From Bacteroidota bacterium (lineage in GTDB: Bacteria > Bacteroidota > Bacteroidia > UKL13-3): DNA of 64,000 nt. Positions 1 through 64,000 of this stretch are shown piece by piece; the stretch's first letter is position 1; every line of letters begins with the position of its first letter. The notes beneath the pieces are model-generated. The model had not been told where the DNA came from, made no database searches, and saw only the letters and a program-made list of their open reading frames with translations. The translations under genes and the position numbers were made by a program. The stretch covers positions 1 through 64,000 of the forward strand of contig CANGVA010000014.1 in NCBI GenBank assembly GCA_947457395.1. Reading direction: 5' to 3'.

Positions 1-51
1 GGGTGGAATATGGTCCCGATGGCAAGCATCGGGATCGAACCCATGGCTCAT
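1..51 (-). pseudogene. tRNA-His 3' fragment with a palindrome in the T-loop
   Basis: On the minus strand this matches the T-arm and acceptor 3' strand of the intact tRNA-His at 185-260, ending in the same TATTCCACCC. The three T-loop/stem bases GTC are replaced by a 21-nt palindrome at 14-34 of the form TCCCGATG-N5-CATCGGGA. The 5' half, including the anticodon arm, is absent. It cannot form a normal tRNA, so it is called a fragment. Confidence 0.75.
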
Positions 52-58
52 CAAAATT

Positions 59-92
59 AAAAAGCCACTCCATGGAATTGGAGCGGCTTTTT
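59..92 (-). terminator. Hairpin terminator, copy 1
   Basis: An A-run, a stem of AAAAAGCC-A-CTCCA pairing with TGGAG-C-GGCTTTTT, and a T-run on either strand. The shape fits a bidirectional intrinsic terminator. It is a duplicate of the hairpin at 151-184, with one base change in the loop. Confidence 0.8.
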
Positions 93-143
93 GGGTGGAA
101 TATGGTCCCGATGGCAAGCATCGGGATCGAACCCATGGCTCAT
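93..143 (-). pseudogene. tRNA-His 3' fragment with a palindrome in the T-loop, second copy
   Basis: Identical in sequence to the fragment at 1-51. The palindrome lies at 106-126. It is located downstream, in the direction of tRNA transcription, of the terminator at 151-184, so it would be transcribed only by read-through. Confidence 0.75.
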
Positions 144-150
144 CAAAATT

Positions 151-184
151 AAAAAGCCACTCCATAGAATTGGAGCGGCTTTTT
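151..184 (-). terminator. Hairpin terminator directly after tRNA-His
   Basis: The stem-loop with flanking A and T runs begins one base after the 3' end of the tRNA-His on the minus strand (tRNA ends at 185). The position and U-tract fit intrinsic termination of the tRNA transcript. Confidence 0.85.
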
Positions 185-260
185 GGGTGGAATATGGGAC
201 TCGAACCCACGACCCCCTGAACCACAATCAGGTGCTCTAACCAGCTGAGCTAAAACCACC
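185..260 (-). tRNA. tRNA-His (anticodon GTG), acceptor stem with two mismatches
   Basis: A cloverleaf folds on the minus strand. The D-arm begins GCTC, the anticodon loop is TTGTGGT (anticodon GTG) on a CCTGA/TCAGG stem, and the T-arm is GTGGG-TTCGAGT-CCCAT. The extra G at position -1 (base 260) opposite discriminator C73 (base 186) is the tRNA-His hallmark. The 3' CCA is not encoded. Acceptor pairs 5:68 (bases 255/191) and 6:67 (254/192) are both U-U mismatches, as if the 5' and 3' halves came from different tRNA copies. This is the only complete tRNA seen in the window; whether it works is uncertain. Confidence 0.85.
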
Positions 261-267
261 GTGTTTT

Positions 268-317
268 GGTGCTCTAACCTCCCGATTGCGAAGCTATCGG
301 GATGAGCTGAAACCACC
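268..317 (-). pseudogene. tRNA-His 5' fragment with a palindrome in the D-loop
   Basis: On the minus strand the fragment starts GGTGGTTTCAGCTCA, matching the 5' end of the neighbouring tRNA-His, and ends GGTTAGAGCACC, matching its D-arm 3' part. The three D-loop bases GCT of the intact gene are replaced by a 23-nt palindrome at 280-302 of the form TCCCGAT-N9-ATCGGGA. The remainder of the tRNA is missing. Confidence 0.75.
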
Positions 318-365
318 ATTTAACAGGCTGCAAATGTAATACTAGATTTACATTTGGCAAAAAAA

Positions 366-1091
366 TTATCCGTTCAGATTTTTTTCTACCTGCTCCCAGT
401 TTAGCACATTCCAAAAGGCCTGGATGTAATCAGCTCTTTTGTTTTGATACTTAAGATAATAGGCATGCTCCCAAACATCGAGCCCCAAGATTGGCCTGCC
501 TTGCACAGGTGATATATCCATCAGTGTATTATCCTGATTGGGAGTTGAAACAATGCGCAGTTTACCATTTTCAATAATAAGCCAGGCCCAGCCTGAGCCA
601 AAAACCGATGCTGATACCTTTTCAAATTCTTTTTTAAACGCATCAACCGAACCAAATGCTGCCTGCAACGCTTCTGTAGTTTTTTTACCGGGTTGGGTTC
701 CTTTTTTCAGTAATGCCCAGAAAAAAGTATGGTTCCAATGTCCGCCACCATGGTTGCGCACGGCCGATCTAACTGTTGCAGGACAACTTCCCAGTTTGCC
801 CAAAACTTTTTCAAGTGTTTGGCCCTTAAGCGATGGTTCGTTATCCAAAGCCTCATTTAATTTATTTACATATGCCTGATGGTGTTTGCCATGATGCAAC
901 TGCATGGTTTGGGCATCAATAAATGGCTCCAAAGCATCGTAGGCATAACCCAATGGCGGAAGTTCAAATTTATCAGCCCCGGTTTGCTGTATAAACAATT
1001 TAATGCCCGCCTCTGCCCTGTTGGTTTGCAATGCTGCCCCAATACCTACCAGAGCCGCTCCTTTAATGAATTTTCTTCTGTTGGGTTTCAT
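366..1091 (-). CDS. Superoxide dismutase, Fe/Mn family, Tat-type signal
   Basis: This 241-residue protein converts superoxide to oxygen and hydrogen peroxide. The N-terminus has a twin-arginine motif (RRKFIKG) and a hydrophobic stretch, so export by Tat is inferred. The metal ligands expected of the family are seen: a His in the N-terminal HHGKHHQAYV region, a His in GGHWNHTFFW, and Asp and His in LDVWEHAYY. The Gly before HWNH and the Gln of PNQDN are the residues usually linked to manganese rather than iron forms, but metal use cannot be settled by sequence. It is transcribed divergently from the copper ATPase, with 63 bp between the start codons. The pairing of a redox enzyme and a copper exporter is suggestive only. 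Confidence 0.93.
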   Translation of the reverse strand: MKPNRRKFIKGAALVGIGAALQTNRAEAGIKLFIQQTGADKFELPPLGYAYDALEPFIDAQTMQLHHGKHHQAYVNKLNEALDNEPSLKGQTLEKVLGKLGSCPATVRSAVRNHGGGHWNHTFFWALLKKGTQPGKKTTEALQAAFGSVDAFKKEFEKVSASVFGSGWAWLIIENGKLRIVSTPNQDNTLMDISPVQGRPILGLDVWEHAYYLKYQNKRADYIQAFWNVLNWEQVEKNLNG

Positions 1092-1139
1092 GAGTTTGAT
1101 AGATTAATAATAATCATCTTCGAAAGTATGCAATTTGAT

Positions 1140-1147
1140 TAATTTTG
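1140..1147 (+). promoter_or_regulatory. Possible -7 element (TAATTTTG) of the copper ATPase gene
   Basis: The octamer fits the Bacteroidota -7 consensus TAnnTTTG and lies 7 bp before the ATG at 1155, which would make the transcript almost leaderless. I see no convincing -33 TTG at the expected distance, so this is weak. Confidence 0.3.
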
Positions 1148-1154
1148 CTGTGAT

Positions 1155-3272
1155 ATGTCTGAAAAAATAACAGCGTTGAAGGTTGATGGTATGACTTGTA
1201 CCAACTGTGCACAAACAGTATACAAACACTTGGAAAAAGAAGGCATCACAGATATACAGGTAAATTTTGCAACCGGTGAAGTTAGCTTTGAAAACCCTAA
1301 GCAAATAAAAGATGAGCAAATAATTGATGGTATAAACCGCATCGGCTACAAGGTAATTAACGAATTAGAGCAGGAACGCCCAAAATTTCTGCACTCACTG
1401 GATCATAAATTTTATTTCTGCCTGGTATTCTCAGTGCCGCTCATATTACATATGTTTTTTGATTGGCCACTGTTGCATCATCCGGTTTTTCAGTTGTTGG
1501 TTTCCCTGCCTGTATACTTTGTTGGTCTTACTTTTTTTGGTCGCAGTGCGTGGCACTCCATAAAAAATAAAGTTCCCAATATGGATGTGCTGATATTTAT
1601 GGGTGCCATATCATCACTTACATACAGCCTTACAGGCACCATCTTGTATGCCGGTACACCACTGGTGCATAAGTATCTGTTTTATGAAACCGGCACCTCC
1701 ATTATTACACTGGTATTGCTTGGTAACCTATTAGAGAAATATGCTGTTAAACGCACCACCAAAGAAATAACAGCGTTGCAGCAGTTAAAGGTAACAGAGG
1801 CCAGGCTTGTGTATGAGGTAAACGGAAAAGAAAAGATTTATCCGATACCGTATGAAAAGATTAAAACCGATGATATACTGCTGGTAAACACCGGTGACAG
1901 CATTCCTATTGACGGAGAAATTATTAAAGGCAGTGGCCACATCGATGAATCAATGCTTACGGGTGAAAGCTTACCTGTGAATAAAAATAAGGGTGAGGCG
2001 GTAATTGGCGGAACCATTTTGTATGATGGCAACTTATATATCAAAGCAACAGCCACGCATAAAAATGCAGTTTTATCACAAATCATAGAACTGGTAAAAA
2101 AAGCACAAGCCGATAAACCAGCCGTGCAAAAACTGGCCGACCGCATCAGTGCTATATTTGTGCCCCTGGTATTGGGCATTGCCTTACTTACCTTTCTAGT
2201 TAATATTGGTTTAGCTGGCACCGGCATGCAGGATGCGCTCATGCGGGCCGTTGCAGTTATGGTTATTTCATGTCCTTGCGCCATGGGTTTGGCCACACCA
2301 ACAGCCGTTATGGTAGGCATAGGTAAAGCAGCAAAAAACGGCATATTGATTAAGCAAGCTTCGGCATTAGAAATGTTGGCAAAAAGCAAGAAAATGGCGT
2401 TTGATAAAACAGGTACACTCACCACAGGCAAGTTTACATTCAGCATAAACTTGCATGGGCAAGCCAATGAAGCCAGCATAAAAAACATACTTTATCAGTT
2501 AGAAAAGCACTCTTCTCACCCCATTGCGCGTTCTGTAATAAGCAATCAAAGCTGGAATACGGCTCCTATGCATTTTACTGAAATAAAAGAGCACAAAGGC
2601 CGTGGAATGGAAGGGAAATGCGACAACGGAGATCATTATTTACTAAACACTACCCGAGTGGCCGGAGGTGTTCAGCTAATTTCTGGCGATTTATTTCTGA
2701 TGAAAAATGAGGAAATGCTGGCCACCATTACCCTTAATGACGAGGTAAAACCTGGAGTAAAAGAAGGTATTCAATATCTGCATAAACAGGATGTGCAAAC
2801 AATGATCCTGAGTGGCGATAATGAAAACAAATGTAGACAGGTGGCAGCTAATATAGGCATTGAAAAAGTATATGCAGGAAAACTACCTGCTGAGAAATTT
2901 GATCTGATTCAAACCTGGATTAAAGAGAGTACCACCGCCATGATTGGTGATGGTATAAATGATGCCCCTGCACTTAGCAAAGCACACGTAGCCGTATCAT
3001 TCAGCAACGCAACTGATATTGCCAAACAGTCGGCACAACTTATATTAATCAACGATGATTTTAATACACTTACCCGTGCACATATCATTGCCCGCCAAAC
3101 ATACCGCACCATTAAGCAAAACCTTTTCTGGGCATTTTTTTATAACGTAATAGCCATTCCGCTGGCTGCAGCAGGCTTTCTACACCCTATGATTGCAGCT
3201 GGCTCCATGGCGCTTAGTGATATAGTTGTAATTGGCAATTCCATACGTTTGCGCTATACACGCACCAAATAA
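1155..3272 (+). CDS. copA: Copper-type P1B ATPase (CopA-like)
   Basis: A 705-residue integral membrane ATPase that probably exports Cu(I) from the cytoplasm. One N-terminal heavy-metal-associated domain carries GMTCTNC (Cys15, Cys18). Further along are the TGES actuator motif, the transmembrane CPC metal site (Cys373, Cys375), the phosphorylated Asp417 in DKTGTLT, the HP motif (SSHPIA) and the hinge GDGINDAPAL. The TM7 YN pair and the TM8 Met are present, as expected for the Cu(I) class, but TM8 reads MALSD where MxxSS is usual. It has a single HMA domain, whereas many CopA proteins have two. The start was chosen because the HMA domain begins at once. Confidence 0.93.
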   Translation: MSEKITALKVDGMTCTNCAQTVYKHLEKEGITDIQVNFATGEVSFENPKQIKDEQIIDGINRIGYKVINELEQERPKFLHSLDHKFYFCLVFSVPLILHMFFDWPLLHHPVFQLLVSLPVYFVGLTFFGRSAWHSIKNKVPNMDVLIFMGAISSLTYSLTGTILYAGTPLVHKYLFYETGTSIITLVLLGNLLEKYAVKRTTKEITALQQLKVTEARLVYEVNGKEKIYPIPYEKIKTDDILLVNTGDSIPIDGEIIKGSGHIDESMLTGESLPVNKNKGEAVIGGTILYDGNLYIKATATHKNAVLSQIIELVKKAQADKPAVQKLADRISAIFVPLVLGIALLTFLVNIGLAGTGMQDALMRAVAVMVISCPCAMGLATPTAVMVGIGKAAKNGILIKQASALEMLAKSKKMAFDKTGTLTTGKFTFSINLHGQANEASIKNILYQLEKHSSHPIARSVISNQSWNTAPMHFTEIKEHKGRGMEGKCDNGDHYLLNTTRVAGGVQLISGDLFLMKNEEMLATITLNDEVKPGVKEGIQYLHKQDVQTMILSGDNENKCRQVAANIGIEKVYAGKLPAEKFDLIQTWIKESTTAMIGDGINDAPALSKAHVAVSFSNATDIAKQSAQLILINDDFNTLTRAHIIARQTYRTIKQNLFWAFFYNVIAIPLAAAGFLHPMIAAGSMALSDIVVIGNSIRLRYTRTK

Positions 3273-3346
3273 TTTACCTTGTTTCTGAGTTGGGTATAAA
3301 AGTGTTTTGATATTTGAAAGCCTTTGTGGTTATTTGAGGCAAACAC

Positions 3347-4714
3347 ATGCCGGGCTTTTTAGAATCCAGATTAAACCGATTTAATAGTTTGCAGACTTTT
3401 CAGTTTCTGCGCTATGGAGCCATTTTGCTTATTTCCGTGCTATTGGCAAAGATTACACATTATGCCTATGAGAGTCCCGGATATGGTTTACTCATCATTA
3501 GCCGTTATGAGCTTTTGCTGCTGGTTAGCTCAAGTCTAACTTTTTTCTGGGTTTCCAGTATATGCAATACACTTATTCCATTTTATAATGGTAGTGATGA
3601 AGAACAACAAAAGCGCATTTTGTTTAATGCTTTTGTTATTCTGGTGGCACTTTCGGCTGTAGGTGCCATTGCCATGTTTGCCTTTGGCAGCATCAAATAC
3701 AGTGAAAACGACCTGTTTCACACCAAGGATTTATTTCACACATTTTCTCTGGTGGTTTTTTTAAACACACCCACCTACATAGCAGATTATATTCTTTACC
3801 TGAAAGGGAAATACAAATCACTTATCATTTGGGGAGTAGTAACATTTGGCCTGCAGGTAGTATTACTTTGCCTGCCGTTGCTTATGGGCCAAACACTTAA
3901 TCTGGCCATTAACTTATGGGTTATTTTATCACTGCTTAAATTTAATTACACCATCATTTTACTGATGAAATATTCCATTATAAGTGTGCACACCAGACTT
4001 ATTTTGGATTTCATGAAAAAGGTAATGCCTTTTATGTTTTCCATTTTACTGGCGGGCAGTATGGATTATATCAGCAGTTATATTGTTTCAAACTATTATA
4101 CCGAGGCAGAGTTCGTAATATTCAGATATGGTGCCAAAGAGCTACCTGTGTTTCTTATTCTGGCAAACTCACTCAGCAATGTTTTTAGCGGTGAAATTGC
4201 TAAACTCAATCAGGAAGGCAAACTGGAAGAAGGATTAAGAAAGCTTAAAAGTTCATCAACCAAACTCATGCGCAGAACTTTTCCTGCTACGATTGTACTC
4301 ATGTTTGTTAGTCCTTTCCTTTTCCGATACATGTACAGTGAACAGTTTGTTGAAGGCTATAAGGTATTTAATATTTACCTCCTGCTTATCATCTCTCGCA
4401 TGGTATTTCCGCAAACAGTGATTATGGGCATCATGAAAAACAGGATTTTTTATGTGATTTCATCAAACTATATCATCATTAATGTTTTGCTCTCCTTCTG
4501 GTTTATGTATTTATTCGGCATTTATGGAATAGCCTATGCCACAGCCATTGCTTTTCTGGCTGAGAAACTGATGTATGCCATTTACTGCAAGATGGAGGGC
4601 ATTCGTTACCAGGAGTATACTGCCTTGTATGAACATCTGTTTTTTTCAGCCCTTACTGTATTGGCCTATTTTGCCTCCATGTGGCTGTGGAATACCTATC
4701 CGCTCGTTTCCTAA
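3347..4714 (+). CDS. Polysaccharide flippase-like membrane protein (MATE/MOP superfamily)
   Basis: A 455-residue, strongly hydrophobic protein with about twelve predicted membrane segments and no signal peptide. The pattern of helices separated by short basic loops resembles lipopolysaccharide or O-antigen flippases (Wzx/RfbX-type) of the MOP exporter superfamily, which move lipid-linked sugars across the inner membrane. No catalytic motif is diagnostic. No glycosyltransferases adjoin it, so the substrate is unknown. It precedes the cystathionine beta-synthase gene by 27 bp on the same strand and could share its transcript. Confidence 0.7.
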   Translation: MPGFLESRLNRFNSLQTFQFLRYGAILLISVLLAKITHYAYESPGYGLLIISRYELLLLVSSSLTFFWVSSICNTLIPFYNGSDEEQQKRILFNAFVILVALSAVGAIAMFAFGSIKYSENDLFHTKDLFHTFSLVVFLNTPTYIADYILYLKGKYKSLIIWGVVTFGLQVVLLCLPLLMGQTLNLAINLWVILSLLKFNYTIILLMKYSIISVHTRLILDFMKKVMPFMFSILLAGSMDYISSYIVSNYYTEAEFVIFRYGAKELPVFLILANSLSNVFSGEIAKLNQEGKLEEGLRKLKSSSTKLMRRTFPATIVLMFVSPFLFRYMYSEQFVEGYKVFNIYLLLIISRMVFPQTVIMGIMKNRIFYVISSNYIIINVLLSFWFMYLFGIYGIAYATAIAFLAEKLMYAIYCKMEGIRYQEYTALYEHLFFSALTVLAYFASMWLWNTYPLVS

Positions 4715-4741
4715 TGCAAAATCTTTCTTACCTTCGCCCCT

Positions 4742-6103
4742 ATGTGGTATAAAAACATTTTAGAAACCATTGGCAACACACCTATGGTGCAGTTGAATAA
4801 AATAACCAGGGATTTGCCTTGCACGGTATTGGCCAAAATAGAAACCATGAATCCGGGTAACTCTATTAAAGACCGTATGGCTTTAAAAATGATTGAAGAT
4901 GCCGAGAAAGATGGCAGACTCAAACCCGGCTACACCATTATTGAGGGTACCAGCGGCAATACAGGCATGGGCCTTGCCATTGCAGCTGTAATAAAAGGAT
5001 ACCGCTGTATTTTTACTACAACAGATAAACAATCGCGTGAAAAAGTGGATGCCTTAAAAGCATTTGGTGCAGAAGTAATTGTTTGCCCAACCGATGTTGA
5101 TCCTGAAGACCCCCGCTCCTATTACTCTGTTTCGTCCAGACTTGAAAAAGAAATTCCAAACTCATGGAAGCCTAACCAGTATGATAACCTATCCAACTCA
5201 CTTGCACATTACGAGCAAACCGGACCTGAAATATGGAAACAAACCGATGGTAAGGTAACACATCTGGTAGTAGGCGTTGGTACAGGCGGAACCATTTGTG
5301 GAACCGGAAAATACCTGAAAGAAAAAAATCCGGCTATAAAGGTACTGGGCATTGATACCTATGGCTCGGTATTCAAGAAATATAAAGAGACCGGAATTTT
5401 TGATAAGGATGAAATTTACCCTTACATCACAGAAGGTATTGGAGAAGATTTTTTACCTAAGAATGTAGACTTTTCTGTTATTGATCATTTTGAAAAAGTA
5501 ACTGATAAAGATGCAGCTGTTATGACCAGAAGAATACCACGCGAGGAAGGTATTTTTGTTGGAAACTCAGCAGGTGCTGCAGTGGCAGGCTTAATGCAGA
5601 TGAGTCATATGTTTAAGAAAGATGACGTGGTGGTGGTGATTTTTCACGACCATGGCACACGTTACCTGGGCAAAATGTTTAATGACGACTGGATGCGTGA
5701 CCGCGGATTTTTAATTAATGAGCAACCCAAAGCAATTGATTTAATAGAGCGTCATAAACACCTAAAACTGGTTACTGCCAATCTGAAGGACAATGTGCAC
5801 GATACGGTGGTGAAGATGCGCAAATATGATATTTCACAAATTCCGGTAGTAAATGAGAAGGGGGAATTTGCAGGCTCATTAAATGATACGCATTTGTTTA
5901 GTAAACTCATTGAACAACCCGATTTGAAAAATGAATTGATTGATAAAGTAGTGCAGCCACCTTTTCCTTTTGTAAGAACAGATGCCTCACTGGAAGAAGT
6001 ATCCAAACTCATTACCAAAGAAAACAATGCCGTATTAGTAAAAACCCTTGGTGGCGATATTCATATTATTACCAAGCAGGATATAATTGATGCGCTGGGA
6101 TAG
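4742..6103 (+). CDS. Cystathionine beta-synthase with C-terminal CBS pair
   Basis: This 453-residue pyridoxal-phosphate enzyme of fold type II would condense serine and homocysteine to cystathionine, the first step of transsulfuration. The PLP lysine is Lys43 in PGNSIKDR, the substrate loop is EGTSGNTGMGLA, and the phosphate-binding glycine loop is GVGTGGTICGTGKYL. Two CBS (Bateman) repeats occupy roughly residues 335-453 and may bind an adenosyl ligand for regulation. No haem-binding N-terminal domain is present, as is usual in bacteria. The long insertion PTDVDPEDPRSYYSV fits cystathionine beta-synthase better than cysteine synthase. A terminator follows at 6159. Confidence 0.88.
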   Translation: MWYKNILETIGNTPMVQLNKITRDLPCTVLAKIETMNPGNSIKDRMALKMIEDAEKDGRLKPGYTIIEGTSGNTGMGLAIAAVIKGYRCIFTTTDKQSREKVDALKAFGAEVIVCPTDVDPEDPRSYYSVSSRLEKEIPNSWKPNQYDNLSNSLAHYEQTGPEIWKQTDGKVTHLVVGVGTGGTICGTGKYLKEKNPAIKVLGIDTYGSVFKKYKETGIFDKDEIYPYITEGIGEDFLPKNVDFSVIDHFEKVTDKDAAVMTRRIPREEGIFVGNSAGAAVAGLMQMSHMFKKDDVVVVIFHDHGTRYLGKMFNDDWMRDRGFLINEQPKAIDLIERHKHLKLVTANLKDNVHDTVVKMRKYDISQIPVVNEKGEFAGSLNDTHLFSKLIEQPDLKNELIDKVVQPPFPFVRTDASLEEVSKLITKENNAVLVKTLGGDIHIITKQDIIDALG

Positions 6104-6158
6104 CAGGTAAGTTGTTGTATCAATCAAATGGATTAAAATCTATCCGGTAGTAAAAAAC

Positions 6159-6182
6159 AAAAGCCGCCCGCAGGCGGCTTTT
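6159..6182. terminator. Bidirectional terminator between two convergent genes
   Basis: A perfect 10-bp stem AAAAGCCGCC / GGCGGCTTTT with loop CGCA. It lies between the convergent cystathionine beta-synthase and EF-P genes, with A and T runs that would serve both strands. Confidence 0.92.
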
Positions 6183-6198
6183 ATTTGTATAACATCTT

Positions 6199-6759
6199 TT
6201 ACTTTACACGCTCTACATAAGCACCTGTGCGTGTATCTACTTTAACCTTATCTCCTTGGTTCACAAAAAGCGGAACCATAACCTCTGCACCGTTATCGAG
6301 CGTAGCGGCTTTGAGTGTATTGGTTGCGGTATCTCCCCTAACGCCCGGCTCGGTATAAGCAATTTCCAAAACCACAAAAGTTGGAGGCTCAGCCCCTATA
6401 GGCTCATCGCCTTCAAAAGAAACCTTCACAATCATTTCTTCTTTCAGGAATTTAGCTGCATCGCCAAACATTACTTCACTAATGTACACCTGATCAAATG
6501 TTTCAGGGTCCATTAAAACCAAATTGGTGCCATCCTTATATAGGTATTGCATTTCCTTAAACTCCACGCGCACCATTTCTACGCTTTCACCGGCTCTAAA
6601 ACGGTGTTCCATTTGTTTACCTGTTTTTACATTGCGCAGTACGACCTGATAAAATGCACGTAAATTACCCGGTGTGCGATGCTGGTATTCCATCACCTGG
6701 CACAACTCGCCATTAAATTTGATGAAACAACCCCTGAATAAATCTCCTGTATTTGCCAT
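6199..6759 (-). CDS. efp: Translation elongation factor P
   Basis: A 186-residue cytoplasmic factor that enters the ribosomal E site and relieves stalling at consecutive prolines. The three-domain length is normal and the C-terminus holds the expected TNTLKAATLDNGAEVMVP-type region. The loop that in E. coli carries the beta-lysylated Lys34 reads PGNLRAF here, so Asn32 sits at the tip, with no Lys or Arg at that exact position. EpmA- or EarP-type modification at the usual site is therefore not possible. Related Chitinophagaceae proteins, as far as I recall, carry the same loop, so this is probably a lineage trait. Confidence 0.95.
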   Translation of the reverse strand: MANTGDLFRGCFIKFNGELCQVMEYQHRTPGNLRAFYQVVLRNVKTGKQMEHRFRAGESVEMVRVEFKEMQYLYKDGTNLVLMDPETFDQVYISEVMFGDAAKFLKEEMIVKVSFEGDEPIGAEPPTFVVLEIAYTEPGVRGDTATNTLKAATLDNGAEVMVPLFVNQGDKVKVDTRTGAYVERVK

Positions 6760-6808
6760 ATAATCAATTTTCTGAGGGCGCGAAAATGCAAAACCGCATC
6801 GACTTTAA

Positions 6809-6840
6809 CAAACTTATGTTGCTATTTAGTAGATTGCCAA
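6809..6840 (-). promoter_or_regulatory. Probable efp promoter (TTG-N21-TAAGTTTG)
   Basis: On the minus strand a TTG at 6840-6838 is followed after 21 bases by TAAGTTTG at 6816-6809, matching the Bacteroidota -33/-7 pattern. It lies about 50 bases before the efp start codon. Confidence 0.5.
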
Positions 6841-6853
6841 CAAATAATCAGCC

Positions 6854-8104
6854 ATGACAGCTTATGCTTATTCCGTTGCAACACGCCTGATGCGCTATGT
6901 GCAGATAGATACCACTGCCGATCCGAATTCTGAAACCATACCCAGCAGTATGAAACAAAAAAACCTGAGCGAATTGCTGGTAAATGAACTGCTTGAAATG
7001 GGTGTAGCAGATGCGCACATGGATGCTTTTGGCTATGTATATGCCACCATTCCTTCTAACACACACAAACAAACTCCGGTTATTTGCTTTTGCTCCCATG
7101 TTGATACCGCACCCGATTGCAGTGGAACGAATGTTAAACCCATCCTGCATAAAAACTGGGATGGTTCTGATATTGTGCTGCCTGATGATACATCCGTTAT
7201 TATATCTGCCAAACAACACCCTTACCTCAAAGAGCGTATTGGCGATGATTTGATCACAGCATCCGGAACAACCCTGCTGGGCGCGGATGACAAGGCAGGT
7301 GTAGCCATTATTATGAACCTGGCCGAAGTGCTGATGAACAACCCACAAATAAAACATGGCACCGTTCGTATCCTGTTTACACCCGATGAAGAAATTGGCC
7401 GTGGCGTAAATAAGGTGGATATGAAGAAACTGGGAGCTGACTTTGGTTATACACTTGATGGTGGAGAACGTGGCACATTGGAAGGAGAAAACTTTAGTGC
7501 CGATGCCTGCACCATTACCTTTTACGGCATAAGTGCTCATCCGGGATATGCCAAAGGCAAAATGGTAAATGCGCAAAAGGTGGCATCCTATTTTATGAGC
7601 TTGTTACCATCTGACAAGTTATGCCCTGAGGCCACAGAAGGTTATGAAGGATTTGTGCATCCGGTGCATATGAACGGTGAACTTGAGCAGGCTAAGGTTC
7701 AATTTATTATCAGAGATTTTGTTACAGCGCAGTTACAAGCACATGCCGGCATGCTGGAAGAGTTGGCCCAAAAAGCCGTTGCAGCTTTTCCGGGGTCGCG
7801 CTATGAAATAAATGTAGTAGAGCAATACCGCAATATGAAAGAAGTGTTGGATACCAAACCACAGGCCATTGATATTGCCATTGCAGCCTACCGCAGAGCA
7901 GGGCTTGAGCCGGCATTAATGAACATAAGAGGTGGCACTGATGGTGCAAGACTTTCCTTTATGGGTATGCCCTGTCCTAATATTTTTACAGGCGAAATGG
8001 CCATACACAGCAAACAGGAATACGTAAGCGTGCAGGATATGCAAAAAGCCGTGGATGTTTGTGTGGAACTGGTGCAGGTTTGCGAAGAACAATCTAAAAA
8101 TTAA
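6854..8104 (+). CDS. pepT: Peptidase T (tripeptide aminopeptidase)
   Basis: A 416-residue M20-family zinc exopeptidase that removes the N-terminal residue of tripeptides in the cytoplasm. The first metal-ligand region is CSHVDTAPDCSG, the bridging Asp is in LGADDKAG, and the general-base Glu pair is in FTPDEEIGRG. The dimerisation insert follows, with the conserved GISAHPGYAKGKM. The final metal His is in the IHSKQEY segment. Length is typical for PepT. It is divergent from efp and followed 8 bp later by the Lgt-like gene. Confidence 0.95.
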   Translation: MTAYAYSVATRLMRYVQIDTTADPNSETIPSSMKQKNLSELLVNELLEMGVADAHMDAFGYVYATIPSNTHKQTPVICFCSHVDTAPDCSGTNVKPILHKNWDGSDIVLPDDTSVIISAKQHPYLKERIGDDLITASGTTLLGADDKAGVAIIMNLAEVLMNNPQIKHGTVRILFTPDEEIGRGVNKVDMKKLGADFGYTLDGGERGTLEGENFSADACTITFYGISAHPGYAKGKMVNAQKVASYFMSLLPSDKLCPEATEGYEGFVHPVHMNGELEQAKVQFIIRDFVTAQLQAHAGMLEELAQKAVAAFPGSRYEINVVEQYRNMKEVLDTKPQAIDIAIAAYRRAGLEPALMNIRGGTDGARLSFMGMPCPNIFTGEMAIHSKQEYVSVQDMQKAVDVCVELVQVCEEQSKN

Positions 8105-8112
8105 TTCAACAC

Positions 8113-9255
8113 ATGTATCCTACCCTTTCTGATTTGATCAATGATTTGCTTGGAATTTACATTCCACTGCCAATACAAACATTTGGTTTTTTTATGGCAG
8201 TTTCTTTTGCTGCTGCATATATAACCACACAAGCTGAGCTTAAGCGCAAGGAAAAAAACGGACTGCTTAAGCCCCAACTTAAAAAAATTATACGCAATAA
8301 GTCCGTTAGCAGTGCAGATATTTTGGTAAGCATGTTGCTTGGGGCATTGGTTGGCTATAAATTGCTGGATATGGTGCTAAACTATGCTGAGCTGGTAAAA
8401 AACCCACAGGCATTTATCCTTTCTGCCAGGGGACATTTGGCGGGTGCACTCCTAGGAAGCGTTTACGGATGGTATGTAAAATATGAAGAGCAAAAAAAGC
8501 TAAAAGGAAAACAACAGCAGGAAATTGAAATCAATGAATACCCGCATGAGTTAATGGGCAATATACTGGCTATTGCAGCTATAACCGGTTTACTTGGAGC
8601 CAAAATATTTCATAACCTTGAATATATCGGTGATTTTATACAAAATCCGGTAGAGGCGTTGCTATCCTTTAGCGGACTTACCTTTTATGGCGGTTTAATA
8701 GTAGCGGCTTTTTCTGTTTTGTATTACACGCGTAAGAACGGCATACCTGTCCTTCATATGATAGATGCCGCTGCTCCGGGACTTATGCTTGCCTATGGCA
8801 TTGGGCGCATTGGATGCCACCTAAGCGGTGATGGCGACTGGGGCCTTGTAAACACTGCTGCCAACCCAATTGATTTTTTACCTGAGTGGTTCTGGAAATA
8901 TAGCTACCCCAATAATGTGGTAAACGAAGGTATACCCATACCAAACTGCATTGGCCAACATTGTTTTATGCTGCCACAACCGGTATTTCCTACACCACTG
9001 TATGAAGCCATCGCAGGTATTGTTTTGTTTATTGTACTTTGGCAATTGCGCAAGCGCATACATATTGCCGGTGTGTTGTTTTGCATATACCTAGTGGTAA
9101 ATGGCGCAGAACGCTTTTTAATCGAAAAAATAAGGGTTAACAGCACGTATGAAATTTTTGGCGCACATATTACACAAGCCGAGCTCATTTCTTCGTTATT
9201 CATCATCATTGGTTCAGTTGGAATCTGGTGGTTAAGAAAACGACAACATGCTTAA
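8113..9255 (+). CDS. Lgt-like prolipoprotein diacylglyceryl transferase family protein, long form
   Basis: A 380-residue multi-pass membrane protein. The core is Lgt-like: SGLTFYGGLIVAAF, then AYGIGRIGCHLSGDGDWG, and a C-terminal arginine region. E. coli Lgt has HGG and GRLGNFINGE at these places, so both the His and the Asn known to matter there are replaced (Tyr and Cys). Two charged cytoplasmic insertions, around residues 45-70 and 115-145, make it about 100 residues longer than classical Lgt. The family is commonly annotated as Lgt, but I treat the transferase function as unproven. The stop overlaps the start of the OmpA gene by 8 bp. Confidence 0.72.
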   Translation: MYPTLSDLINDLLGIYIPLPIQTFGFFMAVSFAAAYITTQAELKRKEKNGLLKPQLKKIIRNKSVSSADILVSMLLGALVGYKLLDMVLNYAELVKNPQAFILSARGHLAGALLGSVYGWYVKYEEQKKLKGKQQQEIEINEYPHELMGNILAIAAITGLLGAKIFHNLEYIGDFIQNPVEALLSFSGLTFYGGLIVAAFSVLYYTRKNGIPVLHMIDAAAPGLMLAYGIGRIGCHLSGDGDWGLVNTAANPIDFLPEWFWKYSYPNNVVNEGIPIPNCIGQHCFMLPQPVFPTPLYEAIAGIVLFIVLWQLRKRIHIAGVLFCIYLVVNGAERFLIEKIRVNSTYEIFGAHITQAELISSLFIIIGSVGIWWLRKRQHA

Positions 9256-10399
9256 ATACATAAGAATAGCAATACTCCTGCTTATTTCAAACCAAGCTAT
9301 ATGCCAAAACCTGGTAGCCAATCCGAAGTTTGAAGACATCAATAACTGTTGCGAAAACAAAGCCGATTGCTCCTACGAAGCATGGTTTTTAATGAGTACC
9401 AGTTTACCAACAACCTTTAACGGAACCTCCTTGCAATTAAAAAAAGGTGATAATTATTTAACGATTCCGTTAGGAGGTAGTGAACTTGGTTACAGTTCAC
9501 AATGCATTGCCACACCATTGCTTTGCAGCATGCGGCCTAATGAGCAATATGAAATTATGATACAGGTAGAGCCCAGAACATTTTTAACCACCATTATTGA
9601 AGCCCTGTTTACTGACACTTTCTCGGTTAACATCCGAAAACAGACCGAGGCATCTGTTACTTTTAAAGGTAACGGCAAAAAAGAACTAATATATGATAAG
9701 AAAAAAGACCTTATTACCTTAACAGGTAACTATACCGCTAATGGCTCTGAAAGATACCTGATGCTTGGATTGTTTAGTGGAAACCCACAATTTAAATGCA
9801 AATATTTGGATGCTCCAGCAGAAGCATATCGCTTAAAATACATCAGAGTTACTCCCATAAATCACACGCTGGATTGTGATACCATAGCCATACGTGATTT
9901 GATATACAATGAAAACAGAAGACACAATTTTGCAACCAATTGCAGTGAAGATAACACCAACCTCTTTCCTTATTTAATTAACAACGATATACAGATTGGT
10001 ATGGAATACGCAGACCCACGCATGAAGAAAGCGGCTGCCTACAAAAAGGTAACTAAACCCATAGACAATGTGCTGCGCAACCTGAACTTTGATACCGATG
10101 ATGCCACTTTAAAACCGGAAGCCTATAAAGAAGTGAGCAGACTGGTTGTGATTATGTATAACAACAGCCAAAAAAAAGTTACCATTATTGGCTACACCGA
10201 TAATACAGGCAGTGAGGAAAGAAACCAGGTACTATCTGTTGCCAGAGCCAAAGCTGTTGCCGATTACCTGGTACGGAAAGGGGTGAAACCGGAGCGCATA
10301 CAATATGAAGGCAAAGGTGCATCAAATGCAATTGATAGCAACGATACAGAGGAAGGCAGAAGCAATAATCGTAGGGTAGAGTTTTTTCTGACCGATTAA
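9248..10399 (+). CDS. OmpA-family outer membrane protein
   Basis: A 383-residue protein with a signal peptide ending near ISNQAICQ. Residues from about 25 to 215 form a Cys-rich extracellular or periplasmic region that I do not recognise. The last about 115 residues are an OmpA-type peptidoglycan-binding domain: LNFDTDDATLKPEA, then IIGYTDNTGSEERN, VARAKAVADYL and EGRSNNRRVEF. The Asp and Arg that bind diaminopimelate in OmpA domains are present. It probably anchors the outer membrane or an envelope complex to the wall. It is translationally close to the upstream Lgt-like gene. Confidence 0.88.
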   Translation: MLKYIRIAILLLISNQAICQNLVANPKFEDINNCCENKADCSYEAWFLMSTSLPTTFNGTSLQLKKGDNYLTIPLGGSELGYSSQCIATPLLCSMRPNEQYEIMIQVEPRTFLTTIIEALFTDTFSVNIRKQTEASVTFKGNGKKELIYDKKKDLITLTGNYTANGSERYLMLGLFSGNPQFKCKYLDAPAEAYRLKYIRVTPINHTLDCDTIAIRDLIYNENRRHNFATNCSEDNTNLFPYLINNDIQIGMEYADPRMKKAAAYKKVTKPIDNVLRNLNFDTDDATLKPEAYKEVSRLVVIMYNNSQKKVTIIGYTDNTGSEERNQVLSVARAKAVADYLVRKGVKPERIQYEGKGASNAIDSNDTEEGRSNNRRVEFFLTD

Positions 10400-10431
10400 T
10401 TTTTATGTTATTTTTGACTAACAACCTGCTA

Positions 10432-10974
10432 ATGAAACATACCATTGCCACCCTGCTCATTTGCCTGCTTACAATGGCTGCTGCCGCACAGCAAACTGAT
10501 AGCATACCGGGCGATACACTTAAAAAAGTGTTGCTGCCGGAGTTTATAAAAGAGGCCCAGCGCGACCCAGAGTACCAAAAACGCTATGAGAAACTGGTAA
10601 GAGATGTAAAAAAAGTATTGCCTTATGCAAAAATGGCCAGTTTCAGATTGCAAATGATGGAGCAAAACCTACAGATGCTACCCACTGAAAAAGCAAAAAA
10701 AGAATACCTGAAGCGGACGGAGGAAGCCATTAAAGAACAGTTTATGGACGACTTGGTGAACATGACAATAACGCAGGGTAAATTGTTAATTAAACTCATA
10801 CACCGCGAAACAGGCAAAGACACCTATACCCTTCTAAAAGATTACCGAGGTGGCTTAACCGCAGTATATTGGCAAACCTTGGCCAAAGTATTTACAGCCG
10901 ACCTTAAAAACGAATACAATCCGGTTGAAGACTGGCAGATAGAAAAAATTATAAAAGAGCTGGGGTTTGAATAA
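10432..10974 (+). CDS. DUF4294 family secreted protein
   Basis: The start at 10432 (MKHTIATLL) is preferred because it begins a good signal peptide ending AAAAQ; an upstream ATG at 10405 would add nine residues. The mature part carries the DUF4294 signature: VLPYAKMASF, a charged coiled region, then MTITQGKLLIKLIHRETG and LKDYRGGLTAVYWQTLAKVF. DUF4294 is a Bacteroidota family of unknown function, probably periplasmic. It follows the OmpA gene by 32 bp and is closed by a terminator. Confidence 0.9.
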   Translation: MKHTIATLLICLLTMAAAAQQTDSIPGDTLKKVLLPEFIKEAQRDPEYQKRYEKLVRDVKKVLPYAKMASFRLQMMEQNLQMLPTEKAKKEYLKRTEEAIKEQFMDDLVNMTITQGKLLIKLIHRETGKDTYTLLKDYRGGLTAVYWQTLAKVFTADLKNEYNPVEDWQIEKIIKELGFE

Positions 10975-10989
10975 AAGAAGTAAAGATTT

Positions 10990-11009
10990 GGAGCAATTAT
11001 GCTCCTTTT
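10990..11009 (+). terminator. Terminator after the DUF4294 gene
   Basis: A stem GGAGCA / TGCTCC with an ATTA loop is followed by TTTT, 15 bp after the stop codon. The stem is short, so strength is uncertain. Confidence 0.6.
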
Positions 11010-11313
11010 GCAAATAGTAAAAACAGAGCAACTGGATGTTGTTATTGCATACGAAATTAAGTTTACCCAAGCTATGGGTTAGCGCATATACATTTGTTAT
11101 ATAGTGAATATAAGAATGTTTATAGGACATATAAGCTATTTAGACACAACCTCCAATTATGGCTCGCAATAAACATGTATTACTAAGACAAAATAGTATT
11201 TCTTTCGCTTCGGAAGAGAATAAAACTAACTATATGAGATAATTAGAAAAATTATAAAACAGTCTGTAACTATTTTACTACTTGTTCGTCATAAGCTATG
11301 AAAATAAAAAAAT
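11010..11313. other. Non-coding gap with no recognisable feature
   Basis: AT-rich sequence between the DUF4294 terminator and the S41 peptidase. I see no credible gene, RNA or repeat. The promoter of the peptidase gene should lie here but I could not identify it with confidence. Confidence 0.6.
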
Positions 11314-12702
11314 ATGAAATTTCTAGTTTTATCATTAGCCATTTTAGGGTTTCCATTATTATCGCAGGCACAATGCAGCTGCAAACAAGAATTTGCAAAA
11401 ATTAAGAACTATATAGAATCAAATTATGCCGGATTCAAAGATAAGGTAAAAGCAAGTAAAACAGGGCAATACAAAGAATATACAGCACAAAAAGAGCAAC
11501 TTGCTGCGCAGGCAAAAAACAAATCTCAATGTTATTTTATAATTAACCAATGGATGAGTTTTTTTAAAGACAATCATTTGCAAACCATTATAAACGAGGA
11601 AGCAATAGAGAAAATCGACTCTATGAAGCTTCAAATGGACTTTCCAATTGAAAAGGTGGCTATAAGTGACAAGGGAATAAAAAAATTAGAAAAAGTCCAG
11701 GGCATAGAGGGAATTTACAATAAAAAAAGTGAACGCTTTTCAATGGCTGTTATTAAAAGCAAAAACGCTTTCAGAGATTATGTCGTTGTAGTGATTAATT
11801 CAACAGATGATAAATTTAAGAATGGTACTGTATTAGCCGAGCTTAAAGAAAAGTCGGCAAGAGAATATTTTTTATTATACAACTCTTCTAATAAGTTAAC
11901 CTTTACTACTATAAAACCAAACGATGGTGAATTAATAAGTGGGTTTGTTAAGAATGGCAAAGAGAGCGTTATTAAAAGAAATAATGATTTTGAAGCCAAA
12001 CTGCTGAACGAGAATACTTTATACTTTAGTATACCAAGCTTTAGTTGGAAAGCGAGACCTAAAATTGATTCTTTATTTAATGTACAAAAAGACAATTTAT
12101 CCAAATCTTCAAACCTTATTTTAGATTTAAGAAATAATGGTGGCGGGAGTGATGATGCATACTATGTCATTTCTCCCTATTTATACACACAACCAATAAA
12201 AGGCACAGGTGTTGATGTGTGGGCCTCGATTGACAATATTAAAGGTTGGGAATTAGTACTAAAAGAGCCTAATATTCCAAGTGAGAGTAAATCCCAGATT
12301 CAAAAATTAATAGACAAAATGAAACTTCAGCAAAATCAAAATGTAAACATTGTTGAAGACTGGATAGATTCAAGCTATACACCACTGTTATTCCCTAAGA
12401 ACGTGGTAATTCTTATTAATAAAGGATGCGCTAGTTCTACTGAACAATTTTTACTTGAGGCTATTCAAAGTAAGAAGGTTACACTTATGGGTCAAAATAC
12501 AAGTGGCACATTAGATTATTCTAACTTACGAGAATCAGTTTTTTGTGAAATGCCTTATACTCTCTACACGCCAACCACTCGTAGTCGCAGAATAGACCTT
12601 GGAGAAGGAATTGATGGAATTGGCGTTAAACCGAATATTTACCTCTCTGATAAACAAGACTGGATTAATGAGGCAGTAAAATTTCTAAACAATAAAAATT
12701 GA
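11314..12702 (+). CDS. Secreted S41-family peptidase
   Basis: A 462-residue protein with a signal peptide ending SQAQ. The S41 (tail-specific protease) core is visible: a substrate-binding strand LILDLRNNGGG around residues 269-280 and the nucleophile region GCASSTEQF with Ser374. The later segment GQNTSGTLDYSN lacks the lysine that acts as base in CtpA/Tsp-type enzymes, which have GKG there; it resembles the tricorn/IRBP-like branch instead. There is no clear PDZ domain. The substrate is unknown. The gene is AT-rich compared with the genes before 10.9 kb. Confidence 0.85.
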   Translation: MKFLVLSLAILGFPLLSQAQCSCKQEFAKIKNYIESNYAGFKDKVKASKTGQYKEYTAQKEQLAAQAKNKSQCYFIINQWMSFFKDNHLQTIINEEAIEKIDSMKLQMDFPIEKVAISDKGIKKLEKVQGIEGIYNKKSERFSMAVIKSKNAFRDYVVVVINSTDDKFKNGTVLAELKEKSAREYFLLYNSSNKLTFTTIKPNDGELISGFVKNGKESVIKRNNDFEAKLLNENTLYFSIPSFSWKARPKIDSLFNVQKDNLSKSSNLILDLRNNGGGSDDAYYVISPYLYTQPIKGTGVDVWASIDNIKGWELVLKEPNIPSESKSQIQKLIDKMKLQQNQNVNIVEDWIDSSYTPLLFPKNVVILINKGCASSTEQFLLEAIQSKKVTLMGQNTSGTLDYSNLRESVFCEMPYTLYTPTTRSRRIDLGEGIDGIGVKPNIYLSDKQDWINEAVKFLNNKN

Positions 12703-12810
12703 TTTCATCTGATAATTGAAGCAGTGGTTAACAACACCTAGCCAAAAGAAGATTCTTAGGTTTCCTTAAAAAAGGTTTTTAAAGTAAAGTGCATTTAATA
12801 AATTGCTGTC

Positions 12811-13227
12811 ATGAAACTTTTTAAATTAACCATATGCTTAACCTTGACTGTTTTGCTTACTAAAACATCATTAGGCCAATCAGCATTTGAACAAACATTA
12901 ACCGGCAAATGGTCCGTAAGATGTATACCACAAGAAAATCTAGACCGTTCAGCTACATTTTCGTATTTATGTCCCCATTTTATTGATCCGGAACAACCTA
13001 CCATTGGTCAGGTTAAATCCTTTCAGATGACGTTTAATAAAGACTCTATACATTTCAACCGTAACAACAAAGTTATAGCTGTAAAATATAGCGACAATAG
13101 GAATTCTAATGGTTTTACATTCACACTAGAAGATATAGCGTATACCTTTAAGGTATATGCGGATGGGAATAAGATTATCTTATTAGAAAATAGTGGCGCC
13201 TTGCTCATCATGGAAAAAAGAAAATAG
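12811..13227 (+). CDS. Small secreted protein of unknown function
   Basis: This 138-residue protein has a clear signal peptide (ends KTSLGQ). The mature part has two cysteines (in RCIPQ and YLCPH) and an alternating hydrophobic pattern such as FTFTLEDIAYTFKVY. A start of mature GKW (LTGKWSVRC) is reminiscent of lipocalin-like stress proteins, but the match is too weak to name. It stands alone between two intergenic regions and has no obvious partner. Confidence 0.6.
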   Translation: MKLFKLTICLTLTVLLTKTSLGQSAFEQTLTGKWSVRCIPQENLDRSATFSYLCPHFIDPEQPTIGQVKSFQMTFNKDSIHFNRNNKVIAVKYSDNRNSNGFTFTLEDIAYTFKVYADGNKIILLENSGALLIMEKRK

Positions 13228-13641
13228 ATTTTACACAAATAAACTGCTCCGTAAATTCCGATTACCATATTCTTTGATACCCTTTGGACACTAAAAAATA
13301 AGGCTCGCTAGTGGCTAATTAATTGTAAGGCCAGTTGATGTTTGATTAGACTAATCTACTCTTACCTCATTAAAACCCCTGCTTGTGCGTATTAAACACA
13401 AACGATTTATAATGCATAAACATGAAAAGAAGCAGTCTGGTAATATAATGTAACTTCTAAACATGTTGTCTAAGATTGACATGTACCCTAGGTGTTTCAG
13501 ATACGCTGAATATAGGGTTACTGTATACTTAAGGCGCCTATATACCGTTCATCACATTTTATTAGGCAAAAAGCAGGCTTGCAGCCTTATTTGTGCATTA
13601 CAAGAACAAACACCTTTTACAAAATTAATTTCTTAAACATT
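13228..13641. other. Intergenic region with no recognisable feature
   Basis: About 410 bp of AT-rich DNA. An in-frame ATG at 13579 would extend the next protein by 21 residues, but those residues are not signal-like, so I leave this stretch as non-coding. No hairpin or repeat stands out. Confidence 0.5.
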
Positions 13642-14970
13642 ATGAAAAACTTATTTACACTAATTGCCATTTGTTCGCTTAATGTTTTACATGCCCAATA
13701 CACTTGGGTTAATGTAGCATCGGCACCATACAATGCTTCAAAGCAGGATGGTGTTTTTTTTATCAATAAAGATACCGGATGGGTAGTGAATGGTTCGGGA
13801 GCCATACATAAAACCATAAATGGCGGTAATAGCTGGATACAACAAAAAAACAGCCCCGGCACCTATTTCAGAGCTATTGCATTTGTTAATGATCAGATAG
13901 GGTTTGCAGGAAATGTTGGTACCAATTATTTCCCAAATGTAACCGATGCCAATCCGCTATATAAGACCATTGACGGGGGTAACAGCTGGGCTCAAATCAC
14001 CTCCTCCATCAGCGGTGCTGTTCCTGATGGTATTTGTGCCATACAGGCTGTAAATGCCAATGTTATTTATGCAGCTGGCAGGGTTGGTGGGCCGCCTGTT
14101 ATCATAAAAAGTACTGATGGCGGCACAACATGGGTAGGCAAAAACTTATCGTCACAATGCGAGATGATACTCGATATTTATTTCCATTCAAAAGACACAG
14201 GGTATGTATTTGCCGGAACAAGTGCAGATATAACTGTTGCATCTGCAAGAATTTTGAGAACAACAGACGGAGGACAAAACTGGACTCCAGTTTTTACATC
14301 GAACAGACCATTTGAAATTACATGGAAAGCCTGGTTTCCTTCACACCAAGTTGGTTATGCCACTATACAAAGTTATAATAGTAGCACTTCTCAGCGATAT
14401 ATTGTAAAAACAACCGATGGTGGATTAACATGGAATGAACTGCCACTGGTAAATAATGGTACAAGAGAATTTGGAATTGGCTTTATTAATGATAGCGTTG
14501 GCTGGGTAGGCGGTGAAAACAGTGGATATCAAACTATAAATGGTGGCCTTACATGGTCTTCCGTTAATTTAGGTCAATATGCAAATAAATTCACTATTGT
14601 TAAAAATAGAGATGGTAGCTCTACAGCTTATGCAATAGGATTGCGATTATTCAAAATGTCTACGGGTATAGCTTCCGGATTAAATGAAGAAAAAAATGAA
14701 ATAAAAGGCGTATTGGCTCATCCAAATCCTGCAACATCAGGAGGCTATATATCCATTTCATTAGAAAGCATTAAAACAAGGATTGTCAAGGCAGAGTTGA
14801 TTTCAATAGATGGGAAAAGTACCTATCCTTTGTTTAAAGGATATTATCCGGGCACACATGAGTCACCATTTATGCTGCAACTACCCAATATTTCTACGGG
14901 TAATTACATTATTCAGTTTACTGACGATGGTGGTGCTCTCTTTAAACAGAAACTTGTTATCATTAACTAA
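13642..14970 (+). CDS. T9SS-exported Ycf48-like beta-propeller protein
   Basis: A 442-residue protein. The start at 13642 gives a signal peptide ending LHAQ. The body is a run of BNR/Ycf48-type blades, with the repeated theme of a TDGGxTW or NGGNSW turn (KTINGGNSW, KTIDGGNSW, KSTDGGTTW, RTTDGGQNW, KTTDGGLTW). The last about 80 residues form a T9SS sorting domain starting AHPNPATSGGY, so surface or secreted location is inferred. The propeller is clearly homologous to the C-terminal half of the next protein; for example both contain FAG-VGT-YFPNVTD. The two genes are 21 bp apart and probably cotranscribed. Function is unknown. Confidence 0.85.
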   Translation: MKNLFTLIAICSLNVLHAQYTWVNVASAPYNASKQDGVFFINKDTGWVVNGSGAIHKTINGGNSWIQQKNSPGTYFRAIAFVNDQIGFAGNVGTNYFPNVTDANPLYKTIDGGNSWAQITSSISGAVPDGICAIQAVNANVIYAAGRVGGPPVIIKSTDGGTTWVGKNLSSQCEMILDIYFHSKDTGYVFAGTSADITVASARILRTTDGGQNWTPVFTSNRPFEITWKAWFPSHQVGYATIQSYNSSTSQRYIVKTTDGGLTWNELPLVNNGTREFGIGFINDSVGWVGGENSGYQTINGGLTWSSVNLGQYANKFTIVKNRDGSSTAYAIGLRLFKMSTGIASGLNEEKNEIKGVLAHPNPATSGGYISISLESIKTRIVKAELISIDGKSTYPLFKGYYPGTHESPFMLQLPNISTGNYIIQFTDDGGALFKQKLVIIN

Positions 14971-14991
14971 TACTCAAAGCACATATTAATC

Positions 14992-17367
14992 ATGAATAGT
15001 AGAATTTCATTTTATTTACTAGTAATATTCTTATTTAGCGGCATTCATGGCGCACAAAGCCAGCAACTAAACCGCAGACCGTTTTTAGGTGCAAGATTAA
15101 ACCCCATTCAGACAGAAAGCTTTAGCGGTTGTGAAGTGTTACAGATAACCGGAGGAACCGCAGCCAACCTTAAACTGAAAGAAAAAGATGTTATAATAAA
15201 GATAGGCGATGCTGCCATTCATACACCAAATGATCTGGGTGATATATTTAAAACATACGAAACAGGACAAAATATTAAGTTAACGGTGCTGAGGGATAAG
15301 AAGCAAATCATACTAAAAGCCCAAATAGTTGGTCGTCCGTTTGAAACGGATGATAATGCAGAAGTCATATATGAGCAGGCTGCGTATAAAGATGGTCAGC
15401 TACGTGTTATTATTAACAAACCGTTTATTCGTAACAAAATGCCTGCCATGCTATTTATACCCGGGTACACCTGCAGCAGTATTGATGATTTAAAAAACAA
15501 TCATCCCTATAAAAGAATTATTGATGCATTTGTAGATGCGGGATATGTTACACTTCGCGTTGAAAAAAGTGGACTAGGCGACAGCAGAAACACACCAGCT
15601 TGTGAATCCTGTGATTTAATAGATGAAGTTGAAAATTTTGAAGTGGGCTTGAAGAAATTAAAGTCATTGCCATATGTAGATACCAATCAAATCATCATTG
15701 TTGGTCATTCAATGGGTGGGATAATTGCTCCTGCTATAAGCGCCAAACATAAAGTTGCAGGTGTTGTGGTATATGGCACAACTGCTAAATCCTGGTTTGA
15801 ATATCAACTGGAAATGTACCGCTTACAAAACGCATTAGCCGGAATGAATCCGATTGAAGTGGAAAAATCAGTAGTTGATCAATATGACTTAAACTACCGG
15901 TACTTCGTAAAAAAGGAGAAACTGGAAGACATGGCAAAGGACCCTAAGGCAGATAGTATTTTTAGAACAATTTGGGAGTATGATGGTAACGGGAAGATTT
16001 ACTCAAGAAATGCGGAATATTGGCGTCAGATACAAGACTACCCTCACTTAGAGAACTGGAAAAATACAACTGCTAAGGTATTGGTTCAGTTTGGCGAGTC
16101 AGACTTTCAGGCATTTTCCAAAGCAGATCATGAACAAATCGTTAATACGGTGAACCATTTTAACCAGGGAAATGCAACATTAAAAACATATCCGCATACA
16201 GATCATTTTTTCGCCAAATCAGGAACCATGCAGGAGGCGTATAATAAATTTGCCGAAGGAAAATACCAGCAACTATTTAATGAATATAACCCGGAAGTGG
16301 GCTTATCTGCTGTGAGATGGAGTAATGAAATTCTAGGACATAAAGATGAGGATAAACTTTCTAAAAAAGGATGGCAAAAATTGAATACGGAAAGCTACCC
16401 TGGAAAACAAGATGATATTACATTCATCAACGAACTTGAAGGCTGGTACGTTAATGGATACGGCAAAATCTATCACACAACCGATGGGGGCGAAACGTGG
16501 GAAATGCAGTTAGAAAAGAAAGGTACATTTTTTAGATGCATAGCATTCGTTGATAGGTTGAATGGATTTGCAGGAACAGTTGGTACAGACTATTTTCCAA
16601 ACGTAACCGATACCATTCCGCTTTATAAAACAAATAATGGCGGTAAAACATGGACACCTGTTGCGTATTCGGGATCTTATGTAAAAGGATTGTGTGCGTT
16701 GGATATTGTAAAGGAACAGTACATTAATCAAGGTAAAATAGATTACAAAATACACATCTTTGGTGTTGGCCGCGTTGGAAGCCCTGCTAATATGATGGTA
16801 TCACACGATGGGGGCGCAACTTGGACTTCAAAAAGCATGAATAAGGATTGTAAGATGTTGTTTGACATTAAAATGTTTGACAAGAACAACGGAATTGTTT
16901 GTGCTGCCTCGGATGAAGACATTGAAAAATCAAATGCGCTCATCTTAAAAACAAGCGATGGCGGTAAAACCTGGAAAAAAGTGTATCAATCCAATCGGCC
17001 ATTTGAAGGCACCTGGAAAGCATCCTTCCCTACAGATAAAATTGGGTACGTCACCATTCAATCATACAATCCTGACCCAAATGTAAAACAGCAGCGCATA
17101 GCAAAAACAATAGATGGCGGAAACTCATGGCAGGAAATAAACTTAGTAGAAGATGCCACTGCACGCCAATTTGGTATTGGCTTTATTAATGTAAATCATG
17201 GATTTGTAGGAACCATGAACTCCGGCTACGAAACTACTGATGGTGGTAAGACCTGGAAACCAATAAATATGGGAATGGCTTGTAATAAAATTAGAATCTA
17301 CAAAAATGCAAAAGGGGAAGTTTATGGATATGCCATAGGTGTAGATGTAATGAAATATGATTTTTAG
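14992..17367 (+). CDS. PDZ + alpha/beta hydrolase + Ycf48-like propeller fusion protein
   Basis: A 791-residue exported protein with three parts. After a signal peptide ending AQSQ, residues about 30-115 are a PDZ domain. Residues about 130-440 are an alpha/beta hydrolase with nucleophile Ser240 in GHSMGG, likely acid Asp371 (GESDF) and His405 (TDHFF). Residues about 455-791 are a Ycf48-like propeller with TDGGETW-type turns. No T9SS sorting domain follows the propeller, unlike the preceding protein. The first two parts are paralogous to the next gene and the third to the previous gene. It is probably a peptidase or esterase with a binding propeller; the substrate is unknown. Confidence 0.85.
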   Translation: MNSRISFYLLVIFLFSGIHGAQSQQLNRRPFLGARLNPIQTESFSGCEVLQITGGTAANLKLKEKDVIIKIGDAAIHTPNDLGDIFKTYETGQNIKLTVLRDKKQIILKAQIVGRPFETDDNAEVIYEQAAYKDGQLRVIINKPFIRNKMPAMLFIPGYTCSSIDDLKNNHPYKRIIDAFVDAGYVTLRVEKSGLGDSRNTPACESCDLIDEVENFEVGLKKLKSLPYVDTNQIIIVGHSMGGIIAPAISAKHKVAGVVVYGTTAKSWFEYQLEMYRLQNALAGMNPIEVEKSVVDQYDLNYRYFVKKEKLEDMAKDPKADSIFRTIWEYDGNGKIYSRNAEYWRQIQDYPHLENWKNTTAKVLVQFGESDFQAFSKADHEQIVNTVNHFNQGNATLKTYPHTDHFFAKSGTMQEAYNKFAEGKYQQLFNEYNPEVGLSAVRWSNEILGHKDEDKLSKKGWQKLNTESYPGKQDDITFINELEGWYVNGYGKIYHTTDGGETWEMQLEKKGTFFRCIAFVDRLNGFAGTVGTDYFPNVTDTIPLYKTNNGGKTWTPVAYSGSYVKGLCALDIVKEQYINQGKIDYKIHIFGVGRVGSPANMMVSHDGGATWTSKSMNKDCKMLFDIKMFDKNNGIVCAASDEDIEKSNALILKTSDGGKTWKKVYQSNRPFEGTWKASFPTDKIGYVTIQSYNPDPNVKQQRIAKTIDGGNSWQEINLVEDATARQFGIGFINVNHGFVGTMNSGYETTDGGKTWKPINMGMACNKIRIYKNAKGEVYGYAIGVDVMKYDF

Positions 17368-17401
17368 TTACAGAAGATAAATATATCAAAAAGAAGACAC
17401 A

Positions 17402-18784
17402 ATGAAATTTAAATTTACTGTAATCCTGTTTTCATTAATAATTAGCCAATTACTTTCTGCACAGGTTCTAAAAAAGAAATACGCTAATGGTTTTGGCTAT
17501 AAAATGTTAACCGATGAAATCAAAAATAAAAAAGCGTTCATCGGTGCGCATGGAGTTTTGGTAGAAGGTGTTTTGCCTAATTCAACTGCTGAAAGTGCTG
17601 GTATAAAAGATGGGGACATTATAGTTGAAATCAATAGAACAGTAATTTCTGATGAGCACATATTTTCCAAACCGCCATTATCTGAAATCACCGAAGGTAC
17701 AACGATTGAATATAAAATTTGGAGAGATACAACGTATTTTAATTTAATTACAACTGCAAAGGCAAAAGTTCATAAATCCACAGCGGGTATTAGTTACGAG
17801 TATGATGAGATAAAAACATCCTTTGGTTATTTAAGAACATTAATATCAAGACCAACTAATGCAAAAAGCAATTTACCGGCTATCATATTTATACAAGGAA
17901 ACACGTGTGAATCTGTAATTGATATTTCTGAACAAGATCCATATGAACAATTTTGTAATAGTTTAACTTTGCAAGGTTATGCCGTTATGCGAATAGACAA
18001 ACCTGGTGCAGGTGATAGTGAGGGACGACTTACTACCTGCAATAAAATGTCTTTTAACCAGGAGCTTGAACAATATCAAACCGGTTTAGATTATTTGAAA
18101 AGGAACAAGACAATAGACACAAAAAGAATTTTCATTTTTGGACACAGTATGGGTGGTATTATTGCTCCAATCCTGGCAAGTAAAAATAGCTCTATAAAAG
18201 GCGTAATAGTATATGGCACCCTAACTACAAAGTATGGTAATTATTTACCAAAAATTGTAGAAAGAAGCCTTATACAATCTGGAAATAGCAGAGAGGTTGC
18301 CTTAAATTATAAAAATAATATAAGTGAAATAACGCATGGTATATTTGATGAAAATAAATCGCCAACACAAATCATAATTGAAAATCCGGCATATGGGTAT
18401 TTATTACACCAGGTTTTTAGATGGAACGAAAAAGATACCACGATTTTAAATAGATCCTTAAATTTTAATAGAGAGCTAAACAAGATTGAACCAAAAGATT
18501 ATTGGGAAAAAGTTTCATGTCCGGTTCTTTCTATTTATGGAACATCGGATTTTGAAGCAATTGATAAAGAATATGCTACCGCTATGATTGGTTGGACTAA
18601 CGCCAATAATGCTAAGCAATCTAAGGCTATTGTAATAGAAGATACTGATCATGCATTTGCTAAAGTGGGTTCCATGGAAGAAGGAATTAAACTAAAATAT
18701 TCCGGAAAATACAGCAGGATTATGCAGGAAAACTTTAATCCTTTAATAGTAAAGAAAGCACATGAATGGATAATATCATTTTAA
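17402..18784 (+). CDS. PDZ + alpha/beta hydrolase, secreted
   Basis: A 460-residue protein with a signal peptide ending LLSAQ, a PDZ domain at about residues 40-115 (GVLPNSTAESAGIKDGDII) and an alpha/beta hydrolase with Ser249 in GHSMGG, Asp383 (GTSDF) and His417 (TDHAF). It aligns with the first 440 residues of the fusion protein just upstream and stops where that protein continues into the propeller. The gap to the fusion gene is 34 bp, so the three genes probably form one operon. A role as an exported peptidase or esterase is inferred. Confidence 0.85.
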   Translation: MKFKFTVILFSLIISQLLSAQVLKKKYANGFGYKMLTDEIKNKKAFIGAHGVLVEGVLPNSTAESAGIKDGDIIVEINRTVISDEHIFSKPPLSEITEGTTIEYKIWRDTTYFNLITTAKAKVHKSTAGISYEYDEIKTSFGYLRTLISRPTNAKSNLPAIIFIQGNTCESVIDISEQDPYEQFCNSLTLQGYAVMRIDKPGAGDSEGRLTTCNKMSFNQELEQYQTGLDYLKRNKTIDTKRIFIFGHSMGGIIAPILASKNSSIKGVIVYGTLTTKYGNYLPKIVERSLIQSGNSREVALNYKNNISEITHGIFDENKSPTQIIIENPAYGYLLHQVFRWNEKDTTILNRSLNFNRELNKIEPKDYWEKVSCPVLSIYGTSDFEAIDKEYATAMIGWTNANNAKQSKAIVIEDTDHAFAKVGSMEEGIKLKYSGKYSRIMQENFNPLIVKKAHEWIISF

Positions 18785-18830
18785 ATTATGATGTAATAGT
18801 AAAACAATTAATAATCTTTAATTCATAAGT

Positions 18831-18977
18831 ATGAATCAAATCTATAGTGACTTTAAAAAACTAATAAAAACCCATTGGGAAACAATTTTGCTTATACTCC
18901 TCATTTCAGTAATATTCATATCATCTAATTATACAGATATAAAAGCAGGTATTATAGATGCTTGGTTAGGGAAATAA
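18831..18977 (+). CDS. Small single-pass membrane peptide, 48 residues
   Basis: The reading frame is MNQIYSDFKK..., with a hydrophobic segment LLILLISVIFI at residues 21-30 and a conserved-looking tail KAGIIDAWLGK before the TAA. It begins 46 bp after the hydrolase stop. A second, damaged copy exists at 27500-27642, and most of the differences between the copies are at silent or conservative positions. This supports a real gene. Its function is unknown; a small membrane regulator or toxin-like peptide is possible but unproven. Confidence 0.6.
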   Translation: MNQIYSDFKKLIKTHWETILLILLISVIFISSNYTDIKAGIIDAWLGK

Positions 18978-19095
18978 ACACTGAATCTTAGATTAAGCTA
19001 TTCGAAATTGTGAAGTGCCATTATAAAGATACCAAATGCACGTCGACTAATTATTGATCTAGAAAGTAGCCCTAAAAATCGGACTGGATAAAAAT

Positions 19096-20014
19096 AGGCA
19101 AAAAGCTAGAGGAAGAGTACCGCACGTTGAAGCAAATATATGCCGATGCTGCCCTTGATAATAAAATGCTCAAGGAAGTTCTCTCAAAAAAGTGGTAAAG
19201 CCTGTTGATCGTAAGACAATAGCCGCTTATCTGAGCCAAACCCATCAGATAAGTCTTACCACAGCTTGCAGCTTAGTTGGGTTGCCTAAATCAATACACT
19301 ATTACGCATCCATCAAGGATGATAGTCAATTAATTGATAAACTATCGGAACTTGCAGAACTTAAACCCAATCGAGGCTTTCCATACTATTTCAGACGTAT
19401 AAGAAATGAGGGAATGATTTGGAATCATAAACGCGTAAAGCTTGTGTATAAGCTATTAAATCTGAACAAACGCAAAACATAATCGCAGGCTGCCACAAAG
19501 CTATTTGGAGACGTTGCACTATCCCGCGAGTACAGACCTGAAATGTAGTATTGATTTTATGCATCACATTTAAATGAACGGTAGTAAAGTAAGAATTATA
19601 AATATGATTAATGGCTACAATCGTGAGGCAGTGGCCATTAAGTCTGACAACTCTCAGTAAGGGCATTCGCTGGTGAAAGTGCTTGAAGAACTTTCTAATT
19701 AAAGACCTTTACCTGTATAAATTAGGTGTGACAATAGCCCTGAATTCTTATCTCTCGTGTTCGTGAACTTATGCAACGACAAGGGTATTAAGATAATATA
19801 TATACAACCTTGAAAGGCTACTCAAAACGCCTTTACTGAACGATTTAATAAAACATTTAGAGAAGATATCCTTGATGCAAACCTATTTGAATCACTAAAT
19901 CATTTTAGGCTCCTAGCTTCAAATTGGATGGACGAGTACAACCTAACACATCCTTATTAGGCATTAAACAATTATAGCCCACTTAATTATTTAGAAATTA
20001 ATCATCATATTTGA
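19096..20014 (+). pseudogene. Decayed IS3-family transposase (IS407-like group)
   Basis: The end of OrfA is seen at 19096-19197 (ending DNKMLKEVLSKKW, then stop). OrfB begins at 19192 with VKPVDRKTIAAYL and reads NHKRVKLVYKLLNLNKRKT before a frame break at 19482. Later pieces are still recognisable: SIDFMHH, then DNSPEF, then an AFTERFNKTFRED segment with the third acidic residue, and a C-terminal SPLNYLEI. At least three stops interrupt it. No terminal inverted repeats were found. The element is dead, and the 5' part of OrfA is missing or unrecognisable. Confidence 0.9.
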
Positions 20015-20141
20015 ATAGTCAAATTTGTCTGAGAACGATAAATGGAGTACTTACACCATCTTTAAACAATGTTGATCGAATTGATTTGTTTACTGAATAC
20101 TAACACGATAATAATTCAATTAAAAATCGAAAATAAATTGA

Positions 20142-22271
20142 ATGAACAAACTTAAACAATGTATACTATCATTACTATTTACAACTATTGTAGCAATACC
20201 AGTTTATGCACAAAACAATAAAATAGATAGCATCAGAATTATTTTAAGAAAAGCTACAAATGATACGACTGCGAACAAGGCTTATTTAGACATTGGAATG
20301 GAATTTGAAAAATACAATGTCGATTCAAGCTTAGTTTACTATGAAATGGCGTTAAAAAATGCAAGAGAAAGCAAGTTTTTATTTGGAGAAGCAAATGCAA
20401 ACATTTATCTATCAAAGTATTTTATCATGCATTTTAATGATTATAAAACCTCCTTTAAATATATTATTTATGCAAAGGCTATCTTAGATAAGTTATTACA
20501 GAATGAGAAAACAATAACAGGTAGAAATAAAATAATAGAGAAATTAATTAGCGTATATTCTGGATTAAGTATTTATTATTCCAATATAGGTAAAAATCAA
20601 TTGTCAGTATTTTGTATTAGAAAGAGTTTAAGCTTAGCTAAGATTATTAAGAATGATAATCTTATTGCTAGGTCATACTATAATTTAGGTTATCATTCGC
20701 TTGTGTTAGATGATTTCCCGGCAGCTTTAAATTGGTTCTTATTATCTTTAAAAATAAGAGAAAATATTGATGCAGATAATTTACATGAATTGTATATCGG
20801 AATTGGTGATATTTATTCTAATTTGAAATATTATTCTAAAGCATTAGAGTATTATAATAAAGTTTTTAAGTTAAAAAACAAAAACTTTGACGCCAATGTC
20901 CGAAGCTATATCTCGATAGGAAACATGTATCTTAAGCAGAATGAAACTTCGAAAGCTTTTGAATTTTACACAAAAGCAGAAGCATTGATTGGAACATATC
21001 AATTAAAAAGGTCACAAGTAATGCTCTATAACTCTTTAGGCCAGTATTACCAACAGCTGGGTAAAAATGATTTAGCCCTAAAGTACTTTTTTGAATTGCT
21101 TAAAATTGGAGAACACACACAAAGAAAAGAAGTAATTGCAATTACAAAGTTATCTATAGCCAACATTTATGAGAAAGAAAATAAAGATAAATTAGCAATA
21201 CAGTATGCAACCAGTGCTTCGGTTTTAGCTAAAGAAAACAGCAGATTAGACACCTATTGGACTGCCGAGGAATTACTAAGTAGGCTTTATGAAAAACAAA
21301 ATCAACTTCAATTGGCATTATACCATTATAAAGAATTTATAAGTACCAAAGCTAGTATTGAAAATAATGAAAATACCGAAAAAATTGTCAAAGCTCAAAT
21401 GAACTATGAATTTGAGAAAAAGGAATTAATTGCAAAAGCAGAGCAAGACAAAGGAAAAGCAATTGCATTGCAAGAATTAAACAGACAGAAATTAATTAGA
21501 AACAGTGTTGCCGTATTTTCAATACTGATAATGATTCTATCTTCTGTATTGGTGTTTAATTATAAAAAGAGGTCTAATATTAGTAAAGCATTAGCCCAAA
21601 AATCAGAGGAATTATATTTACAAAAAGCGGTAGAACTGATTAAAAATGAACAAGTAAAATCGATGCGTAATTACATCAAAGGCGAAGAAAACGAAAGAAA
21701 TAGAATTGCGACTGAATTGCACGATGGTGTTGGAGGAACACTTTCTGCAATTAAACTAAAATTGAGAAAAATTACAGAGGATGTTAAGAACCCTCAAATA
21801 GATAAGGTAATTAATAATATTGATGAATTATATCAAGAGGTGAGATCTATAACCCATAATTTGATTACACCACAACTGCAAGATTCCATTTTTATTGAAA
21901 TCATCAATAATTTAGTCAACGACATCAAGGATGCTACTAGTCTTGAAATTACATTAGAGTATTTAGAAGAAGATAAAATAAACCAATTGTCAGAAGAAAT
22001 TCAAGTAACTGTTTATAGGATGATTCAAGAATTACTTAAGAATTCTGTTACCCATTCCAATGGAACCAAAATAGAAATTAATCTAAACAAATTTGAGCAC
22101 GAATTAAATTTAGTTTTTGAAGATAATGGCTCTGGATTTGACCCTGCAACAAAAAAAATAGGAATAGGGTTACGAAATATAGAAACAAGGACAAAAGCAT
22201 TAGGAGGAAAACTGATTATTGACTCAGTTAAGGGAAGAGGAACAGCCTTTAATATTACGATACCTTGTTAA
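20142..22271 (+). CDS. TPR-containing sensor histidine kinase, NarX/LytS-like (HisKA_3)
   Basis: A 709-residue kinase. A signal peptide (ends PVYAQ) is followed by an extracytoplasmic array of TPR repeats to about residue 420, a coiled segment, one membrane helix near 452-473, then the kinase. The phospho-acceptor is His527 in ATELHDGVGGTLS, the HisKA_3 signature. The ATPase part has the N box (ELLKNSVTHSN) and G box (DNGSGFDP). This architecture is common in Bacteroidota and senses unknown periplasmic signals. The response regulator follows 12 bp downstream. Confidence 0.93.
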   Translation: MNKLKQCILSLLFTTIVAIPVYAQNNKIDSIRIILRKATNDTTANKAYLDIGMEFEKYNVDSSLVYYEMALKNARESKFLFGEANANIYLSKYFIMHFNDYKTSFKYIIYAKAILDKLLQNEKTITGRNKIIEKLISVYSGLSIYYSNIGKNQLSVFCIRKSLSLAKIIKNDNLIARSYYNLGYHSLVLDDFPAALNWFLLSLKIRENIDADNLHELYIGIGDIYSNLKYYSKALEYYNKVFKLKNKNFDANVRSYISIGNMYLKQNETSKAFEFYTKAEALIGTYQLKRSQVMLYNSLGQYYQQLGKNDLALKYFFELLKIGEHTQRKEVIAITKLSIANIYEKENKDKLAIQYATSASVLAKENSRLDTYWTAEELLSRLYEKQNQLQLALYHYKEFISTKASIENNENTEKIVKAQMNYEFEKKELIAKAEQDKGKAIALQELNRQKLIRNSVAVFSILIMILSSVLVFNYKKRSNISKALAQKSEELYLQKAVELIKNEQVKSMRNYIKGEENERNRIATELHDGVGGTLSAIKLKLRKITEDVKNPQIDKVINNIDELYQEVRSITHNLITPQLQDSIFIEIINNLVNDIKDATSLEITLEYLEEDKINQLSEEIQVTVYRMIQELLKNSVTHSNGTKIEINLNKFEHELNLVFEDNGSGFDPATKKIGIGLRNIETRTKALGGKLIIDSVKGRGTAFNITIPC

Positions 22272-22283
22272 TGAGTTTTGAAT

Positions 22284-22934
22284 ATGATGAAGAGAATAAA
22301 TATTGCCATAGTTGATGATCATTCCCTTTTCTTAGAAGGGCTGACTTCATTATTGAAGGATATAGAAGGCTTCAATATTATCATCACAGCTAAACATGCA
22401 AAAGAATTATTAAATCATCCCAGCCTATCAATTATTGATGTTTTAATTAGTGATATCAGAATGCCAGATACAGATGGCATAGAACTAAGCCAGTTAATAA
22501 AAAAACAGTTTCCATCAACTAAAATCCTAATCTTATCAATGCACGATGAACCTCAAATCATTAAAACATTGATTAAATCCAGGGTAGATGGCTATCTATT
22601 TAAAAACGCTGAAAAAGAACTATTAATTAGCGCAATATCTAGTATTGCCCAAGGAACGCCATTTTTTAGTGAGGAAATTAAAAACAAAATCATTTTTACA
22701 AATGAGGTGGGGAGCGAATCAACTACCAAGCCTGTTTTACCAAAACTATCTACTCGTGAAAAGGAAGTTCTGGATTTAATAGCCAAAGGATTAACCATAA
22801 ACCAGATTGCAGAAATGCTAATTATTAGTCCGCATACTGTAGTAAGCCATAAACAAAAACTTTTTTACAAGTTTAACGTTGATAAAATAACCAGTCTTAT
22901 AAAGAAAGCCATTGATCTGGAGTTTATAGACTAG
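22284..22934 (+). CDS. NarL/FixJ-family response regulator
   Basis: A two-domain transcription regulator of 216 residues. The receiver has the acidic pair DD in AIVDDHS, the phospho-acceptor Asp57 (ISDIRMPDTDG) and the conserved Lys of GYLFKNA. The C-terminal LuxR-type helix-turn-helix runs from LSTREKEVLDLIAKG to SPHTVVSHKQKL. I chose the ATG at 22284 over a TTG at 22278; ATG at 22287 is also possible. It forms a two-component pair with the preceding kinase. Targets are unknown, though the neighbouring secreted-protein genes are candidates. Confidence 0.95.
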   Translation: MMKRINIAIVDDHSLFLEGLTSLLKDIEGFNIIITAKHAKELLNHPSLSIIDVLISDIRMPDTDGIELSQLIKKQFPSTKILILSMHDEPQIIKTLIKSRVDGYLFKNAEKELLISAISSIAQGTPFFSEEIKNKIIFTNEVGSESTTKPVLPKLSTREKEVLDLIAKGLTINQIAEMLIISPHTVVSHKQKLFYKFNVDKITSLIKKAIDLEFID

Positions 22935-23089
22935 CGCGTTACCCTCCCCTTTTCATATGATTTTTTAAATATCCTTCATAAAGAGGATGTTTTGTTAGGT
23001 AGTTAAAATTTAATTTCGAATGTGCATGAATGAGACCTTAAAATCATTCACCTACGGGGTTAAAACTAGTTAACAAACAAAAATAAATC

Positions 23090-24664
23090 ATGAGAAAATT
23101 AATTTTATTTAGTATTGAGCTTATAGATTGGCTACCCTTTTTGTCTGTCTCCAAGCTTAAAAAAGTCACAGCGGGTAAGCCCTATTTGGCGCTCCTTCTT
23201 TTTTCGTTTCTTTCTTCTACACTGCATGCACAAGTAAGCCTTCAATGGGTTAAACAACTAGGTGGAGGTTTTGATATTACTCGAACACTTAGGCCTGGCC
23301 CAGAAGCTCTTAATAATATTTCAAGGAAAGGGCAATCTGTAACAACGGATGCTAATAATAACATTTTGGTAACTGGTTTTTATTCTGACTCTACTGATTT
23401 TGGTAATGCCGTTTGGATGATTCCACCAGCAAACCATAAAAATGTAATGTTTCTAGCCAAGTACGACAGTGCTGGTAATTTTCTATTTGTAAAAAATTTT
23501 TATGGCTTAGGTAATCCAACTTTTCCAATACTAGGACACATGTTTGAGAATACTTTTGTTCGAACTGATAATGCAGGAAATATTTACATGACTTTTTGGT
23601 TAGAGGGCGGACAGGCTGATTTAGATCCTGGAGTAGGAGTAATCGCTGGGCAAGCAGGTAAATATTATCTTGTGAAGCTCACGGATAAGGGCAATTTTGT
23701 TAAAGCAACTATGCTTCCTATTTTCCTATCCGGACGCAGCTCTTCCACTACCCTTGAAAATGTTTATGAAATTACAGCTACTCATTTTTATGTAATAGAT
23801 CAATATAGGGTTTACCGCTACAGTCTTAATTTGGATTTAGATATGACCATTGATACACGACTTACTTCAGGTTTGGAATATAATGAATTGAATTCAGGCG
23901 GAAATTTTGGTGGTGCAATTATTTCATTTGATGTGGATGATAATGGAATAATCTATTGTATGTTATCGCATTCCAAATCTATCTGCCAAACAAACCAAAC
24001 ATGGTTGGTAAAGTATGCTGCAAACGGCACACGCTTGTGGACGAAGCCTTTTATCAACTCGGATATTAGCCTTTACAAAAATCGCTTAAAGGCTACCGGC
24101 TATTTACCCTTCCAGCAGCCGATCGATGTTGATCCGGGTATCGACTCCTTTTTTGTTTCGGGTTCAGCAGAATTCCCAGGCTTTGTTGCCGAATTTGATA
24201 CAGCAGGCCAGTTTCTGCATGCCCGCACAGTGAGCCGTTTTATAAGTAAAAATTACAACCGTAGCGGTTCTGTGGCAGCAACAACATTACTTGGTACCAA
24301 CTCTGTTGGAGACATGAATAATACCAATGATTCTTTGCGTTATTATTATGAAGGTAAATCAGGAACTAGGACTTTTTTGGCAAGGGGTGTATCTGATTTT
24401 GTAATAACCAATAGCGATGATTTCGACAACCTGATTTCCCTGACTCATTTCGGTGGTGTAGGAGATGAACGGGTTGGCGACTGGACTCTTGACCAATCAG
24501 GCAACATGATAGTGGTTGGCACCTTCAGCCATGCCGATGATTGTGATTATGATCCGGGGCCGAATACGGTAAAACTCATCAATACCAACATGGTGTCTGA
24601 CCCTGTCTTTTTTGATTATGTACGTAATTCAATTTTTCTTCTTAAACTAAAATTAAACCCTTAA
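23090..24664 (+). CDS. Secreted SBBP-like beta-propeller protein
   Basis: A 524-residue protein with an unusually long leader: the hydrophobic core LALLLFSFLSST ends in a LHAQ site near residue 48. No later start would keep the signal peptide. The mature part has SBBP-type blades, recognisable by TDANNNILVTGFYSDSTDFG and LDQSGNMIVVGTFS. I see no T9SS sorting domain at the C-terminus. It is probably a surface or secreted binding protein, partnered by the next gene 12 bp downstream. The function is unknown. Confidence 0.6.
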   Translation: MRKLILFSIELIDWLPFLSVSKLKKVTAGKPYLALLLFSFLSSTLHAQVSLQWVKQLGGGFDITRTLRPGPEALNNISRKGQSVTTDANNNILVTGFYSDSTDFGNAVWMIPPANHKNVMFLAKYDSAGNFLFVKNFYGLGNPTFPILGHMFENTFVRTDNAGNIYMTFWLEGGQADLDPGVGVIAGQAGKYYLVKLTDKGNFVKATMLPIFLSGRSSSTTLENVYEITATHFYVIDQYRVYRYSLNLDLDMTIDTRLTSGLEYNELNSGGNFGGAIISFDVDDNGIIYCMLSHSKSICQTNQTWLVKYAANGTRLWTKPFINSDISLYKNRLKATGYLPFQQPIDVDPGIDSFFVSGSAEFPGFVAEFDTAGQFLHARTVSRFISKNYNRSGSVAATTLLGTNSVGDMNNTNDSLRYYYEGKSGTRTFLARGVSDFVITNSDDFDNLISLTHFGGVGDERVGDWTLDQSGNMIVVGTFSHADDCDYDPGPNTVKLINTNMVSDPVFFDYVRNSIFLLKLKLNP

Positions 24665-24676
24665 AATATAATCCAG

Positions 24677-26740
24677 ATGATACGATATTTATTCATAATT
24701 CTAGCAGCAGTGGCATTTCAAACCAAATCCATTGCACAGCCACCAACAAAAGTTCGTGCCCTATTTCTAGGTAACAGTTATGTTTCAGTCAATAATCTCC
24801 CGCTGCTTATTAAGAATGTGGCTTCATCTGTGGGCGACACCTTAATTTACAACGATAATTCTCCAGGAGGCTATACTTTTAATAATCACTTAAACAATCA
24901 GGTAAGTTTGGATATGATGGCTGATCCGCAATGGGACTATGTTATTATCCAACAACAGAGCGTAATGGGCGCAGCGGTTTGCAATGAACCCTCCATTATT
25001 GCCCCCAACAGTTTCGAGCCAAGCAACATTCAAAGTGTTCAAGACCTTAAGATCCCGATTGAACAAGAAGGTGCAATACCGATGCTTTATATGACCTGGG
25101 GAAGAAAAAATGGCGAGCCTTCTCTATGCGCCCAGTTTCCTAAGGCAGGTTACTATTGCACCTATCAGGGCATGGATTCGCTGCTGCAACAAAATTATAT
25201 GCAAATGGGAGGCCCAAACATGTGGTATAATGAGCAACTTCCTGTAGCTGCTGTTGCCGCTGTGTGGCGATATGTGCGTACTAATCATCCGGATATTGAA
25301 CTCTATGATCCTGATGGATCGCATCCTTCTATGGCAGGTTCCTATTTGGCTGCATGCACATTCTACAATATGCTTTTTAGGAAATCACCACTTGGCATCA
25401 CCTATAATCCGAGTCTTTCAAGCACAGTTGCATCCAACATCAGGTTAGCAGTTAATCAGATAATCCATAATAATCTTAAAAAATGGAATGTGGGCTACTA
25501 CGATCCCGCACCTGATTTCATGGTATCTGCTTATGATGTAGCAACGCAAGAAGTTTCTTTCAAAAACGAGTCGAACAAACTTTTCTTTTTTGACAATCAA
25601 TATAATCAGAATTTTAACCGTTACAAGTACCGTTGGAGTTTTGGAGACGGCAGCTTTTCTTATGAGATGAATCCTTCCCATAAATTCAATGCACCAGGCA
25701 TTTACCCTGTAAAGCTATTTGCCACATACAAAAATGGCAGTTTTAAAGATAGCCTTAGCAGATTGGTGCGTATTGGTGGTCCACTATTATCGGTTAGTGC
25801 ATTAGCTAAGAATTATATAGAAACAGCATTGACCATAAACGACAGTCTGTTGTTCCCTTCTGTTATGGTGGGCGATACTGTGTTTAGAACCTTTCATGTT
25901 TACAACCAAGGAAACCTGCCACTGACAATTAATCAAGTTCTATTAAGCAGCAACATAGGTTGGTCTTATAGGCTAGATAGCACTACCTTAAATCCGGGAG
26001 GGAAAGCAACACTAACTATCAGATTTCACGCAGCGCTTAGCGGCCTATCAACATCCTTATTAAGCCTTGTCACAAATGATAATTACACCGGCAATTACAC
26101 CCTTAGGCTATTCGGAAATGGAATCGGTCAGAACAGATCCTATGAAGTGTTCAGAAATAAAACACTTTTACCTAATGAGGCAGTTATTAACTATGGAAAT
26201 CCATCTGCTGGGCAAAAAATTGAAACCATGCTTGAACTGAAAAATACGGGTAATATGCCCTTGAAAATTAACTCCATTTATCTAACCGGTGATACAGCTG
26301 TTTTCTCAGTATTAGGAAGAGCACAAACAATTAACCCCAAAACCAGCCTTGCTATTCCTGTGTTATTTAACATATCTGATTCACTTACCCGCAATGGTTT
26401 CCTGCATATTTCTACCAACCACCCAAACCAACCACTTTATCGCATCAAACTCACTGCATGGCAGAAAGCAACCACAGGGCAAATTGAGGTTATCGAAGAT
26501 AGGGTCTCATTTTATCCCAATCCTACAAAAAATGAACTTAATGTTACACTAACTTCTGAACTCATAATTGGATACAAAATTAGCGACCTTCAAGGGAGAA
26601 GATTAGCAGAGAAACAAGTATCCGCAACCCGCATCCTCACAATCAATCCTCTACCTCTGGGGGCCGGTGTTTATCTGATGGAAGTTACAAGTGAAACTGG
26701 CAAGAAATTTGTTAGAAGAGTATACAAGCTAAATGACTAA
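24677..26740 (+). CDS. T9SS-exported SGNH-hydrolase-like protein with PKD domain
   Basis: A 687-residue secreted protein. After a signal peptide ending SIAQ, residues about 25-240 resemble SGNH hydrolases of the DUF4886 type, with Ser34 in LGNSYVS and the Asp/His block DPDGSHPSMAGS. A PKD domain follows (RWSFGDGSF, about residues 310-365). Two choice-of-anchor-D-like beta domains precede the T9SS sorting domain starting FYPNPTKNEL. Deacylation of a polysaccharide is the plausible activity, but the substrate is not determined. Confidence 0.8.
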   Translation: MIRYLFIILAAVAFQTKSIAQPPTKVRALFLGNSYVSVNNLPLLIKNVASSVGDTLIYNDNSPGGYTFNNHLNNQVSLDMMADPQWDYVIIQQQSVMGAAVCNEPSIIAPNSFEPSNIQSVQDLKIPIEQEGAIPMLYMTWGRKNGEPSLCAQFPKAGYYCTYQGMDSLLQQNYMQMGGPNMWYNEQLPVAAVAAVWRYVRTNHPDIELYDPDGSHPSMAGSYLAACTFYNMLFRKSPLGITYNPSLSSTVASNIRLAVNQIIHNNLKKWNVGYYDPAPDFMVSAYDVATQEVSFKNESNKLFFFDNQYNQNFNRYKYRWSFGDGSFSYEMNPSHKFNAPGIYPVKLFATYKNGSFKDSLSRLVRIGGPLLSVSALAKNYIETALTINDSLLFPSVMVGDTVFRTFHVYNQGNLPLTINQVLLSSNIGWSYRLDSTTLNPGGKATLTIRFHAALSGLSTSLLSLVTNDNYTGNYTLRLFGNGIGQNRSYEVFRNKTLLPNEAVINYGNPSAGQKIETMLELKNTGNMPLKINSIYLTGDTAVFSVLGRAQTINPKTSLAIPVLFNISDSLTRNGFLHISTNHPNQPLYRIKLTAWQKATTGQIEVIEDRVSFYPNPTKNELNVTLTSELIIGYKISDLQGRRLAEKQVSATRILTINPLPLGAGVYLMEVTSETGKKFVRRVYKLND

Positions 26741-26863
26741 ACCCATATCAAAAGCTGTTTTCTTTAAAATCGGAATTAAATTATAAATAAACATCAGATA
26801 AACTTTAATAAGAAAATCATGGTTATTTTAAACTACCATCAAATAATTGAATTATCAAAAGCG

Positions 26864-27478
26864 ATGAAAAGAAAAGATTTGAAATTGAATATCTTAGAAA
26901 GAATAACGCATGCAGTTTTTCTTATATTCATGTTAGCAAGTTCTGCAAATGCGCAAGATACCTTGCAAACAAAAACTAAATTTGGAACCCTATTCGGAAC
27001 AAATATATGCTGGATTGCTAACAACAGCTTCAACTTAACCCATTCAGCACATGGCGGTTTGTTCTATTCATACAGAATGAATAAAAGGTTTTCATTATAC
27101 CATGAGCTATCCATAACCCATAGAGATTATAGAAAATTTAAAATCAACGAAACAACAGAAGGAAAATATAGTGTAATCAATTTAAGGTATATTATTGCTC
27201 CTGAGTTTCGCTTTAATAAATACATGAGTGTCTTGATAGGATATGGATATGACAAACCAATAAACCCGACACTAGGAAAAAGCACCAACCCAATCGATAT
27301 AAAAAAGGAGGTTAACAACTATGATATGATACTCTTTGAATATAGATTATCTTATAAGGACATTGGTTTTGGATTTAGATATGATATCGGGTTAACTTCA
27401 CCATTAAGATCAGTTAATGATAAGATACAAGTTTTTACTATTAATGCGTACCTTAATTTAAATAAACTTTGTAATTAA
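26864..27478 (+). CDS. Outer-membrane beta-barrel protein of unknown function
   Basis: The ATG at 26864 (MKRKDLKLN) gives a signal peptide ending ANAQ; a start at 26819 would add 15 residues. The mature chain alternates hydrophobic and polar residues (YRMNKRFSLYHELSITHRDY, FRFNKYMSVLIGYGY) and ends in YLNLNKLCN, as in small OMP barrels. The family is not identified. It follows the SGNH-like gene by 123 bp and may be a separate unit. Confidence 0.65.
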   Translation: MKRKDLKLNILERITHAVFLIFMLASSANAQDTLQTKTKFGTLFGTNICWIANNSFNLTHSAHGGLFYSYRMNKRFSLYHELSITHRDYRKFKINETTEGKYSVINLRYIIAPEFRFNKYMSVLIGYGYDKPINPTLGKSTNPIDIKKEVNNYDMILFEYRLSYKDIGFGFRYDIGLTSPLRSVNDKIQVFTINAYLNLNKLCN

Positions 27479-27499
27479 TTAAACAAATAGATTCATCCA

Positions 27500-27642
27500 T
27501 CAAATCTATAGTGACCTTAAAAAACTTATAAAAACCCATTGGGAAACAATTTTAATTATACTCCTTATTTCAGTAATGTTTATATCATCTAATGATACAG
27601 ACAGTAAAGCAGGTATTTATAGATACTTGGTTAGGGAAGTAA
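27500..27642 (+). pseudogene. Decayed second copy of the 48-residue membrane peptide
   Basis: The sequence from TCAAATCTATAGTGAC to TTAGGGAAGTAA matches 18836-18977 closely. The start codon is lost (the ATGA is replaced by TTCATCCA) and an extra T at about 27616 shifts the frame before the GIIDAWLGK end. This shows the small ORF has been duplicated 8.7 kb away and one copy decayed. Confidence 0.7.
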
Positions 27643-28248
27643 ATGACGTACCTGCTAGCGCCTAAATTATTGTTTAATTTTTATTACAAAGTTATAATCC
27701 AACTGTACACCAAACAAATCAAGCACTATCGCTTTATTTGGTGCACAGAAGTGCTTTATCTGCTTGATAAGTCTATTAAGAGTTTACTTTAAAGCTTTAA
27801 GAACGAGCAAAACGCAATATTACTTTGCGTAAAGGCTTAATAAAAACTTAATTTAACAAAATTTTAATTTTTGTTACTATTATTGCTTATGTCCCTCAAA
27901 TTAATAACCAAAACATGTCAAGTTTCATAGCTTCATGCATTTTCATTTTCATTGTAATTTATATTAGCTATAATTTTTATATGAATATAACATGGCTCAA
28001 ATAACTGGCATACATCCAAGCAAGAATAGAATATCGGTTTTTATGTTAAAGGCTATAGCACATTTAACGGCTGCTATACAAATAACCGGTTACCTTACAG
28101 TAGCAGGAGTAAAACAGCCAGTGGCTGTTTCAAATCTACACAATAAATCATTGCTTATGCAGAAAGGACATAAAAACTTACTCCCCTTCCTTTTCATGAG
28201 TAAATCACGTAGTTCCAATTTACAAAGCACATCTGAATAGCGTAAATT
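27643..28248. other. AT-rich intergenic region with nested inverted repeats
   Basis: No convincing gene. An open frame at 27992-28240 (82 residues) has no recognisable domain. A compact structured stretch at 27704-27764 holds three overlapping inverted repeats: TGTACACCAAA/TTTGGTGCACA, AAGCACT/AGTGCTT and ATCAAGCA/TGCTTGAT. This could be an RNA structure or the trace of a lost element. The promoter of the amidotransferase is presumably further right. Confidence 0.4.
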
Positions 28249-30060
28249 ATGTGCGGAATATTCGGTATTGTTTCAACAAGTCATATACACTGCAATCATT
28301 TAGCCATACTAGCCAAACATGCCCGCCAAAGAGGCCGCGATTCAAGTGGTCTTATGTATAATGAAAATGCCGCTTATAAAATAATTCGTGCCGATTACGA
28401 CATCAATCAACTGATGTGCAGTAAAGGCAACTTGAAATGTGATTTTGTAATGGGACATAGCAGGCTTATTACGAATGGTCTTTTAAACAACCAACCCATT
28501 GTACGAAATAACTTAGCGCTGATACATAATGGTATTATTGTAAACGAAGCAGAAATTTGGAATCAGATTGATATTGAACGGCAACTTGAAATTGATTCCG
28601 AAACAATACTAGGTTTGGTATTGCATCAATTGAGTCTGGATTGTAAAGTAGAAGATTTATACAAGCATATCTTCAATGTTTGTAAAGGAAGCATCTCGGC
28701 TGCGCTTGCCATTCCTGAGCTTGGTAAATTATGTCTGTTTTCGAACAATGGCAGCCTCTATTACGGAACATTGGAAGGGGCCATATACTTTTCATCGGAG
28801 CGTTACCCGCTGGAGGTTATTGGTTGTGAGGGTATCAGTCAAATTTTACAAACAGGTATTGTAATTGATATTCCTAAAGGTTCAAAACTTGATATTGAAG
28901 ATAGGAATACAAGAAAGGAAAACCTGATACCCACATTTAAAAATATAGCAGCAGAGGAAACCATGCTTCTTTACCCTAAGCATCAGCTGAAACGCTGCTC
29001 CAAGTGCATACTCCCAGAAACCATGCCATACATTACGTTTGATGAGCAGGGCGTATGCAACTATTGCAAGCATTATAAAAAAAGAAATAATCCTAAACCC
29101 AAAGATGAATTACTGGATTTGATTAAACCTTACAGGCGTGCAAGAGGTGCAGAATGTATCGTACCACTTTCTGGCGGGCGTGACAGTTGTTGGGGGTTGC
29201 ACCTGATTGTAAAAGAATTAAAGTTAAAACCCATTACCTACACCTATGACTGGAGCATGGTAACCGATCTGGGCAGGCGCAATATTAGCCGAATGTGCGC
29301 GCAGCTTGGTGTAGAGAATATCATTGTGGCAGATGATATTTCACAAAAACGCAAAAACATAGCCATGAACCTGAAAGCATGGCTAAAATGGCCTCATCCG
29401 GGAATGATTAGTATTCTTTCCGCTGGCGATAAACACTTTTTCAGACATGTAGAAACTGTTAAAAAACAAACAGGCATACAGTTGAATTTGTGGAGTGTAA
29501 ATCCACTGGAGGTTACCCATTTTAAATCCGGTTATCTGGGTATACCGCCAAACTTTGAAGAAAAGCGTGTGTACATGCACGGTTGGGGCAAACAATTAAA
29601 ATATCAGCGTCTGCGTTTTAAAGCCATGCTAAAAAGTCCGGGGTATTTTAACCGATCAATTTGGGATACACTACACGGAGAGTATTTCCGCAGCTTAAAT
29701 AAAAAAACAGACTACTATCATATTTACGATTACTGGCGCTGGGATGAAAACACCTGCTCAGAAACTTTGAAACAATATGATTGGGAACTTGCACCTGATA
29801 CCAATACCACCTGGAGAATCGGAGATGGCACAGCTGCATTTTATAATTACCTGTATTATCACATTGGTGGCTTTACTGAGCACGACACTTTTCGCAGCAA
29901 TCAGATTCGTGAAGGTCAGCTTACACGTGAAAAAGCGCTAGAAATGGTAGCAGAAGAAAACCGCCCGCGTTACCAAAATATTCGCTGGTATCTGGATACC
30001 CTAAACATGGATTTTGTAGATGTAATTAAAATAGTGAATGCTATACCAAGGCTTTACTGA
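28249..30060 (+). CDS. Class II glutamine amidotransferase fused to an N-acetyl sugar amidotransferase (WbpG/PseA-like)
   Basis: A 603-residue fusion. Residues 1-230 are a class II glutaminase: Cys2 in MCGIFGI is the nucleophile, and GHSRLITNG and NGIIVN match the family. From about residue 245 comes a WbpG/PseA-type domain: a Cys4 site (Cys250, Cys253, Cys270, Cys273) and a PP-loop SGGRDS beginning at Ser308. WbpG-type enzymes convert an acetamido group of a nucleotide sugar to an acetamidino group, using ammonia supplied by separate HisH/HisF-like proteins. Here the ammonia source appears to be built in. No O-antigen cluster adjoins the gene. Confidence 0.85.
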   Translation: MCGIFGIVSTSHIHCNHLAILAKHARQRGRDSSGLMYNENAAYKIIRADYDINQLMCSKGNLKCDFVMGHSRLITNGLLNNQPIVRNNLALIHNGIIVNEAEIWNQIDIERQLEIDSETILGLVLHQLSLDCKVEDLYKHIFNVCKGSISAALAIPELGKLCLFSNNGSLYYGTLEGAIYFSSERYPLEVIGCEGISQILQTGIVIDIPKGSKLDIEDRNTRKENLIPTFKNIAAEETMLLYPKHQLKRCSKCILPETMPYITFDEQGVCNYCKHYKKRNNPKPKDELLDLIKPYRRARGAECIVPLSGGRDSCWGLHLIVKELKLKPITYTYDWSMVTDLGRRNISRMCAQLGVENIIVADDISQKRKNIAMNLKAWLKWPHPGMISILSAGDKHFFRHVETVKKQTGIQLNLWSVNPLEVTHFKSGYLGIPPNFEEKRVYMHGWGKQLKYQRLRFKAMLKSPGYFNRSIWDTLHGEYFRSLNKKTDYYHIYDYWRWDENTCSETLKQYDWELAPDTNTTWRIGDGTAAFYNYLYYHIGGFTEHDTFRSNQIREGQLTREKALEMVAEENRPRYQNIRWYLDTLNMDFVDVIKIVNAIPRLY

Positions 30061-30175
30061 TAATTGCCTGATGGCTTGATTTATTTATTACATTCCATCA
30101 GAAATTAACTTATTATTTCAATATTGTATTAGCGGAACTACACAACATAAATCTTGAACCTCCACTCCCCTTTCA

Positions 30176-31039
30176 TCATGCACCCTGAAAGCGCATGCAA
30201 TATTGCCTGATAAATAGTTCACCGGGGTTTAATACCTGCATGCCGGGTTTGCTGCTAATATCAGTGTGGCCACCCTCAGGGTCGGCATGGCCGCACCAAG
30301 GCTCAATACATACAAATGCATCACAACCCTTTGCACTCCAAATACCCAAATATGGAAAGTTCTTCCAGCTAACTTCTACTGAGTAACCTGTTTGCCTGTT
30401 TCTTAGTAGCAATTTTTCTGATTGTATAGATTTGAATACAAGCGCATCAGCTGCAAATAAATCTGGATGCAAGGGTAATACAACAGCATTGTTAAGTAAC
30501 GGTTTTACATACGTGGTTAATAATCCATCCTGTAATAACACAGTTGAAGCACTTTCAGGTTTTTCAAACACAATTTCATATTGACGCATTCCACCAGGCA
30601 GGTTAAAGCCCGGATGTGCGCCTATACCAAAGTACATGGTTTCTGCTCCTGTATTGCATACATGCCAGTCAACGTGTAAGCTATTCCCACTTAACGTATA
30701 AATGATTTCAAGTGTAAAATCATAAGGATATAAGGCACGGGTATGCGTATTTGATTGTAAAGTAAAATGCACCATATCATCTTGTTGTTTGGTAATTACA
30801 AAATCCTCATCGCGTGCAAATCCATGCTGTGTGAGTGTAAAAGCATTGTCGTTTACCAAGAGCCTATTCTGATGCAGTCTGCCTACAATTGGAAACAACA
30901 CAGGTGAAGTGCGCCCCCAAAAAGCAGGATTACCCTGCCACATCATTTCTGTTTGTGTAGGTAAGTAGCGTACCGATTTAACTTCGGCACCGGCATTAGA
31001 TATGCCAACCGAAAGTATTTCATTCTTTAATATAATCAT
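30176..31039 (-). CDS. Aldose 1-epimerase family protein (LacX-like)
   Basis: A 287-residue cytoplasmic protein of the galactose mutarotase fold. The catalytic-site pattern is visible in FGIGAHPGFNLPGG and in the late Glu-bearing segment VCIEPWCGHADPEGG. It resembles LacX-type aldose epimerases, which interconvert sugar anomers; the precise sugar is unknown. Its start is 48 bp after the stop of the DUF5522 gene, so it may be the last gene of the B12 operon, or read independently. Confidence 0.88.
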   Translation of the reverse strand: MIILKNEILSVGISNAGAEVKSVRYLPTQTEMMWQGNPAFWGRTSPVLFPIVGRLHQNRLLVNDNAFTLTQHGFARDEDFVITKQQDDMVHFTLQSNTHTRALYPYDFTLEIIYTLSGNSLHVDWHVCNTGAETMYFGIGAHPGFNLPGGMRQYEIVFEKPESASTVLLQDGLLTTYVKPLLNNAVVLPLHPDLFAADALVFKSIQSEKLLLRNRQTGYSVEVSWKNFPYLGIWSAKGCDAFVCIEPWCGHADPEGGHTDISSKPGMQVLNPGELFIRQYCMRFQGA

Positions 31040-31086
31040 TCTTGAGGTTAACTTATAAAATAATATGGTGCATACAATACATCATG

Positions 31087-31278
31087 CTATGTTTTGCATG
31101 TATTATCTTTTGGGTAAGGACAATGCTTGCATCCGCTGTTGCAGCAGTATCCGCGAAGCAAGTGGTATTTTTCAGTAAAAACCCAAAAACCCTGCTCATT
31201 TATATAGTAGTGCTCACCCTGAATAAGCGATGCCTTGGATGGTATTTTTTTATCGGAAGGTAATGTATTTGAACTCAT
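31087..31278 (-). CDS. DUF5522 family small Cys-rich protein
   Basis: A 63-residue protein with the family signature YYINEQGFWVFTEKYHLLRG followed by CCNSGCKHCPY. The five clustered cysteines suggest metal binding. It starts within the stop codon of the BtuG-like gene (4-bp ATGA overlap), so translational coupling is likely. A DUF5522-type protein is found in many bacteria but I know of no established function. Confidence 0.85.
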   Translation of the reverse strand: MSSNTLPSDKKIPSKASLIQGEHYYINEQGFWVFTEKYHLLRGYCCNSGCKHCPYPKDNTCKT

Positions 31279-32312
31279 GGTTTATAAAATGCAAAATGTC
31301 CGGTATTGATTCCTGCTTTAAATTGCCCTTTTAGCGCCCCGCTTACATCATATCTGTAAACCATAGATTGCTGAACATAATCAATCGCATCCGCGGCATA
31401 CAGTTCATTATTGTGCGGGTCAAAGCCAAGTGCATAAAAAGTTTGGTTATTACTGTAAATAAAAGGCAGCGCAGGAAGCTGTGTTGCGCTGCTTTCTATT
31501 GCATAAACATGTTTAGATATCCAGAACAATTTGCTCAAATCCGCACTGAGGCACAACTCTCTTGCTTCATCCTCGGCATTACCGGCTTTGAGTTGCGTTA
31601 TTTCAGTAAGGGTTTGCGGATTGATGCGGTGCAAGGTCGGATGCACTTGTTTACTTTTGCTGCCCTTGCATAAAACCCAAATATTTCCTGCAGCATCTGT
31701 CACTATGCTAACCGGCTCAGCACCTACGCTAATGCTATCGGTTAGAACATCGGTAAGGGTATTGATAACAAAAACTTTATTTCTGTTGGCATTACAAACA
31801 AACAGGTTATTATTTAGCCAAAGCATTTCCTCTGCCCAGCCCGGAATAGTTATACTCTTGGTAATTTGTTTGGAAACAAGATCAACCACGCGTATGGCGT
31901 TGGCATAAAACTCAGAAACGTATGCTTTATTGCTTTTGGCAACCATGTAGCGCGGTGAGGTAAAACCGGTTATATTTCCTGCTGAACGGTAATTAAGTGG
32001 ATTGATTATTTCGATTTTTTGCGAGTTGTTAACTACCAGGTAGGCATTTTGCTCATGCAGGTAGATGGATTGTAGCACATCGCCCAGCTTGTATTTATTT
32101 ACCTGAAAAAACACCTCCGGAAAAAGTTTGTAATCACTTTTATCAAGCACCGTTAACTCGGCATTACCAAATTGAAAATTACCTTCACTTCCAATAAGCA
32201 CCATACCTTCATTTTTAGGTGGCAACGGGAAATCCTTAAAAGGCTCATCCTTATCATCACAGGATGCCAGAAAAAGTAACCCAAATAACAAGCCAATGAT
32301 TATAATACGCAT
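31275..32312 (-). CDS. BtuG-like surface lipoprotein, DUF5074/YncE-type beta-propeller
   Basis: A 345-residue lipoprotein with lipidated Cys18 (FLASC) followed by an acidic DDKDE stretch resembling the Bacteroidota surface-export signal. The rest is a seven-bladed propeller of YncE/DUF5074 type, with repeated blade motifs such as KSNKAYVSEFYANAIRVVD and LWLNNNLFVCNANRNKVFV. In Bacteroides, BtuG proteins of this type bind vitamin B12 at the cell surface and sit on BtuB. The location downstream of a cobalamin riboswitch and a TonB receptor supports this role here. Confidence 0.85.
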   Translation of the reverse strand: MRIIIIGLLFGLLFLASCDDKDEPFKDFPLPPKNEGMVLIGSEGNFQFGNAELTVLDKSDYKLFPEVFFQVNKYKLGDVLQSIYLHEQNAYLVVNNSQKIEIINPLNYRSAGNITGFTSPRYMVAKSNKAYVSEFYANAIRVVDLVSKQITKSITIPGWAEEMLWLNNNLFVCNANRNKVFVINTLTDVLTDSISVGAEPVSIVTDAAGNIWVLCKGSKSKQVHPTLHRINPQTLTEITQLKAGNAEDEARELCLSADLSKLFWISKHVYAIESSATQLPALPFIYSNNQTFYALGFDPHNNELYAADAIDYVQQSMVYRYDVSGALKGQFKAGINTGHFAFYKP

Positions 32313-32323
32313 GCGTAACTTGA

Positions 32324-33310
32324 TTAATACACCATTATTTTATTAACCCATATTTCTCCATTTACCTGAAAAGCAGCCATTAAAAAACCCGGACTAAGGG
32401 TTCCCGATGGTATAGTCAACATTTGTTCATTAATGGTTTGTTGCAGCAATATTTTGCCTTGCATATCATAAATCGTGAATTTGCAACCGGCAGGTATATG
32501 TTGAACGGTAAATGACTCATCTGATTTTATAAGAGAAGGGAACTGAATGGTTGGCTGATTTGCTGCCTGCGGTGTAAACAGTTCCAGCTGCTGATGAATA
32601 ACCCCAACCGCATCCAGATCAAAACCACCGGAAGCAAATGGCGTTGGAAACGGATCATTGATTTTGTTACCCAACACATCATAGGTAGCAAAACGATCAT
32701 CAAGGCTACCCACCACATCAATAATTTTTATGTGGGTTATAAAGTTTACATTGATGCCTGAAACACCCTTCAAAACCTCCAGATCAAAAGGTGTTCCCCA
32801 AGTGGCTGCATAACGTCCGGCAAGGTTGTGCACCATGTTCGGGCTATTGCCCTCGCCATTCATCATTTGTTTATTAACAGGCGTAAAGCTGTAAGCAGGG
32901 AATCGAACATAATTTACCCCGTCTGAACTTACTTCAACAAAAGCTAACTCCATAAACAAAGTGGTATCACCCAGCACACGAATGCCATTTTCAAAAACGG
33001 CAAAATCAGCACCCGGTCCATTTTTAATGGGTTTATCAAATTGCAGAATTACAGAGCCGCCATCACCTAAAGAAACCACACCATTTTGTCCGGCTTTACC
33101 TGTGGCACTATTTATATCGCCAATGGTGGTATATCCCAATGATACATCAGCAATATTTTGAAAACTGCGTGCAATAGTGCTTTTGGTAGCCCATGCAACA
33201 AAAATATTGCTATCCTGGTGTATGGCCTGCTCATGCCCATATGGCCGTGGTTGAGCAAATATTACCACACAAGGCAACCAATAAAAACAAATCAATAACC
33301 GGTATTTCAT
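32324..33310 (-). CDS. Surface protein of the B12 operon with a T9SS-type end
   Basis: A 328-residue protein with a signal peptide ending VIFAQ. The conserved core includes VSLGDGGSVILQFDKPI, GADFAVFENG, EVSSDGVNYVRFP and FASGGFDLDAVGVIHQ, a pattern seen in proteins encoded beside B12 TonB receptors in Bacteroidota. The last about 70 residues resemble a T9SS sorting domain but lack a PNP motif. Its role in B12 uptake is inferred from context only. The start overlaps the stop of the DUF4465 gene by 4 bp. Confidence 0.8.
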   Translation of the reverse strand: MKYRLLICFYWLPCVVIFAQPRPYGHEQAIHQDSNIFVAWATKSTIARSFQNIADVSLGYTTIGDINSATGKAGQNGVVSLGDGGSVILQFDKPIKNGPGADFAVFENGIRVLGDTTLFMELAFVEVSSDGVNYVRFPAYSFTPVNKQMMNGEGNSPNMVHNLAGRYAATWGTPFDLEVLKGVSGINVNFITHIKIIDVVGSLDDRFATYDVLGNKINDPFPTPFASGGFDLDAVGVIHQQLELFTPQAANQPTIQFPSLIKSDESFTVQHIPAGCKFTIYDMQGKILLQQTINEQMLTIPSGTLSPGFLMAAFQVNGEIWVNKIMVY

Positions 33311-34932
33311 TCAATAATTATTTTTTTAACCACATTCAATTGATTACCCTTCAGCTCCAACATATATAAACCTGCGGGAATATCTTTCAATGAAATCTCA
33401 CTGATTTGCTCACCGTAAACCTGATGAACTTGCCTGCCCGATAAATCATAGATACGGGCCGATTGAAGATTGGCATGGTTTGCATCAATAAATAGCTGGT
33501 GTTTCGCAGGATTCGGGTAAACACGCACAGAACTCGCAGGCAGCAACTCGTTCACACTATTTGAAAAATCAATTGTAAGATTATCCAGCGCAAAGAACGC
33601 AGGTGTATTCATACCAAACGTACCATTATCAGTTGAAGACAAGATAAACTCCAAACTATCTACCAAACCCAACGAGGAAAGGTTTAGCCACTTCCAGGTG
33701 TTTACAATATAATCTTTACTGTTGTCACTATTTCGGTAATCAGCCAGATAAAAATTAACAGAATCTGCTTTCCTATTTCCACCCAAAAAAGCTTTTACTG
33801 TTAACAAAAAATAATCCGGATCGTTACCTGATTGGCCTCCGAATTTTTTGGCGAATGCATCCCCGTTTTTCATACTCAAAGCAGCATAGGTAGTGTTGGT
33901 TACATACATGCCGGTTACGATGGGAGTAGGCAGAATATTGGTTGGTATAACCACCCTACATTTGTTTTGTGCAACGGCATATTGCTTGGATGAATCAGCA
34001 CCTAAGCCTGCATAACTACTATATAAATTAGCATAACCCGGAGTTATAGTATCAAGTATGTTGCTAATGGCAAAACCACTGCTCCAATAATCACCAAATG
34101 ATGAAACAGTGTAAGCAGAAGGGAATAAAGCCAGTCCGCTTAAATAATTTTTGGTAAGAATGGTATCTACTTTATTGCGATAGGTACCACTTAAAAGCAT
34201 GAGGTTTTCAAAGTCGGCTGTATCACGCAAGGTCATGATGTCATCCACACAGAAAAACGAGGGCGTGTTCATACCAAAATTGCCGTTATCTGTGCTAATT
34301 AACTTCATCAGTAAGGAATCAACCTTACCCAAGCCACGCAAATTAACATAGGACCAATTTTTTACTATATAATCCTGTGCATTGTTAGCAAACCTGTAAT
34401 CGGCCAGATAAAACACAACGCTGTCATTTTTAAGTGTTCCGTTTTTCCATGCTTTAACCACAAGTGCAAAATAGTCGGGGTCGTTACCGGTTGATCCTCC
34501 GAATTTTTTTGCAAAAGCATCACCGTTTTTCATACTCAATGCAGCATAAGTTGCATTGGTTACAAAAAAACCAAGTACAGAATCTCCGGCATCTGCACCG
34601 GTAAGATGCATGGTACTTCCACCCTGGCCAACAGCATAATTAGATGATTGATTGTTTCCGCTGCCGGCATAACCGGTATACAAGTTGTTAAAACCTCCAA
34701 GCGTATCATTCTTTATATTGGTATAGGCCCAGCCACCGGCCCAGTAGCCAACAAAAGAGGTACTGTATACAGTTGGCATACGAATGTTTCCACTCCTGAA
34801 ATTACTGAGCACAGAAGGTCCGGAAGCATTGAGTACCGATCCGGGCGAAACCGTTAAATCTTCAAATGTAGAAATCTGCGCCTGAACAATGAGCGCTTGT
34901 GTGAGCATAAAAATAGTAACTAATTTTTTCAT
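33307..34932 (-). CDS. Tandem DUF4465 protein with T9SS sorting domain
   Basis: A 541-residue exported protein with a signal peptide ending VQAQ. Two copies of a DUF4465 domain occupy about residues 20-235 and 245-455; both contain YAALSMKNGDAFAKKFGG, then DPDYF, YLADYR, STDNG-FGMNTP and a WxxxxL motif. The repeats are also close at the DNA level, most clearly near 33840-33905 and 34500-34565. The C-terminal 75 residues are a T9SS sorting domain (VYPNPAKHQL). DUF4465 proteins recur at B12 loci, but their role is not settled. It overlaps the next gene by 4 bp and follows the TonB receptor by 3 bp. Confidence 0.88.
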   Translation of the reverse strand: MKKLVTIFMLTQALIVQAQISTFEDLTVSPGSVLNASGPSVLSNFRSGNIRMPTVYSTSFVGYWAGGWAYTNIKNDTLGGFNNLYTGYAGSGNNQSSNYAVGQGGSTMHLTGADAGDSVLGFFVTNATYAALSMKNGDAFAKKFGGSTGNDPDYFALVVKAWKNGTLKNDSVVFYLADYRFANNAQDYIVKNWSYVNLRGLGKVDSLLMKLISTDNGNFGMNTPSFFCVDDIMTLRDTADFENLMLLSGTYRNKVDTILTKNYLSGLALFPSAYTVSSFGDYWSSGFAISNILDTITPGYANLYSSYAGLGADSSKQYAVAQNKCRVVIPTNILPTPIVTGMYVTNTTYAALSMKNGDAFAKKFGGQSGNDPDYFLLTVKAFLGGNRKADSVNFYLADYRNSDNSKDYIVNTWKWLNLSSLGLVDSLEFILSSTDNGTFGMNTPAFFALDNLTIDFSNSVNELLPASSVRVYPNPAKHQLFIDANHANLQSARIYDLSGRQVHQVYGEQISEISLKDIPAGLYMLELKGNQLNVVKKIIIE

Positions 34933-34935
34933 GAA

Positions 34936-36834
34936 TTAAATGTTTATATGAAGGGTGAATAAAAAATTTCTTCCGGGCATGGGCCTTTCCGGTAATACCA
35001 CATAGGAATTGTTGGTAAGGTTATTTACATGGCATTGCAGCGTGTAAGGTTTACCTTTTATTGTTAAAGTATAACCCGCTACTAAATCTGCCAAATAAAA
35101 ATCATTTAACCAATTACTGTTGTCGGTTGCCGTGTAGCGCATACCGTTGTATTGATGGTTGTATTGCATAAACACAGGCCCACAGGTCCAGGCAAAATGA
35201 TGCTGGTGTGTTAAAAAAGGTATATACAACAGTTGCTTACCAACAGATGCATCATTAGCCAATACCGATGATTGGTTGGTGGTGGCGGTGAGGTTTAATG
35301 CGGATCTCCATTTGAGTAAATGTTTACCTACTTTTTTGGCAATAGCCGCTTCTCCCTCTGCTCCCCTGCTCCAAACGGTGCGCAAATTGCGAGGTGCAGC
35401 AAATGAGCCTACGGGTACCCAAACTATCCAATTATCTACAGTTCTGCTATAAACTGTGATGCCAAACTTTAGCTCATAACCATTTATTATCGGATTGTAC
35501 TCAGCACCCAACTCCTGAGAAAAACCTTGCTCTGATTTTAATTCCGGATTTCCTCCGGGTAGAAAAAAGCGCTCATTTAATGTAGGGAAACGATAGGAAG
35601 CCGCTACATTGCCGCGCAGGTTTAGGGCTGGTAATACATGGTAAATAAATCCTGCAAATGGCACAAGTGGTGCCCTACCTTGATCCTGCCATTCCTGCCT
35701 GATACCGACATTAGAGTTAAAGTGTTTGCGGTTATCAAAATTCCAGGTGGCAAACATGGCAAACCTGTTTAACATTTTTTCGCCATGAAAACTTTCATGT
35801 CTTCCTGCTGAGGTTGTATTACTAAACGCAAGCAGTAATTGATGAAAAGGGTGCGGACGATAATGCCATTCAAATTCGCCCATATGCGTGCGGATGCGGC
35901 TATTGGCATCAATAGCCGTAGCAGGATCTGCGAAGTTCAATATTTCATAAAAACCTGCAACGCGCAGATTGGTTTGCCAGTTGCCCGATATTACCTTCCA
36001 CTCAGAAGAGATGCGGATGGCTTCATCCAACTGCGTTGCACGAGAGAATGGTTGAGACAGCACTGCCGGAATTTGTCGGTTGGCCAATTGATACCACACA
36101 AAAAAATTCAATTCTTGCTGTGCGTTAATACGAAAATGATTATCTAGTTGTATGCCTCTGCTTTCAGCAGCTGCGTGTGCGCGCAATTGCTCCGGTTTTC
36201 CGGCCAGTGAGGTGTTTTTAAATAAAAAGTTGTTACTGGTATATTGTCCATAGGCCCGCAAACGCACAAACCAGTTTTTAAACCCAACGGATGTATTTAC
36301 CCCCAAACGCTGAAACCCGAAACTGCCAAGACTTGCAGTTAATGATGTACTTGCTCTGCTGTCATATTTGGCAAGACTTTGCAAACGTATAGCACCACCA
36401 ATGGCTCCACTGCCAAACAACACTCCGTTTCCGCCATGCTCAATCAATACCTGATCGGCAAAATCAACGGGCAATAAAGATAAATCAGCCAAACCCAACA
36501 TGGTATTTTGCACATTGAATCCATTCCACAACACTGCTGTATGCTCAGCATTGCTACCACGAAAAGCAGCGGTGCTGATATTGGCTGGTCCATAGGTTTT
36601 TATAAATACAGAACTCTGTTGTGCCAGCAAATCACCTAACGTCTGATGACGTGAAACAGCTAAGGTAAAGGAATCAATGGAAGTGATTTTGGTGCCAGCC
36701 TGATATGCATCAAAGCGTGTGGCATAAACCTGCACATCCTTCAGCAACATGGCTGAGTCGGATAATACCTGACCTGAGCATGATAAAAACGCATAGCCCA
36801 GAACAAATAGCAGACATCTGATTCTTTTTTGCAT
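34936..36834 (-). CDS. btuB: TonB-dependent receptor, vitamin B12 transport (BtuB-like)
   Basis: A 632-residue outer-membrane transporter. The start at 36834 (MQKRIRC) is chosen over one four codons upstream because it begins the signal peptide directly. The plug domain carries VYATRFDA, the AAFRGSNAEHTAVLWNGFNVQ segment and GSGAIGGAIRL; the remainder is a 22-strand-type barrel ending in LHINI. The upstream cobalamin riboswitch and downstream BtuG-like gene assign it to B12 or related corrinoids. No SusC-like N-terminal extension is present. It is the first gene of the operon. Confidence 0.92.
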   Translation of the reverse strand: MQKRIRCLLFVLGYAFLSCSGQVLSDSAMLLKDVQVYATRFDAYQAGTKITSIDSFTLAVSRHQTLGDLLAQQSSVFIKTYGPANISTAAFRGSNAEHTAVLWNGFNVQNTMLGLADLSLLPVDFADQVLIEHGGNGVLFGSGAIGGAIRLQSLAKYDSRASTSLTASLGSFGFQRLGVNTSVGFKNWFVRLRAYGQYTSNNFLFKNTSLAGKPEQLRAHAAAESRGIQLDNHFRINAQQELNFFVWYQLANRQIPAVLSQPFSRATQLDEAIRISSEWKVISGNWQTNLRVAGFYEILNFADPATAIDANSRIRTHMGEFEWHYRPHPFHQLLLAFSNTTSAGRHESFHGEKMLNRFAMFATWNFDNRKHFNSNVGIRQEWQDQGRAPLVPFAGFIYHVLPALNLRGNVAASYRFPTLNERFFLPGGNPELKSEQGFSQELGAEYNPIINGYELKFGITVYSRTVDNWIVWVPVGSFAAPRNLRTVWSRGAEGEAAIAKKVGKHLLKWRSALNLTATTNQSSVLANDASVGKQLLYIPFLTHQHHFAWTCGPVFMQYNHQYNGMRYTATDNSNWLNDFYLADLVAGYTLTIKGKPYTLQCHVNNLTNNSYVVLPERPMPGRNFLFTLHINI

Positions 36835-36957
36835 AACACAAACCATTCAGCAACGAAACAAGTAGCAGGGATAAATGAATGACCGGGTTCAACAGAATAT
36901 AGTCAACCTTTATCACGTTGCTTTTTGTCCCGAAAGCTCATGATGAAATTGCTAAGT

Positions 36958-37145
36958 GGCAGGTCTTCTGACTTACTTCCGATAACTCCGGTCTTCCCAT
37001 ACACTATCTGTACAGTGACAAAGATTGGAGCTTACGTTTACACCCTTGGGTGATGAAGCTTACAGCAGCGGGTACTGTTCAGGATTTTCACCTGATTCCC
37101 TTTTAATCCCTTACTGATTGATTCAATCAATCAGTGAGGAACCAT
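36958..37145 (-). promoter_or_regulatory. Cobalamin riboswitch
   Basis: Read on the minus strand, the conserved core is GGGAATCAGGTGAAAATCC, then ACAGTACCCGCTGCTGTAAG, and the B12 box GTCAGAAGACCTGCC ends the element near 36958. A strong peripheral hairpin (CTGATTGATT / AATCAATCAG) lies at 37114-37134. It sits about 120 bases before the TonB receptor start, so binding of a cobalamin would lower expression of the B12 operon. The exact boundaries are approximate. Confidence 0.96.
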
Positions 37146-37245
37146 TTAACGGTGTCAAAAATAAAATAAAAATTAGATTTGTATAACCCTGGTTCAACAA
37201 TTTTATTAACAGCCTGATTTTGATAAACGAAAAATAACGAAAAGC

Positions 37246-37776
37246 ATGAGTAAAACATCCACCAACTATATTGCAATCAGTGTAGCCATTTTCAGGCAGT
37301 ATAAACTACTGGCAGAAAATGCGCTTGAGCAGGTAAGCCATGAGGAATACTTTTTTCAACCCGATGCTGAATCAAACAGCCTGTATCTGATCATAAAACA
37401 CATGAGTGGAAATATGCATTCGCGCTGGACTGATTTTTTAACCACAGATGGCGAGAAACCTTGGCGAAACAGGGATTCGGAATTTGAGATGAATGAACAG
37501 CCCGACACCGAACAAATCAAACAATTGTGGAAAAAAGGATGGGCATGTTTGTTTGAGGCTTTAAATAACCTAGAGGAAACTAACCTTAGCGATACTGTTT
37601 ACATACGTGGCGAAGCGCACTCGGTGATGGAAGCTATCAACAGACAAATTGCCCACTACAGCTATCATGTAGGCCAACTGGTTTTTCTTGCAAAAATAAT
37701 AAGGCAGGAACAATGGAAAACACTATCCATAGCCAAGGGCCAATCAGAAGCATATAATAAACATATTAATAAGTAA
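37246..37776 (+). CDS. DinB-like DUF1572 family protein
   Basis: A 176-residue cytoplasmic four-helix protein. The expected metal-binding histidines of the DinB/YfiT fold are seen in IIKHMSGNM and in IAHYSYHVGQLV. DUF1572 proteins are metal-dependent members of this superfamily, often thiol-transferase-like, but no substrate is established. It is followed 3 bp later by an alpha/beta hydrolase gene, so an operon is likely. Confidence 0.88.
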   Translation: MSKTSTNYIAISVAIFRQYKLLAENALEQVSHEEYFFQPDAESNSLYLIIKHMSGNMHSRWTDFLTTDGEKPWRNRDSEFEMNEQPDTEQIKQLWKKGWACLFEALNNLEETNLSDTVYIRGEAHSVMEAINRQIAHYSYHVGQLVFLAKIIRQEQWKTLSIAKGQSEAYNKHINK

Positions 37777-37779
37777 ACC

Positions 37780-38469
37780 ATGATACCCATTTTGTTACTT
37801 CATGGTGCCCTGGCATCAAAAACTCAGTTTGACTCATTGATTGATATGCTACCTGAATCTGCCAAAGCCGATGCAATTAATTTTAGCGGACACGGTGGCA
37901 AATTACCTGCCATTACCGGCTATACATTTCAAACATTTGCAAACGATATTCTGGAATATGCAGATGCACATAAATTGGATAAGCTTAATTTATTTGGTTA
38001 CAGCATGGGCGGTTATGCCGCGCTTTACTTTGCCAAACTTTATCCGGAAAGGGTTAACCGTATTTTTACGTTCAACGTTAAATTTAATTGGGATGTAGAA
38101 AGCACTCAAAAAGAAATTGCCATGCTCAATGCAGAAAATATGCTACTAAAAGTACCCGGCTTTGCCAATAACCTCATGATGCAGCATGGATTAAACATGT
38201 GGAAACAGGTGGTGCAGCAAACGGGTGATATGATGCAGCAACTGGCTGCTACCATTATGTTGGCAGATGCCGATTTTAAATTGATAAAATGTCCTGTATT
38301 GCTATCCGTTGGCGACAGCGATCAAACAGCAAGTTTAGAACAAACCCTTTCCGTTTATAAGAAACTGCCGGATGCATCTTTGTGGGTGTTGCCTGATACA
38401 GGCCATGCTTTTGAGGAGGTAGACAAAACGGCATTATGCCATCAACTCACGAGATTCTTTAGAGATTAA
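37780..38469 (+). CDS. Alpha/beta hydrolase
   Basis: A 229-residue cytoplasmic hydrolase. The oxyanion motif is LLHGALAS, the nucleophile Ser75 is in FGYSMGG, the acid is in SVGDSDQT and the catalytic His in DTGHAFEEVD. No signal peptide. The substrate cannot be told. It is paired with the DinB-like gene immediately upstream. Confidence 0.9.
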   Translation: MIPILLLHGALASKTQFDSLIDMLPESAKADAINFSGHGGKLPAITGYTFQTFANDILEYADAHKLDKLNLFGYSMGGYAALYFAKLYPERVNRIFTFNVKFNWDVESTQKEIAMLNAENMLLKVPGFANNLMMQHGLNMWKQVVQQTGDMMQQLAATIMLADADFKLIKCPVLLSVGDSDQTASLEQTLSVYKKLPDASLWVLPDTGHAFEEVDKTALCHQLTRFFRD

Positions 38470-38639
38470 AGGCTAAAATAGCAACCAAAACCCATTAAAA
38501 CAGGTAAAAACAGCTGGTTTTTTAGCAGTTTTAAAAACGCCATTTATCGACTTAATACATTGTATGTCTGGTGATTAAAATTAAAATAGTGGCTGTTTAC
38601 CTCTTTACAAGCAAGCCTAAATGCCTTATGTTTGCATCA

Positions 38640-39470
38640 ATGTTCAGATTGTTTACTCAACTTACGTGTTGCATTGCAGTTGTTTTGGTGCTGGGAGGCT
38701 GTTCCAAATATCAGAAAGCCCTTAAAAATCCGGACCTGAATAAGAAACTGGAAACTGCCCAATTTTACTACAATAAAAAAGATTACTACCGTGCATCTAT
38801 TTTATTTGAGCAGCTGCAAGACAATTTTAACGGAACAGCAATGGCTGAAAAGGTTCTTTACTATAGTGCCTATTGCAACTACGGTTTACAAAACTATCTG
38901 TTGGCAGGTTTTCAATTTAAATCCTATTACGAAAATTTTCCAACCGGGCAGTGGTCTGAAGAAAGTTTATACATGACTGCCTATTGCCAATATCTGGAGT
39001 CGCAAAGTTATTTTCTTGATCAAACCGACACAGAAAAAGGCCTGGAAGCTTTTCGGTTATTTATTAGTGTTTATCCTGAAAGCAAATACATAACGGAATG
39101 CAATGCATTAATGGATAAGCTTCGGAACAAACTTTCTTACAAAGCATATAAAACAGGCCGCCTGTATTATGATATGGGCGAGTATAAAAGTGCTATCGTA
39201 AGTTTGCAAAATGCCATCAGAGATTTTCCGGAAATGCCGCAGAAAGAAGAGCTGGATTATTTAACGGTGAAAGCATATTATGCTCTGGCCATGAACAGTG
39301 TTGAAGAAAAAAAGGCTGAAAGGTTAAGAGAAACCATATCTACATACCAAAACTTTTTAAGCGAGTACCCGCAAAGCAAATATGCCAATGAATTGCGCTT
39401 GCTTTACACCAAGATGGAAAATAACCTGAAGAAAATGGAACGTAAAAAAGACGAAACAACAAATCAATAA
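38640..39470 (+). CDS. bamD: BamD-like outer-membrane assembly lipoprotein
   Basis: A 276-residue lipoprotein with TPR repeats that belongs to the BAM complex and helps insert beta-barrel proteins into the outer membrane. The start at 38640 gives a compact signal peptide with lipobox VLGGC; an upstream ATG at 38628 and a GTG at 38571 are alternatives. The TPR region is rich in the pattern YYNKKDYYRASILFEQL and SKYANELRLLY. The gene heads a conserved Bacteroidota cluster with rpoZ, coaBC, a PorD-like gene and recN. Confidence 0.9.
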   Translation: MFRLFTQLTCCIAVVLVLGGCSKYQKALKNPDLNKKLETAQFYYNKKDYYRASILFEQLQDNFNGTAMAEKVLYYSAYCNYGLQNYLLAGFQFKSYYENFPTGQWSEESLYMTAYCQYLESQSYFLDQTDTEKGLEAFRLFISVYPESKYITECNALMDKLRNKLSYKAYKTGRLYYDMGEYKSAIVSLQNAIRDFPEMPQKEELDYLTVKAYYALAMNSVEEKKAERLRETISTYQNFLSEYPQSKYANELRLLYTKMENNLKKMERKKDETTNQ

Positions 39471-39488
39471 ACAATAAATATAAGAACT

Positions 39489-39833
39489 ATGGCAAACGTA
39501 AACTACAACAATGCACCGCAAAGCACACAGGTGCGCGACATCAGAAAAATTGATGCCCCAACAGGAAATCTGTATGAATCACTAGCTATTATTTCTAAAA
39601 GAGCTAACCAGATATCTGCACAGATGAAAGAAGAGTTACACAACAAACTTTCGGAATTTGCACACGACAGTGATACACTGGAGGAAGTATTTGAAAACCG
39701 CGAGCAAATTGAGATTTCATCTTACTATGAGCGCCTGCCAAAGCCAACTTCTATTGCAATGGAAGAGTTTTTAAACAACAAAATATACTACCGCAATCCG
39801 GAGAAAGAAAAGCGTTTGAAAGACGAGCAATAA
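39489..39833 (+). CDS. rpoZ: RNA polymerase omega subunit, Bacteroidota type
   Basis: A 114-residue protein. The omega/Rpb6 core is visible in TGNLYESLAIISKRANQISAQ, followed by the lineage-specific VFENREQIEISSYYERLPKP. This form is often annotated as a hypothetical or as an RNA polymerase subunit in the phylum. It would stabilise beta-prime during core assembly. It lies 18 bp after bamD and 7 bp before coaBC, consistent with one transcript. Confidence 0.88.
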   Translation: MANVNYNNAPQSTQVRDIRKIDAPTGNLYESLAIISKRANQISAQMKEELHNKLSEFAHDSDTLEEVFENREQIEISSYYERLPKPTSIAMEEFLNNKIYYRNPEKEKRLKDEQ

Positions 39834-39840
39834 GCCGTTT

Positions 39841-41046
39841 ATGCTGAAGGGCAAAAAAATTATTTTAGGAGTTACGGGTGGTATTGCTGCATACAAATCA
39901 GCTATGCTTACCCGTTTGCTTATTAAACAAGGTGCCGAGGTAAAAGTAATCATGACGGAGGATGCAAAAGCATTTGTTACTCCGCTTACATTGGCTACTT
40001 TAAGCAAGCATCCGATTCATTCTGCTATGGTTGCCAATGAGCAAACCGGTGAGTGGAGCAACCATGTGGAGCTGGGTTTATGGGCAGATTTATTATTAAT
40101 TGCTCCGGCTACAGCAAATACCTTAGCTAAAATGGCACATGGCTTGTGCGATAACCTCCTACTTGCAACTTATCTTTCGGCACGTTGCAAAACATATATT
40201 GCCCCGGCTATGGATCTGGATATGTTTGCGCATACAGCCACACAAAACAATCTTGAAAAACTTAGGCAATATGGTAATATTGTTTTGCCGGTAGAAGATG
40301 GTGAACTTGCCAGCGGACTAAGCGGCAAAGGCCGAATGCTGGAGCCGGAAGCCATATTGGATTTTTTAATACAGCATACCACCGCCACACAAAAATTAAA
40401 AGGCAAACGGGTTTTGGTTACAGCCGGCCCTACTTATGAGAGCATTGACCCCGTAAGATTTATTGGTAACCACTCAAGCGGAAAAATGGGTTTTGCCATT
40501 GCCGAAACCTTTGCTAGGCATGGTGCCAAGGTTACGCTCATATCAGGCCCAACGGATTTGCAACTTCAGCATGAAAATATTTCTCGCATCAATGTAACAT
40601 CTGCTGAAGAGATGTATGACAAAACCATTAAGCTGTTTAGCAAAACAGATATAGCTGTAATGAGCGCAGCAGTGGCCGATTACACCCCTGAAAAAGTGTC
40701 GATAACCAAAATCAAGAAAAGCGGCAATGAACTGCACCTGAAATTGCTAAAGACCAAAGATATTCTGGCAGAACTGGGTCGCATTAAAAACAAGAAACAG
40801 ATTCTGATAGGCTTTGCACTGGAAACAGACCATGAACTTGAAAATGCCAGAAAAAAACTAAAGGCTAAAAATCTCGATTTCATCGTGCTTAATTCACTTA
40901 AAACAGCAGGTGCAGGCTTTTCTCATGATACCAATAAAGTTACCATCATTCACAAGAATGGTAGCGTGCAGGAATTTAAATTAAAATCCAAATCAGAAGT
41001 TGCCAATGATATCGTTAATCAGATAATTGAACTGGTACATGCGTAA
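39841..41046 (+). CDS. coaBC: Phosphopantothenoylcysteine decarboxylase/ligase
   Basis: A 401-residue bifunctional enzyme of coenzyme A synthesis. The N-terminal flavin decarboxylase has GVTGGIAAYKS, the NHVELGLWAD His, and the PAMD motif (IAPAMDLDM). The C-terminal ligase has GPTYESIDPVRFIGNHSSGKMG, AAVADYTP and the KITKIKK lysine. Both domains are complete. The stop overlaps the next gene's start by 8 bp. Confidence 0.96.
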   Translation: MLKGKKIILGVTGGIAAYKSAMLTRLLIKQGAEVKVIMTEDAKAFVTPLTLATLSKHPIHSAMVANEQTGEWSNHVELGLWADLLLIAPATANTLAKMAHGLCDNLLLATYLSARCKTYIAPAMDLDMFAHTATQNNLEKLRQYGNIVLPVEDGELASGLSGKGRMLEPEAILDFLIQHTTATQKLKGKRVLVTAGPTYESIDPVRFIGNHSSGKMGFAIAETFARHGAKVTLISGPTDLQLQHENISRINVTSAEEMYDKTIKLFSKTDIAVMSAAVADYTPEKVSITKIKKSGNELHLKLLKTKDILAELGRIKNKKQILIGFALETDHELENARKKLKAKNLDFIVLNSLKTAGAGFSHDTNKVTIIHKNGSVQEFKLKSKSEVANDIVNQIIELVHA

Positions 41047-41941
41047 ATTAGGGTTGGCATTATTGTTATTATTAGCAGGCATTAACCTGCATGCGCAAGA
41101 ATTGCTTTGCGAGGTTAAAGTACTAGATAACCAAATTCAACTTACAGATAAAAGAATATTCAGAACACTTGAACAGGCACTTACGGAGTTTATGAATACA
41201 CGTAAATGGACTGAAGAAGATGTGAAGCAGAACGAACGTATTGAATGTAATATCCAGATTATTCTGAGTGAGTATGATGTGAAATCAAACCACTTTAAAG
41301 GATCAGCACAGGTGCAGGCTCGCAGACCCGTATTCGGTTCATCATATAACACAATCATTTTTAATTTTAATGATGAAAACTGGGATTTTACGTTTGTTGA
41401 ATTTCAACCCATGCTTTTTAACGATAACTCATTTAGTAGCAACCTTACCTCCCTCCTTGCCTTTTATGCCTATTATGTAATTGGGATGGATATGGATAGC
41501 TATGGCTTACTTGCCGGGACACCGTATTTTGTAAAAGCATTTCAAGTGGTTAACAATGCACAACCAACAGGCCTTGCAGGCTGGCAACCATTTGAAAGAA
41601 ACCTACGCAGCCGTTTTAACCTAACAGATAATGTGCTCAATGAGCGTTTCAAACCTCAGCGTGAAGCGTACTACAAATACCACCGCCAGGGTTTAGACCT
41701 AATGATTAAAGACCAAGAAGGAGCTAGAAAAAATATATATGCCAGTTTAGAGCTGGTTAAAAAAGTGTTTAAGGTGGCTCCCAATACCGTTATGCTTATT
41801 GTGTTTTTTGAAGCCAAGGGCGATGAGTTGGTGAATATTTATAAAGGCGCCCCGGCCAACGAAAAGCCAAAAGTCATTGCCTTACTCAGCGAAATAAATC
41901 CGGGAAACATTAGTAAGTACGAAAAAATTCAGCAGAATTAA
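41039..41941 (+). CDS. porD: DUF4835 / PorD-like protein
   Basis: A 300-residue protein with a signal peptide ending NLHAQ; the ATG at 41039 starts inside the coaBC end. The conserved parts are LLCEVKVLDNQIQ, RIECNIQIILSEYD, FKGSAQVQARRPVFGSSY and FNDENWDF, then FYAYYVIGMDMDSY. DUF4835 has been linked to the type IX secretion system as PorD. Several proteins in this window carry T9SS sorting domains, so a secretion role fits, but the biochemical function is not settled. Confidence 0.85.
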   Translation: MRKLGLALLLLLAGINLHAQELLCEVKVLDNQIQLTDKRIFRTLEQALTEFMNTRKWTEEDVKQNERIECNIQIILSEYDVKSNHFKGSAQVQARRPVFGSSYNTIIFNFNDENWDFTFVEFQPMLFNDNSFSSNLTSLLAFYAYYVIGMDMDSYGLLAGTPYFVKAFQVVNNAQPTGLAGWQPFERNLRSRFNLTDNVLNERFKPQREAYYKYHRQGLDLMIKDQEGARKNIYASLELVKKVFKVAPNTVMLIVFFEAKGDELVNIYKGAPANEKPKVIALLSEINPGNISKYEKIQQN

Positions 41942-41997
41942 ACTGTTGAAAATTCCCTGCTGATAAAATCATTTTCAGCCATTACTTTTGGGAAAGC

Positions 41998-43650
41998 ATG
42001 TTAAGTAAACTTTACATCAGAAATTATGCCATCATAAAGGAAGTTGACATCCTATTTGATGCGAAATTAAATATCATCACCGGTGAAACAGGTGCAGGTA
42101 AATCCATACTAATGGGAGCACTAGGATTAATACTTGGAGAGCGTGCCGAAACAAAAGTGTTGATGAAAGAGGACGAGAAATGTGTGGTAGAAGGCAGCTT
42201 TCAGATTGCATCCTATCGTTTGCATGATTTTTTTAGTAAAGAAGGACTGGATTACGATGAAACCTGCATTATCCGCAGAGAAATTACCACCGCAGGAAAA
42301 TCGCGTGCGTTTATTAATGATACGCCCGTTTCACTGCAGCAGTTAAAAGAATTGGGCTCTCAGCTGGTAGATATTGTTTCGCAACACCAGACACTGGAAT
42401 TGAATGAAGCATCTTTTCAGCTGAATCTTGTTGATGCTGTTGCCGAAACAGAAAAAGAATTACTGGCCTACAAAAACAGTTACAAAGTTTATAAACAAAC
42501 CGAAAAATTATTAATTGAGCTACAAGAGAAAGAATCCAAAGCAAGGCAAGACGAAGATTATTTTCGTTTTATGCTAAAAGAATTATCGGAAGCCAACATA
42601 CGTGCAGATGAACAAGAATTACTAGAGAGGGAAATAGATAGCCTGAGCCATGCGGAAACCATACAGCAGGCAGCCGGCAATGCTTTTCATGCCATGGATG
42701 GCAGAGAGGGTAATTTGCTGGATGAACTCAGAAATTTAAAAGGCATTCTTGCACAGGGTGCAAAGTTTGATGAAGGATTAAGAGAACTCATCAACCGATT
42801 GGACACCCTGATGATAGAATTGAAAGATATTGCAGCCGAAGCTGCTCGTATTGCCGGTGCTACACATGCCAATCCAACAGCACTGGCCGAAGCAGAAATC
42901 CGACTGCAGTTACTTATAAACTTGCAAAAGAAACACAGGGCCGCTTCCAACGCAGACTTGCTAGCGCTAAGCGCAAAGCTCCAATCAGAGATTGATGCAT
43001 TGGGTAGCCTGGAAAAACAAATTACAGAAGCAAGCCAAACATTGGAAAAACTGCATGCAACACTTTCACAACAGGCACAGGTACTGAGCAGCAAAAGAAC
43101 AAAAAGTATTCCTGCCATTGAGAAGCAAATACATGAGTTGCTTAAACAGGTGCAAATGCCGGATGCACGCATAAAAATAGATCACCGTATGCTTGAAAAC
43201 TTTGGTATTGATGGAACCGATGATATTTCATTCCTTTTTGCCGCTAACAAAGGTGGTAAGATGCAAAACCTTAGCAAGGTTGCCTCCGGTGGAGAACTCA
43301 GTCGCTTAATGCTTTGCATTAAATCACTCATTAGTGATAAGGTAGCCCTGCCAACTATTGTGTTTGATGAGATAGATACAGGAATAAGCGGAGAAGCTGC
43401 ACTCAAAGTTTCTCAGGTAATGAAAACACATGCGGGCAGGCATCAGGTGCTTGCCATTACTCATTTGCCGCAAATAGCAGGCAAAGCAGATGCCCATTTT
43501 TATGTGTATAAATCGAGCGACAAAACAAGTACAAGCACCTTTATTAGAAAACTCAACGCAAATGAACGTGTTGAAGAAATTGCTCGAATGCTGCATGGAG
43601 AAAACCCATCGGAAAAAGTGATCGAGGCCGCTAAGGAGTTAATTGGCTAA
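41998..43650 (+). CDS. recN: DNA repair protein RecN
   Basis: A 550-residue SMC-like ATPase acting in double-strand break repair. Walker A is GETGAGKSILMGAL, the signature is ASGGELSRLMLC, and Walker B is TIVFDEIDTGISG. A long coiled coil lies between. Length and motifs are normal. The convergent parC gene ends 60 bp downstream. Confidence 0.97.
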   Translation: MLSKLYIRNYAIIKEVDILFDAKLNIITGETGAGKSILMGALGLILGERAETKVLMKEDEKCVVEGSFQIASYRLHDFFSKEGLDYDETCIIRREITTAGKSRAFINDTPVSLQQLKELGSQLVDIVSQHQTLELNEASFQLNLVDAVAETEKELLAYKNSYKVYKQTEKLLIELQEKESKARQDEDYFRFMLKELSEANIRADEQELLEREIDSLSHAETIQQAAGNAFHAMDGREGNLLDELRNLKGILAQGAKFDEGLRELINRLDTLMIELKDIAAEAARIAGATHANPTALAEAEIRLQLLINLQKKHRAASNADLLALSAKLQSEIDALGSLEKQITEASQTLEKLHATLSQQAQVLSSKRTKSIPAIEKQIHELLKQVQMPDARIKIDHRMLENFGIDGTDDISFLFAANKGGKMQNLSKVASGGELSRLMLCIKSLISDKVALPTIVFDEIDTGISGEAALKVSQVMKTHAGRHQVLAITHLPQIAGKADAHFYVYKSSDKTSTSTFIRKLNANERVEEIARMLHGENPSEKVIEAAKELIG

Positions 43651-43709
43651 TCCTTGAAAATTGCCAAGATCCCATTTTTAAACGCACTTTTGCGAAATAT
43701 AAAAATCAA

Positions 43710-46430
43710 TTAAAACAGTTTAGGCTGTTCTGCATCAGGCTTACCCTTGCCACCCGGCTTTTTAGATTTTAACGACTTTACAGATTTTTCTTCCGGCTCA
43801 TCCGCAAGCAAGCGTTTCACGCGCTCCTCCTCTTCTCTGAGCATATCTTCGTTTACCAGCAACATTTGCTGATTGTCCTGCAAGTCATTTTTAACTGCTT
43901 CTTCTATTTCGGTTTCGGGGTCAGGTGGCAGCAGCACCACACTTACAAAATCTTTTTCCGCAAATTTATTTCCAATTGCCTTCCACCCCTTTACTTCAAT
44001 AAAATCTGCAAGGTTAATCGTATCTTCCGTATTGGCCTTTTTGCTGCCGCCTTTTCTTTCCAACACCACCACAGGTGTTTGTTGGTCGGTTGCCATTACT
44101 ACACGGTTTTTATCACCTTCAGGAATACATAAAAATTTCTTGTTTTGGGTGAGCGTTTCAATAAAGAAACGTTTAATCATGTAAGCTTTTTCCTTATCAT
44201 GATAGTAAATTAATGAAACCGGACGCTTGGCCCTGAATTTACCAATATGCAGCAACTGACTTACTTCATAATGATTACTTAGGTCAAAATTGGTGAGTTC
44301 ATAATTACCATCCTTATATAATACAAGAATCTGATCATGCGTATCGAACTCCCCCAGGTAGCGGCCACGTTCATCAACATTTAAGCGACCAATTACCTCA
44401 TCATACCAAATTTTACGGCCACCTAAGGTTGATGCACCTTTATGTTTCAGTTTAATTGATTTGATGAGATACTTACTTACAATATTCCCCAACACCTGCC
44501 TGCCTTTGATTGCCAACTCGGCAAAATCAAAATCAAAAACCAGTTTACGTGCATGCGACATCGGGCTTAGTGTTATCTCCACGATTTCAGCCTCACTGTT
44601 AGGATTGGCAGTAAAATACAAAACCTTGCTGCCGGCACTTCCCGTGGTTAAATCATATTCCTTATCGCGGGTAATACCCATCACTGCAAAACGCTTGGCA
44701 TAACTGGTTTTAGTTTTGCCATCAATATATATCATGTTATAAATTCTGCGCTCATCATTTTTCCTGAACACATCTACATGTATGATATCTTTACCTGCAA
44801 AAAGCTTATCAGCTACTTTGCTCACCTGCATTTTACCGTCTTTTCTGAAAACGATGATATCATCAATATCAGAACAGTCACAAATGTATTCATCATTTTT
44901 CATGGCGTTGCCGGTGCCAACAAAACCTTCCGATCTGTTTACATACAACTTCTTATTGGCTATGGCTACCTGGTTTGCCTGTATGGTATCAAATATCTTT
45001 ATCTCGGTTTTGCGCTCACGACCTTTGCCATATTTCTTAAGTAAGTTCTCGTAATACTTTACCTGATAGGTTTTAAGATTATCCAAATCGGCCTGCACTT
45101 GTTTGAGCTCTTCTTCAATTCTGCGCATCAACTCATCTGCTTTGAAGGAATCGTACTTGGAAATACGTTTAATCTTAATCTCGGTTAGTTTCAGTATATC
45201 ATCTTCTGTAATTTCACGCCTGAAAAGTTTCTTAAACTTATTCATTCCTTTAAAGATGGTATCAATAACAGCCTCAAACGTTTCACATTCCTCAATATCG
45301 CGATAAATTCGCTTCTCAATAAATATCTTCTCCAGTGATGAGAAATGCCATTGTTCTTCCAGTTCTCCCTTTCTTATTTCCAATTCACGCTTCAACAGCT
45401 CTCTGGTATAATCCACGGAAAGACGCAGCAATTCATTTACATCGGTAAAAACGGGTTTATCGTTTACAATTACACAGGCATTGGGTGATATGCTGATTTC
45501 GCAATCGGTAAAAGCATACAAGGCATCTATGGTAATATCGGGTGAAACACCAGGTGCCAGTTGAATTTCTATTTCAACATCCTTGGCTGTATTATCAATT
45601 ACCTTTTTAATTTTAATTTTTCCATTATCATTGGCTTTGATAATGGAATCAATTAATGATGTTGTAGTGGTGCCAAAAGGTATATCTCGGATGATGAGTG
45701 TTTTTTTATCTAGCTCTTCTATTTTAGCCCGAACACGCACCTTGGCGCCTTTAGCACCTTTGTTGTAGTTGGTAACATCTGCCATGCCACCGGTAGCAAA
45801 ATCAGGATATATCTCAAAACTTTTTCCTTTGGTGCAATCTATAGCTGCTTTTAAAATTTCACAAAAGTTGTGAGGCAATATTTTTGTTGCCAAACCCACA
45901 GCAATACCTTCTACGCCTTGTGCAACCAATAGCGGAAATTTCATTGGCAATGTAACAGGTTCTTTTTTTCGTCCATCATAGGAAGCCTGCCAGTCTGTGG
46001 TTTGACCGTTAAAAGCAACTTCAAGTGCAAATTTAGATAAGCGGGCTTCTATGTAACGAGGAGCTGCAGCTGCATCTCCTGTGCGCACATCGCCCCAGTT
46101 TCCCTGCGTTTCTATGAGTAAATCCTTTTGCCCCAATCCAACCATAGCATCACCAATGGCAGCATCGCCATGCGGGTGATACTGCATGGTTTGCCCGATG
46201 ATATTGGCTGCTTTATTAAAACGGCCATCATCCATTTCTTTCATAGCATGCAAAATCCTGCGCTGCACGGGTTTTAATCCATCAGAAACTGCAGGTACCG
46301 CACGTTCTAATATTACGTATGAGGCATAATCTAAAAACCAGTTTTCATATAAGCCGGTAACCGGTATCACATTATGTAATCCATGATTTTCCTGTGATCC
46401 TTTGCTAAGTTGCTCGTCTTTCGTATCCAT
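43710..46430 (-). CDS. parC: DNA topoisomerase IV subunit A
   Basis: A 906-residue subunit that cuts and rejoins DNA. The catalytic Tyr126 lies in AAPRYIEARL; the preceding HPHGDAAIGD segment is the quinolone-region helix. The C-terminal beta-pinwheel lacks a clear GyrA box, so topoisomerase IV is favoured over gyrase. The end is a basic tail rich in Lys. It lies 39 bp after parE on the same strand, and both subunits are probably made from one mRNA. Confidence 0.92.
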   Translation of the reverse strand: MDTKDEQLSKGSQENHGLHNVIPVTGLYENWFLDYASYVILERAVPAVSDGLKPVQRRILHAMKEMDDGRFNKAANIIGQTMQYHPHGDAAIGDAMVGLGQKDLLIETQGNWGDVRTGDAAAAPRYIEARLSKFALEVAFNGQTTDWQASYDGRKKEPVTLPMKFPLLVAQGVEGIAVGLATKILPHNFCEILKAAIDCTKGKSFEIYPDFATGGMADVTNYNKGAKGAKVRVRAKIEELDKKTLIIRDIPFGTTTTSLIDSIIKANDNGKIKIKKVIDNTAKDVEIEIQLAPGVSPDITIDALYAFTDCEISISPNACVIVNDKPVFTDVNELLRLSVDYTRELLKRELEIRKGELEEQWHFSSLEKIFIEKRIYRDIEECETFEAVIDTIFKGMNKFKKLFRREITEDDILKLTEIKIKRISKYDSFKADELMRRIEEELKQVQADLDNLKTYQVKYYENLLKKYGKGRERKTEIKIFDTIQANQVAIANKKLYVNRSEGFVGTGNAMKNDEYICDCSDIDDIIVFRKDGKMQVSKVADKLFAGKDIIHVDVFRKNDERRIYNMIYIDGKTKTSYAKRFAVMGITRDKEYDLTTGSAGSKVLYFTANPNSEAEIVEITLSPMSHARKLVFDFDFAELAIKGRQVLGNIVSKYLIKSIKLKHKGASTLGGRKIWYDEVIGRLNVDERGRYLGEFDTHDQILVLYKDGNYELTNFDLSNHYEVSQLLHIGKFRAKRPVSLIYYHDKEKAYMIKRFFIETLTQNKKFLCIPEGDKNRVVMATDQQTPVVVLERKGGSKKANTEDTINLADFIEVKGWKAIGNKFAEKDFVSVVLLPPDPETEIEEAVKNDLQDNQQMLLVNEDMLREEEERVKRLLADEPEEKSVKSLKSKKPGGKGKPDAEQPKLF

Positions 46431-46469
46431 TTGTTTGCTTTCTTCTATCGTTTATTCCGTTTCCTGTTG

Positions 46470-48338
46470 TTATACTTCAGCTTCCACTTCTTTCTCTACC
46501 AAATCTTTTTCAATACGCAGGTTTTCAATAATAAAGTTTTGCCTGTCAATGGTATTTTTACCCATAAAATACTCCAGCAATTTCGGGATGGGTGTTTCTT
46601 GAGATAAAATAACCGGTTGTAATTTAATATCCTCGCCAATAAATAATCCAAACTCCTCAGGAGAAATCTCTCCTAACCCTTTAAATCGGGTAATTTCCGG
46701 CCGGCTACCTAATTTTTGTATCGCTCTTTGTTTTTCCTCTTCACTGTAACAGTAAATGGTTTGTTGTTTGTTTCGCACCCTGAAAAGTGGTGTTTCCAGA
46801 ATATAAAGATGTCCGTTCTTAACCAAGTCAGGAAAAAACTGCATAAAGAATGTGAGCATGAGTAAACGAATATGCATACCATCCACATCGGCATCTGTAG
46901 CAATCACAATACGGTTGTAGCGCAAGCCTTCCAATCCTTCTTCAATATTTAGTGCGTGCTGCAGCAAGTTAAATTCTTCATTTTCATAAACTACTTTTTT
47001 GGTAAGTCCATAGCAATTCAAGGGCTTACCACGCAAACTAAATACAGCTTGTGTTTCCACATCGCGGCTTTTGGTAATAGAGCCACTAGCTGAATCGCCT
47101 TCGGTTATAAACAAGGTTGAATCATGTCGCTTTTCGCTTTTTTCTTCATCGTAATGAAAACGGCAATCGCGTAACTTTTTGTTATGTAAAGAAGCCTTCT
47201 TGGCTCTTTCATTGGCTAGCTTTTTAATTCCGGCCATTTCTTTACGCTCACGTTCACTCTGATTAATTCGTTTAAGGAGCGCCTCTGCAGTTTGCGGGTG
47301 CTTATGCAAATAATCATCAAGGGCTTTCTTCAGAAAATCCATCACATGTTGCTTCACCGATGGCCCATCTGGTGCCATATTAATGGAGCCCAGTTTGGTT
47401 TTTGTTTGCGACTCAAAAACTGGTTCTTGCACCCGCACACTCACAGCTGCAATGATGGAAGCGCGCATATCGGCCAGATCAAATTCCTTTTTATAAAAAT
47501 CGCGGAGCGTGCGAGCGTATGCATCTCTAAAGGCTAATAAATGGGTTCCGCCCTGCGTGGTATGCTGTCCGTTTACAAATGAATAATACTCTTCGCCATA
47601 TTGGTTTTCATGTGTAATAGCTACTTCAATATCATCACCTTTGAGGTGAATAATCGGATATCTGATTTCCTCTTCGTTGGTTTTGCGTTTAAGCAAATCC
47701 AGCAATCCATCTTTTGAGTAAAATTTTTTGTCGTTGTAGTGAATAACCAAACCAGAATTGAGGTAAGCGTAGTTCCACAACATATTTTCTATAAACTCAG
47801 GAATAAAATGGTAGTGCTTAAAAATAGTATCATCCGGAGTAAATACAACCAAGGTGCCATCTGGCTCAAGGGTTTGCTGTTGCTTATATTCTTTTACAAT
47901 TTCACCTTTGGTAAACTCTGCAGCAACTGTTTTGCCGTCACGGTATGATTGTACCTTGAAGTAGGTAGCCAAGGCGTTTACTGCCTTTGTACCCACCCCA
48001 TTCAATCCAACTGATTTCTGAAAAGCTTTGGAATCATACTTACCACCTGTGTTTATTTTGCTCACCACATCAACCACCTTGCCCAATGGTATACCGCGTC
48101 CGTAATCCCTTACACTTACCTTATCATCAGTAATTTTAATATCAATAGTTTTACCAAAGCCCATCACATGCTCATCAATACAATTATCCAGTACCTCTTT
48201 AAGCAATACATAAATTCCGTCATCCGGTGCTGATCCGTCACCCAACTTACCAATATACATTCCCGGACGAAGACGGATATGTTCCTTCCAGTCTAATGAG
48301 CGAATACTGCTCTCGTCATAAATCACTTCTTTTGCCAT
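46470..48338 (-). CDS. parE: DNA topoisomerase IV subunit B
   Basis: A 622-residue ATPase subunit. The GHKL site is seen in [18 protein letters not shown] and [13 protein letters not shown]; the TOPRIM metal site in TEGDSASGS and DADVDGMHI. Its length fits ParE/GyrB lacking the GyrB insertion. Followed directly by parC. Confidence 0.93.
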
Positions 48339-48695
48339 ATACTTTCTTTTACGCTAAAGCCTGTGCGGCCATTTTCAAACAAGCCTGCAAATTAGGGTAC
48401 AGGTCCAATTCATAATCCACAGAATACAAGTAAATATGTGGATATTCCAGATGACTGGAAACAAGCCTGATACTATTCAAACATGCTGCCTAACATGTTT
48501 AAAAAGAGCCAAAGGGTGCATTGTTCAAATTATGCAAGTTAATGAGGTTTTAAGGTTTGCACTACCTGCAGGTGCATGAAGGTAAACCAAGGAGTAAAGC
48601 CACAAAGGTAATAATTGGGTTTCATATGCCATTTACAAGGGATATTTCCTTTAAACCACAGCTAAATTAGGCAGTTTAGTTGTATACTTGCCATT
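48339..48695. other. Divergent intergenic region between parE and lpxK
   Basis: No gene is credible. An inverted repeat AAACATG / CATGTTT (48479-48500, 8-nt spacer) could be an operator or a weak hairpin. The promoters of the two divergent genes should lie here, but I found no strong TAnnTTTG motif on either strand. Confidence 0.5.
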
Positions 48696-49769
48696 ATGTT
48701 TTTGCTGCGCATACTTCTGCTGCCCTTTACCCTCCTTTATGGCCTTGGTATTTTCATCAGAAACCTGCTTTACAAAACAGGTGTATATACGCGCATGGAT
48801 TTTGACTTTCCCATTGTTTGTGTTGGAAATTTATCGGCCGGTGGTACCGGAAAAACACCACATATTGAATGGCTGCTTGCCAATCTTTCGGCAACAATTA
48901 AGCCTGCGGTTCTCAGCAGGGGCTATTTGAGAAAAAGCAGCGGGTATGTATTGGCTAGCGCCCAATCAACTGCCGCGGATATTGGAGATGAACCACTGCA
49001 GATAAAGCATAAATTTCCCAACATACCTGTTGCCGTTTGCGAAAACAGGGTACTGGGCGTGCCTCATTTGCTGGCAGATGCGCCCGATACGCAATTGATT
49101 TTGATGGATGATGGTTTCCAGCACCTTGCCATCAAAGCAGGTTTTAATCTGGTACTTACCCCTGCGGCTGCTCCGTTTTATAACGATTGGCTTTTGCCAT
49201 CGGGCAGGTTACGTGAGTTCAGAAGCGGCTACAAACGGGCACAAGCTATTGTGGTTACACGCTGCCAAACCGGTATGAGTAAACAAGCGCAGCAAGAAAT
49301 ACGAAACAAGATAGCGCCACAACCCGGCCAGCAAGTATATTTTACAGGCATACGTTATGGCCAAACACTGCTTCCTGTTTTTGAATCGCAGCCATTGCAA
49401 ACCCTTGCGCTCAAAGACTGCAGCATACTGGCATTTGCCGGTATAGCCAACCCTGATTCATTTAAGGGGTTTATAGAAAACAACAGCGGCAGCCTTCAGT
49501 TTATTCGTTTTAGCGATCATCATGCTTTTACCGATAAAGAACTAACCGATTTGGCCGAGCGTTTTGTTTTGATGCAAGGCAATCAAAAAATTATAATTAC
49601 CACAGAAAAGGATGCAAAAAGGCTGCAATCACATCCAAATAAAAAGGTACTGCAACACTTACCGGTATATTATGTGCCTATTGAAATCTATTTTTTGAAT
49701 AATGATGGTGAGCAACTCATTCAATCCATTTTAAATTATGTTACTGCAACACATACAGGAAGCCATTGA
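48696..49769 (+). CDS. lpxK: Tetraacyldisaccharide 4'-kinase
   Basis: A 357-residue inner-membrane-associated kinase that phosphorylates the lipid A precursor at the 4' position. The N-terminal membrane helix (LRILLLPFTLLYGLGIF) is followed by the Walker A GGTGKTPHIEWL and the Asp-rich LILMDDGFQH. The stop lies 32 bp inside the next gene. Confidence 0.96.
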   Translation: MFLLRILLLPFTLLYGLGIFIRNLLYKTGVYTRMDFDFPIVCVGNLSAGGTGKTPHIEWLLANLSATIKPAVLSRGYLRKSSGYVLASAQSTAADIGDEPLQIKHKFPNIPVAVCENRVLGVPHLLADAPDTQLILMDDGFQHLAIKAGFNLVLTPAAAPFYNDWLLPSGRLREFRSGYKRAQAIVVTRCQTGMSKQAQQEIRNKIAPQPGQQVYFTGIRYGQTLLPVFESQPLQTLALKDCSILAFAGIANPDSFKGFIENNSGSLQFIRFSDHHAFTDKELTDLAERFVLMQGNQKIIITTEKDAKRLQSHPNKKVLQHLPVYYVPIEIYFLNNDGEQLIQSILNYVTATHTGSH

Positions 49770-50550
49770 CTTTATACGCAGCCAAACTGCCACCAAACCT
49801 GAATATGGAATCATACTGGGAACGGGACTGGGGGCGCTGGTAGACGATATTGAAATTGAAACCGTTATTTCATACCGTGATATACCTCACTTTCCTGTTT
49901 CAACCGTTGAAAGCCACGCTGGTAAATTAATTTTTGGAACCCTAAGCGGCAAGCAAGTTGTTTGCATGCAAGGTCGCTTTCATTTTTATGAAGGCTACAC
50001 ATTACAGCAAGTTACATTTCCGGTAAGGGTTATGAAATTTCTGGGCATACAAACACTCATTATTTCCAATGCGTCCGGTGGACTTAATCCGGCATACAAG
50101 GTTTCTGATCTCATGATTTTAAATGACCATATTAACCTCCTGCCTGATCATCCGTTGCGGGGTAAGAATGAAGACAGCCTGGGACCACGTTTCCCTGAAA
50201 TGAGTGAACCCTATGCTAAGGTCTTGATTGAAAAAGCAAAAGCCATTGCCATAGCAAACGATATAATTGTGCACGAAGGTGTGTATGCCTCCATACAAGG
50301 ACCTACGCTTGAAACGCGTGCCGAATACCGCTACCTCAGAACCATTGGTGCCGATGCCGTTGGTATGAGTTCGGTTCCGGAAAATATTGTGGCACGGCAT
50401 ATGAATATTCCGGTGTTTGCCATATCAGTAATTACTGATATGGGATTGCCGGATATACCTGAAAAAACAACACTGGAAGATGTCATTCGCGCTGCAAACA
50501 AAGCAGAGCCTAATCTATCTTTGCTCATCAGAGAACTTATCAAATCATGA
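49738..50550 (+). CDS. Purine nucleoside phosphorylase
   Basis: A 270-residue trimeric-type phosphorylase that cleaves purine nucleosides with phosphate. Motifs: GIILGTGLG phosphate site, the HAGKLIFG segment, TLIISNASGGLN and GPTLETRAEYRYL, then the purine-site Glu and the late Asn/Asp region ISVITDMGLPDIP. The start at 49738 overlaps lpxK by 32 bp but matches family N-termini (MLxxIQEAIDFI). It overlaps the following gene by 4 bp. Confidence 0.95.
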   Translation: MLLQHIQEAIDFIRSQTATKPEYGIILGTGLGALVDDIEIETVISYRDIPHFPVSTVESHAGKLIFGTLSGKQVVCMQGRFHFYEGYTLQQVTFPVRVMKFLGIQTLIISNASGGLNPAYKVSDLMILNDHINLLPDHPLRGKNEDSLGPRFPEMSEPYAKVLIEKAKAIAIANDIIVHEGVYASIQGPTLETRAEYRYLRTIGADAVGMSSVPENIVARHMNIPVFAISVITDMGLPDIPEKTTLEDVIRAANKAEPNLSLLIRELIKS

Positions 50551-51959
50551 AAAAAACAATTTACCTAATCCTCTGTATCGCTATCAGCGCAATAGCTTCG
50601 CAGGCACAGCAAGCCAAAAATATGAAAGTGCTGAGCAAATGGAATAACCCCAATTTACAAAAAGTAGATGGTGACCAAATATGGAACGACTGCACAGGCT
50701 GGAAGGATACTGTAAAAAACAAAGAATACTTTATTGCAGGAAGCACAGACAGTATTTATGTATTTGATGTAACCAACCCTAATAACATGATTTTTTGTGA
50801 TGTGAAACCATGTAGGGCTAAGTTTGCCATTAACCGTGATTATGAAACTTACTCACATTATTTATATACCGTAAGCGACCGTACATCCGGAACTGGAGCC
50901 TTGCAAATTTTTGATTTACAGTATTTGCCCGACTCCATGGTTGAGGTATTTAATAACGATACATTCGGATCATCCACACATACAATTTTCATTGAAGCAG
51001 CAAGCAAAAGGTTATATATGTGCACCAATATTCTGAAACCGGCAGGAATATCGGCTATGGATATTCTATCGCTTCAAAATCCTGAGAAACCAACCTTTCT
51101 TGGCCGGCTTAACCCACCGCAGGGAAGTTTTATAAAGGTACATGAGATGTATGCGCGGCATGATACGGTTTATCTTTCTGGCGAAAATGCCGGCTTGTAT
51201 ATTTATGACTATCGCAATCCAACCAATCCGGTGCTCATCAGTTCCATTACTCCACCCTACCCGCAGGCTGGTTACAACCACAGCGCATGGATTGACAGCA
51301 CTGGCAAGTGGCTTATATTTACAGATGAAAACCAAGGATTGGGAATTAAGTTGTATGACATTTCCGATATCAGAAACCCTTCATTCAAAACCGTGTGGAA
51401 TTCAAATACAGGGGCTTTGCCACACAATGCCTACTGGAAAGGCGGTTATGTTTATGTTTCAAGTTATGAAGATGGGGTTTATATCTATGATTTAAGAAAT
51501 CCGGAAAAATATCAGTTCCCGGGTGTTCCACCTGTAGTTGCCTTTTATGATACGTATCCTAAAAATGCACCGGGCACCTATTTTGGCTTTCATGGTTGCT
51601 GGGGCGTTTGGCCTTTCCTCCCCTCAGGAAATATTTTAGCAAGCGACATCAGCGAAGGTCTTTTTGTGTTAAATACATTGTATCCGTTATCTGCAAACGA
51701 AGAAGCACAAACAATCGGGGCAAAAATTTTTCCTAACCCTGTTACCAATCAATTAAACATTAATCTCCAAAACAGGATATCAGGAATCCTGCAGGTAAAC
51801 ATCATCAACATGCAGGGAAAACGAGTTGCAGAAAAAAACTTTTATTTGCAAGGCGATGAGTCATACTTGGATTTAAACACCGAAGCATTACCCAAAGGAA
51901 TATATATGGTAGAGTTAAGCCATAGCCACACATTTGAAACATTGAAACTGATAAAATAA
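50547..51959 (+). CDS. LVIVD-repeat secreted protein with T9SS sorting domain
   Basis: A 470-residue protein with a signal peptide ending ASQAQ. LVIVD-type propeller repeats are visible (SIYVFDVTNPNNMIF, GLYIYDYRNPTNPVLI, GIKLYDISDIRNPSF, GVYIYDLRNPEKY). The C-terminal about 80 residues are a T9SS sorting domain starting IFPNPVTNQL. Export and surface location are inferred; the ligand is unknown. It begins in the stop of the phosphorylase gene. Confidence 0.85.
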   Translation: MKKTIYLILCIAISAIASQAQQAKNMKVLSKWNNPNLQKVDGDQIWNDCTGWKDTVKNKEYFIAGSTDSIYVFDVTNPNNMIFCDVKPCRAKFAINRDYETYSHYLYTVSDRTSGTGALQIFDLQYLPDSMVEVFNNDTFGSSTHTIFIEAASKRLYMCTNILKPAGISAMDILSLQNPEKPTFLGRLNPPQGSFIKVHEMYARHDTVYLSGENAGLYIYDYRNPTNPVLISSITPPYPQAGYNHSAWIDSTGKWLIFTDENQGLGIKLYDISDIRNPSFKTVWNSNTGALPHNAYWKGGYVYVSSYEDGVYIYDLRNPEKYQFPGVPPVVAFYDTYPKNAPGTYFGFHGCWGVWPFLPSGNILASDISEGLFVLNTLYPLSANEEAQTIGAKIFPNPVTNQLNINLQNRISGILQVNIINMQGKRVAEKNFYLQGDESYLDLNTEALPKGIYMVELSHSHTFETLKLIK

Positions 51960-51964
51960 ATATA

Positions 51965-53839
51965 TTGCATAGCATATATCGGATAGCCGTTTTTATATTG
52001 TTGCAAAGTAGTTACGGGCTGCTGGCCCAGGATACCACGCGTGTGGTGAAACCTGCTACCAAACACATTACCGAGTTTGAAATTGACAGGAACCTGGGTT
52101 ATACCCAACTTGATACAAGCTTAAACAGGAATGAAATTTTTCATGCCGGCTATAAAAACCATATTATCTTTCAAGATTTGGGTAATATTGGCTCGGCCAT
52201 GCGGCCGTTGTTGTTTGATGCTGAGAGAGCCATTGGCTTTCAATATGGACTTAATCCTTTTGAAGCCTATTTCATTAAGCCGCAACAAACACGTTTTTAT
52301 AATACCAAGAGTCCGTATACCGATTTGTTTTATGCACAGGGTTCCAATGAACTCATCTTCCTACAGGCCAAGCATGCGCAAAATATCTTGCCACGGTGGA
52401 ATGCAGGAGTCGATTTTCAGCGCATTACCTCACAAGGATTTATGCTGAGACAGGTTACCAGCATGTATAACTATCAGTTTTTTACACACTATTACAGCAA
52501 AGACAAACGATATGAGTTGCTGGCACATGCTACCTGGAACCGTGGGGTAAATGAAGAAAACGGAGGCAACCAAAATGATTCTGCATTTGAGGAGTTAACG
52601 GGGCCCAACAAACGCGTGCTGGTTAATTTAAGCAATGCACAAACCCGCTTTAAATCAAGAGATGCTTATATTAAGCAATATTACAAGTTTGGCAAAGGTG
52701 GATTTATGAAGGATGGAGAAGACAGCGTGTATTCCTTTGAACCAGCTTTTCAGTTGGCACATCGCATGCACGCACACGAAGAGATTTTTATTTTTGAAAA
52801 CAACGGCACAACCGATTCAATATTGCTACCCAACAGGTATTATGATACCACCAGTGCAACTTACGACTCGGCATATTTTGGAAGGCTTAGTAATACCATT
52901 GAACTTACCTGGATGGGCAAACTGCAGGCAGATAGTAGCAAATGGATTTTGCGCAGCGGACTACAATATGACCTGATTAATGCCGCACAAATTGCCTTTA
53001 ACAGATTATATGATAATTTTGGGATAGATGGCAGTCTTGAAAAAGTATCTATTAAAAGCAATATGGTTTTACATGGCATACGGGCACAATATATTGCAGG
53101 TGGATATAACAGCGGAGATTACAAGTTACAGGCCTTTTACACCTTACAAAACAAATACATCCTCTTTACACCGCAGCTTACCTTGCAGCAATATAGGCCT
53201 GATTATACCATGCAGCTTTTTAAATCCAATCAGTTTATATGGAATAATCAGTTTAACGCAGTGAATCTGGTAAAAGCAGGGGCACGTTTTCAAACCAAAA
53301 CATTGCGCCACAACCTGAGCCTAATATTGCAGCATTATGCACTAAGCAATTTTGTATATGCCAATGAAAAAGCCTTACCGGAGCAGGAAAGTAATGCCAT
53401 ACAGATTACCACAGCAGAATTGAGTAAAACTTTTCAACTTGGTAAATTCTTTTTTGAGCACCATATCATTTATCAGTCAAGCTCGTCAGATAACATACGC
53501 GTGCCCGAATTTGGTGGTAGGGTGCGCTATTATTTCCAATCGAGATTATTTAAGGTAATGACTTTTCAGTTAGGATTTGATGCTTTCTATAACACTTCAT
53601 ACTTTGGCAATGCATATAACCCTGCATCGCGACAATTTTATTTACAGAACAACAAGCAAATCGGGAACTACCCGGTAATAGATCCATTTGTTTGTGCGCA
53701 GATAAAGCGTGCCATTATCTTCTTTAAATTTGAGCACGCCAATCAGGATTTGCTAAACAGTGGATTTTATTATACCCCAACCTATCCTGTTTCACTGTCA
53801 TCGTTTCGCTTGGGGGCAAGATGGAGGATGTATAACTAA
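51965..53839 (+). CDS. Putative porin (PF14121-type outer membrane protein)
   Basis: A 624-residue outer-membrane protein with a signal peptide ending GLLAQ. The start is a TTG at 51965, since no ATG precedes the signal sequence; the first in-frame ATG lies far downstream. Typical family features: NLGYTQLDTSLN, FHAGYKNHIIFQDLGNIG, QTRFYNTKSPYTDLFYAQG. The C-terminus ends LGARWRMYN. A barrel with a large plug-like N-terminal part is inferred; substrate unknown. Confidence 0.85.
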   Translation: MHSIYRIAVFILLQSSYGLLAQDTTRVVKPATKHITEFEIDRNLGYTQLDTSLNRNEIFHAGYKNHIIFQDLGNIGSAMRPLLFDAERAIGFQYGLNPFEAYFIKPQQTRFYNTKSPYTDLFYAQGSNELIFLQAKHAQNILPRWNAGVDFQRITSQGFMLRQVTSMYNYQFFTHYYSKDKRYELLAHATWNRGVNEENGGNQNDSAFEELTGPNKRVLVNLSNAQTRFKSRDAYIKQYYKFGKGGFMKDGEDSVYSFEPAFQLAHRMHAHEEIFIFENNGTTDSILLPNRYYDTTSATYDSAYFGRLSNTIELTWMGKLQADSSKWILRSGLQYDLINAAQIAFNRLYDNFGIDGSLEKVSIKSNMVLHGIRAQYIAGGYNSGDYKLQAFYTLQNKYILFTPQLTLQQYRPDYTMQLFKSNQFIWNNQFNAVNLVKAGARFQTKTLRHNLSLILQHYALSNFVYANEKALPEQESNAIQITTAELSKTFQLGKFFFEHHIIYQSSSSDNIRVPEFGGRVRYYFQSRLFKVMTFQLGFDAFYNTSYFGNAYNPASRQFYLQNNKQIGNYPVIDPFVCAQIKRAIIFFKFEHANQDLLNSGFYYTPTYPVSLSSFRLGARWRMYN

Positions 53840-53844
53840 GGAAT

Positions 53845-53870
53845 AAGTAGCATATCAAAAGCTACTTTTA
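53845..53870 (+). terminator. Probable terminator after the putative porin
   Basis: Stem AAGTAGC / GCTACTT with a 9-nt loop and a short T-run, just after the porin stop. The stem is only 7 bp with low GC, so termination would be moderate. Confidence 0.5.
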
Positions 53871-53892
53871 AGAACCTAAATAGGATGTACAA

Positions 53893-54810
53893 ATGACTAT
53901 AGAGCCCCAAAAAAACCTACCTAAAAAACTCATTTGCATTCTGGGCCCCACAGCGGTTGGAAAAACTGCTGTAGCTATTGAGGTAGCCAAACATCTGAAC
54001 ACCGAAATTCTTTCGGCAGATTCCCGTCAATTTTATCAGGAGTTATACATTGGTACTGCAAAACCATCAGCCGAAGAACTGGCAGCGGTGCCGCATCATT
54101 TTATCGGACATATCTCCATCCACCAATCCTACTCTGCAGGTGATTTTGAGCGTGATGCTCTGAAACTACTTGAGGAGTTATATAAAAAACATGATGTGGT
54201 TGTTGCCGTTGGCGGTTCGGGTTTATATGTTAAAGCCCTGCTCGAAGGCCTTGATAAAATGCCTGAAGCCAATGAAGCCCTAAGAGATGAATTGAATGCA
54301 TTGTACAAAACACATGGCATTGCTGCATTGCAGAAAAGACTTGCTGCAATTGTTCCGGCATCGGCATTGCCGCAGGATTTACAAAATCCGCAACGATTGA
54401 TGCGCGCCATTGAAATTGCCGAAGGTGGTGGAGTGGTTAAAGATGTATACAAAGTAAAACGACCATTTCAAACACTGGAAATAATCATTAACAGCCCACG
54501 TGATATCTTATACAAACGGATAAATAACCGTGTTGACAACATGATACAAGCAGGCCTGCTAAATGAGGCCAAGCAAATGCTTGCCTATAAAGATCTGTAT
54601 GCCCTGCAAACAGTTGGGTATACTGAGCTATTTGAAGCTTTTGAAGGCCATACCTCAACAGAAAAAGCCATAGAACTAATTAAACAGCATACACGCAATT
54701 ATGCCAAACGGCAAATTACCTGGTTTAAACGTGAGCAACAGGCACATTGGTTTGAACCTGAGCAATTAAAAGAGATTTTGGCCTGCGTGGAAAGTTTTAC
54801 AAAACAATAA
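53893..54810 (+). CDS. miaA: tRNA dimethylallyltransferase
   Basis: A 305-residue enzyme that adds a dimethylallyl group to A37 of tRNAs reading U-starting codons. The P-loop is GPTAVGKTAVAIE, followed by the substrate Asp in SADSRQFYQE, the FQTLEIIIN region and TRNYAKRQITWFK. Length is typical. Confidence 0.97.
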   Translation: MTIEPQKNLPKKLICILGPTAVGKTAVAIEVAKHLNTEILSADSRQFYQELYIGTAKPSAEELAAVPHHFIGHISIHQSYSAGDFERDALKLLEELYKKHDVVVAVGGSGLYVKALLEGLDKMPEANEALRDELNALYKTHGIAALQKRLAAIVPASALPQDLQNPQRLMRAIEIAEGGGVVKDVYKVKRPFQTLEIIINSPRDILYKRINNRVDNMIQAGLLNEAKQMLAYKDLYALQTVGYTELFEAFEGHTSTEKAIELIKQHTRNYAKRQITWFKREQQAHWFEPEQLKEILACVESFTKQ

Positions 54811-54835
54811 TATCTTTGCTGCTTTAAATCCTCAT

Positions 54836-55585
54836 ATGTACGAACTTTTACTTAAACCCGAAGCCTGGCTTTCACTCATTACCCTTACCATCATGGAAAT
54901 TGTGTTGGGTATTGATAACGTAATCTTCATATCCATTGTAACCAATAAGTTGGATAAGAAACAACAAGGTAAGGCCCGAAAGTTGGGTATTTTTCTGGCT
55001 TTGTTTATACGTGTGGTGCTGCTTGGATTTATTAGTTATATTGTAAATGAAATGGTTTACCCGCTGTTTACCATTTTTGAGCACCCCGTTAGCTGGCGTG
55101 ATATTATTTTAATGGCAGGAGGTTTATTCCTGATTTACAAAAGTACCCTTGAGATTTTTGAACTGCTTGAAGGTGGCGACCATAACCAAAGCAGTAAGAT
55201 TAAAGCAACTTTCTGGAATGTGGTAATGCAGGTAATAATTATTGATATTGTATTTTCATTCGACTCAATTATTACTGCTGTGGGCTTGGCGCAGCATTTA
55301 CCTATTATGGTACTGGCTGTGGTTATTTCCATGTTTATCATGCTATTCTTCTCTACTGCCATTAGTGATTTTATCGACAAGCATCCCAGTGTAAAAATGC
55401 TGGCGCTCTCTTTCCTTCTGATGATTGGTATGCTGCTTGGTGCAGAATCCATAGGCTACCACGTACCCAAAGGCTATGTTTATTTCGCTATGGCATTTTC
55501 TCTGGGAACAGAAGTGTTGAATTTGCGCATGCGCAAAAAGAATAAACCTGAAAAACCGGTTGAGCTTAAAGATCTCTATAAATAA
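54836..55585 (+). CDS. TerC family integral membrane protein
   Basis: A 249-residue protein with about seven membrane segments and the TerC signature GIDNVIFISIVTNKL near the N-terminus. A second acidic motif, FSFDSIITAVG, is in the middle. TerC proteins have been linked to metal handling (manganese export in some bacteria) and tellurite resistance; which applies is not known. It lies 25 bp after miaA. Confidence 0.9.
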   Translation: MYELLLKPEAWLSLITLTIMEIVLGIDNVIFISIVTNKLDKKQQGKARKLGIFLALFIRVVLLGFISYIVNEMVYPLFTIFEHPVSWRDIILMAGGLFLIYKSTLEIFELLEGGDHNQSSKIKATFWNVVMQVIIIDIVFSFDSIITAVGLAQHLPIMVLAVVISMFIMLFFSTAISDFIDKHPSVKMLALSFLLMIGMLLGAESIGYHVPKGYVYFAMAFSLGTEVLNLRMRKKNKPEKPVELKDLYK

Positions 55586-55588
55586 TCA

Positions 55589-56293
55589 TTGTTGAACAAA
55601 GTTGCTTTTTCTGACTGGGGCCTCATTTCCTATAAAGATGCATGGGACAAACAAGAGGAACTTTTTAAGCAAAAGGCTGATATTAAGTTTGCCAACCGCA
55701 GCAAGACTATTAATGAGCAGCAGCCCATTTCGCATGATTTAATTTTTTGCGAACACCCACACGTGTACACGCTGGGTAAAAGTGGCAGTGAAAACAACTT
55801 GCTCATCAACGAAAATTTTCTTCAAAGCATTGGTGCCACATATTTCCCCATCAACCGCGGTGGCGATATAACGTATCATGGACCCGGACAACTAGTGGCC
55901 TACCCCATTTTAGATCTGGAACAAATTTTTACCGATATACACCGCTACCTGCGCACGCTGGAAGAAGCCATTATCCTTACCATTGCCGAATATGGCCTAA
56001 AGGGCGACCGATACGAAGGTTTTACTGGTGTATGGCTTGATCCTGAAAAACCCGAAAAGGCAAGAAAAATTTGCGCCATGGGTGTGCGATGCAGCCGTTG
56101 GATAACGATGCATGGTTTGGCTTTAAACATCAACACCGATTTAAGTTATTTTAATCATATTGTACCCTGTGGCATTTCAGATAAAAAGGTTACTTCTATT
56201 GCAAAAGAATTGGGCAGAACCATTCCTGCAGAAGAGGTTAAGGAAAAACTAAAAAAGCACCTTGCAGCGCAATTTGCATTTACCTACGTTTAA
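55589..56293 (+). CDS. lipB: Octanoyltransferase
   Basis: A 234-residue enzyme moving octanoyl groups from acyl carrier protein to lipoyl-domain lysines. The motif NRGGDITYHGPGQLVAYP is typical; the catalytic Cys lies in PCGISDKKV and the Lys in RKICAMGV. No ATG fits, so a TTG start (55589, or 55592) is chosen; the next ATG would delete the core. It follows TerC by 3 bp. Confidence 0.95.
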   Translation: MLNKVAFSDWGLISYKDAWDKQEELFKQKADIKFANRSKTINEQQPISHDLIFCEHPHVYTLGKSGSENNLLINENFLQSIGATYFPINRGGDITYHGPGQLVAYPILDLEQIFTDIHRYLRTLEEAIILTIAEYGLKGDRYEGFTGVWLDPEKPEKARKICAMGVRCSRWITMHGLALNINTDLSYFNHIVPCGISDKKVTSIAKELGRTIPAEEVKEKLKKHLAAQFAFTYV

Positions 56294-56307
56294 AGTGCAT
56301 GCTTCAC

Positions 56308-56733
56308 TTAATCAATGGTTGCAATAACCTTTAGCTCTATGGCAATTGGTGTTGGCAGGCAATTAATTTCAAGTGTGGTACGACATGGCGGATTGTTAGC
56401 AAAATACTCAGCCCACAGCTTATTGTAAGTAGGAAAATCATCTTTCATATTGGTAAGAAAAACGGTTACATCTACAATGCGGTCCCAACTACTTCCGCTT
56501 TCTTCCAGAATCATCTTAACATTGTTAAAAACAGAATGGCATTGCTTAGCAATGTCATAATTCACTATACGGCCTTGCTCATCCAGCTCCACACCTGGAA
56601 TTTTTTTGGTACCCTTTTCTCTGGGTCCTACGCCTGAAAGAAAAAGCAAATTGCCCACCCGCTTTGCATGTGGATACAAACCTACCGGCTCAGGAGCTTT
56701 GCTGGAATGAATACTATTATTTTGATCTGTCAT
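56308..56733 (-). CDS. RidA family (YjgF/YER057c/UK114) protein
   Basis: The start at 56733 (MTDQNN) is preferred, since the upstream five residues are non-conserved. Key family residues are seen: SGVGPREKG near the N-terminus and the Arg of CRTTLEINCLP near the end, with Glu in IELKVIATI. RidA proteins deaminate reactive enamine/imine intermediates. The long insert compared with RidA itself makes it a relative rather than a certain RidA. It converges with lipB. Confidence 0.88.
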   Translation of the reverse strand: MTDQNNSIHSSKAPEPVGLYPHAKRVGNLLFLSGVGPREKGTKKIPGVELDEQGRIVNYDIAKQCHSVFNNVKMILEESGSSWDRIVDVTVFLTNMKDDFPTYNKLWAEYFANNPPCRTTLEINCLPTPIAIELKVIATID

Positions 56734-56779
56734 ACGGCAAAAATGCAATATTTTTTGTTAGTTGCTAAAAAAGGAAAGC

Positions 56780-57547
56780 ATGTATCCTGAATTATTTCAT
56801 TTTGGCTCGTTTACCGTTTATGGCTATGGCTTTTGTATTATGCTGGGCGCATTGCTCGGATACCTGTATCTGCTGCGCGAAGGCAAGAAAATCCAACTCA
56901 ACACTGATAAAGCAGCACAAATGACATTACTCATCTTTGTGTCGGCCTATGCCGGAGGTAAAATTTTTCTATGGTTATCAAACTGGGACTATTACATGCA
57001 AAACCCGGCAAAAATGTTTCAGCTCAATGGCAGCGGATTTGTGTTTTATGGTTCATTTATCTTGGCTATCATCAGCCTGTTTGTTTTTTTTAGGATAAAC
57101 AAATTAAAACCGTCAGCCGTATTTGATATACTGGCTGTAACAGTAACCCTTGTTCAGGGTTTTGGCAAAATAGGATGCTTTATGGCCGGCTGCTGCCACG
57201 GTAAGGTATGCAGTGCTCCGTATGGTGTTACATTTACAGATGCAAAAAGTCAGGCACCATTAAATGTTCCGTTATATCCGGTACAACTCATAGATGCAGC
57301 CATTATTTTTGGTTGTTTGGTATTGATTTTAATACTGAAGAAGCGAACATACTTTAACGGGAAACTCATGCTCATTTACGGTATGTTCTATGGCAGCGGG
57401 AGGTTTGTAACCGAGTTTTTGCGTGGCGATGACGACCGTGGGTATTGGGGTGCACTCAGCCAATCGCAATGGATAAGCATTGTTATTGTGGGTACTTGTT
57501 TATACTTCTTTTTCAGGAAAACTGCCTTGCCCACGCATCGCAAATAA
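56780..57547 (+). CDS. Lgt-like prolipoprotein diacylglyceryl transferase family protein, short form
   Basis: A 255-residue multi-pass membrane protein; the start at 56780 (MYPELFHFGSF) has a purine-rich AAAGGAA just before it, so it is preferred over an upstream TTG. The core reads FVFYGSFILAI and FGKIGCFMAGCCHGK, with Cys where classical Lgt has Asn and Tyr where it has the essential His. It ends in a charged TALPTHRK. It is a second Lgt-like protein distinct from the one at 8113. The 3' end overlaps the convergent TrmH gene by 35 bp. Confidence 0.75.
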   Translation: MYPELFHFGSFTVYGYGFCIMLGALLGYLYLLREGKKIQLNTDKAAQMTLLIFVSAYAGGKIFLWLSNWDYYMQNPAKMFQLNGSGFVFYGSFILAIISLFVFFRINKLKPSAVFDILAVTVTLVQGFGKIGCFMAGCCHGKVCSAPYGVTFTDAKSQAPLNVPLYPVQLIDAAIIFGCLVLILILKKRTYFNGKLMLIYGMFYGSGRFVTEFLRGDDDRGYWGALSQSQWISIVIVGTCLYFFFRKTALPTHRK

Positions 57548-58256
57548 TGGCCCCTGCAATGGCGGCATTGAGTGATTCTGCGTCACCTCTTTTAGGAATG
57601 GAAACGGCCTGGGTAACCAATGGCAGCAAGTTGCGGCTGATGCCACTACCTTCATTGCCCAGTAATAACATGCAATCTTTACTAAATTTTGTATGGTAAA
57701 TTGATGCACCCTGCAGCAAAGCACCATAAACCGGGATGCCGGAATATTGGCGAATAAATGCATCGAGCGCAGTATATGCTACGTGCACCCTTGAAAATGA
57801 ACCCATGCTAGATTGTATTACTTTTGGACTATAAACATCGGCACAGGCATCGCTGCAAATAATTTGTGTGATTCCATACCAATCGGCATAGCGAATAATT
57901 GTGCCAAGATTGCCCGGATCCTGTATGGTATCTAACAGCAATGTAAGGCCTTGCACCGCTACAGGCGTTTCTGCAGCTGCCATGTGGCATACGATAAGTA
58001 CACCCGGTGGCGATGGCAATGCCGAAAGTTGTTTCATCTGCTTGTCATCAACCACTATACACTCTGTTGCCTTATGCACATTTTGAGCGTTATTCTGCAT
58101 CCATAAAGGCGTTGCAAATAGCGTTTTTACGATTATTTTTGAGCCAAGCACCTCGGATACAATCTTTTCTCCTTCGGCCACAAATAAAGATTGCTCCCTG
58201 CGGTGTTTCTTATCCTGTAAAGACTGAACCAGCTTGATTGTTGATTTTGTTAACAT
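57513..58256 (-). CDS. TrmH-type RNA 2'-O-methyltransferase
   Basis: A 247-residue SPOUT methyltransferase. The start at 58256 (MLTKSTIKL) is chosen because family N-termini begin here; an ATG at 58325 would add 23 unmatched residues. An N-terminal substrate-binding segment (HRREQSLFVAEGEKI) is followed by motifs TIQDPGNLGTIIR, LLLGNEGSGIS and VSIPKRGDAESLNAAIA, which make the knot and SAM site. The substrate is probably rRNA. It overlaps the Lgt-like gene (convergent) and, if that gene starts with TTG, the TamL-like gene (divergent). Confidence 0.9.
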   Translation of the reverse strand: MLTKSTIKLVQSLQDKKHRREQSLFVAEGEKIVSEVLGSKIIVKTLFATPLWMQNNAQNVHKATECIVVDDKQMKQLSALPSPPGVLIVCHMAAAETPVAVQGLTLLLDTIQDPGNLGTIIRYADWYGITQIICSDACADVYSPKVIQSSMGSFSRVHVAYTALDAFIRQYSGIPVYGALLQGASIYHTKFSKDCMLLLGNEGSGISRNLLPLVTQAVSIPKRGDAESLNAAIAGAIICDAWARQFS

Positions 58257-60558
58257 AATTTTATCCGGTAAGCGTAAAACACTGGTTTTACTCTTGGGTA
58301 TTGCTGCTTTGCATTCTTGCAACATCAGTAAAAAGCTACCCCCTAACCAGTACCTACTTATTCAAAACAAAGTTGAGACAGAAAAACCACATAAAAAAGA
58401 AATGCTCAGAGAATTGCAAGGTTTATACCGGCAAAAACCAAACAGCAAACTGTTTTTTGTGTTTAGAACCAAGCCTTATTTTTACCTAAAAGGCAACCAG
58501 GGTAAGGATAACGGCTACCGCAGATTTTTAAGAGATAAACTTGGTGAGCAGGCTGTATTGCTTGACTCTGGTTATGCCCAGCAAACCACCAGACGCATGG
58601 TTAACTACATGAAAAGTAAAGGCTATTACTATGCCGAAGTAACTTATGCAGTTGAAACCAATAAAAAGAAACAAGCCACGGTAACTTACTTTGTTAAAAA
58701 ACATACCCAATACAAATTTGGGCCCTATTACCTGCACATTGCAGACAAGGAAATAGACCAGCTGGTTAGAGAAAAATTGAATGAATCATTTGTGGTATCG
58801 GGTCGCGGGCTTGATCATGACAAACTTTATAAAGAACAGGAACGCATAGTAAACCTGCTGCGCAACAACGGATACTATACCATGAGCAAAGATTTTATTG
58901 ACTTTGACATAGATACCGCTTTCCCCGATAATTATGTGAGTGTAGGCTTAAATATTCGCAACCCTGATGAGTTGCACACACACAAAAAGTATTTTGTAAA
59001 TGATGTAACACTGGAGATAGAACGCAGTGTTACCGGCAAAACCATTCCTGCAAGCGACTCTGTTAAAACAAAACGCTTTTACTATGAGCCCAACGGATAC
59101 AGGCTTAATCCGGATGTATTAGACAGAAATATTTTCTTTGATAAAGGTGAGTTGTTTAAACAAGATAACCTGAACAGAAGCTATGGCCGTTTGGCAGATT
59201 TAGGCATCTTCAGATTCATCAATATTCAACCCAAACCTTTTGAGCAAAACGACAGTGGTTTTGTAAATTACTATGCCAGACTCATACCCAGCGGCAAGTA
59301 TGATTTTACACTAGAACCACAAACGCTTACTTCTGACCAGAACAATACTGTAGCCAACCAAGGACGCAACTATGGCATTGCCCTGCTTGCCCAGCTAATG
59401 GATAGAAACGTTTTTAGAAGTGCCGAGGTTTTGCAACTCAGTTATCGTGGCTCACTGGAAGCGCAAGGCCAGGTAAAAACAGCCGGATTTTTTAACAGTA
59501 CAGAGCAGAGTTTAACGGCCAGTATCATCATGCCCAGAACTTTATTTTTTCCTACGTTCGATCGTAAAATCGGATTCCTGAGCAACAAAACATCCATTAG
59601 CCTTTCCGGAATTTACGAAATCAATACAGAATACCGAAGAGAGGTAATTACGCTGGGTTATAACTATCAGTTCAACAGAAGACTTATAACATACAATGTT
59701 TCCCCGCTTGAAATTAGTTTTATTAAAAGTGATATAGTTTCTGATGCACTGGAAGAGCGAAAAAAAGATAACCTGTTTCTGCAAACACTTTTTGCAAATA
59801 ACCTTATTGTAAGCAGCCGCTTTGGTTTTGTATATACCGATAAGCCTATTGCAAAAACAGACTTTAGTGTGATACGCTGGGATGTGCTGGAACTGGGTGG
59901 AAACACCATCACCTTTTTGAAAGATATATTTGGCGACAACAAAGATCAAAGCGGCCGCTATCGCATGTTTGGCATTAACTACTTTCAGTATGTTAAAACT
60001 GCTATTGATTACCGCTATAATGATATTATTGACCAAAACAATACCATTGTATACCGCGGATTTATTGGAGCAGCCATTCCTTACGGCAACTCACCTGATT
60101 TTGTGCCGTTTGAAAAACGTTTTTTTGCCGGTGGTGTAAACAGTTTACGAGGTTGGCGTCCGCGCTCTGTAGGTCCGGGCTCTTACAGATCTGATGCCCA
60201 GCTTGACTTTTCCGGTGAACTAAAACTGGAACTAAATGTTGATTTTAGGTTTAATATTTATAACAAATGGCTGGAAGGTGCACTGTTTGCCGATGCAGGC
60301 AATGTGTGGAATGTAAAACCTGCTGCAGAAAGGCCCAATGCACATTTTGATCCGGACAGGTTCTTTAAAGAAATTGCATTTAATACAGGTGCAGGTGTTC
60401 GTTTTAATTTTGAAATTTTGGTGGTACGTTTTGATTTTGCCTTGCCCATGCACGACCCCCGTTTTGCTGAGGGTAAAAGATGGATTATTAAAAACATAAA
60501 TGCCGACTGGCTCTTAAACAATACCAACTTTAACTTTGGTATAGGCTATCCCTTTTAA
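58234..60558 (+). CDS. BamA/TamA-family outer membrane lipoprotein (TamL-like)
   Basis: A 774-residue outer-membrane protein with POTRA-like domains in the first half and a C-terminal surface-antigen barrel containing GGVNSLRGWRPRS, the loop corresponding to the conserved RGF motif. The signal part ends in LHSC with Cys29 as likely lipidation site, which fits the lipoprotein TamL of Bacteroidota. TTG at 58234 is the only useful start. A TamB partner is not in the window. The stop is one base from the convergent uvrC stop. Confidence 0.88.
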   Translation: MIVDFVNIILSGKRKTLVLLLGIAALHSCNISKKLPPNQYLLIQNKVETEKPHKKEMLRELQGLYRQKPNSKLFFVFRTKPYFYLKGNQGKDNGYRRFLRDKLGEQAVLLDSGYAQQTTRRMVNYMKSKGYYYAEVTYAVETNKKKQATVTYFVKKHTQYKFGPYYLHIADKEIDQLVREKLNESFVVSGRGLDHDKLYKEQERIVNLLRNNGYYTMSKDFIDFDIDTAFPDNYVSVGLNIRNPDELHTHKKYFVNDVTLEIERSVTGKTIPASDSVKTKRFYYEPNGYRLNPDVLDRNIFFDKGELFKQDNLNRSYGRLADLGIFRFINIQPKPFEQNDSGFVNYYARLIPSGKYDFTLEPQTLTSDQNNTVANQGRNYGIALLAQLMDRNVFRSAEVLQLSYRGSLEAQGQVKTAGFFNSTEQSLTASIIMPRTLFFPTFDRKIGFLSNKTSISLSGIYEINTEYRREVITLGYNYQFNRRLITYNVSPLEISFIKSDIVSDALEERKKDNLFLQTLFANNLIVSSRFGFVYTDKPIAKTDFSVIRWDVLELGGNTITFLKDIFGDNKDQSGRYRMFGINYFQYVKTAIDYRYNDIIDQNNTIVYRGFIGAAIPYGNSPDFVPFEKRFFAGGVNSLRGWRPRSVGPGSYRSDAQLDFSGELKLELNVDFRFNIYNKWLEGALFADAGNVWNVKPAAERPNAHFDPDRFFKEIAFNTGAGVRFNFEILVVRFDFALPMHDPRFAEGKRWIIKNINADWLLNNTNFNFGIGYPF

Positions 60559-60559
60559 T

Positions 60560-62371
60560 TTATTTAGCTGAATTACTTTGATTTAAAAATGCTTTTACCA
60601 GCGCTGCTTTGCTCTGCCCAATAACGGCTGCTATCTCCGCTTCAGAGGTTTCCTTCACTTTCTTCACCGATTTAAAATACGACAATAAAGTTTTTAATGT
60701 TTCCTGACCCACTCCTTTTATTTCTAGCAACTCTGAGGTGAGTGCACTTTTGTTTCGCCTGGCTCTGTGATGGGTAATACCAAATCGATGTGCTTCATCT
60801 CTTATTTGCTGTATTAGCTTTAATGTTTCCGATTTCTTATCAATATACAGGGGCAATTCATCTTCCGGATAATACAACTCCTCCAACCGCTTGGCTATGC
60901 CTATTATCGGTATCTTGCCATACAAACCCAATTCCTGCAAACTTTCTACAGCAGAGCTTAACTGCCCTTTACCTCCATCAATCACAATTAAATCGGGCAA
61001 GGGCTGATTTTCTTCAAGAAGCCTTTTATAGCGCCTGCCAACCACCTCACGCATGGTGGCAAAATCATCCGGGCCTTCAACGGTTTTTACATTAAAATGC
61101 CGGTAATCTTTTTTGCTGGGCTTTGCATCCTTAAACACTACACAAGCCGATACAGGATGCGTACCCTGAATATTCGAATTATCAAAACACTCAATATGTT
61201 TGGGTACATGTTTTAAACGCAAATCTTTTTGCATCTGCGTGAGTATGCGTTCTGTTTTCAACTCCGGATTCAACTTCTCGTATTGCATCAGCCTTTCCGA
61301 TTTATAGTAAATGGCATTTTTTAATGATAAATCCAGCAACTTCTTTTTATCACCGGCCTTGGGCACGGTAAACACAATTCTACTATCAGATATGCCTAAA
61401 TCATAAGGCACAATTATTTCTGTTGAGGTACTTTGATACTGGGCCCTCACCTCTCCTATGGCAAACTCCAGCAACTCTTCGTTGGTTTCATCCAGCTTTT
61501 TCTTAAGCTCAAATGTCTGTGTTTGTATAATCATACCATTGGCCACTTTCAGGTAGTTTACAAACGCAAACTTCTCATCGGCTACCATGCTAAACACATC
61601 CACATCATGTATGGTACGGTTTACAATGGTTGATTTGCTCTGATAGTTTTCCAGTATATCCAGTTTCTTTTTATACAACGCAGCATCTTCAAACCTCAGT
61701 GCTTCGGCTGCTTCATGCATTAATTTTTTCAGGTGATGAATAGCCTCGCCAATATTTCCTTTCAATATATTTTTAACCTCTTTCAGTCCATCTGCATAGT
61801 CCGCAGCAGATTGTGCGCCAATACAGGGAGCCTTGCAATTACCAATTTGATACTCCAAACAGGACTTAAATTTCATGGCACGTATATTGGCATCAGACAA
61901 CAGATAATTGCACGTGCGTGTTGGGTAAAGCGTTTTTATTAACTCCAGGATGGTGCGCATCATACTAACCGAGGCATAAGGCCCAAAATAATCCGACCCG
62001 TCTTTTACCGGTTTGCGGGTAGGAAAAATACGCGGAAAAGGTTCATTTTTAATGCAGATAAACGGATAAGTTTTATCATCCTTGAGGTTGATATTGAACT
62101 TTGGCTGAAACTTTTTTATGAGCGAATTTTCCAAGAGCAACGCATCTATTTCAGAATCAACCAGGGTAAACTGTATATCGGCAATACGGCTTACCAACAC
62201 TGCTGTTTTTCTATTTTCGTAATGATTCTTTGTAAAATAAGAAGATACCCGCTTTTTTAAATTCTTTGCCTTACCAATATAAATCAGGCTGCCTTCGGCA
62301 TCAAAATACTTGTATACACCGGGGCTATCGGGCAAGCTGCTGATTACACGTTTAAGGTAAGCGGTATGCAT
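60560..62371 (-). CDS. uvrC: UvrABC excision nuclease subunit C
   Basis: A 603-residue nucleotide-excision repair nuclease. The N-terminal GIY-YIG domain (GVYKYFDAEGSLIYIGKAK), the UVR motif (EAAEALRFEDAALYKKK), the C-terminal RNase H-like domain with HIECFDNSNIQG and LIVIDGGKGQL, and a helix-hairpin-helix end (IKGVGQETLKTLL) are all present. Length is normal. Confidence 0.97.
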   Translation of the reverse strand: MHTAYLKRVISSLPDSPGVYKYFDAEGSLIYIGKAKNLKKRVSSYFTKNHYENRKTAVLVSRIADIQFTLVDSEIDALLLENSLIKKFQPKFNINLKDDKTYPFICIKNEPFPRIFPTRKPVKDGSDYFGPYASVSMMRTILELIKTLYPTRTCNYLLSDANIRAMKFKSCLEYQIGNCKAPCIGAQSAADYADGLKEVKNILKGNIGEAIHHLKKLMHEAAEALRFEDAALYKKKLDILENYQSKSTIVNRTIHDVDVFSMVADEKFAFVNYLKVANGMIIQTQTFELKKKLDETNEELLEFAIGEVRAQYQSTSTEIIVPYDLGISDSRIVFTVPKAGDKKKLLDLSLKNAIYYKSERLMQYEKLNPELKTERILTQMQKDLRLKHVPKHIECFDNSNIQGTHPVSACVVFKDAKPSKKDYRHFNVKTVEGPDDFATMREVVGRRYKRLLEENQPLPDLIVIDGGKGQLSSAVESLQELGLYGKIPIIGIAKRLEELYYPEDELPLYIDKKSETLKLIQQIRDEAHRFGITHHRARRNKSALTSELLEIKGVGQETLKTLLSYFKSVKKVKETSEAEIAAVIGQSKAALVKAFLNQSNSAK

Positions 62372-62495
62372 GGAGCGAAAATAAGTGAATTATGCCAACT
62401 ATAACCACAAGGCATTGGCAGCTATAAAAAGCCCCCTTGTATCATTATTTGTTGGCTTGCACAAACTCTTTTACACCTGCTTTGTATTTATTGTT

Positions 62496-62951
62496 ATGAA
62501 GCCGCATATTTTAGAAACAACCACCATTATTAACAAACCACTTGAAACTGTTTTTGATTTTTTTAGCAAAGCAGAAAACCTGAATGAACTGACCCCACCT
62601 GAGCTACAGTTTAAAATTCTTACACCGCTGCCCATCCGCATGTTTCCGGGTACGCTTATTGAATACCGCATTAAACTTAACGGCATTCCGTTTAACTGGA
62701 AAACAAAAATAAGTGCCTGGGAGCCTCCGTACCGCTTTGTGGATGAACAATTAAAAGGCCCGTATGTGCGCTGGCACCATACCCACACCTTTAAATCCAT
62801 TGATGCCCATACCACCGAAATGACTGACAGGGTTGAGTACCTTGCTCCCGGATGGATTCTGGAACCTATTATTACAGCCCTGTTTGTGCGCAAACGCGTG
62901 GAAGCAATTTTTGCCTACAGGGAAGAAAAACTGAAAGCCATATTTTCGTAG
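62496..62951 (+). CDS. SRPBCC-fold ligand-binding protein
   Basis: A 151-residue cytoplasmic protein; the start at 62496 (MKPHILETT) is preferred over 62385, which lies 37 codons upstream and would add a non-conserved hydrophobic leader. The SRPBCC pattern is clear: PLETVFDFFSKAENLNELTPPEL, then WKTKISAWEPPYRFVDEQ, KGPYVRWHHTHTF and a C-terminal helix AIFAYREEKL. Such proteins bind small hydrophobic ligands; the ligand is unknown. Confidence 0.88.
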   Translation: MKPHILETTTIINKPLETVFDFFSKAENLNELTPPELQFKILTPLPIRMFPGTLIEYRIKLNGIPFNWKTKISAWEPPYRFVDEQLKGPYVRWHHTHTFKSIDAHTTEMTDRVEYLAPGWILEPIITALFVRKRVEAIFAYREEKLKAIFS

Positions 62952-62957
62952 GCCTTC

Positions 62958-63248
62958 ATGGAACTGCGCTCCAATCAGAAATGCGAACACTGCGACTACT
63001 GGACCGATGGCAAAAAAGCATTTTGCAGCCATTGCGGTGAAATGCTTGATTTGGAGTACAGACATAAACGCTGGGAACTGGAAAGACGACTGGAGCAATT
63101 GCCCGGCTTTATGGAGTGGGTTAAACTTAAAGGGTCTGACCGCAATATTTTACTCTGGCTCATTGAAAAAAGCATACAATCCGGACAACTGGTGCTTACA
63201 CTTATGGTTGCCCTGGTTACCCTTATTTTATTATTATTACCCGGATAA
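62958..63248 (+). CDS. Small zinc-ribbon membrane protein
   Basis: A 96-residue protein with four N-terminal cysteines in the pattern C-x2-C-x11-C-x2-C (KCEHCDYW and FCSHCGEML), a basic helical middle, and a C-terminal membrane helix (LTLMVALVTLILLLLPG). The Cys4 site probably binds zinc on the cytoplasmic side. It begins 6 bp after the SRPBCC stop and its own stop overlaps the next start by one base. Uncharacterised. Confidence 0.75.
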   Translation: MELRSNQKCEHCDYWTDGKKAFCSHCGEMLDLEYRHKRWELERRLEQLPGFMEWVKLKGSDRNILLWLIEKSIQSGQLVLTLMVALVTLILLLLPG

Positions 63249-63676
63249 TGCCACTAAACCGAAACACGTATTATCTGTTGCTTTTAGCAGGTGTTGGTTT
63301 TTTTCATCTGTGGGAAATACGTGTGGGCAGCGTTCCCCTGCTTTCTTCCTACCTGGATGATGTATGCATTATTCCGCTGGTAGCAGGTGCAGCTCTGCGC
63401 CTGCAACAATACTTAACAGGCGCATACCATTTTACCTATAAACCCAAGGTTATTTTTATGCTTTGGTGCTACTGGTGTGTGGTTTTTGAGTGGTTAGTTC
63501 CCAAGCTTAACAGCGCCTACACGGCAGATATGGCTGATGTGGCAGCTTACGGTGCCGGTGCATGCTTGTTTTATTTTATTGATAATAAACCACGGGGGGG
63601 CAGCAACCCGTTAATAAGCATCTTCACGCCTAACAGCAACAAGCACATTATTTTTAAAATAAAAGCGGTAGCGTAG
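63248..63676 (+). CDS. Uncharacterised multi-pass membrane protein
   Basis: A 142-residue protein with about four hydrophobic segments (YLLLLAGVGFF, IPLVAGAAL, VIFMLWCYWCVVFEWLV, AAYGAGACLFYFI). It shares a TAATG junction with the upstream zinc-ribbon gene, so coupling is likely. The last 22 residues run over the convergent gene and have no membrane-like character. Function unknown. Confidence 0.7.
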   Translation: MPLNRNTYYLLLLAGVGFFHLWEIRVGSVPLLSSYLDDVCIIPLVAGAALRLQQYLTGAYHFTYKPKVIFMLWCYWCVVFEWLVPKLNSAYTADMADVAAYGAGACLFYFIDNKPRGGSNPLISIFTPNSNKHIIFKIKAVA

Positions 63677-64000
63677 GTTTATAATGCGCACATAGCGCTT
63701 TATTACTTTGTTATAATAAAACTGAAAATTCTTTTTTTCGGCAGCATATAAAATGGTATCTGGTTTGCCAAAAATATGCAGCACATCGGCCTTTTTAAAC
63801 TGTGCTACTTCGCAGCGCCTTTGCACATACTCAAACAACAGCAAATAAGTTCTGATGAGGGAAATGCGCTCCGGCTGATACTTGTTGGGCTCATTGGCCA
63901 TTAGCTCCAGCTTGTATAATTTTTTAAGTTCATGCATCAGTGAGTCTGACATGGACATGAGCTGCTTTAACTCCGATTTTGAAACAGGTGGTTTAACAGA
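63611..64000 (-). CDS. Uncharacterised protein, 5' end may lie beyond the window
   Basis: At least 115 residues from Met at 63958; the frame stays open to the edge, with residues SVKPPVSKSELKQL before this Met, so the real start may be outside. The middle motif VLHIFGKPDTILY followed by a YYY-like strand and FKNNVLVAVR resembles SmpA/BamE-type small domains, but the match is weak. It overlaps the convergent membrane gene by 66 bp. Confidence 0.55.
   Translation of the reverse strand, partial: SVKPPVSKSELKQLMSMSDSLMHELKKLYKLELMANEPNKYQPERISLIRTYLLLFEYVQRRCEVAQFKKADVLHIFGKPDTILYAAEKKNFQFYYNKVIKRYVRIINLRYRFYFKNNVLVAVRREDAY

Follow-up and report, generated by a model that had tools for sequence, protein, structure and literature searches.

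The window analysed here, i.e., the whole stretch of 64,000 nucleotides from the start of contig C14 of a 2.54-Mb Bacteroidota genome, carries near its beginning an intact tRNA-His gene with anticodon GTG (positions 185–259, minus strand; ARAGORN; Rfam RF00005, 58.6 bits), the candidate target and host gene of the element discussed below. On the minus strand, to which all features of the locus belong, the order is putative promoter, 5′ piece of tRNA-His, spacer, tRNA-His, terminator and two 92-bp units. A putative −7 box, TACATTTG, of the Bacteroidota TAnnTTTG type (331–338) was recognized by sequence upstream of the 5′ fragment (268–317), which would hence fall within the pre-tRNA leader. From sequence and tRNA register, this fragment consists of tRNA nucleotides 1–14 (303–317), a hairpin palindrome found by palindrome scan, hereafter P, with the sequence TCCCGATAGCTTCGCAATCGGGA (280–302), and the 3′ part of the D-arm (268–279). 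It folds into a single closed hairpin (z −5.6), and the sister genome carries a matching unit. A 7-nt spacer (261–267) lies between the fragment and the intact gene.

Behind the tRNA follows its intrinsic terminator, a stem-loop and then a T-run (151–184), which is conserved in the sister genome. Next come a first 3′ fragment of tRNA-His (93–137) with P TCCCGATGCTTGCCATCGGGA (106–126), a duplicated terminator (59–92; tandem repeat D3) and a second 3′ fragment (1–45) with P at 14–34, the fragments again assigned by sequence and register and P by palindrome scan. Each 92-bp unit comprises the tRNA 3′ piece with P, the terminator and a spacer; both together span 1–184, and 1–92 and 93–184 form a tandem repeat of 99% identity, tRNA terminator included. 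The array carries on at the end of contig C32 with four further 92-bp units. A GIY-YIG gene is absent from the tRNA-His locus.

An earlier note on this DNA had described the intact tRNA-His as surrounded by three fragments of itself, each with a short palindrome in place of three loop bases. The palindromes lie where the note had placed them, with three matches to TCCCGAT-N2–14-ATCGGGA in the window and none in 100 dinucleotide shuffles. In tRNA-His register, P replaces GTC in the T-loop of both 3′ fragments (junction 59|63) and GCT in the D-loop of the 5′ fragment (14|18), as claimed. The intact tRNA also stood up to ARAGORN, but the two T-loop fragments are one tandem repeat and hence not independent.

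Hairpin-interrupted tRNA copies in two genomes

This genome has at least 14 loci of this kind, the tRNA-His locus among them. We read the stretches around tRNAs, P and GIY-YIG matches, and compared them with a sister genome of the same genus (G001, a Sphingobacteriales MAG, JAJTFA01). As self-fragments we counted at least 12 nt shared on the same strand within 400 nt of a tRNA, with other tRNAs masked. Such fragments were found at 14 of 35 tRNAs compared with 0.53 expected from swapped pairs, and at 12 of 33 tRNAs in the sister genome (0.5 expected); on the opposite strand, this genome had none. Chance matches between tRNAs are rejected by these swapped-pair and opposite-strand controls. Flanked by hairpin-bearing self-fragments were the tRNAs Lys, Gly-TCC, Arg-CCT, Asn, Leu-TAG, Leu-CAG, Leu-GAG, Pro-TGG, Ala-GGC, His, Phe, Met, Glu, Asp and Val. 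Upstream of the tRNA lie 5′ pieces, and downstream of it 3′ pieces or, at Leu-GAG, near-full-length copies.

A hairpin was present in each self-fragment read in both genomes, i.e., no tRNA fragment without P was found among them. The hairpin ends are mostly YCCCGA..TCGGGR. Simple P is one short stem; composite P is a double hairpin with a CGAG..CTCG centre, and its two adjacent hairpins resemble, by form alone, the double-hairpin elements of Allomyces. The 5′ copy of tRNA-Ala in this genome holds P twice, once in the D-loop and once exactly in the stead of the 17-nt anticodon arm.

Preference of the palindrome for tRNA loops, as suggested earlier, was borne out genome-wide: about 27 of the 40 TCCCGA..TCGGGA sites fall in tRNA fragments, and a search for the arms placed most of the remaining sites in integron attC-like hairpins or terminators. 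Randomly scattered palindromes are rejected by the dinucleotide shuffles, the genome-wide site locations and the self-fragment controls. Cassette arrays with TCCCGAT palindromes in attC-like sites occur on contigs C6, C18 and C19. The TCCCGAT..ATCGGGA hairpin lies in attC-looking cassette sites of locus L018 (~997–1014 and ~3698–3715), in attC-like hairpins of L022 (386–403, 1164–1179, 3116–3133 and 5718–5735) and in an attC-like site of L209 at the end of C19, with no nuclease nearby in any of the three. P may therefore predate the element proposed below, or be independent of it. In the tRNA units, no attC features were found by eye.

Precise filled and empty sites, envisaged in the earlier note, are present between the two sister genomes. 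A 5′ unit at tRNA-Pro is present in this genome and absent in G001, and so is a 3′ unit at tRNA-Met. Conversely, a 5′ unit at tRNA-Phe is absent here and present in G001, where the D-loop holds the insert and the leader and tRNA on its two sides are seamless. From these sequence comparisons, whole units appear to be inserted within a tRNA arm with the tRNA reconstituted, which would fit gain or loss alike; at the Met site, direct repeats could simply have recombined out. Copy numbers differ between both genomes at His, Leu-GAG, Ala and Phe, and arrays of such units form the ends of several contigs in this genome. On the overlapping ends of contigs C10/C7, the 5′ unit of tRNA-Leu-GAG occurs in four copies (L019, 700–1264) and in two (L020, 1194–1354), which may reflect polymorphism within the sampled population, or assembly.

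Two earlier ideas did not survive this comparison. Rather than a free-standing palindrome jumping into loops, P belongs to a larger unit that also holds a partial tRNA copy, and the contrast drawn with simple duplication fails because all cases include a duplicated part of the tRNA.

GIY-YIG nuclease genes beside tRNAs

Apart from UvrC, five small GIY-YIG matches were found in this genome. The genes at tRNA-Asp, Ala, Leu-CAA and Val start immediately after the tRNA terminator; the fifth match is a contig-end relative of the Leu-CAA gene. At the Asp and Ala loci, the ORF leads straight into a T-arm interrupted by P and a 3′ end, both from the same tRNA. The complete form of the unit includes this gene as well, so P is not the stand-alone element of the earlier note. 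Complete units read are ~360 bp long and hold the GIY-YIG ORF alone; no integrase is present in them, unlike in integrase-driven tRNA-targeting islands. Tandem nuclease units also occur, three of them at 358 bp. In another genome (G107, contig C34, 6991–9757), at least eight tandem GIY-YIG units have ~364-bp spacing, with 22 matches genome-wide.

The nuclease has ~80 amino acids and is domain-only (PF01541, 59 bits), with the catalytic Y, YIG, R and E conserved and a predicted fold of pLDDT 96. Similarity was highest to 1zg2 (E 1.6e-15), followed by SLX1 (4e-8) and I-TevI (8e-4). Foldseek gave the same order, with UPF0213 and Slx1 as best structural matches, i.e., similarity to the UPF0213/SLX1 family exceeds that to other GIY-YIG groups in sequence and fold, and extends to size and catalytic residues. 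The UPF0213-like member inspected in Listeria, in contrast, lies between housekeeping methyltransferase genes and not at a tRNA; neither of the two phage and plasmid hits inspected (Listeria, Rhizobium phage) has an annotated tRNA beside it. Phage and plasmid matches stayed below 46% identity and a scan of viral contigs confirmed no relatives, on which ground a phage or plasmid origin is rejected.

A protein-only search of 84,980 species genomes returned 52 loci spread over Bacteroidota, Ignavibacteria, Calditrichota, Chlorobiota and two Patescibacteria. Their general layout is intact tRNA, small GIY-YIG gene and a copy of the same tRNA with P, or the mirror order, where P replaces the D-loop, the anticodon arm or the T-arm of the copy. 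In most loci with enough flank, the nuclease gene lies 3–106 bp behind or before a same-strand tRNA, and on the other side of the ORF is the P-interrupted partial copy of that tRNA. Of 44 loci, 34 had P no farther than 330 bp from the nuclease gene, compared with 5 of 229 control windows. In a second sample, a profile search of 118 Bacteroidota genomes, 75 had matches (up to 22 each), with a tRNA within 160 bp in 19 of 26 loci. Of the inspected loci there that escaped the strict P pattern, most also contained an interrupted copy of the tRNA, often with slightly different hairpins such as TCCGATTTTTAATCGGA or TCCCGCCTAAAGGCGGGA. A phylum scan for a D-stem followed by P gave ~50 sites in 27 of 296 genomes compared with 2 control sites; a general D-arm insertion pattern returned mostly noise outside this genus. 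Relatives of the tRNA-side gene adjoin RNase P RNA (L282, 976–1475; second sample) and tmRNA (L181, 3373–3760), hence other structured RNA genes may be targets.

ORF and tRNA copies share the strand of the intact tRNA. P sites in register with the neighbouring tRNA (n = 89, partly drawn by a pattern favouring the anticodon class) fall into three position classes, i.e., D-loop (13/14|17/18), whole anticodon arm (27/28|45/46, with variants) and T-arm (54–59|55–64). On a tree of 46 nucleases, built from a short alignment to which near-copies contribute, we counted 22 changes of tRNA isotype compared with 33.5 after shuffling (0/200), the isotype labels of L168, L170 and L185 being interrupted copies that ARAGORN read as tRNAs. 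Coupling of clade and target is clearest in the Asp group, which unites Eudoraea, Algoriphagus, Saprospiraceae and this genus. P type changes 4 times on the tree compared with 9.4 after shuffling (0/500) for unambiguous labels only, and 3 times compared with 12 (0/500) with a few labels set by hand. Interrupted tRNA copies are also an annotation hazard, as some are called as tRNAs with wrong anticodons: ARAGORN did so for anticodon-arm-P copies in L170, L185 and L249, e.g., calling Lys-TTT inside a Val copy.

A proposed tRNA-invading element and its alternatives

We propose, with a probability of roughly 0.6, that the window fragments derive from a tRNA-invading, homing-like GIY-YIG element, lack its ORF and were amplified in tandem; for the element itself we infer cleavage, mobility and the role of P. 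As the window locus has no GIY-YIG gene, its presumed descent from a nuclease-bearing form is drawn by analogy with the tRNA-Asp, Ala and Val loci of the same genome.

The complete element would consist of a small SLX1/UPF0213-type GIY-YIG gene and a mimic of the target tRNA (L-P-R), in which P stands in place of the presumed cut site in the D-, anticodon- or T-arm. The nuclease would cut the cognate tRNA gene in the very arm that P replaces, and the L and R sequences of the element would provide the homology for repair. A single exchange between this donor and the chromosomal tRNA (L-b-R) would then yield pseudo-tRNA, nuclease and intact tRNA when it occurs left of P, or intact tRNA, nuclease and pseudo-tRNA when it occurs right of P. 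With an exchange on either side, the essential tRNA would always be rebuilt. One donor and one exchange would thus account for strand, side, seamless tRNA and P position, and P would be a natural marker of the nuclease cut site. P may protect the mimic both from cutting and from serving as a tRNA. Cutting together with unequal exchange within the repeats would let ORF-less arrays grow and shrink. A point against this model is that the rebuilt intact tRNA should still hold the cut site; self-immunity may come from flanking sequence, DNA structure or low expression.

Alternatively, P itself could be the recognition end of the element. The SLX1-like nuclease would then act on hairpin or cruciform DNA of P and of tRNA arms, and would move P units in trans, much as RAYTs mobilise REPs. 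A fold nearest to UPF0213/Slx1, and not to I-TevI, leaves room for such structure-specific action on P; moreover, the arms TCCCGA/TCGGGA hardly vary between tRNA types or between phyla, Patescibacteria and Ignavibacteria included, and the nuclease clade predicts the P type. We nonetheless regard this as unlikely, since the choice of target tracks the tRNA isotype, P at tRNA loci is embedded in target-tRNA sequence that a P-only mechanism would not need, and the arms have drifted at some loci (TCCGAT, TCCCGCC).

Another possible origin is that tRNA ends were duplicated in tandem in the ordinary way, through replication slippage or unequal recombination, and that the hairpin then entered the redundant copy; the GIY-YIG genes would be mere passengers of the same hot spot. 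Such an origin would agree with the tandem arrays, with the differing tRNA-Leu copy number on contigs C10/C7 and with the Met site, where one repeat may have been lost. But it would leave unexplained why fragments lacking P or lying on the opposite strand were not found, why P positions are fixed, why nuclease clade and target tRNA are coupled, and why, in dozens of unrelated genomes, an intact and an interrupted copy flank a nuclease gene, so we give this explanation little credence.

Still less probable is that the fragments are kept for a function, as decoys against tRNA-cutting toxins or defence or as leader and trailer hairpins that steer pre-tRNA folding or processing. The closed hairpin formed by the 5′ fragment in the apparent pre-tRNA leader would suit such a role, and phage SegB amplification of tRNA loci escapes tRNA-cutting defence (PMC13096335). 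However, presence and copy number vary between sister species at the same tRNA, downstream copies sit behind terminators, and most of the tRNA is missing from 5′ fragments. The link to a REP-associated transposase made in the earlier note is hardly credible: P is indeed a short palindrome in hairpin loops of tRNA arms and attC-like sites, but the sister genome has the same elements and no Y1 (RAYT) transposase, the two Y1 genes of this genome lie on contigs without P, and P has no constant tetranucleotide tag beside it, on which grounds we reject a RAYT/REP origin.

Returning to the homing-like GIY-YIG element, its wider reading is more tentative and, in our estimate, falls somewhat short of even odds: a new class of very small mobile elements of structured-RNA genes, each made of a domain-only, SLX1-like GIY-YIG nuclease and a mimic interrupted by a hairpin. 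Such an element would insert in tRNA genes (perhaps also in those for tmRNA and RNase P RNA), restore its target every time and give rise to arrays that lack the nuclease and are moved in trans; the class would occur in most Bacteroidota genera and have reached other phyla. If true, the multicopy small GIY-YIG genes of Bacteroidota would be parasites of essential tRNA genes that repair what they break, and would represent a hairpin-based marking of a cut site.

Known systems and other features of the window

Gene hybrids made by mobile ORFs are known from fungal mitochondria (Allomyces atp6; Glomus atp6, atp9, cox2 and nad3). There, an endonuclease ORF, GIY-YIG in one Glomus case, lies behind the host gene, whose 3′ end is replaced by an element-borne copy while the old 3′ end persists downstream as a remnant (PMC3630166). 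The architecture of endonuclease ORF, duplicated target part and remnant is alike, and the present elements, if the proposal is true, would be the bacterial counterpart of these endonuclease-built hybrids. As in homing elements and gene hybrids, the catalytic motif is intact and the gene lies at its target with a duplicated part and a remnant; as in homing endonucleases, the nuclease lineage tracks the target across hosts (22 compared with 33.5 changes). In contrast to the fungal hybrids, the targets are bacterial tRNA genes (with tmRNA and RNase P RNA as further neighbours), both 5′ and mirror 3′ forms occur, a conserved hairpin interrupts the remnant, and tandem arrays without the ORF are frequent. 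There is a realistic chance that the element merits a class of its own beyond such hybrids.

SegB of T4-like phages is likewise a GIY-YIG nuclease adjoining tRNA genes, and its cutting leads to tandem amplification via recombination (PMC13096335). Unlike SegB, the genes found here are chromosomal, domain-only (~80 aa), nearest to UPF0213/SLX1, spaced 3–106 bp from the tRNA and accompanied by the P-interrupted mimic. REP/RAYT and Rickettsia palindromic elements share with P the short palindromes, some of them in structured RNA genes; the present element, however, has no need of Y1 and no constant tag, and at tRNAs P never occurs without a partial copy of the tRNA beside it. No constant tetranucleotide (GTAG/CGTC) adjoins P, which is flanked by whichever tRNA arm is interrupted. 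In open-access PMC text we found no description of bacterial GIY-YIG genes accompanied by tRNA copies that a hairpin interrupts, and the hairpin-interrupted fragments look like remains of a widespread, apparently undescribed family of tiny bacterial elements.

Elsewhere in the window, a cobalamin riboswitch lies at 36941–37161 on the minus strand (Rfam RF00174, 97.5 bits). A 28-nt repeat occurs seven times at 13810–17257, apparently encodes DGG-type motifs and resembles beta-propeller (BNR/Ycf48-like) repeats. Two ~140-bp stretches (18835–18978 and 27499–27643), 8.7 kb apart and ~91% identical, possibly encode a shared C-terminal sorting domain.

Follow-up and report, generated by a model that had tools for sequence, protein, structure and literature searches.

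Ycf48/HCF136, a photosystem II assembly factor (2xbg, 5ojp), shares a seven-bladed BNR-type propeller (Z about 23, 15-16% identity) with the product of gene 2, the PDZ-hydrolase-propeller fusion described here, whose propeller aligned with 5ojp at a Z of 23.4 over 284 residues (rmsd 3.3). However, gene 2 scored only 75.9 bits against the NCBIfam Ycf48 equivalog NF010237 (cut-off 326), and its propeller occurs in heterotrophs, joined to a PDZ-esterase. Feruloyl/cinnamoyl esterases, the TTL lipase and PET46 (7xri, 3pfb, 7q4j, 8b4u) have the same fold as the gene 2 hydrolase and a Ser-Asp-His triad (Z 24-26), but they are single domains without PDZ or propeller, and at 14-24% identity the likeness is one of fold only. 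The EstD esterase (NF041096) was the best NCBIfam hydrolase match to gene 2 (58.2 bits) and gene 3 (66.3 bits), whereas both lie far under its 600-bit cut-off and EstD lacks a propeller. DegP/HtrA-type proteins have a PDZ domain of the same Do/HtrA kind, but their catalytic domain is a trypsin-like protease instead of an alpha/beta-hydrolase. In S9 prolyl oligopeptidases, the propeller gates the active site and stands ahead of the catalytic domain or is inserted ahead of it. These enzymes (5yzn, 8wt1) also combine an alpha/beta-hydrolase (fold Z about 22) with a beta-propeller, but gene 2 runs from PDZ to hydrolase and then to a linker and a propeller of a different family. Literature searches of open full texts found no named system with this layout, as the initial annotation of the locus had also stated.

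The window, the whole 64,000-nucleotide stretch of DNA analysed, carries on its + strand gene 1 (13642-14970, 442 aa, with an ATG start inside a longer TTG ORF from 13579), gene 2 (14992-17367, 791 aa) and gene 3 (17402-18784, 460 aa), separated by gaps of 21 bp (genes 1 and 2) and 34 bp (genes 2 and 3). ORF calls and Pfam searches agreed with the initial annotation on this three-ORF layout, its domains and its gaps. A further + strand ORF absent from that annotation (18831-18977, 48 aa) begins 46 bp after gene 3 and encodes a small protein with one membrane segment, predicted by inspection; the four genes likely form one operon. A sigma-70-type promoter scan gave no excess over shuffles. A decayed IS3-like transposase remnant (about 18990-20010, + strand) with many stops and frameshifts, which was identified by eye from its translation and not by a profile, separates the gene set from a TPR-histidine kinase/LuxR response regulator pair (20142-22934).

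Gene 2 matched PDZ_2, several alpha/beta-hydrolase families and PSII_BNR (6e-16) in Pfam, and carries a Sec signal peptide only, with neither a T9SS tail nor a lipobox. Its PDZ domain lies at 15082-15327, and the structure model and alignment place the hydrolase domain at 15349-16332 and the propeller domain at 16369-17364 (all + strand). The fusion was modelled with a mean pLDDT of 87 but a pTM of 0.59, so each domain can be trusted by itself, but not the arrangement of the domains to one another. The closest solved folds were feruloyl esterases, the TTL lipase and PET46 for the hydrolase (Z about 24-26), and GH74 and Ycf48 for the propeller (Z about 23-25). The fold, together with a nucleophile Ser in GxSxG, an Asp and a His, identifies the former as an alpha/beta-hydrolase of the esterase/lipase type. 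The triad S240 (15709-15711), D371 (16102-16104) and H405 (16204-16206; all + strand), the cysteines C161 and C204, and the GHSMGG motif containing the nucleophile were invariant in 32 aligned hydrolases, fused or split. Across 31 fused or split propellers 108 residues were invariant. Mean identity among 26 fusions was 0.85 for the hydrolase and 0.83 for the propeller, and PDZ was the least conserved domain (0.57). In a side comparison with locus L017, the hydrolase half of the window's gene 2 was 95% identical and the propeller half only 86%, and the tree positions of the two halves differed, possibly through recombination between domains.

To survey the fusion, we scanned 84,980 species genomes once with it as query and obtained 46 loci. 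Most carry a full-length fusion at 59-91% identity, a share inflated by the use of the fusion as bait; many of the loci lie on short MAG contigs whose organism names are unreliable. An assembly artefact is ruled out, because numerous assemblies contain the fusion, among them the complete UKL13-3 chromosome. Of the 64 genomes of the window's family, 5 or 6 contain it. Among 395 genomes drawn evenly from the phylum, with two candidates scored per genome, no further full-length fusion appeared at E 1e-20; the propellers and hydrolases matched there, at under about 41% identity, stood apart and revealed no broader linkage.

The 299 Flavobacterium genomes drawn contained the fusion four times, and adjacent split pairs and lone propellers several times each. 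Each half of the split pairs (L043, L044, L052-L056, L060) has its own signal peptide. The split propellers fall inside the fusion clade, beside that of the F. piscinae fusion, which identifies the pairs as orthologues of the gene 2 halves; identity between fused and split forms is about 70-75% for the propeller and about 50-54% for the hydrolase. The initial annotation had predicted that propeller and hydrolase work together and proposed a neighbourhood search. The two do co-occur elsewhere, fused or adjacent, and the recurrence of the fusion in dozens of Bacteroidota loci, with adjacent split orthologues in Flavobacterium, argues for a functional link. This fusion-and-split evidence holds because the Flavobacterium pairs are orthologous, and not because of genes 1 and 3.

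Gene 1 encodes a Ycf48-like seven-bladed propeller (PSII_BNR, Pfam, 8e-14) with a Sec signal peptide; at 67.6 bits it did not reach the NF010237 cut-off of 326. Its C-terminus aligned over the full length of a putative type A T9SS sorting domain (14722-14967, + strand), which the initial annotation had also assigned, with borderline scores below the curated cut-offs (Por_Secre_tail, 19.9 bits against 27; TIGR04183, 22.9 against 23). The relatives L057 and L012 passed the Pfam cut-off for this tail, and genes 2 and 3 gave no T9SS-tail match in Pfam or NCBIfam. In a quick propeller tree with SH-aLRT support only, gene 1 grouped with L013 (92% identical), L040 and L057, whose propellers have as neighbour the fusion, a relative of its hydrolase, or its AraC regulator. 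Gene 1 clustered with the fusion-type propellers to the exclusion of the generic propellers of the phylum (100% SH-aLRT), which makes gene 1 an old paralogue of the fusion propeller.

Gene 3 matched PDZ and Hydrolase_4 in Pfam and has a plain Sec signal peptide. Its predicted structure shows the same hydrolase fold as gene 2, and it keeps both invariant cysteines and the triad S249/D383/H417; Ser-Asp-His is thus retained in both hydrolases, as the initial annotation had noted, which is consistent with activity of both. Gene 3 grouped with L022, L032 and L034 (about 67-70% identity; Flavobacterium and another Bacteroidota), far from the fusion hydrolases. The fusion hydrolase is no closer to gene 3 (25%) than to standalone PDZ-hydrolases from other families in the phylum (L063, 33%), although gene 3 and the fusion hydrolases may still have an older, private ancestor in common (AU p 0.167). 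In L034 (Flavobacterium macrobrachii), several decayed copies of the gene 3 C-terminus and the small membrane protein ORF lie downstream of gene 3 (14082-15880), pointing to repeated recombination there.

Directly before the fusion or pair, 35 of the 46 loci have an AraC-family gene; in three others a single gene intervenes. Two types were distinguished, c1 (281-303 aa in most) and c3 (about 271 aa), usually 33-60 bp from the fusion or pair. Type c1, the main one, was confined in the family to 3 of 64 genomes, in all of which it adjoins the fusion. Two family genomes have close relatives of c3, one beside the fusion (G013) and one beside a gene-1-type propeller (G014). Neither type was matched in the window or its genome. 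In the three loci with an intervening gene, a T9SS-tailed Kelch propeller stands between AraC and the fusion (L028:1378-2766, L042:1718-3118, L051:6500-7900), the slot taken by gene 1 in the window.

The small membrane protein matched no Pfam or NCBIfam family, and its residues W, D, K, G and DxW are invariant. Homologues follow the fusion in L019, L024, L035, L050, L061 and L009/L062; others follow gene 3 (L034, two copies), a transglutaminase-like gene (L017 and UKL13-3, L103), an M13 peptidase gene (L018, L104) or an S15 peptidase gene (L105). Within the family it was found in 5 of 64 genomes (that of the window, G003, G013, G026 and G062), partly unlinked from the fusion. All five are among the six fusion carriers, of which G057 lacks it (hypergeometric probability of about 8e-7 for 5 of 5 from 6 of 64, a post hoc value that ignores relatedness). 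Outside the family only 10 of 35 fusion-bearing genomes have the protein. The window holds a second, decayed copy of the ORF after an unrelated exported-protein gene (27495-27643, + strand; 90% DNA identity over 145 bp, frame broken), as if this segment were copied around. In L116 (1498-1884, - strand), the small protein forms the C-terminal part of an XRE-type HTH protein, which suggests a membrane-tethered regulator in that genome.

To assess horizontal transfer, we compared the identity of the fusion with that of RpoB, normally the more conserved protein. The fusions of UKL13-3 and F. macrobrachii are 90% identical and their RpoB 75%; those of L022 and Flavobacterium sp. L032 are 94% identical and their RpoB 77%. 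Similarly, AraC c1 is 96% identical between UKL13-3 and L018, with RpoB at 75%. Because the fusion exceeds RpoB in identity, exchange between orders is the simplest reading, and the unit appears to have been exchanged horizontally among freshwater Bacteroidota. As for carriage by phage or plasmid, no phage or viral-contig relative was found, and plasmid matches were partial and under 60% identity. An empty-site comparison with genome G049 of the same genus gave no match to the probe gene there.

On this evidence we favour, with confidence that is evenly balanced, the reading that gene 2 is a horizontally exchanged, exported PDZ-esterase-propeller unit to which the window adds genes 1 and 3 and the small membrane protein. 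The initial annotation had instead regarded genes 1 and 3 as the split counterpart of gene 2, arisen by duplication and domain loss and forming a surface complex. The operon-like order agrees with that model, and separate genes for propeller and hydrolase are paired elsewhere too; in L057, for example, a PDZ-hydrolase follows a gene-1-type propeller. The pairwise alignments that the annotation had called for were also significant far beyond chance for both halves (gene 1 and the gene 2 C-terminus, 47% over 330 aa, E 5e-95; the gene 2 N-terminus and gene 3, 26% over 417 aa, E 2e-42). However, these identities are far lower than those of genes 1 and 3 to proteins of other genomes (92% and about 67-70%), and together with the trees they rule out a recent tandem duplication with domain loss at the locus. 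Genes 1 and 3 are thus divergent paralogues, each in its own clade common to other genomes, and not split copies. Nor is a surface complex of the two supported, because only gene 1 carries a T9SS signal, itself borderline, and relatives of gene 3 lie near the fusion without gene 1 in L022, L032 and L034. We therefore consider the split-counterpart model distinctly improbable.

A more serious competitor, although one we still hold to be unlikely, is that the hydrolase is an optional passenger, fused, adjacent or left out depending on the lineage, and that the functional unit proper is the AraC-propeller pair, acting as a sensor or binding module. Several Flavobacterium loci (L153, L154, L157) have a c1-type AraC gene directly upstream of a lone propeller (73-77% identical) with no hydrolase nearby, indicating that the hydrolase is not obligatory and that the propeller can work without it, and the propeller is also the better conserved half between fused and split forms. 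Against this, the retrieved loci usually have the two fused or adjacent, although the fusion query biases that count, and within the fusions the hydrolase is as conserved as the propeller and its triad is invariant. The neighbouring genes raise another reading, in which the set is an AraC-controlled peptide-handling island whose enzymes and small membrane protein act on extracellular peptides or on the small protein itself. Near the fusion or the small membrane protein ORF there are peptidases (M13 in L018, L022 and L104; S15 in L105; M61 in L150), TraB/GumN genes (L009, L018, L027, L034, L047, L050, L061) and transglutaminase-like genes (L017, L027, L032, L103). However, these are common exported enzymes in Bacteroidota, and the hydrolase fold is best matched by esterases, with S9 peptidases lower, so we regard a peptide-handling island as improbable.

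Under the favoured reading of an exported PDZ-esterase-propeller unit, the fusion protein would be exported through Sec, and the products of genes 2 and 3 would reach the periplasm and that of gene 1 the surface by T9SS. The propeller and PDZ domain may bind a peptide terminus, a protein partner or a polymer and bring an ester (or amide) bond within reach of the Ser-Asp-His site. Where present, the AraC regulator would sense a signal and switch the unit on. The window's unit would have lost its AraC gene and now stands with an older propeller paralogue, a divergent PDZ-hydrolase and the small membrane protein; genes 1 and 3 would be added specialised relatives and not halves that reconstitute gene 2. 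The gene 2 product is probably periplasmic and feruloyl esterase/lipase-like. A co-culture with the cyanobacterium Aphanizomenon flos-aquae yielded the UKL13-3 assembly, and UKL13-3 is described as dependent on this partner (PMC5248499), which suggests a phytoplankton-derived substrate. More tentatively, the AraC regulator, the fusion, often the small membrane protein, and exchangeable accessory peptidases or T9SS propellers might constitute one horizontally moving sense-and-degrade or sense-and-modify system, whose hosts would be freshwater, partly cyanobacteria-associated Bacteroidota.

These results describe a previously undescribed enzyme, an exported PDZ-esterase-propeller fusion that appears to be passed around freshwater Bacteroidota. 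The role of its propeller is testable in cultured Flavobacterium, in which the fused form is found in F. macrobrachii and F. piscinae and the split form in F. fontis and F. aurantiibacter. As a natural case of fusion and fission, the locus ties Ycf48-like propellers, which are widespread in Bacteroidota, to an exported esterase, a dedicated regulator and a co-occurring small membrane protein.
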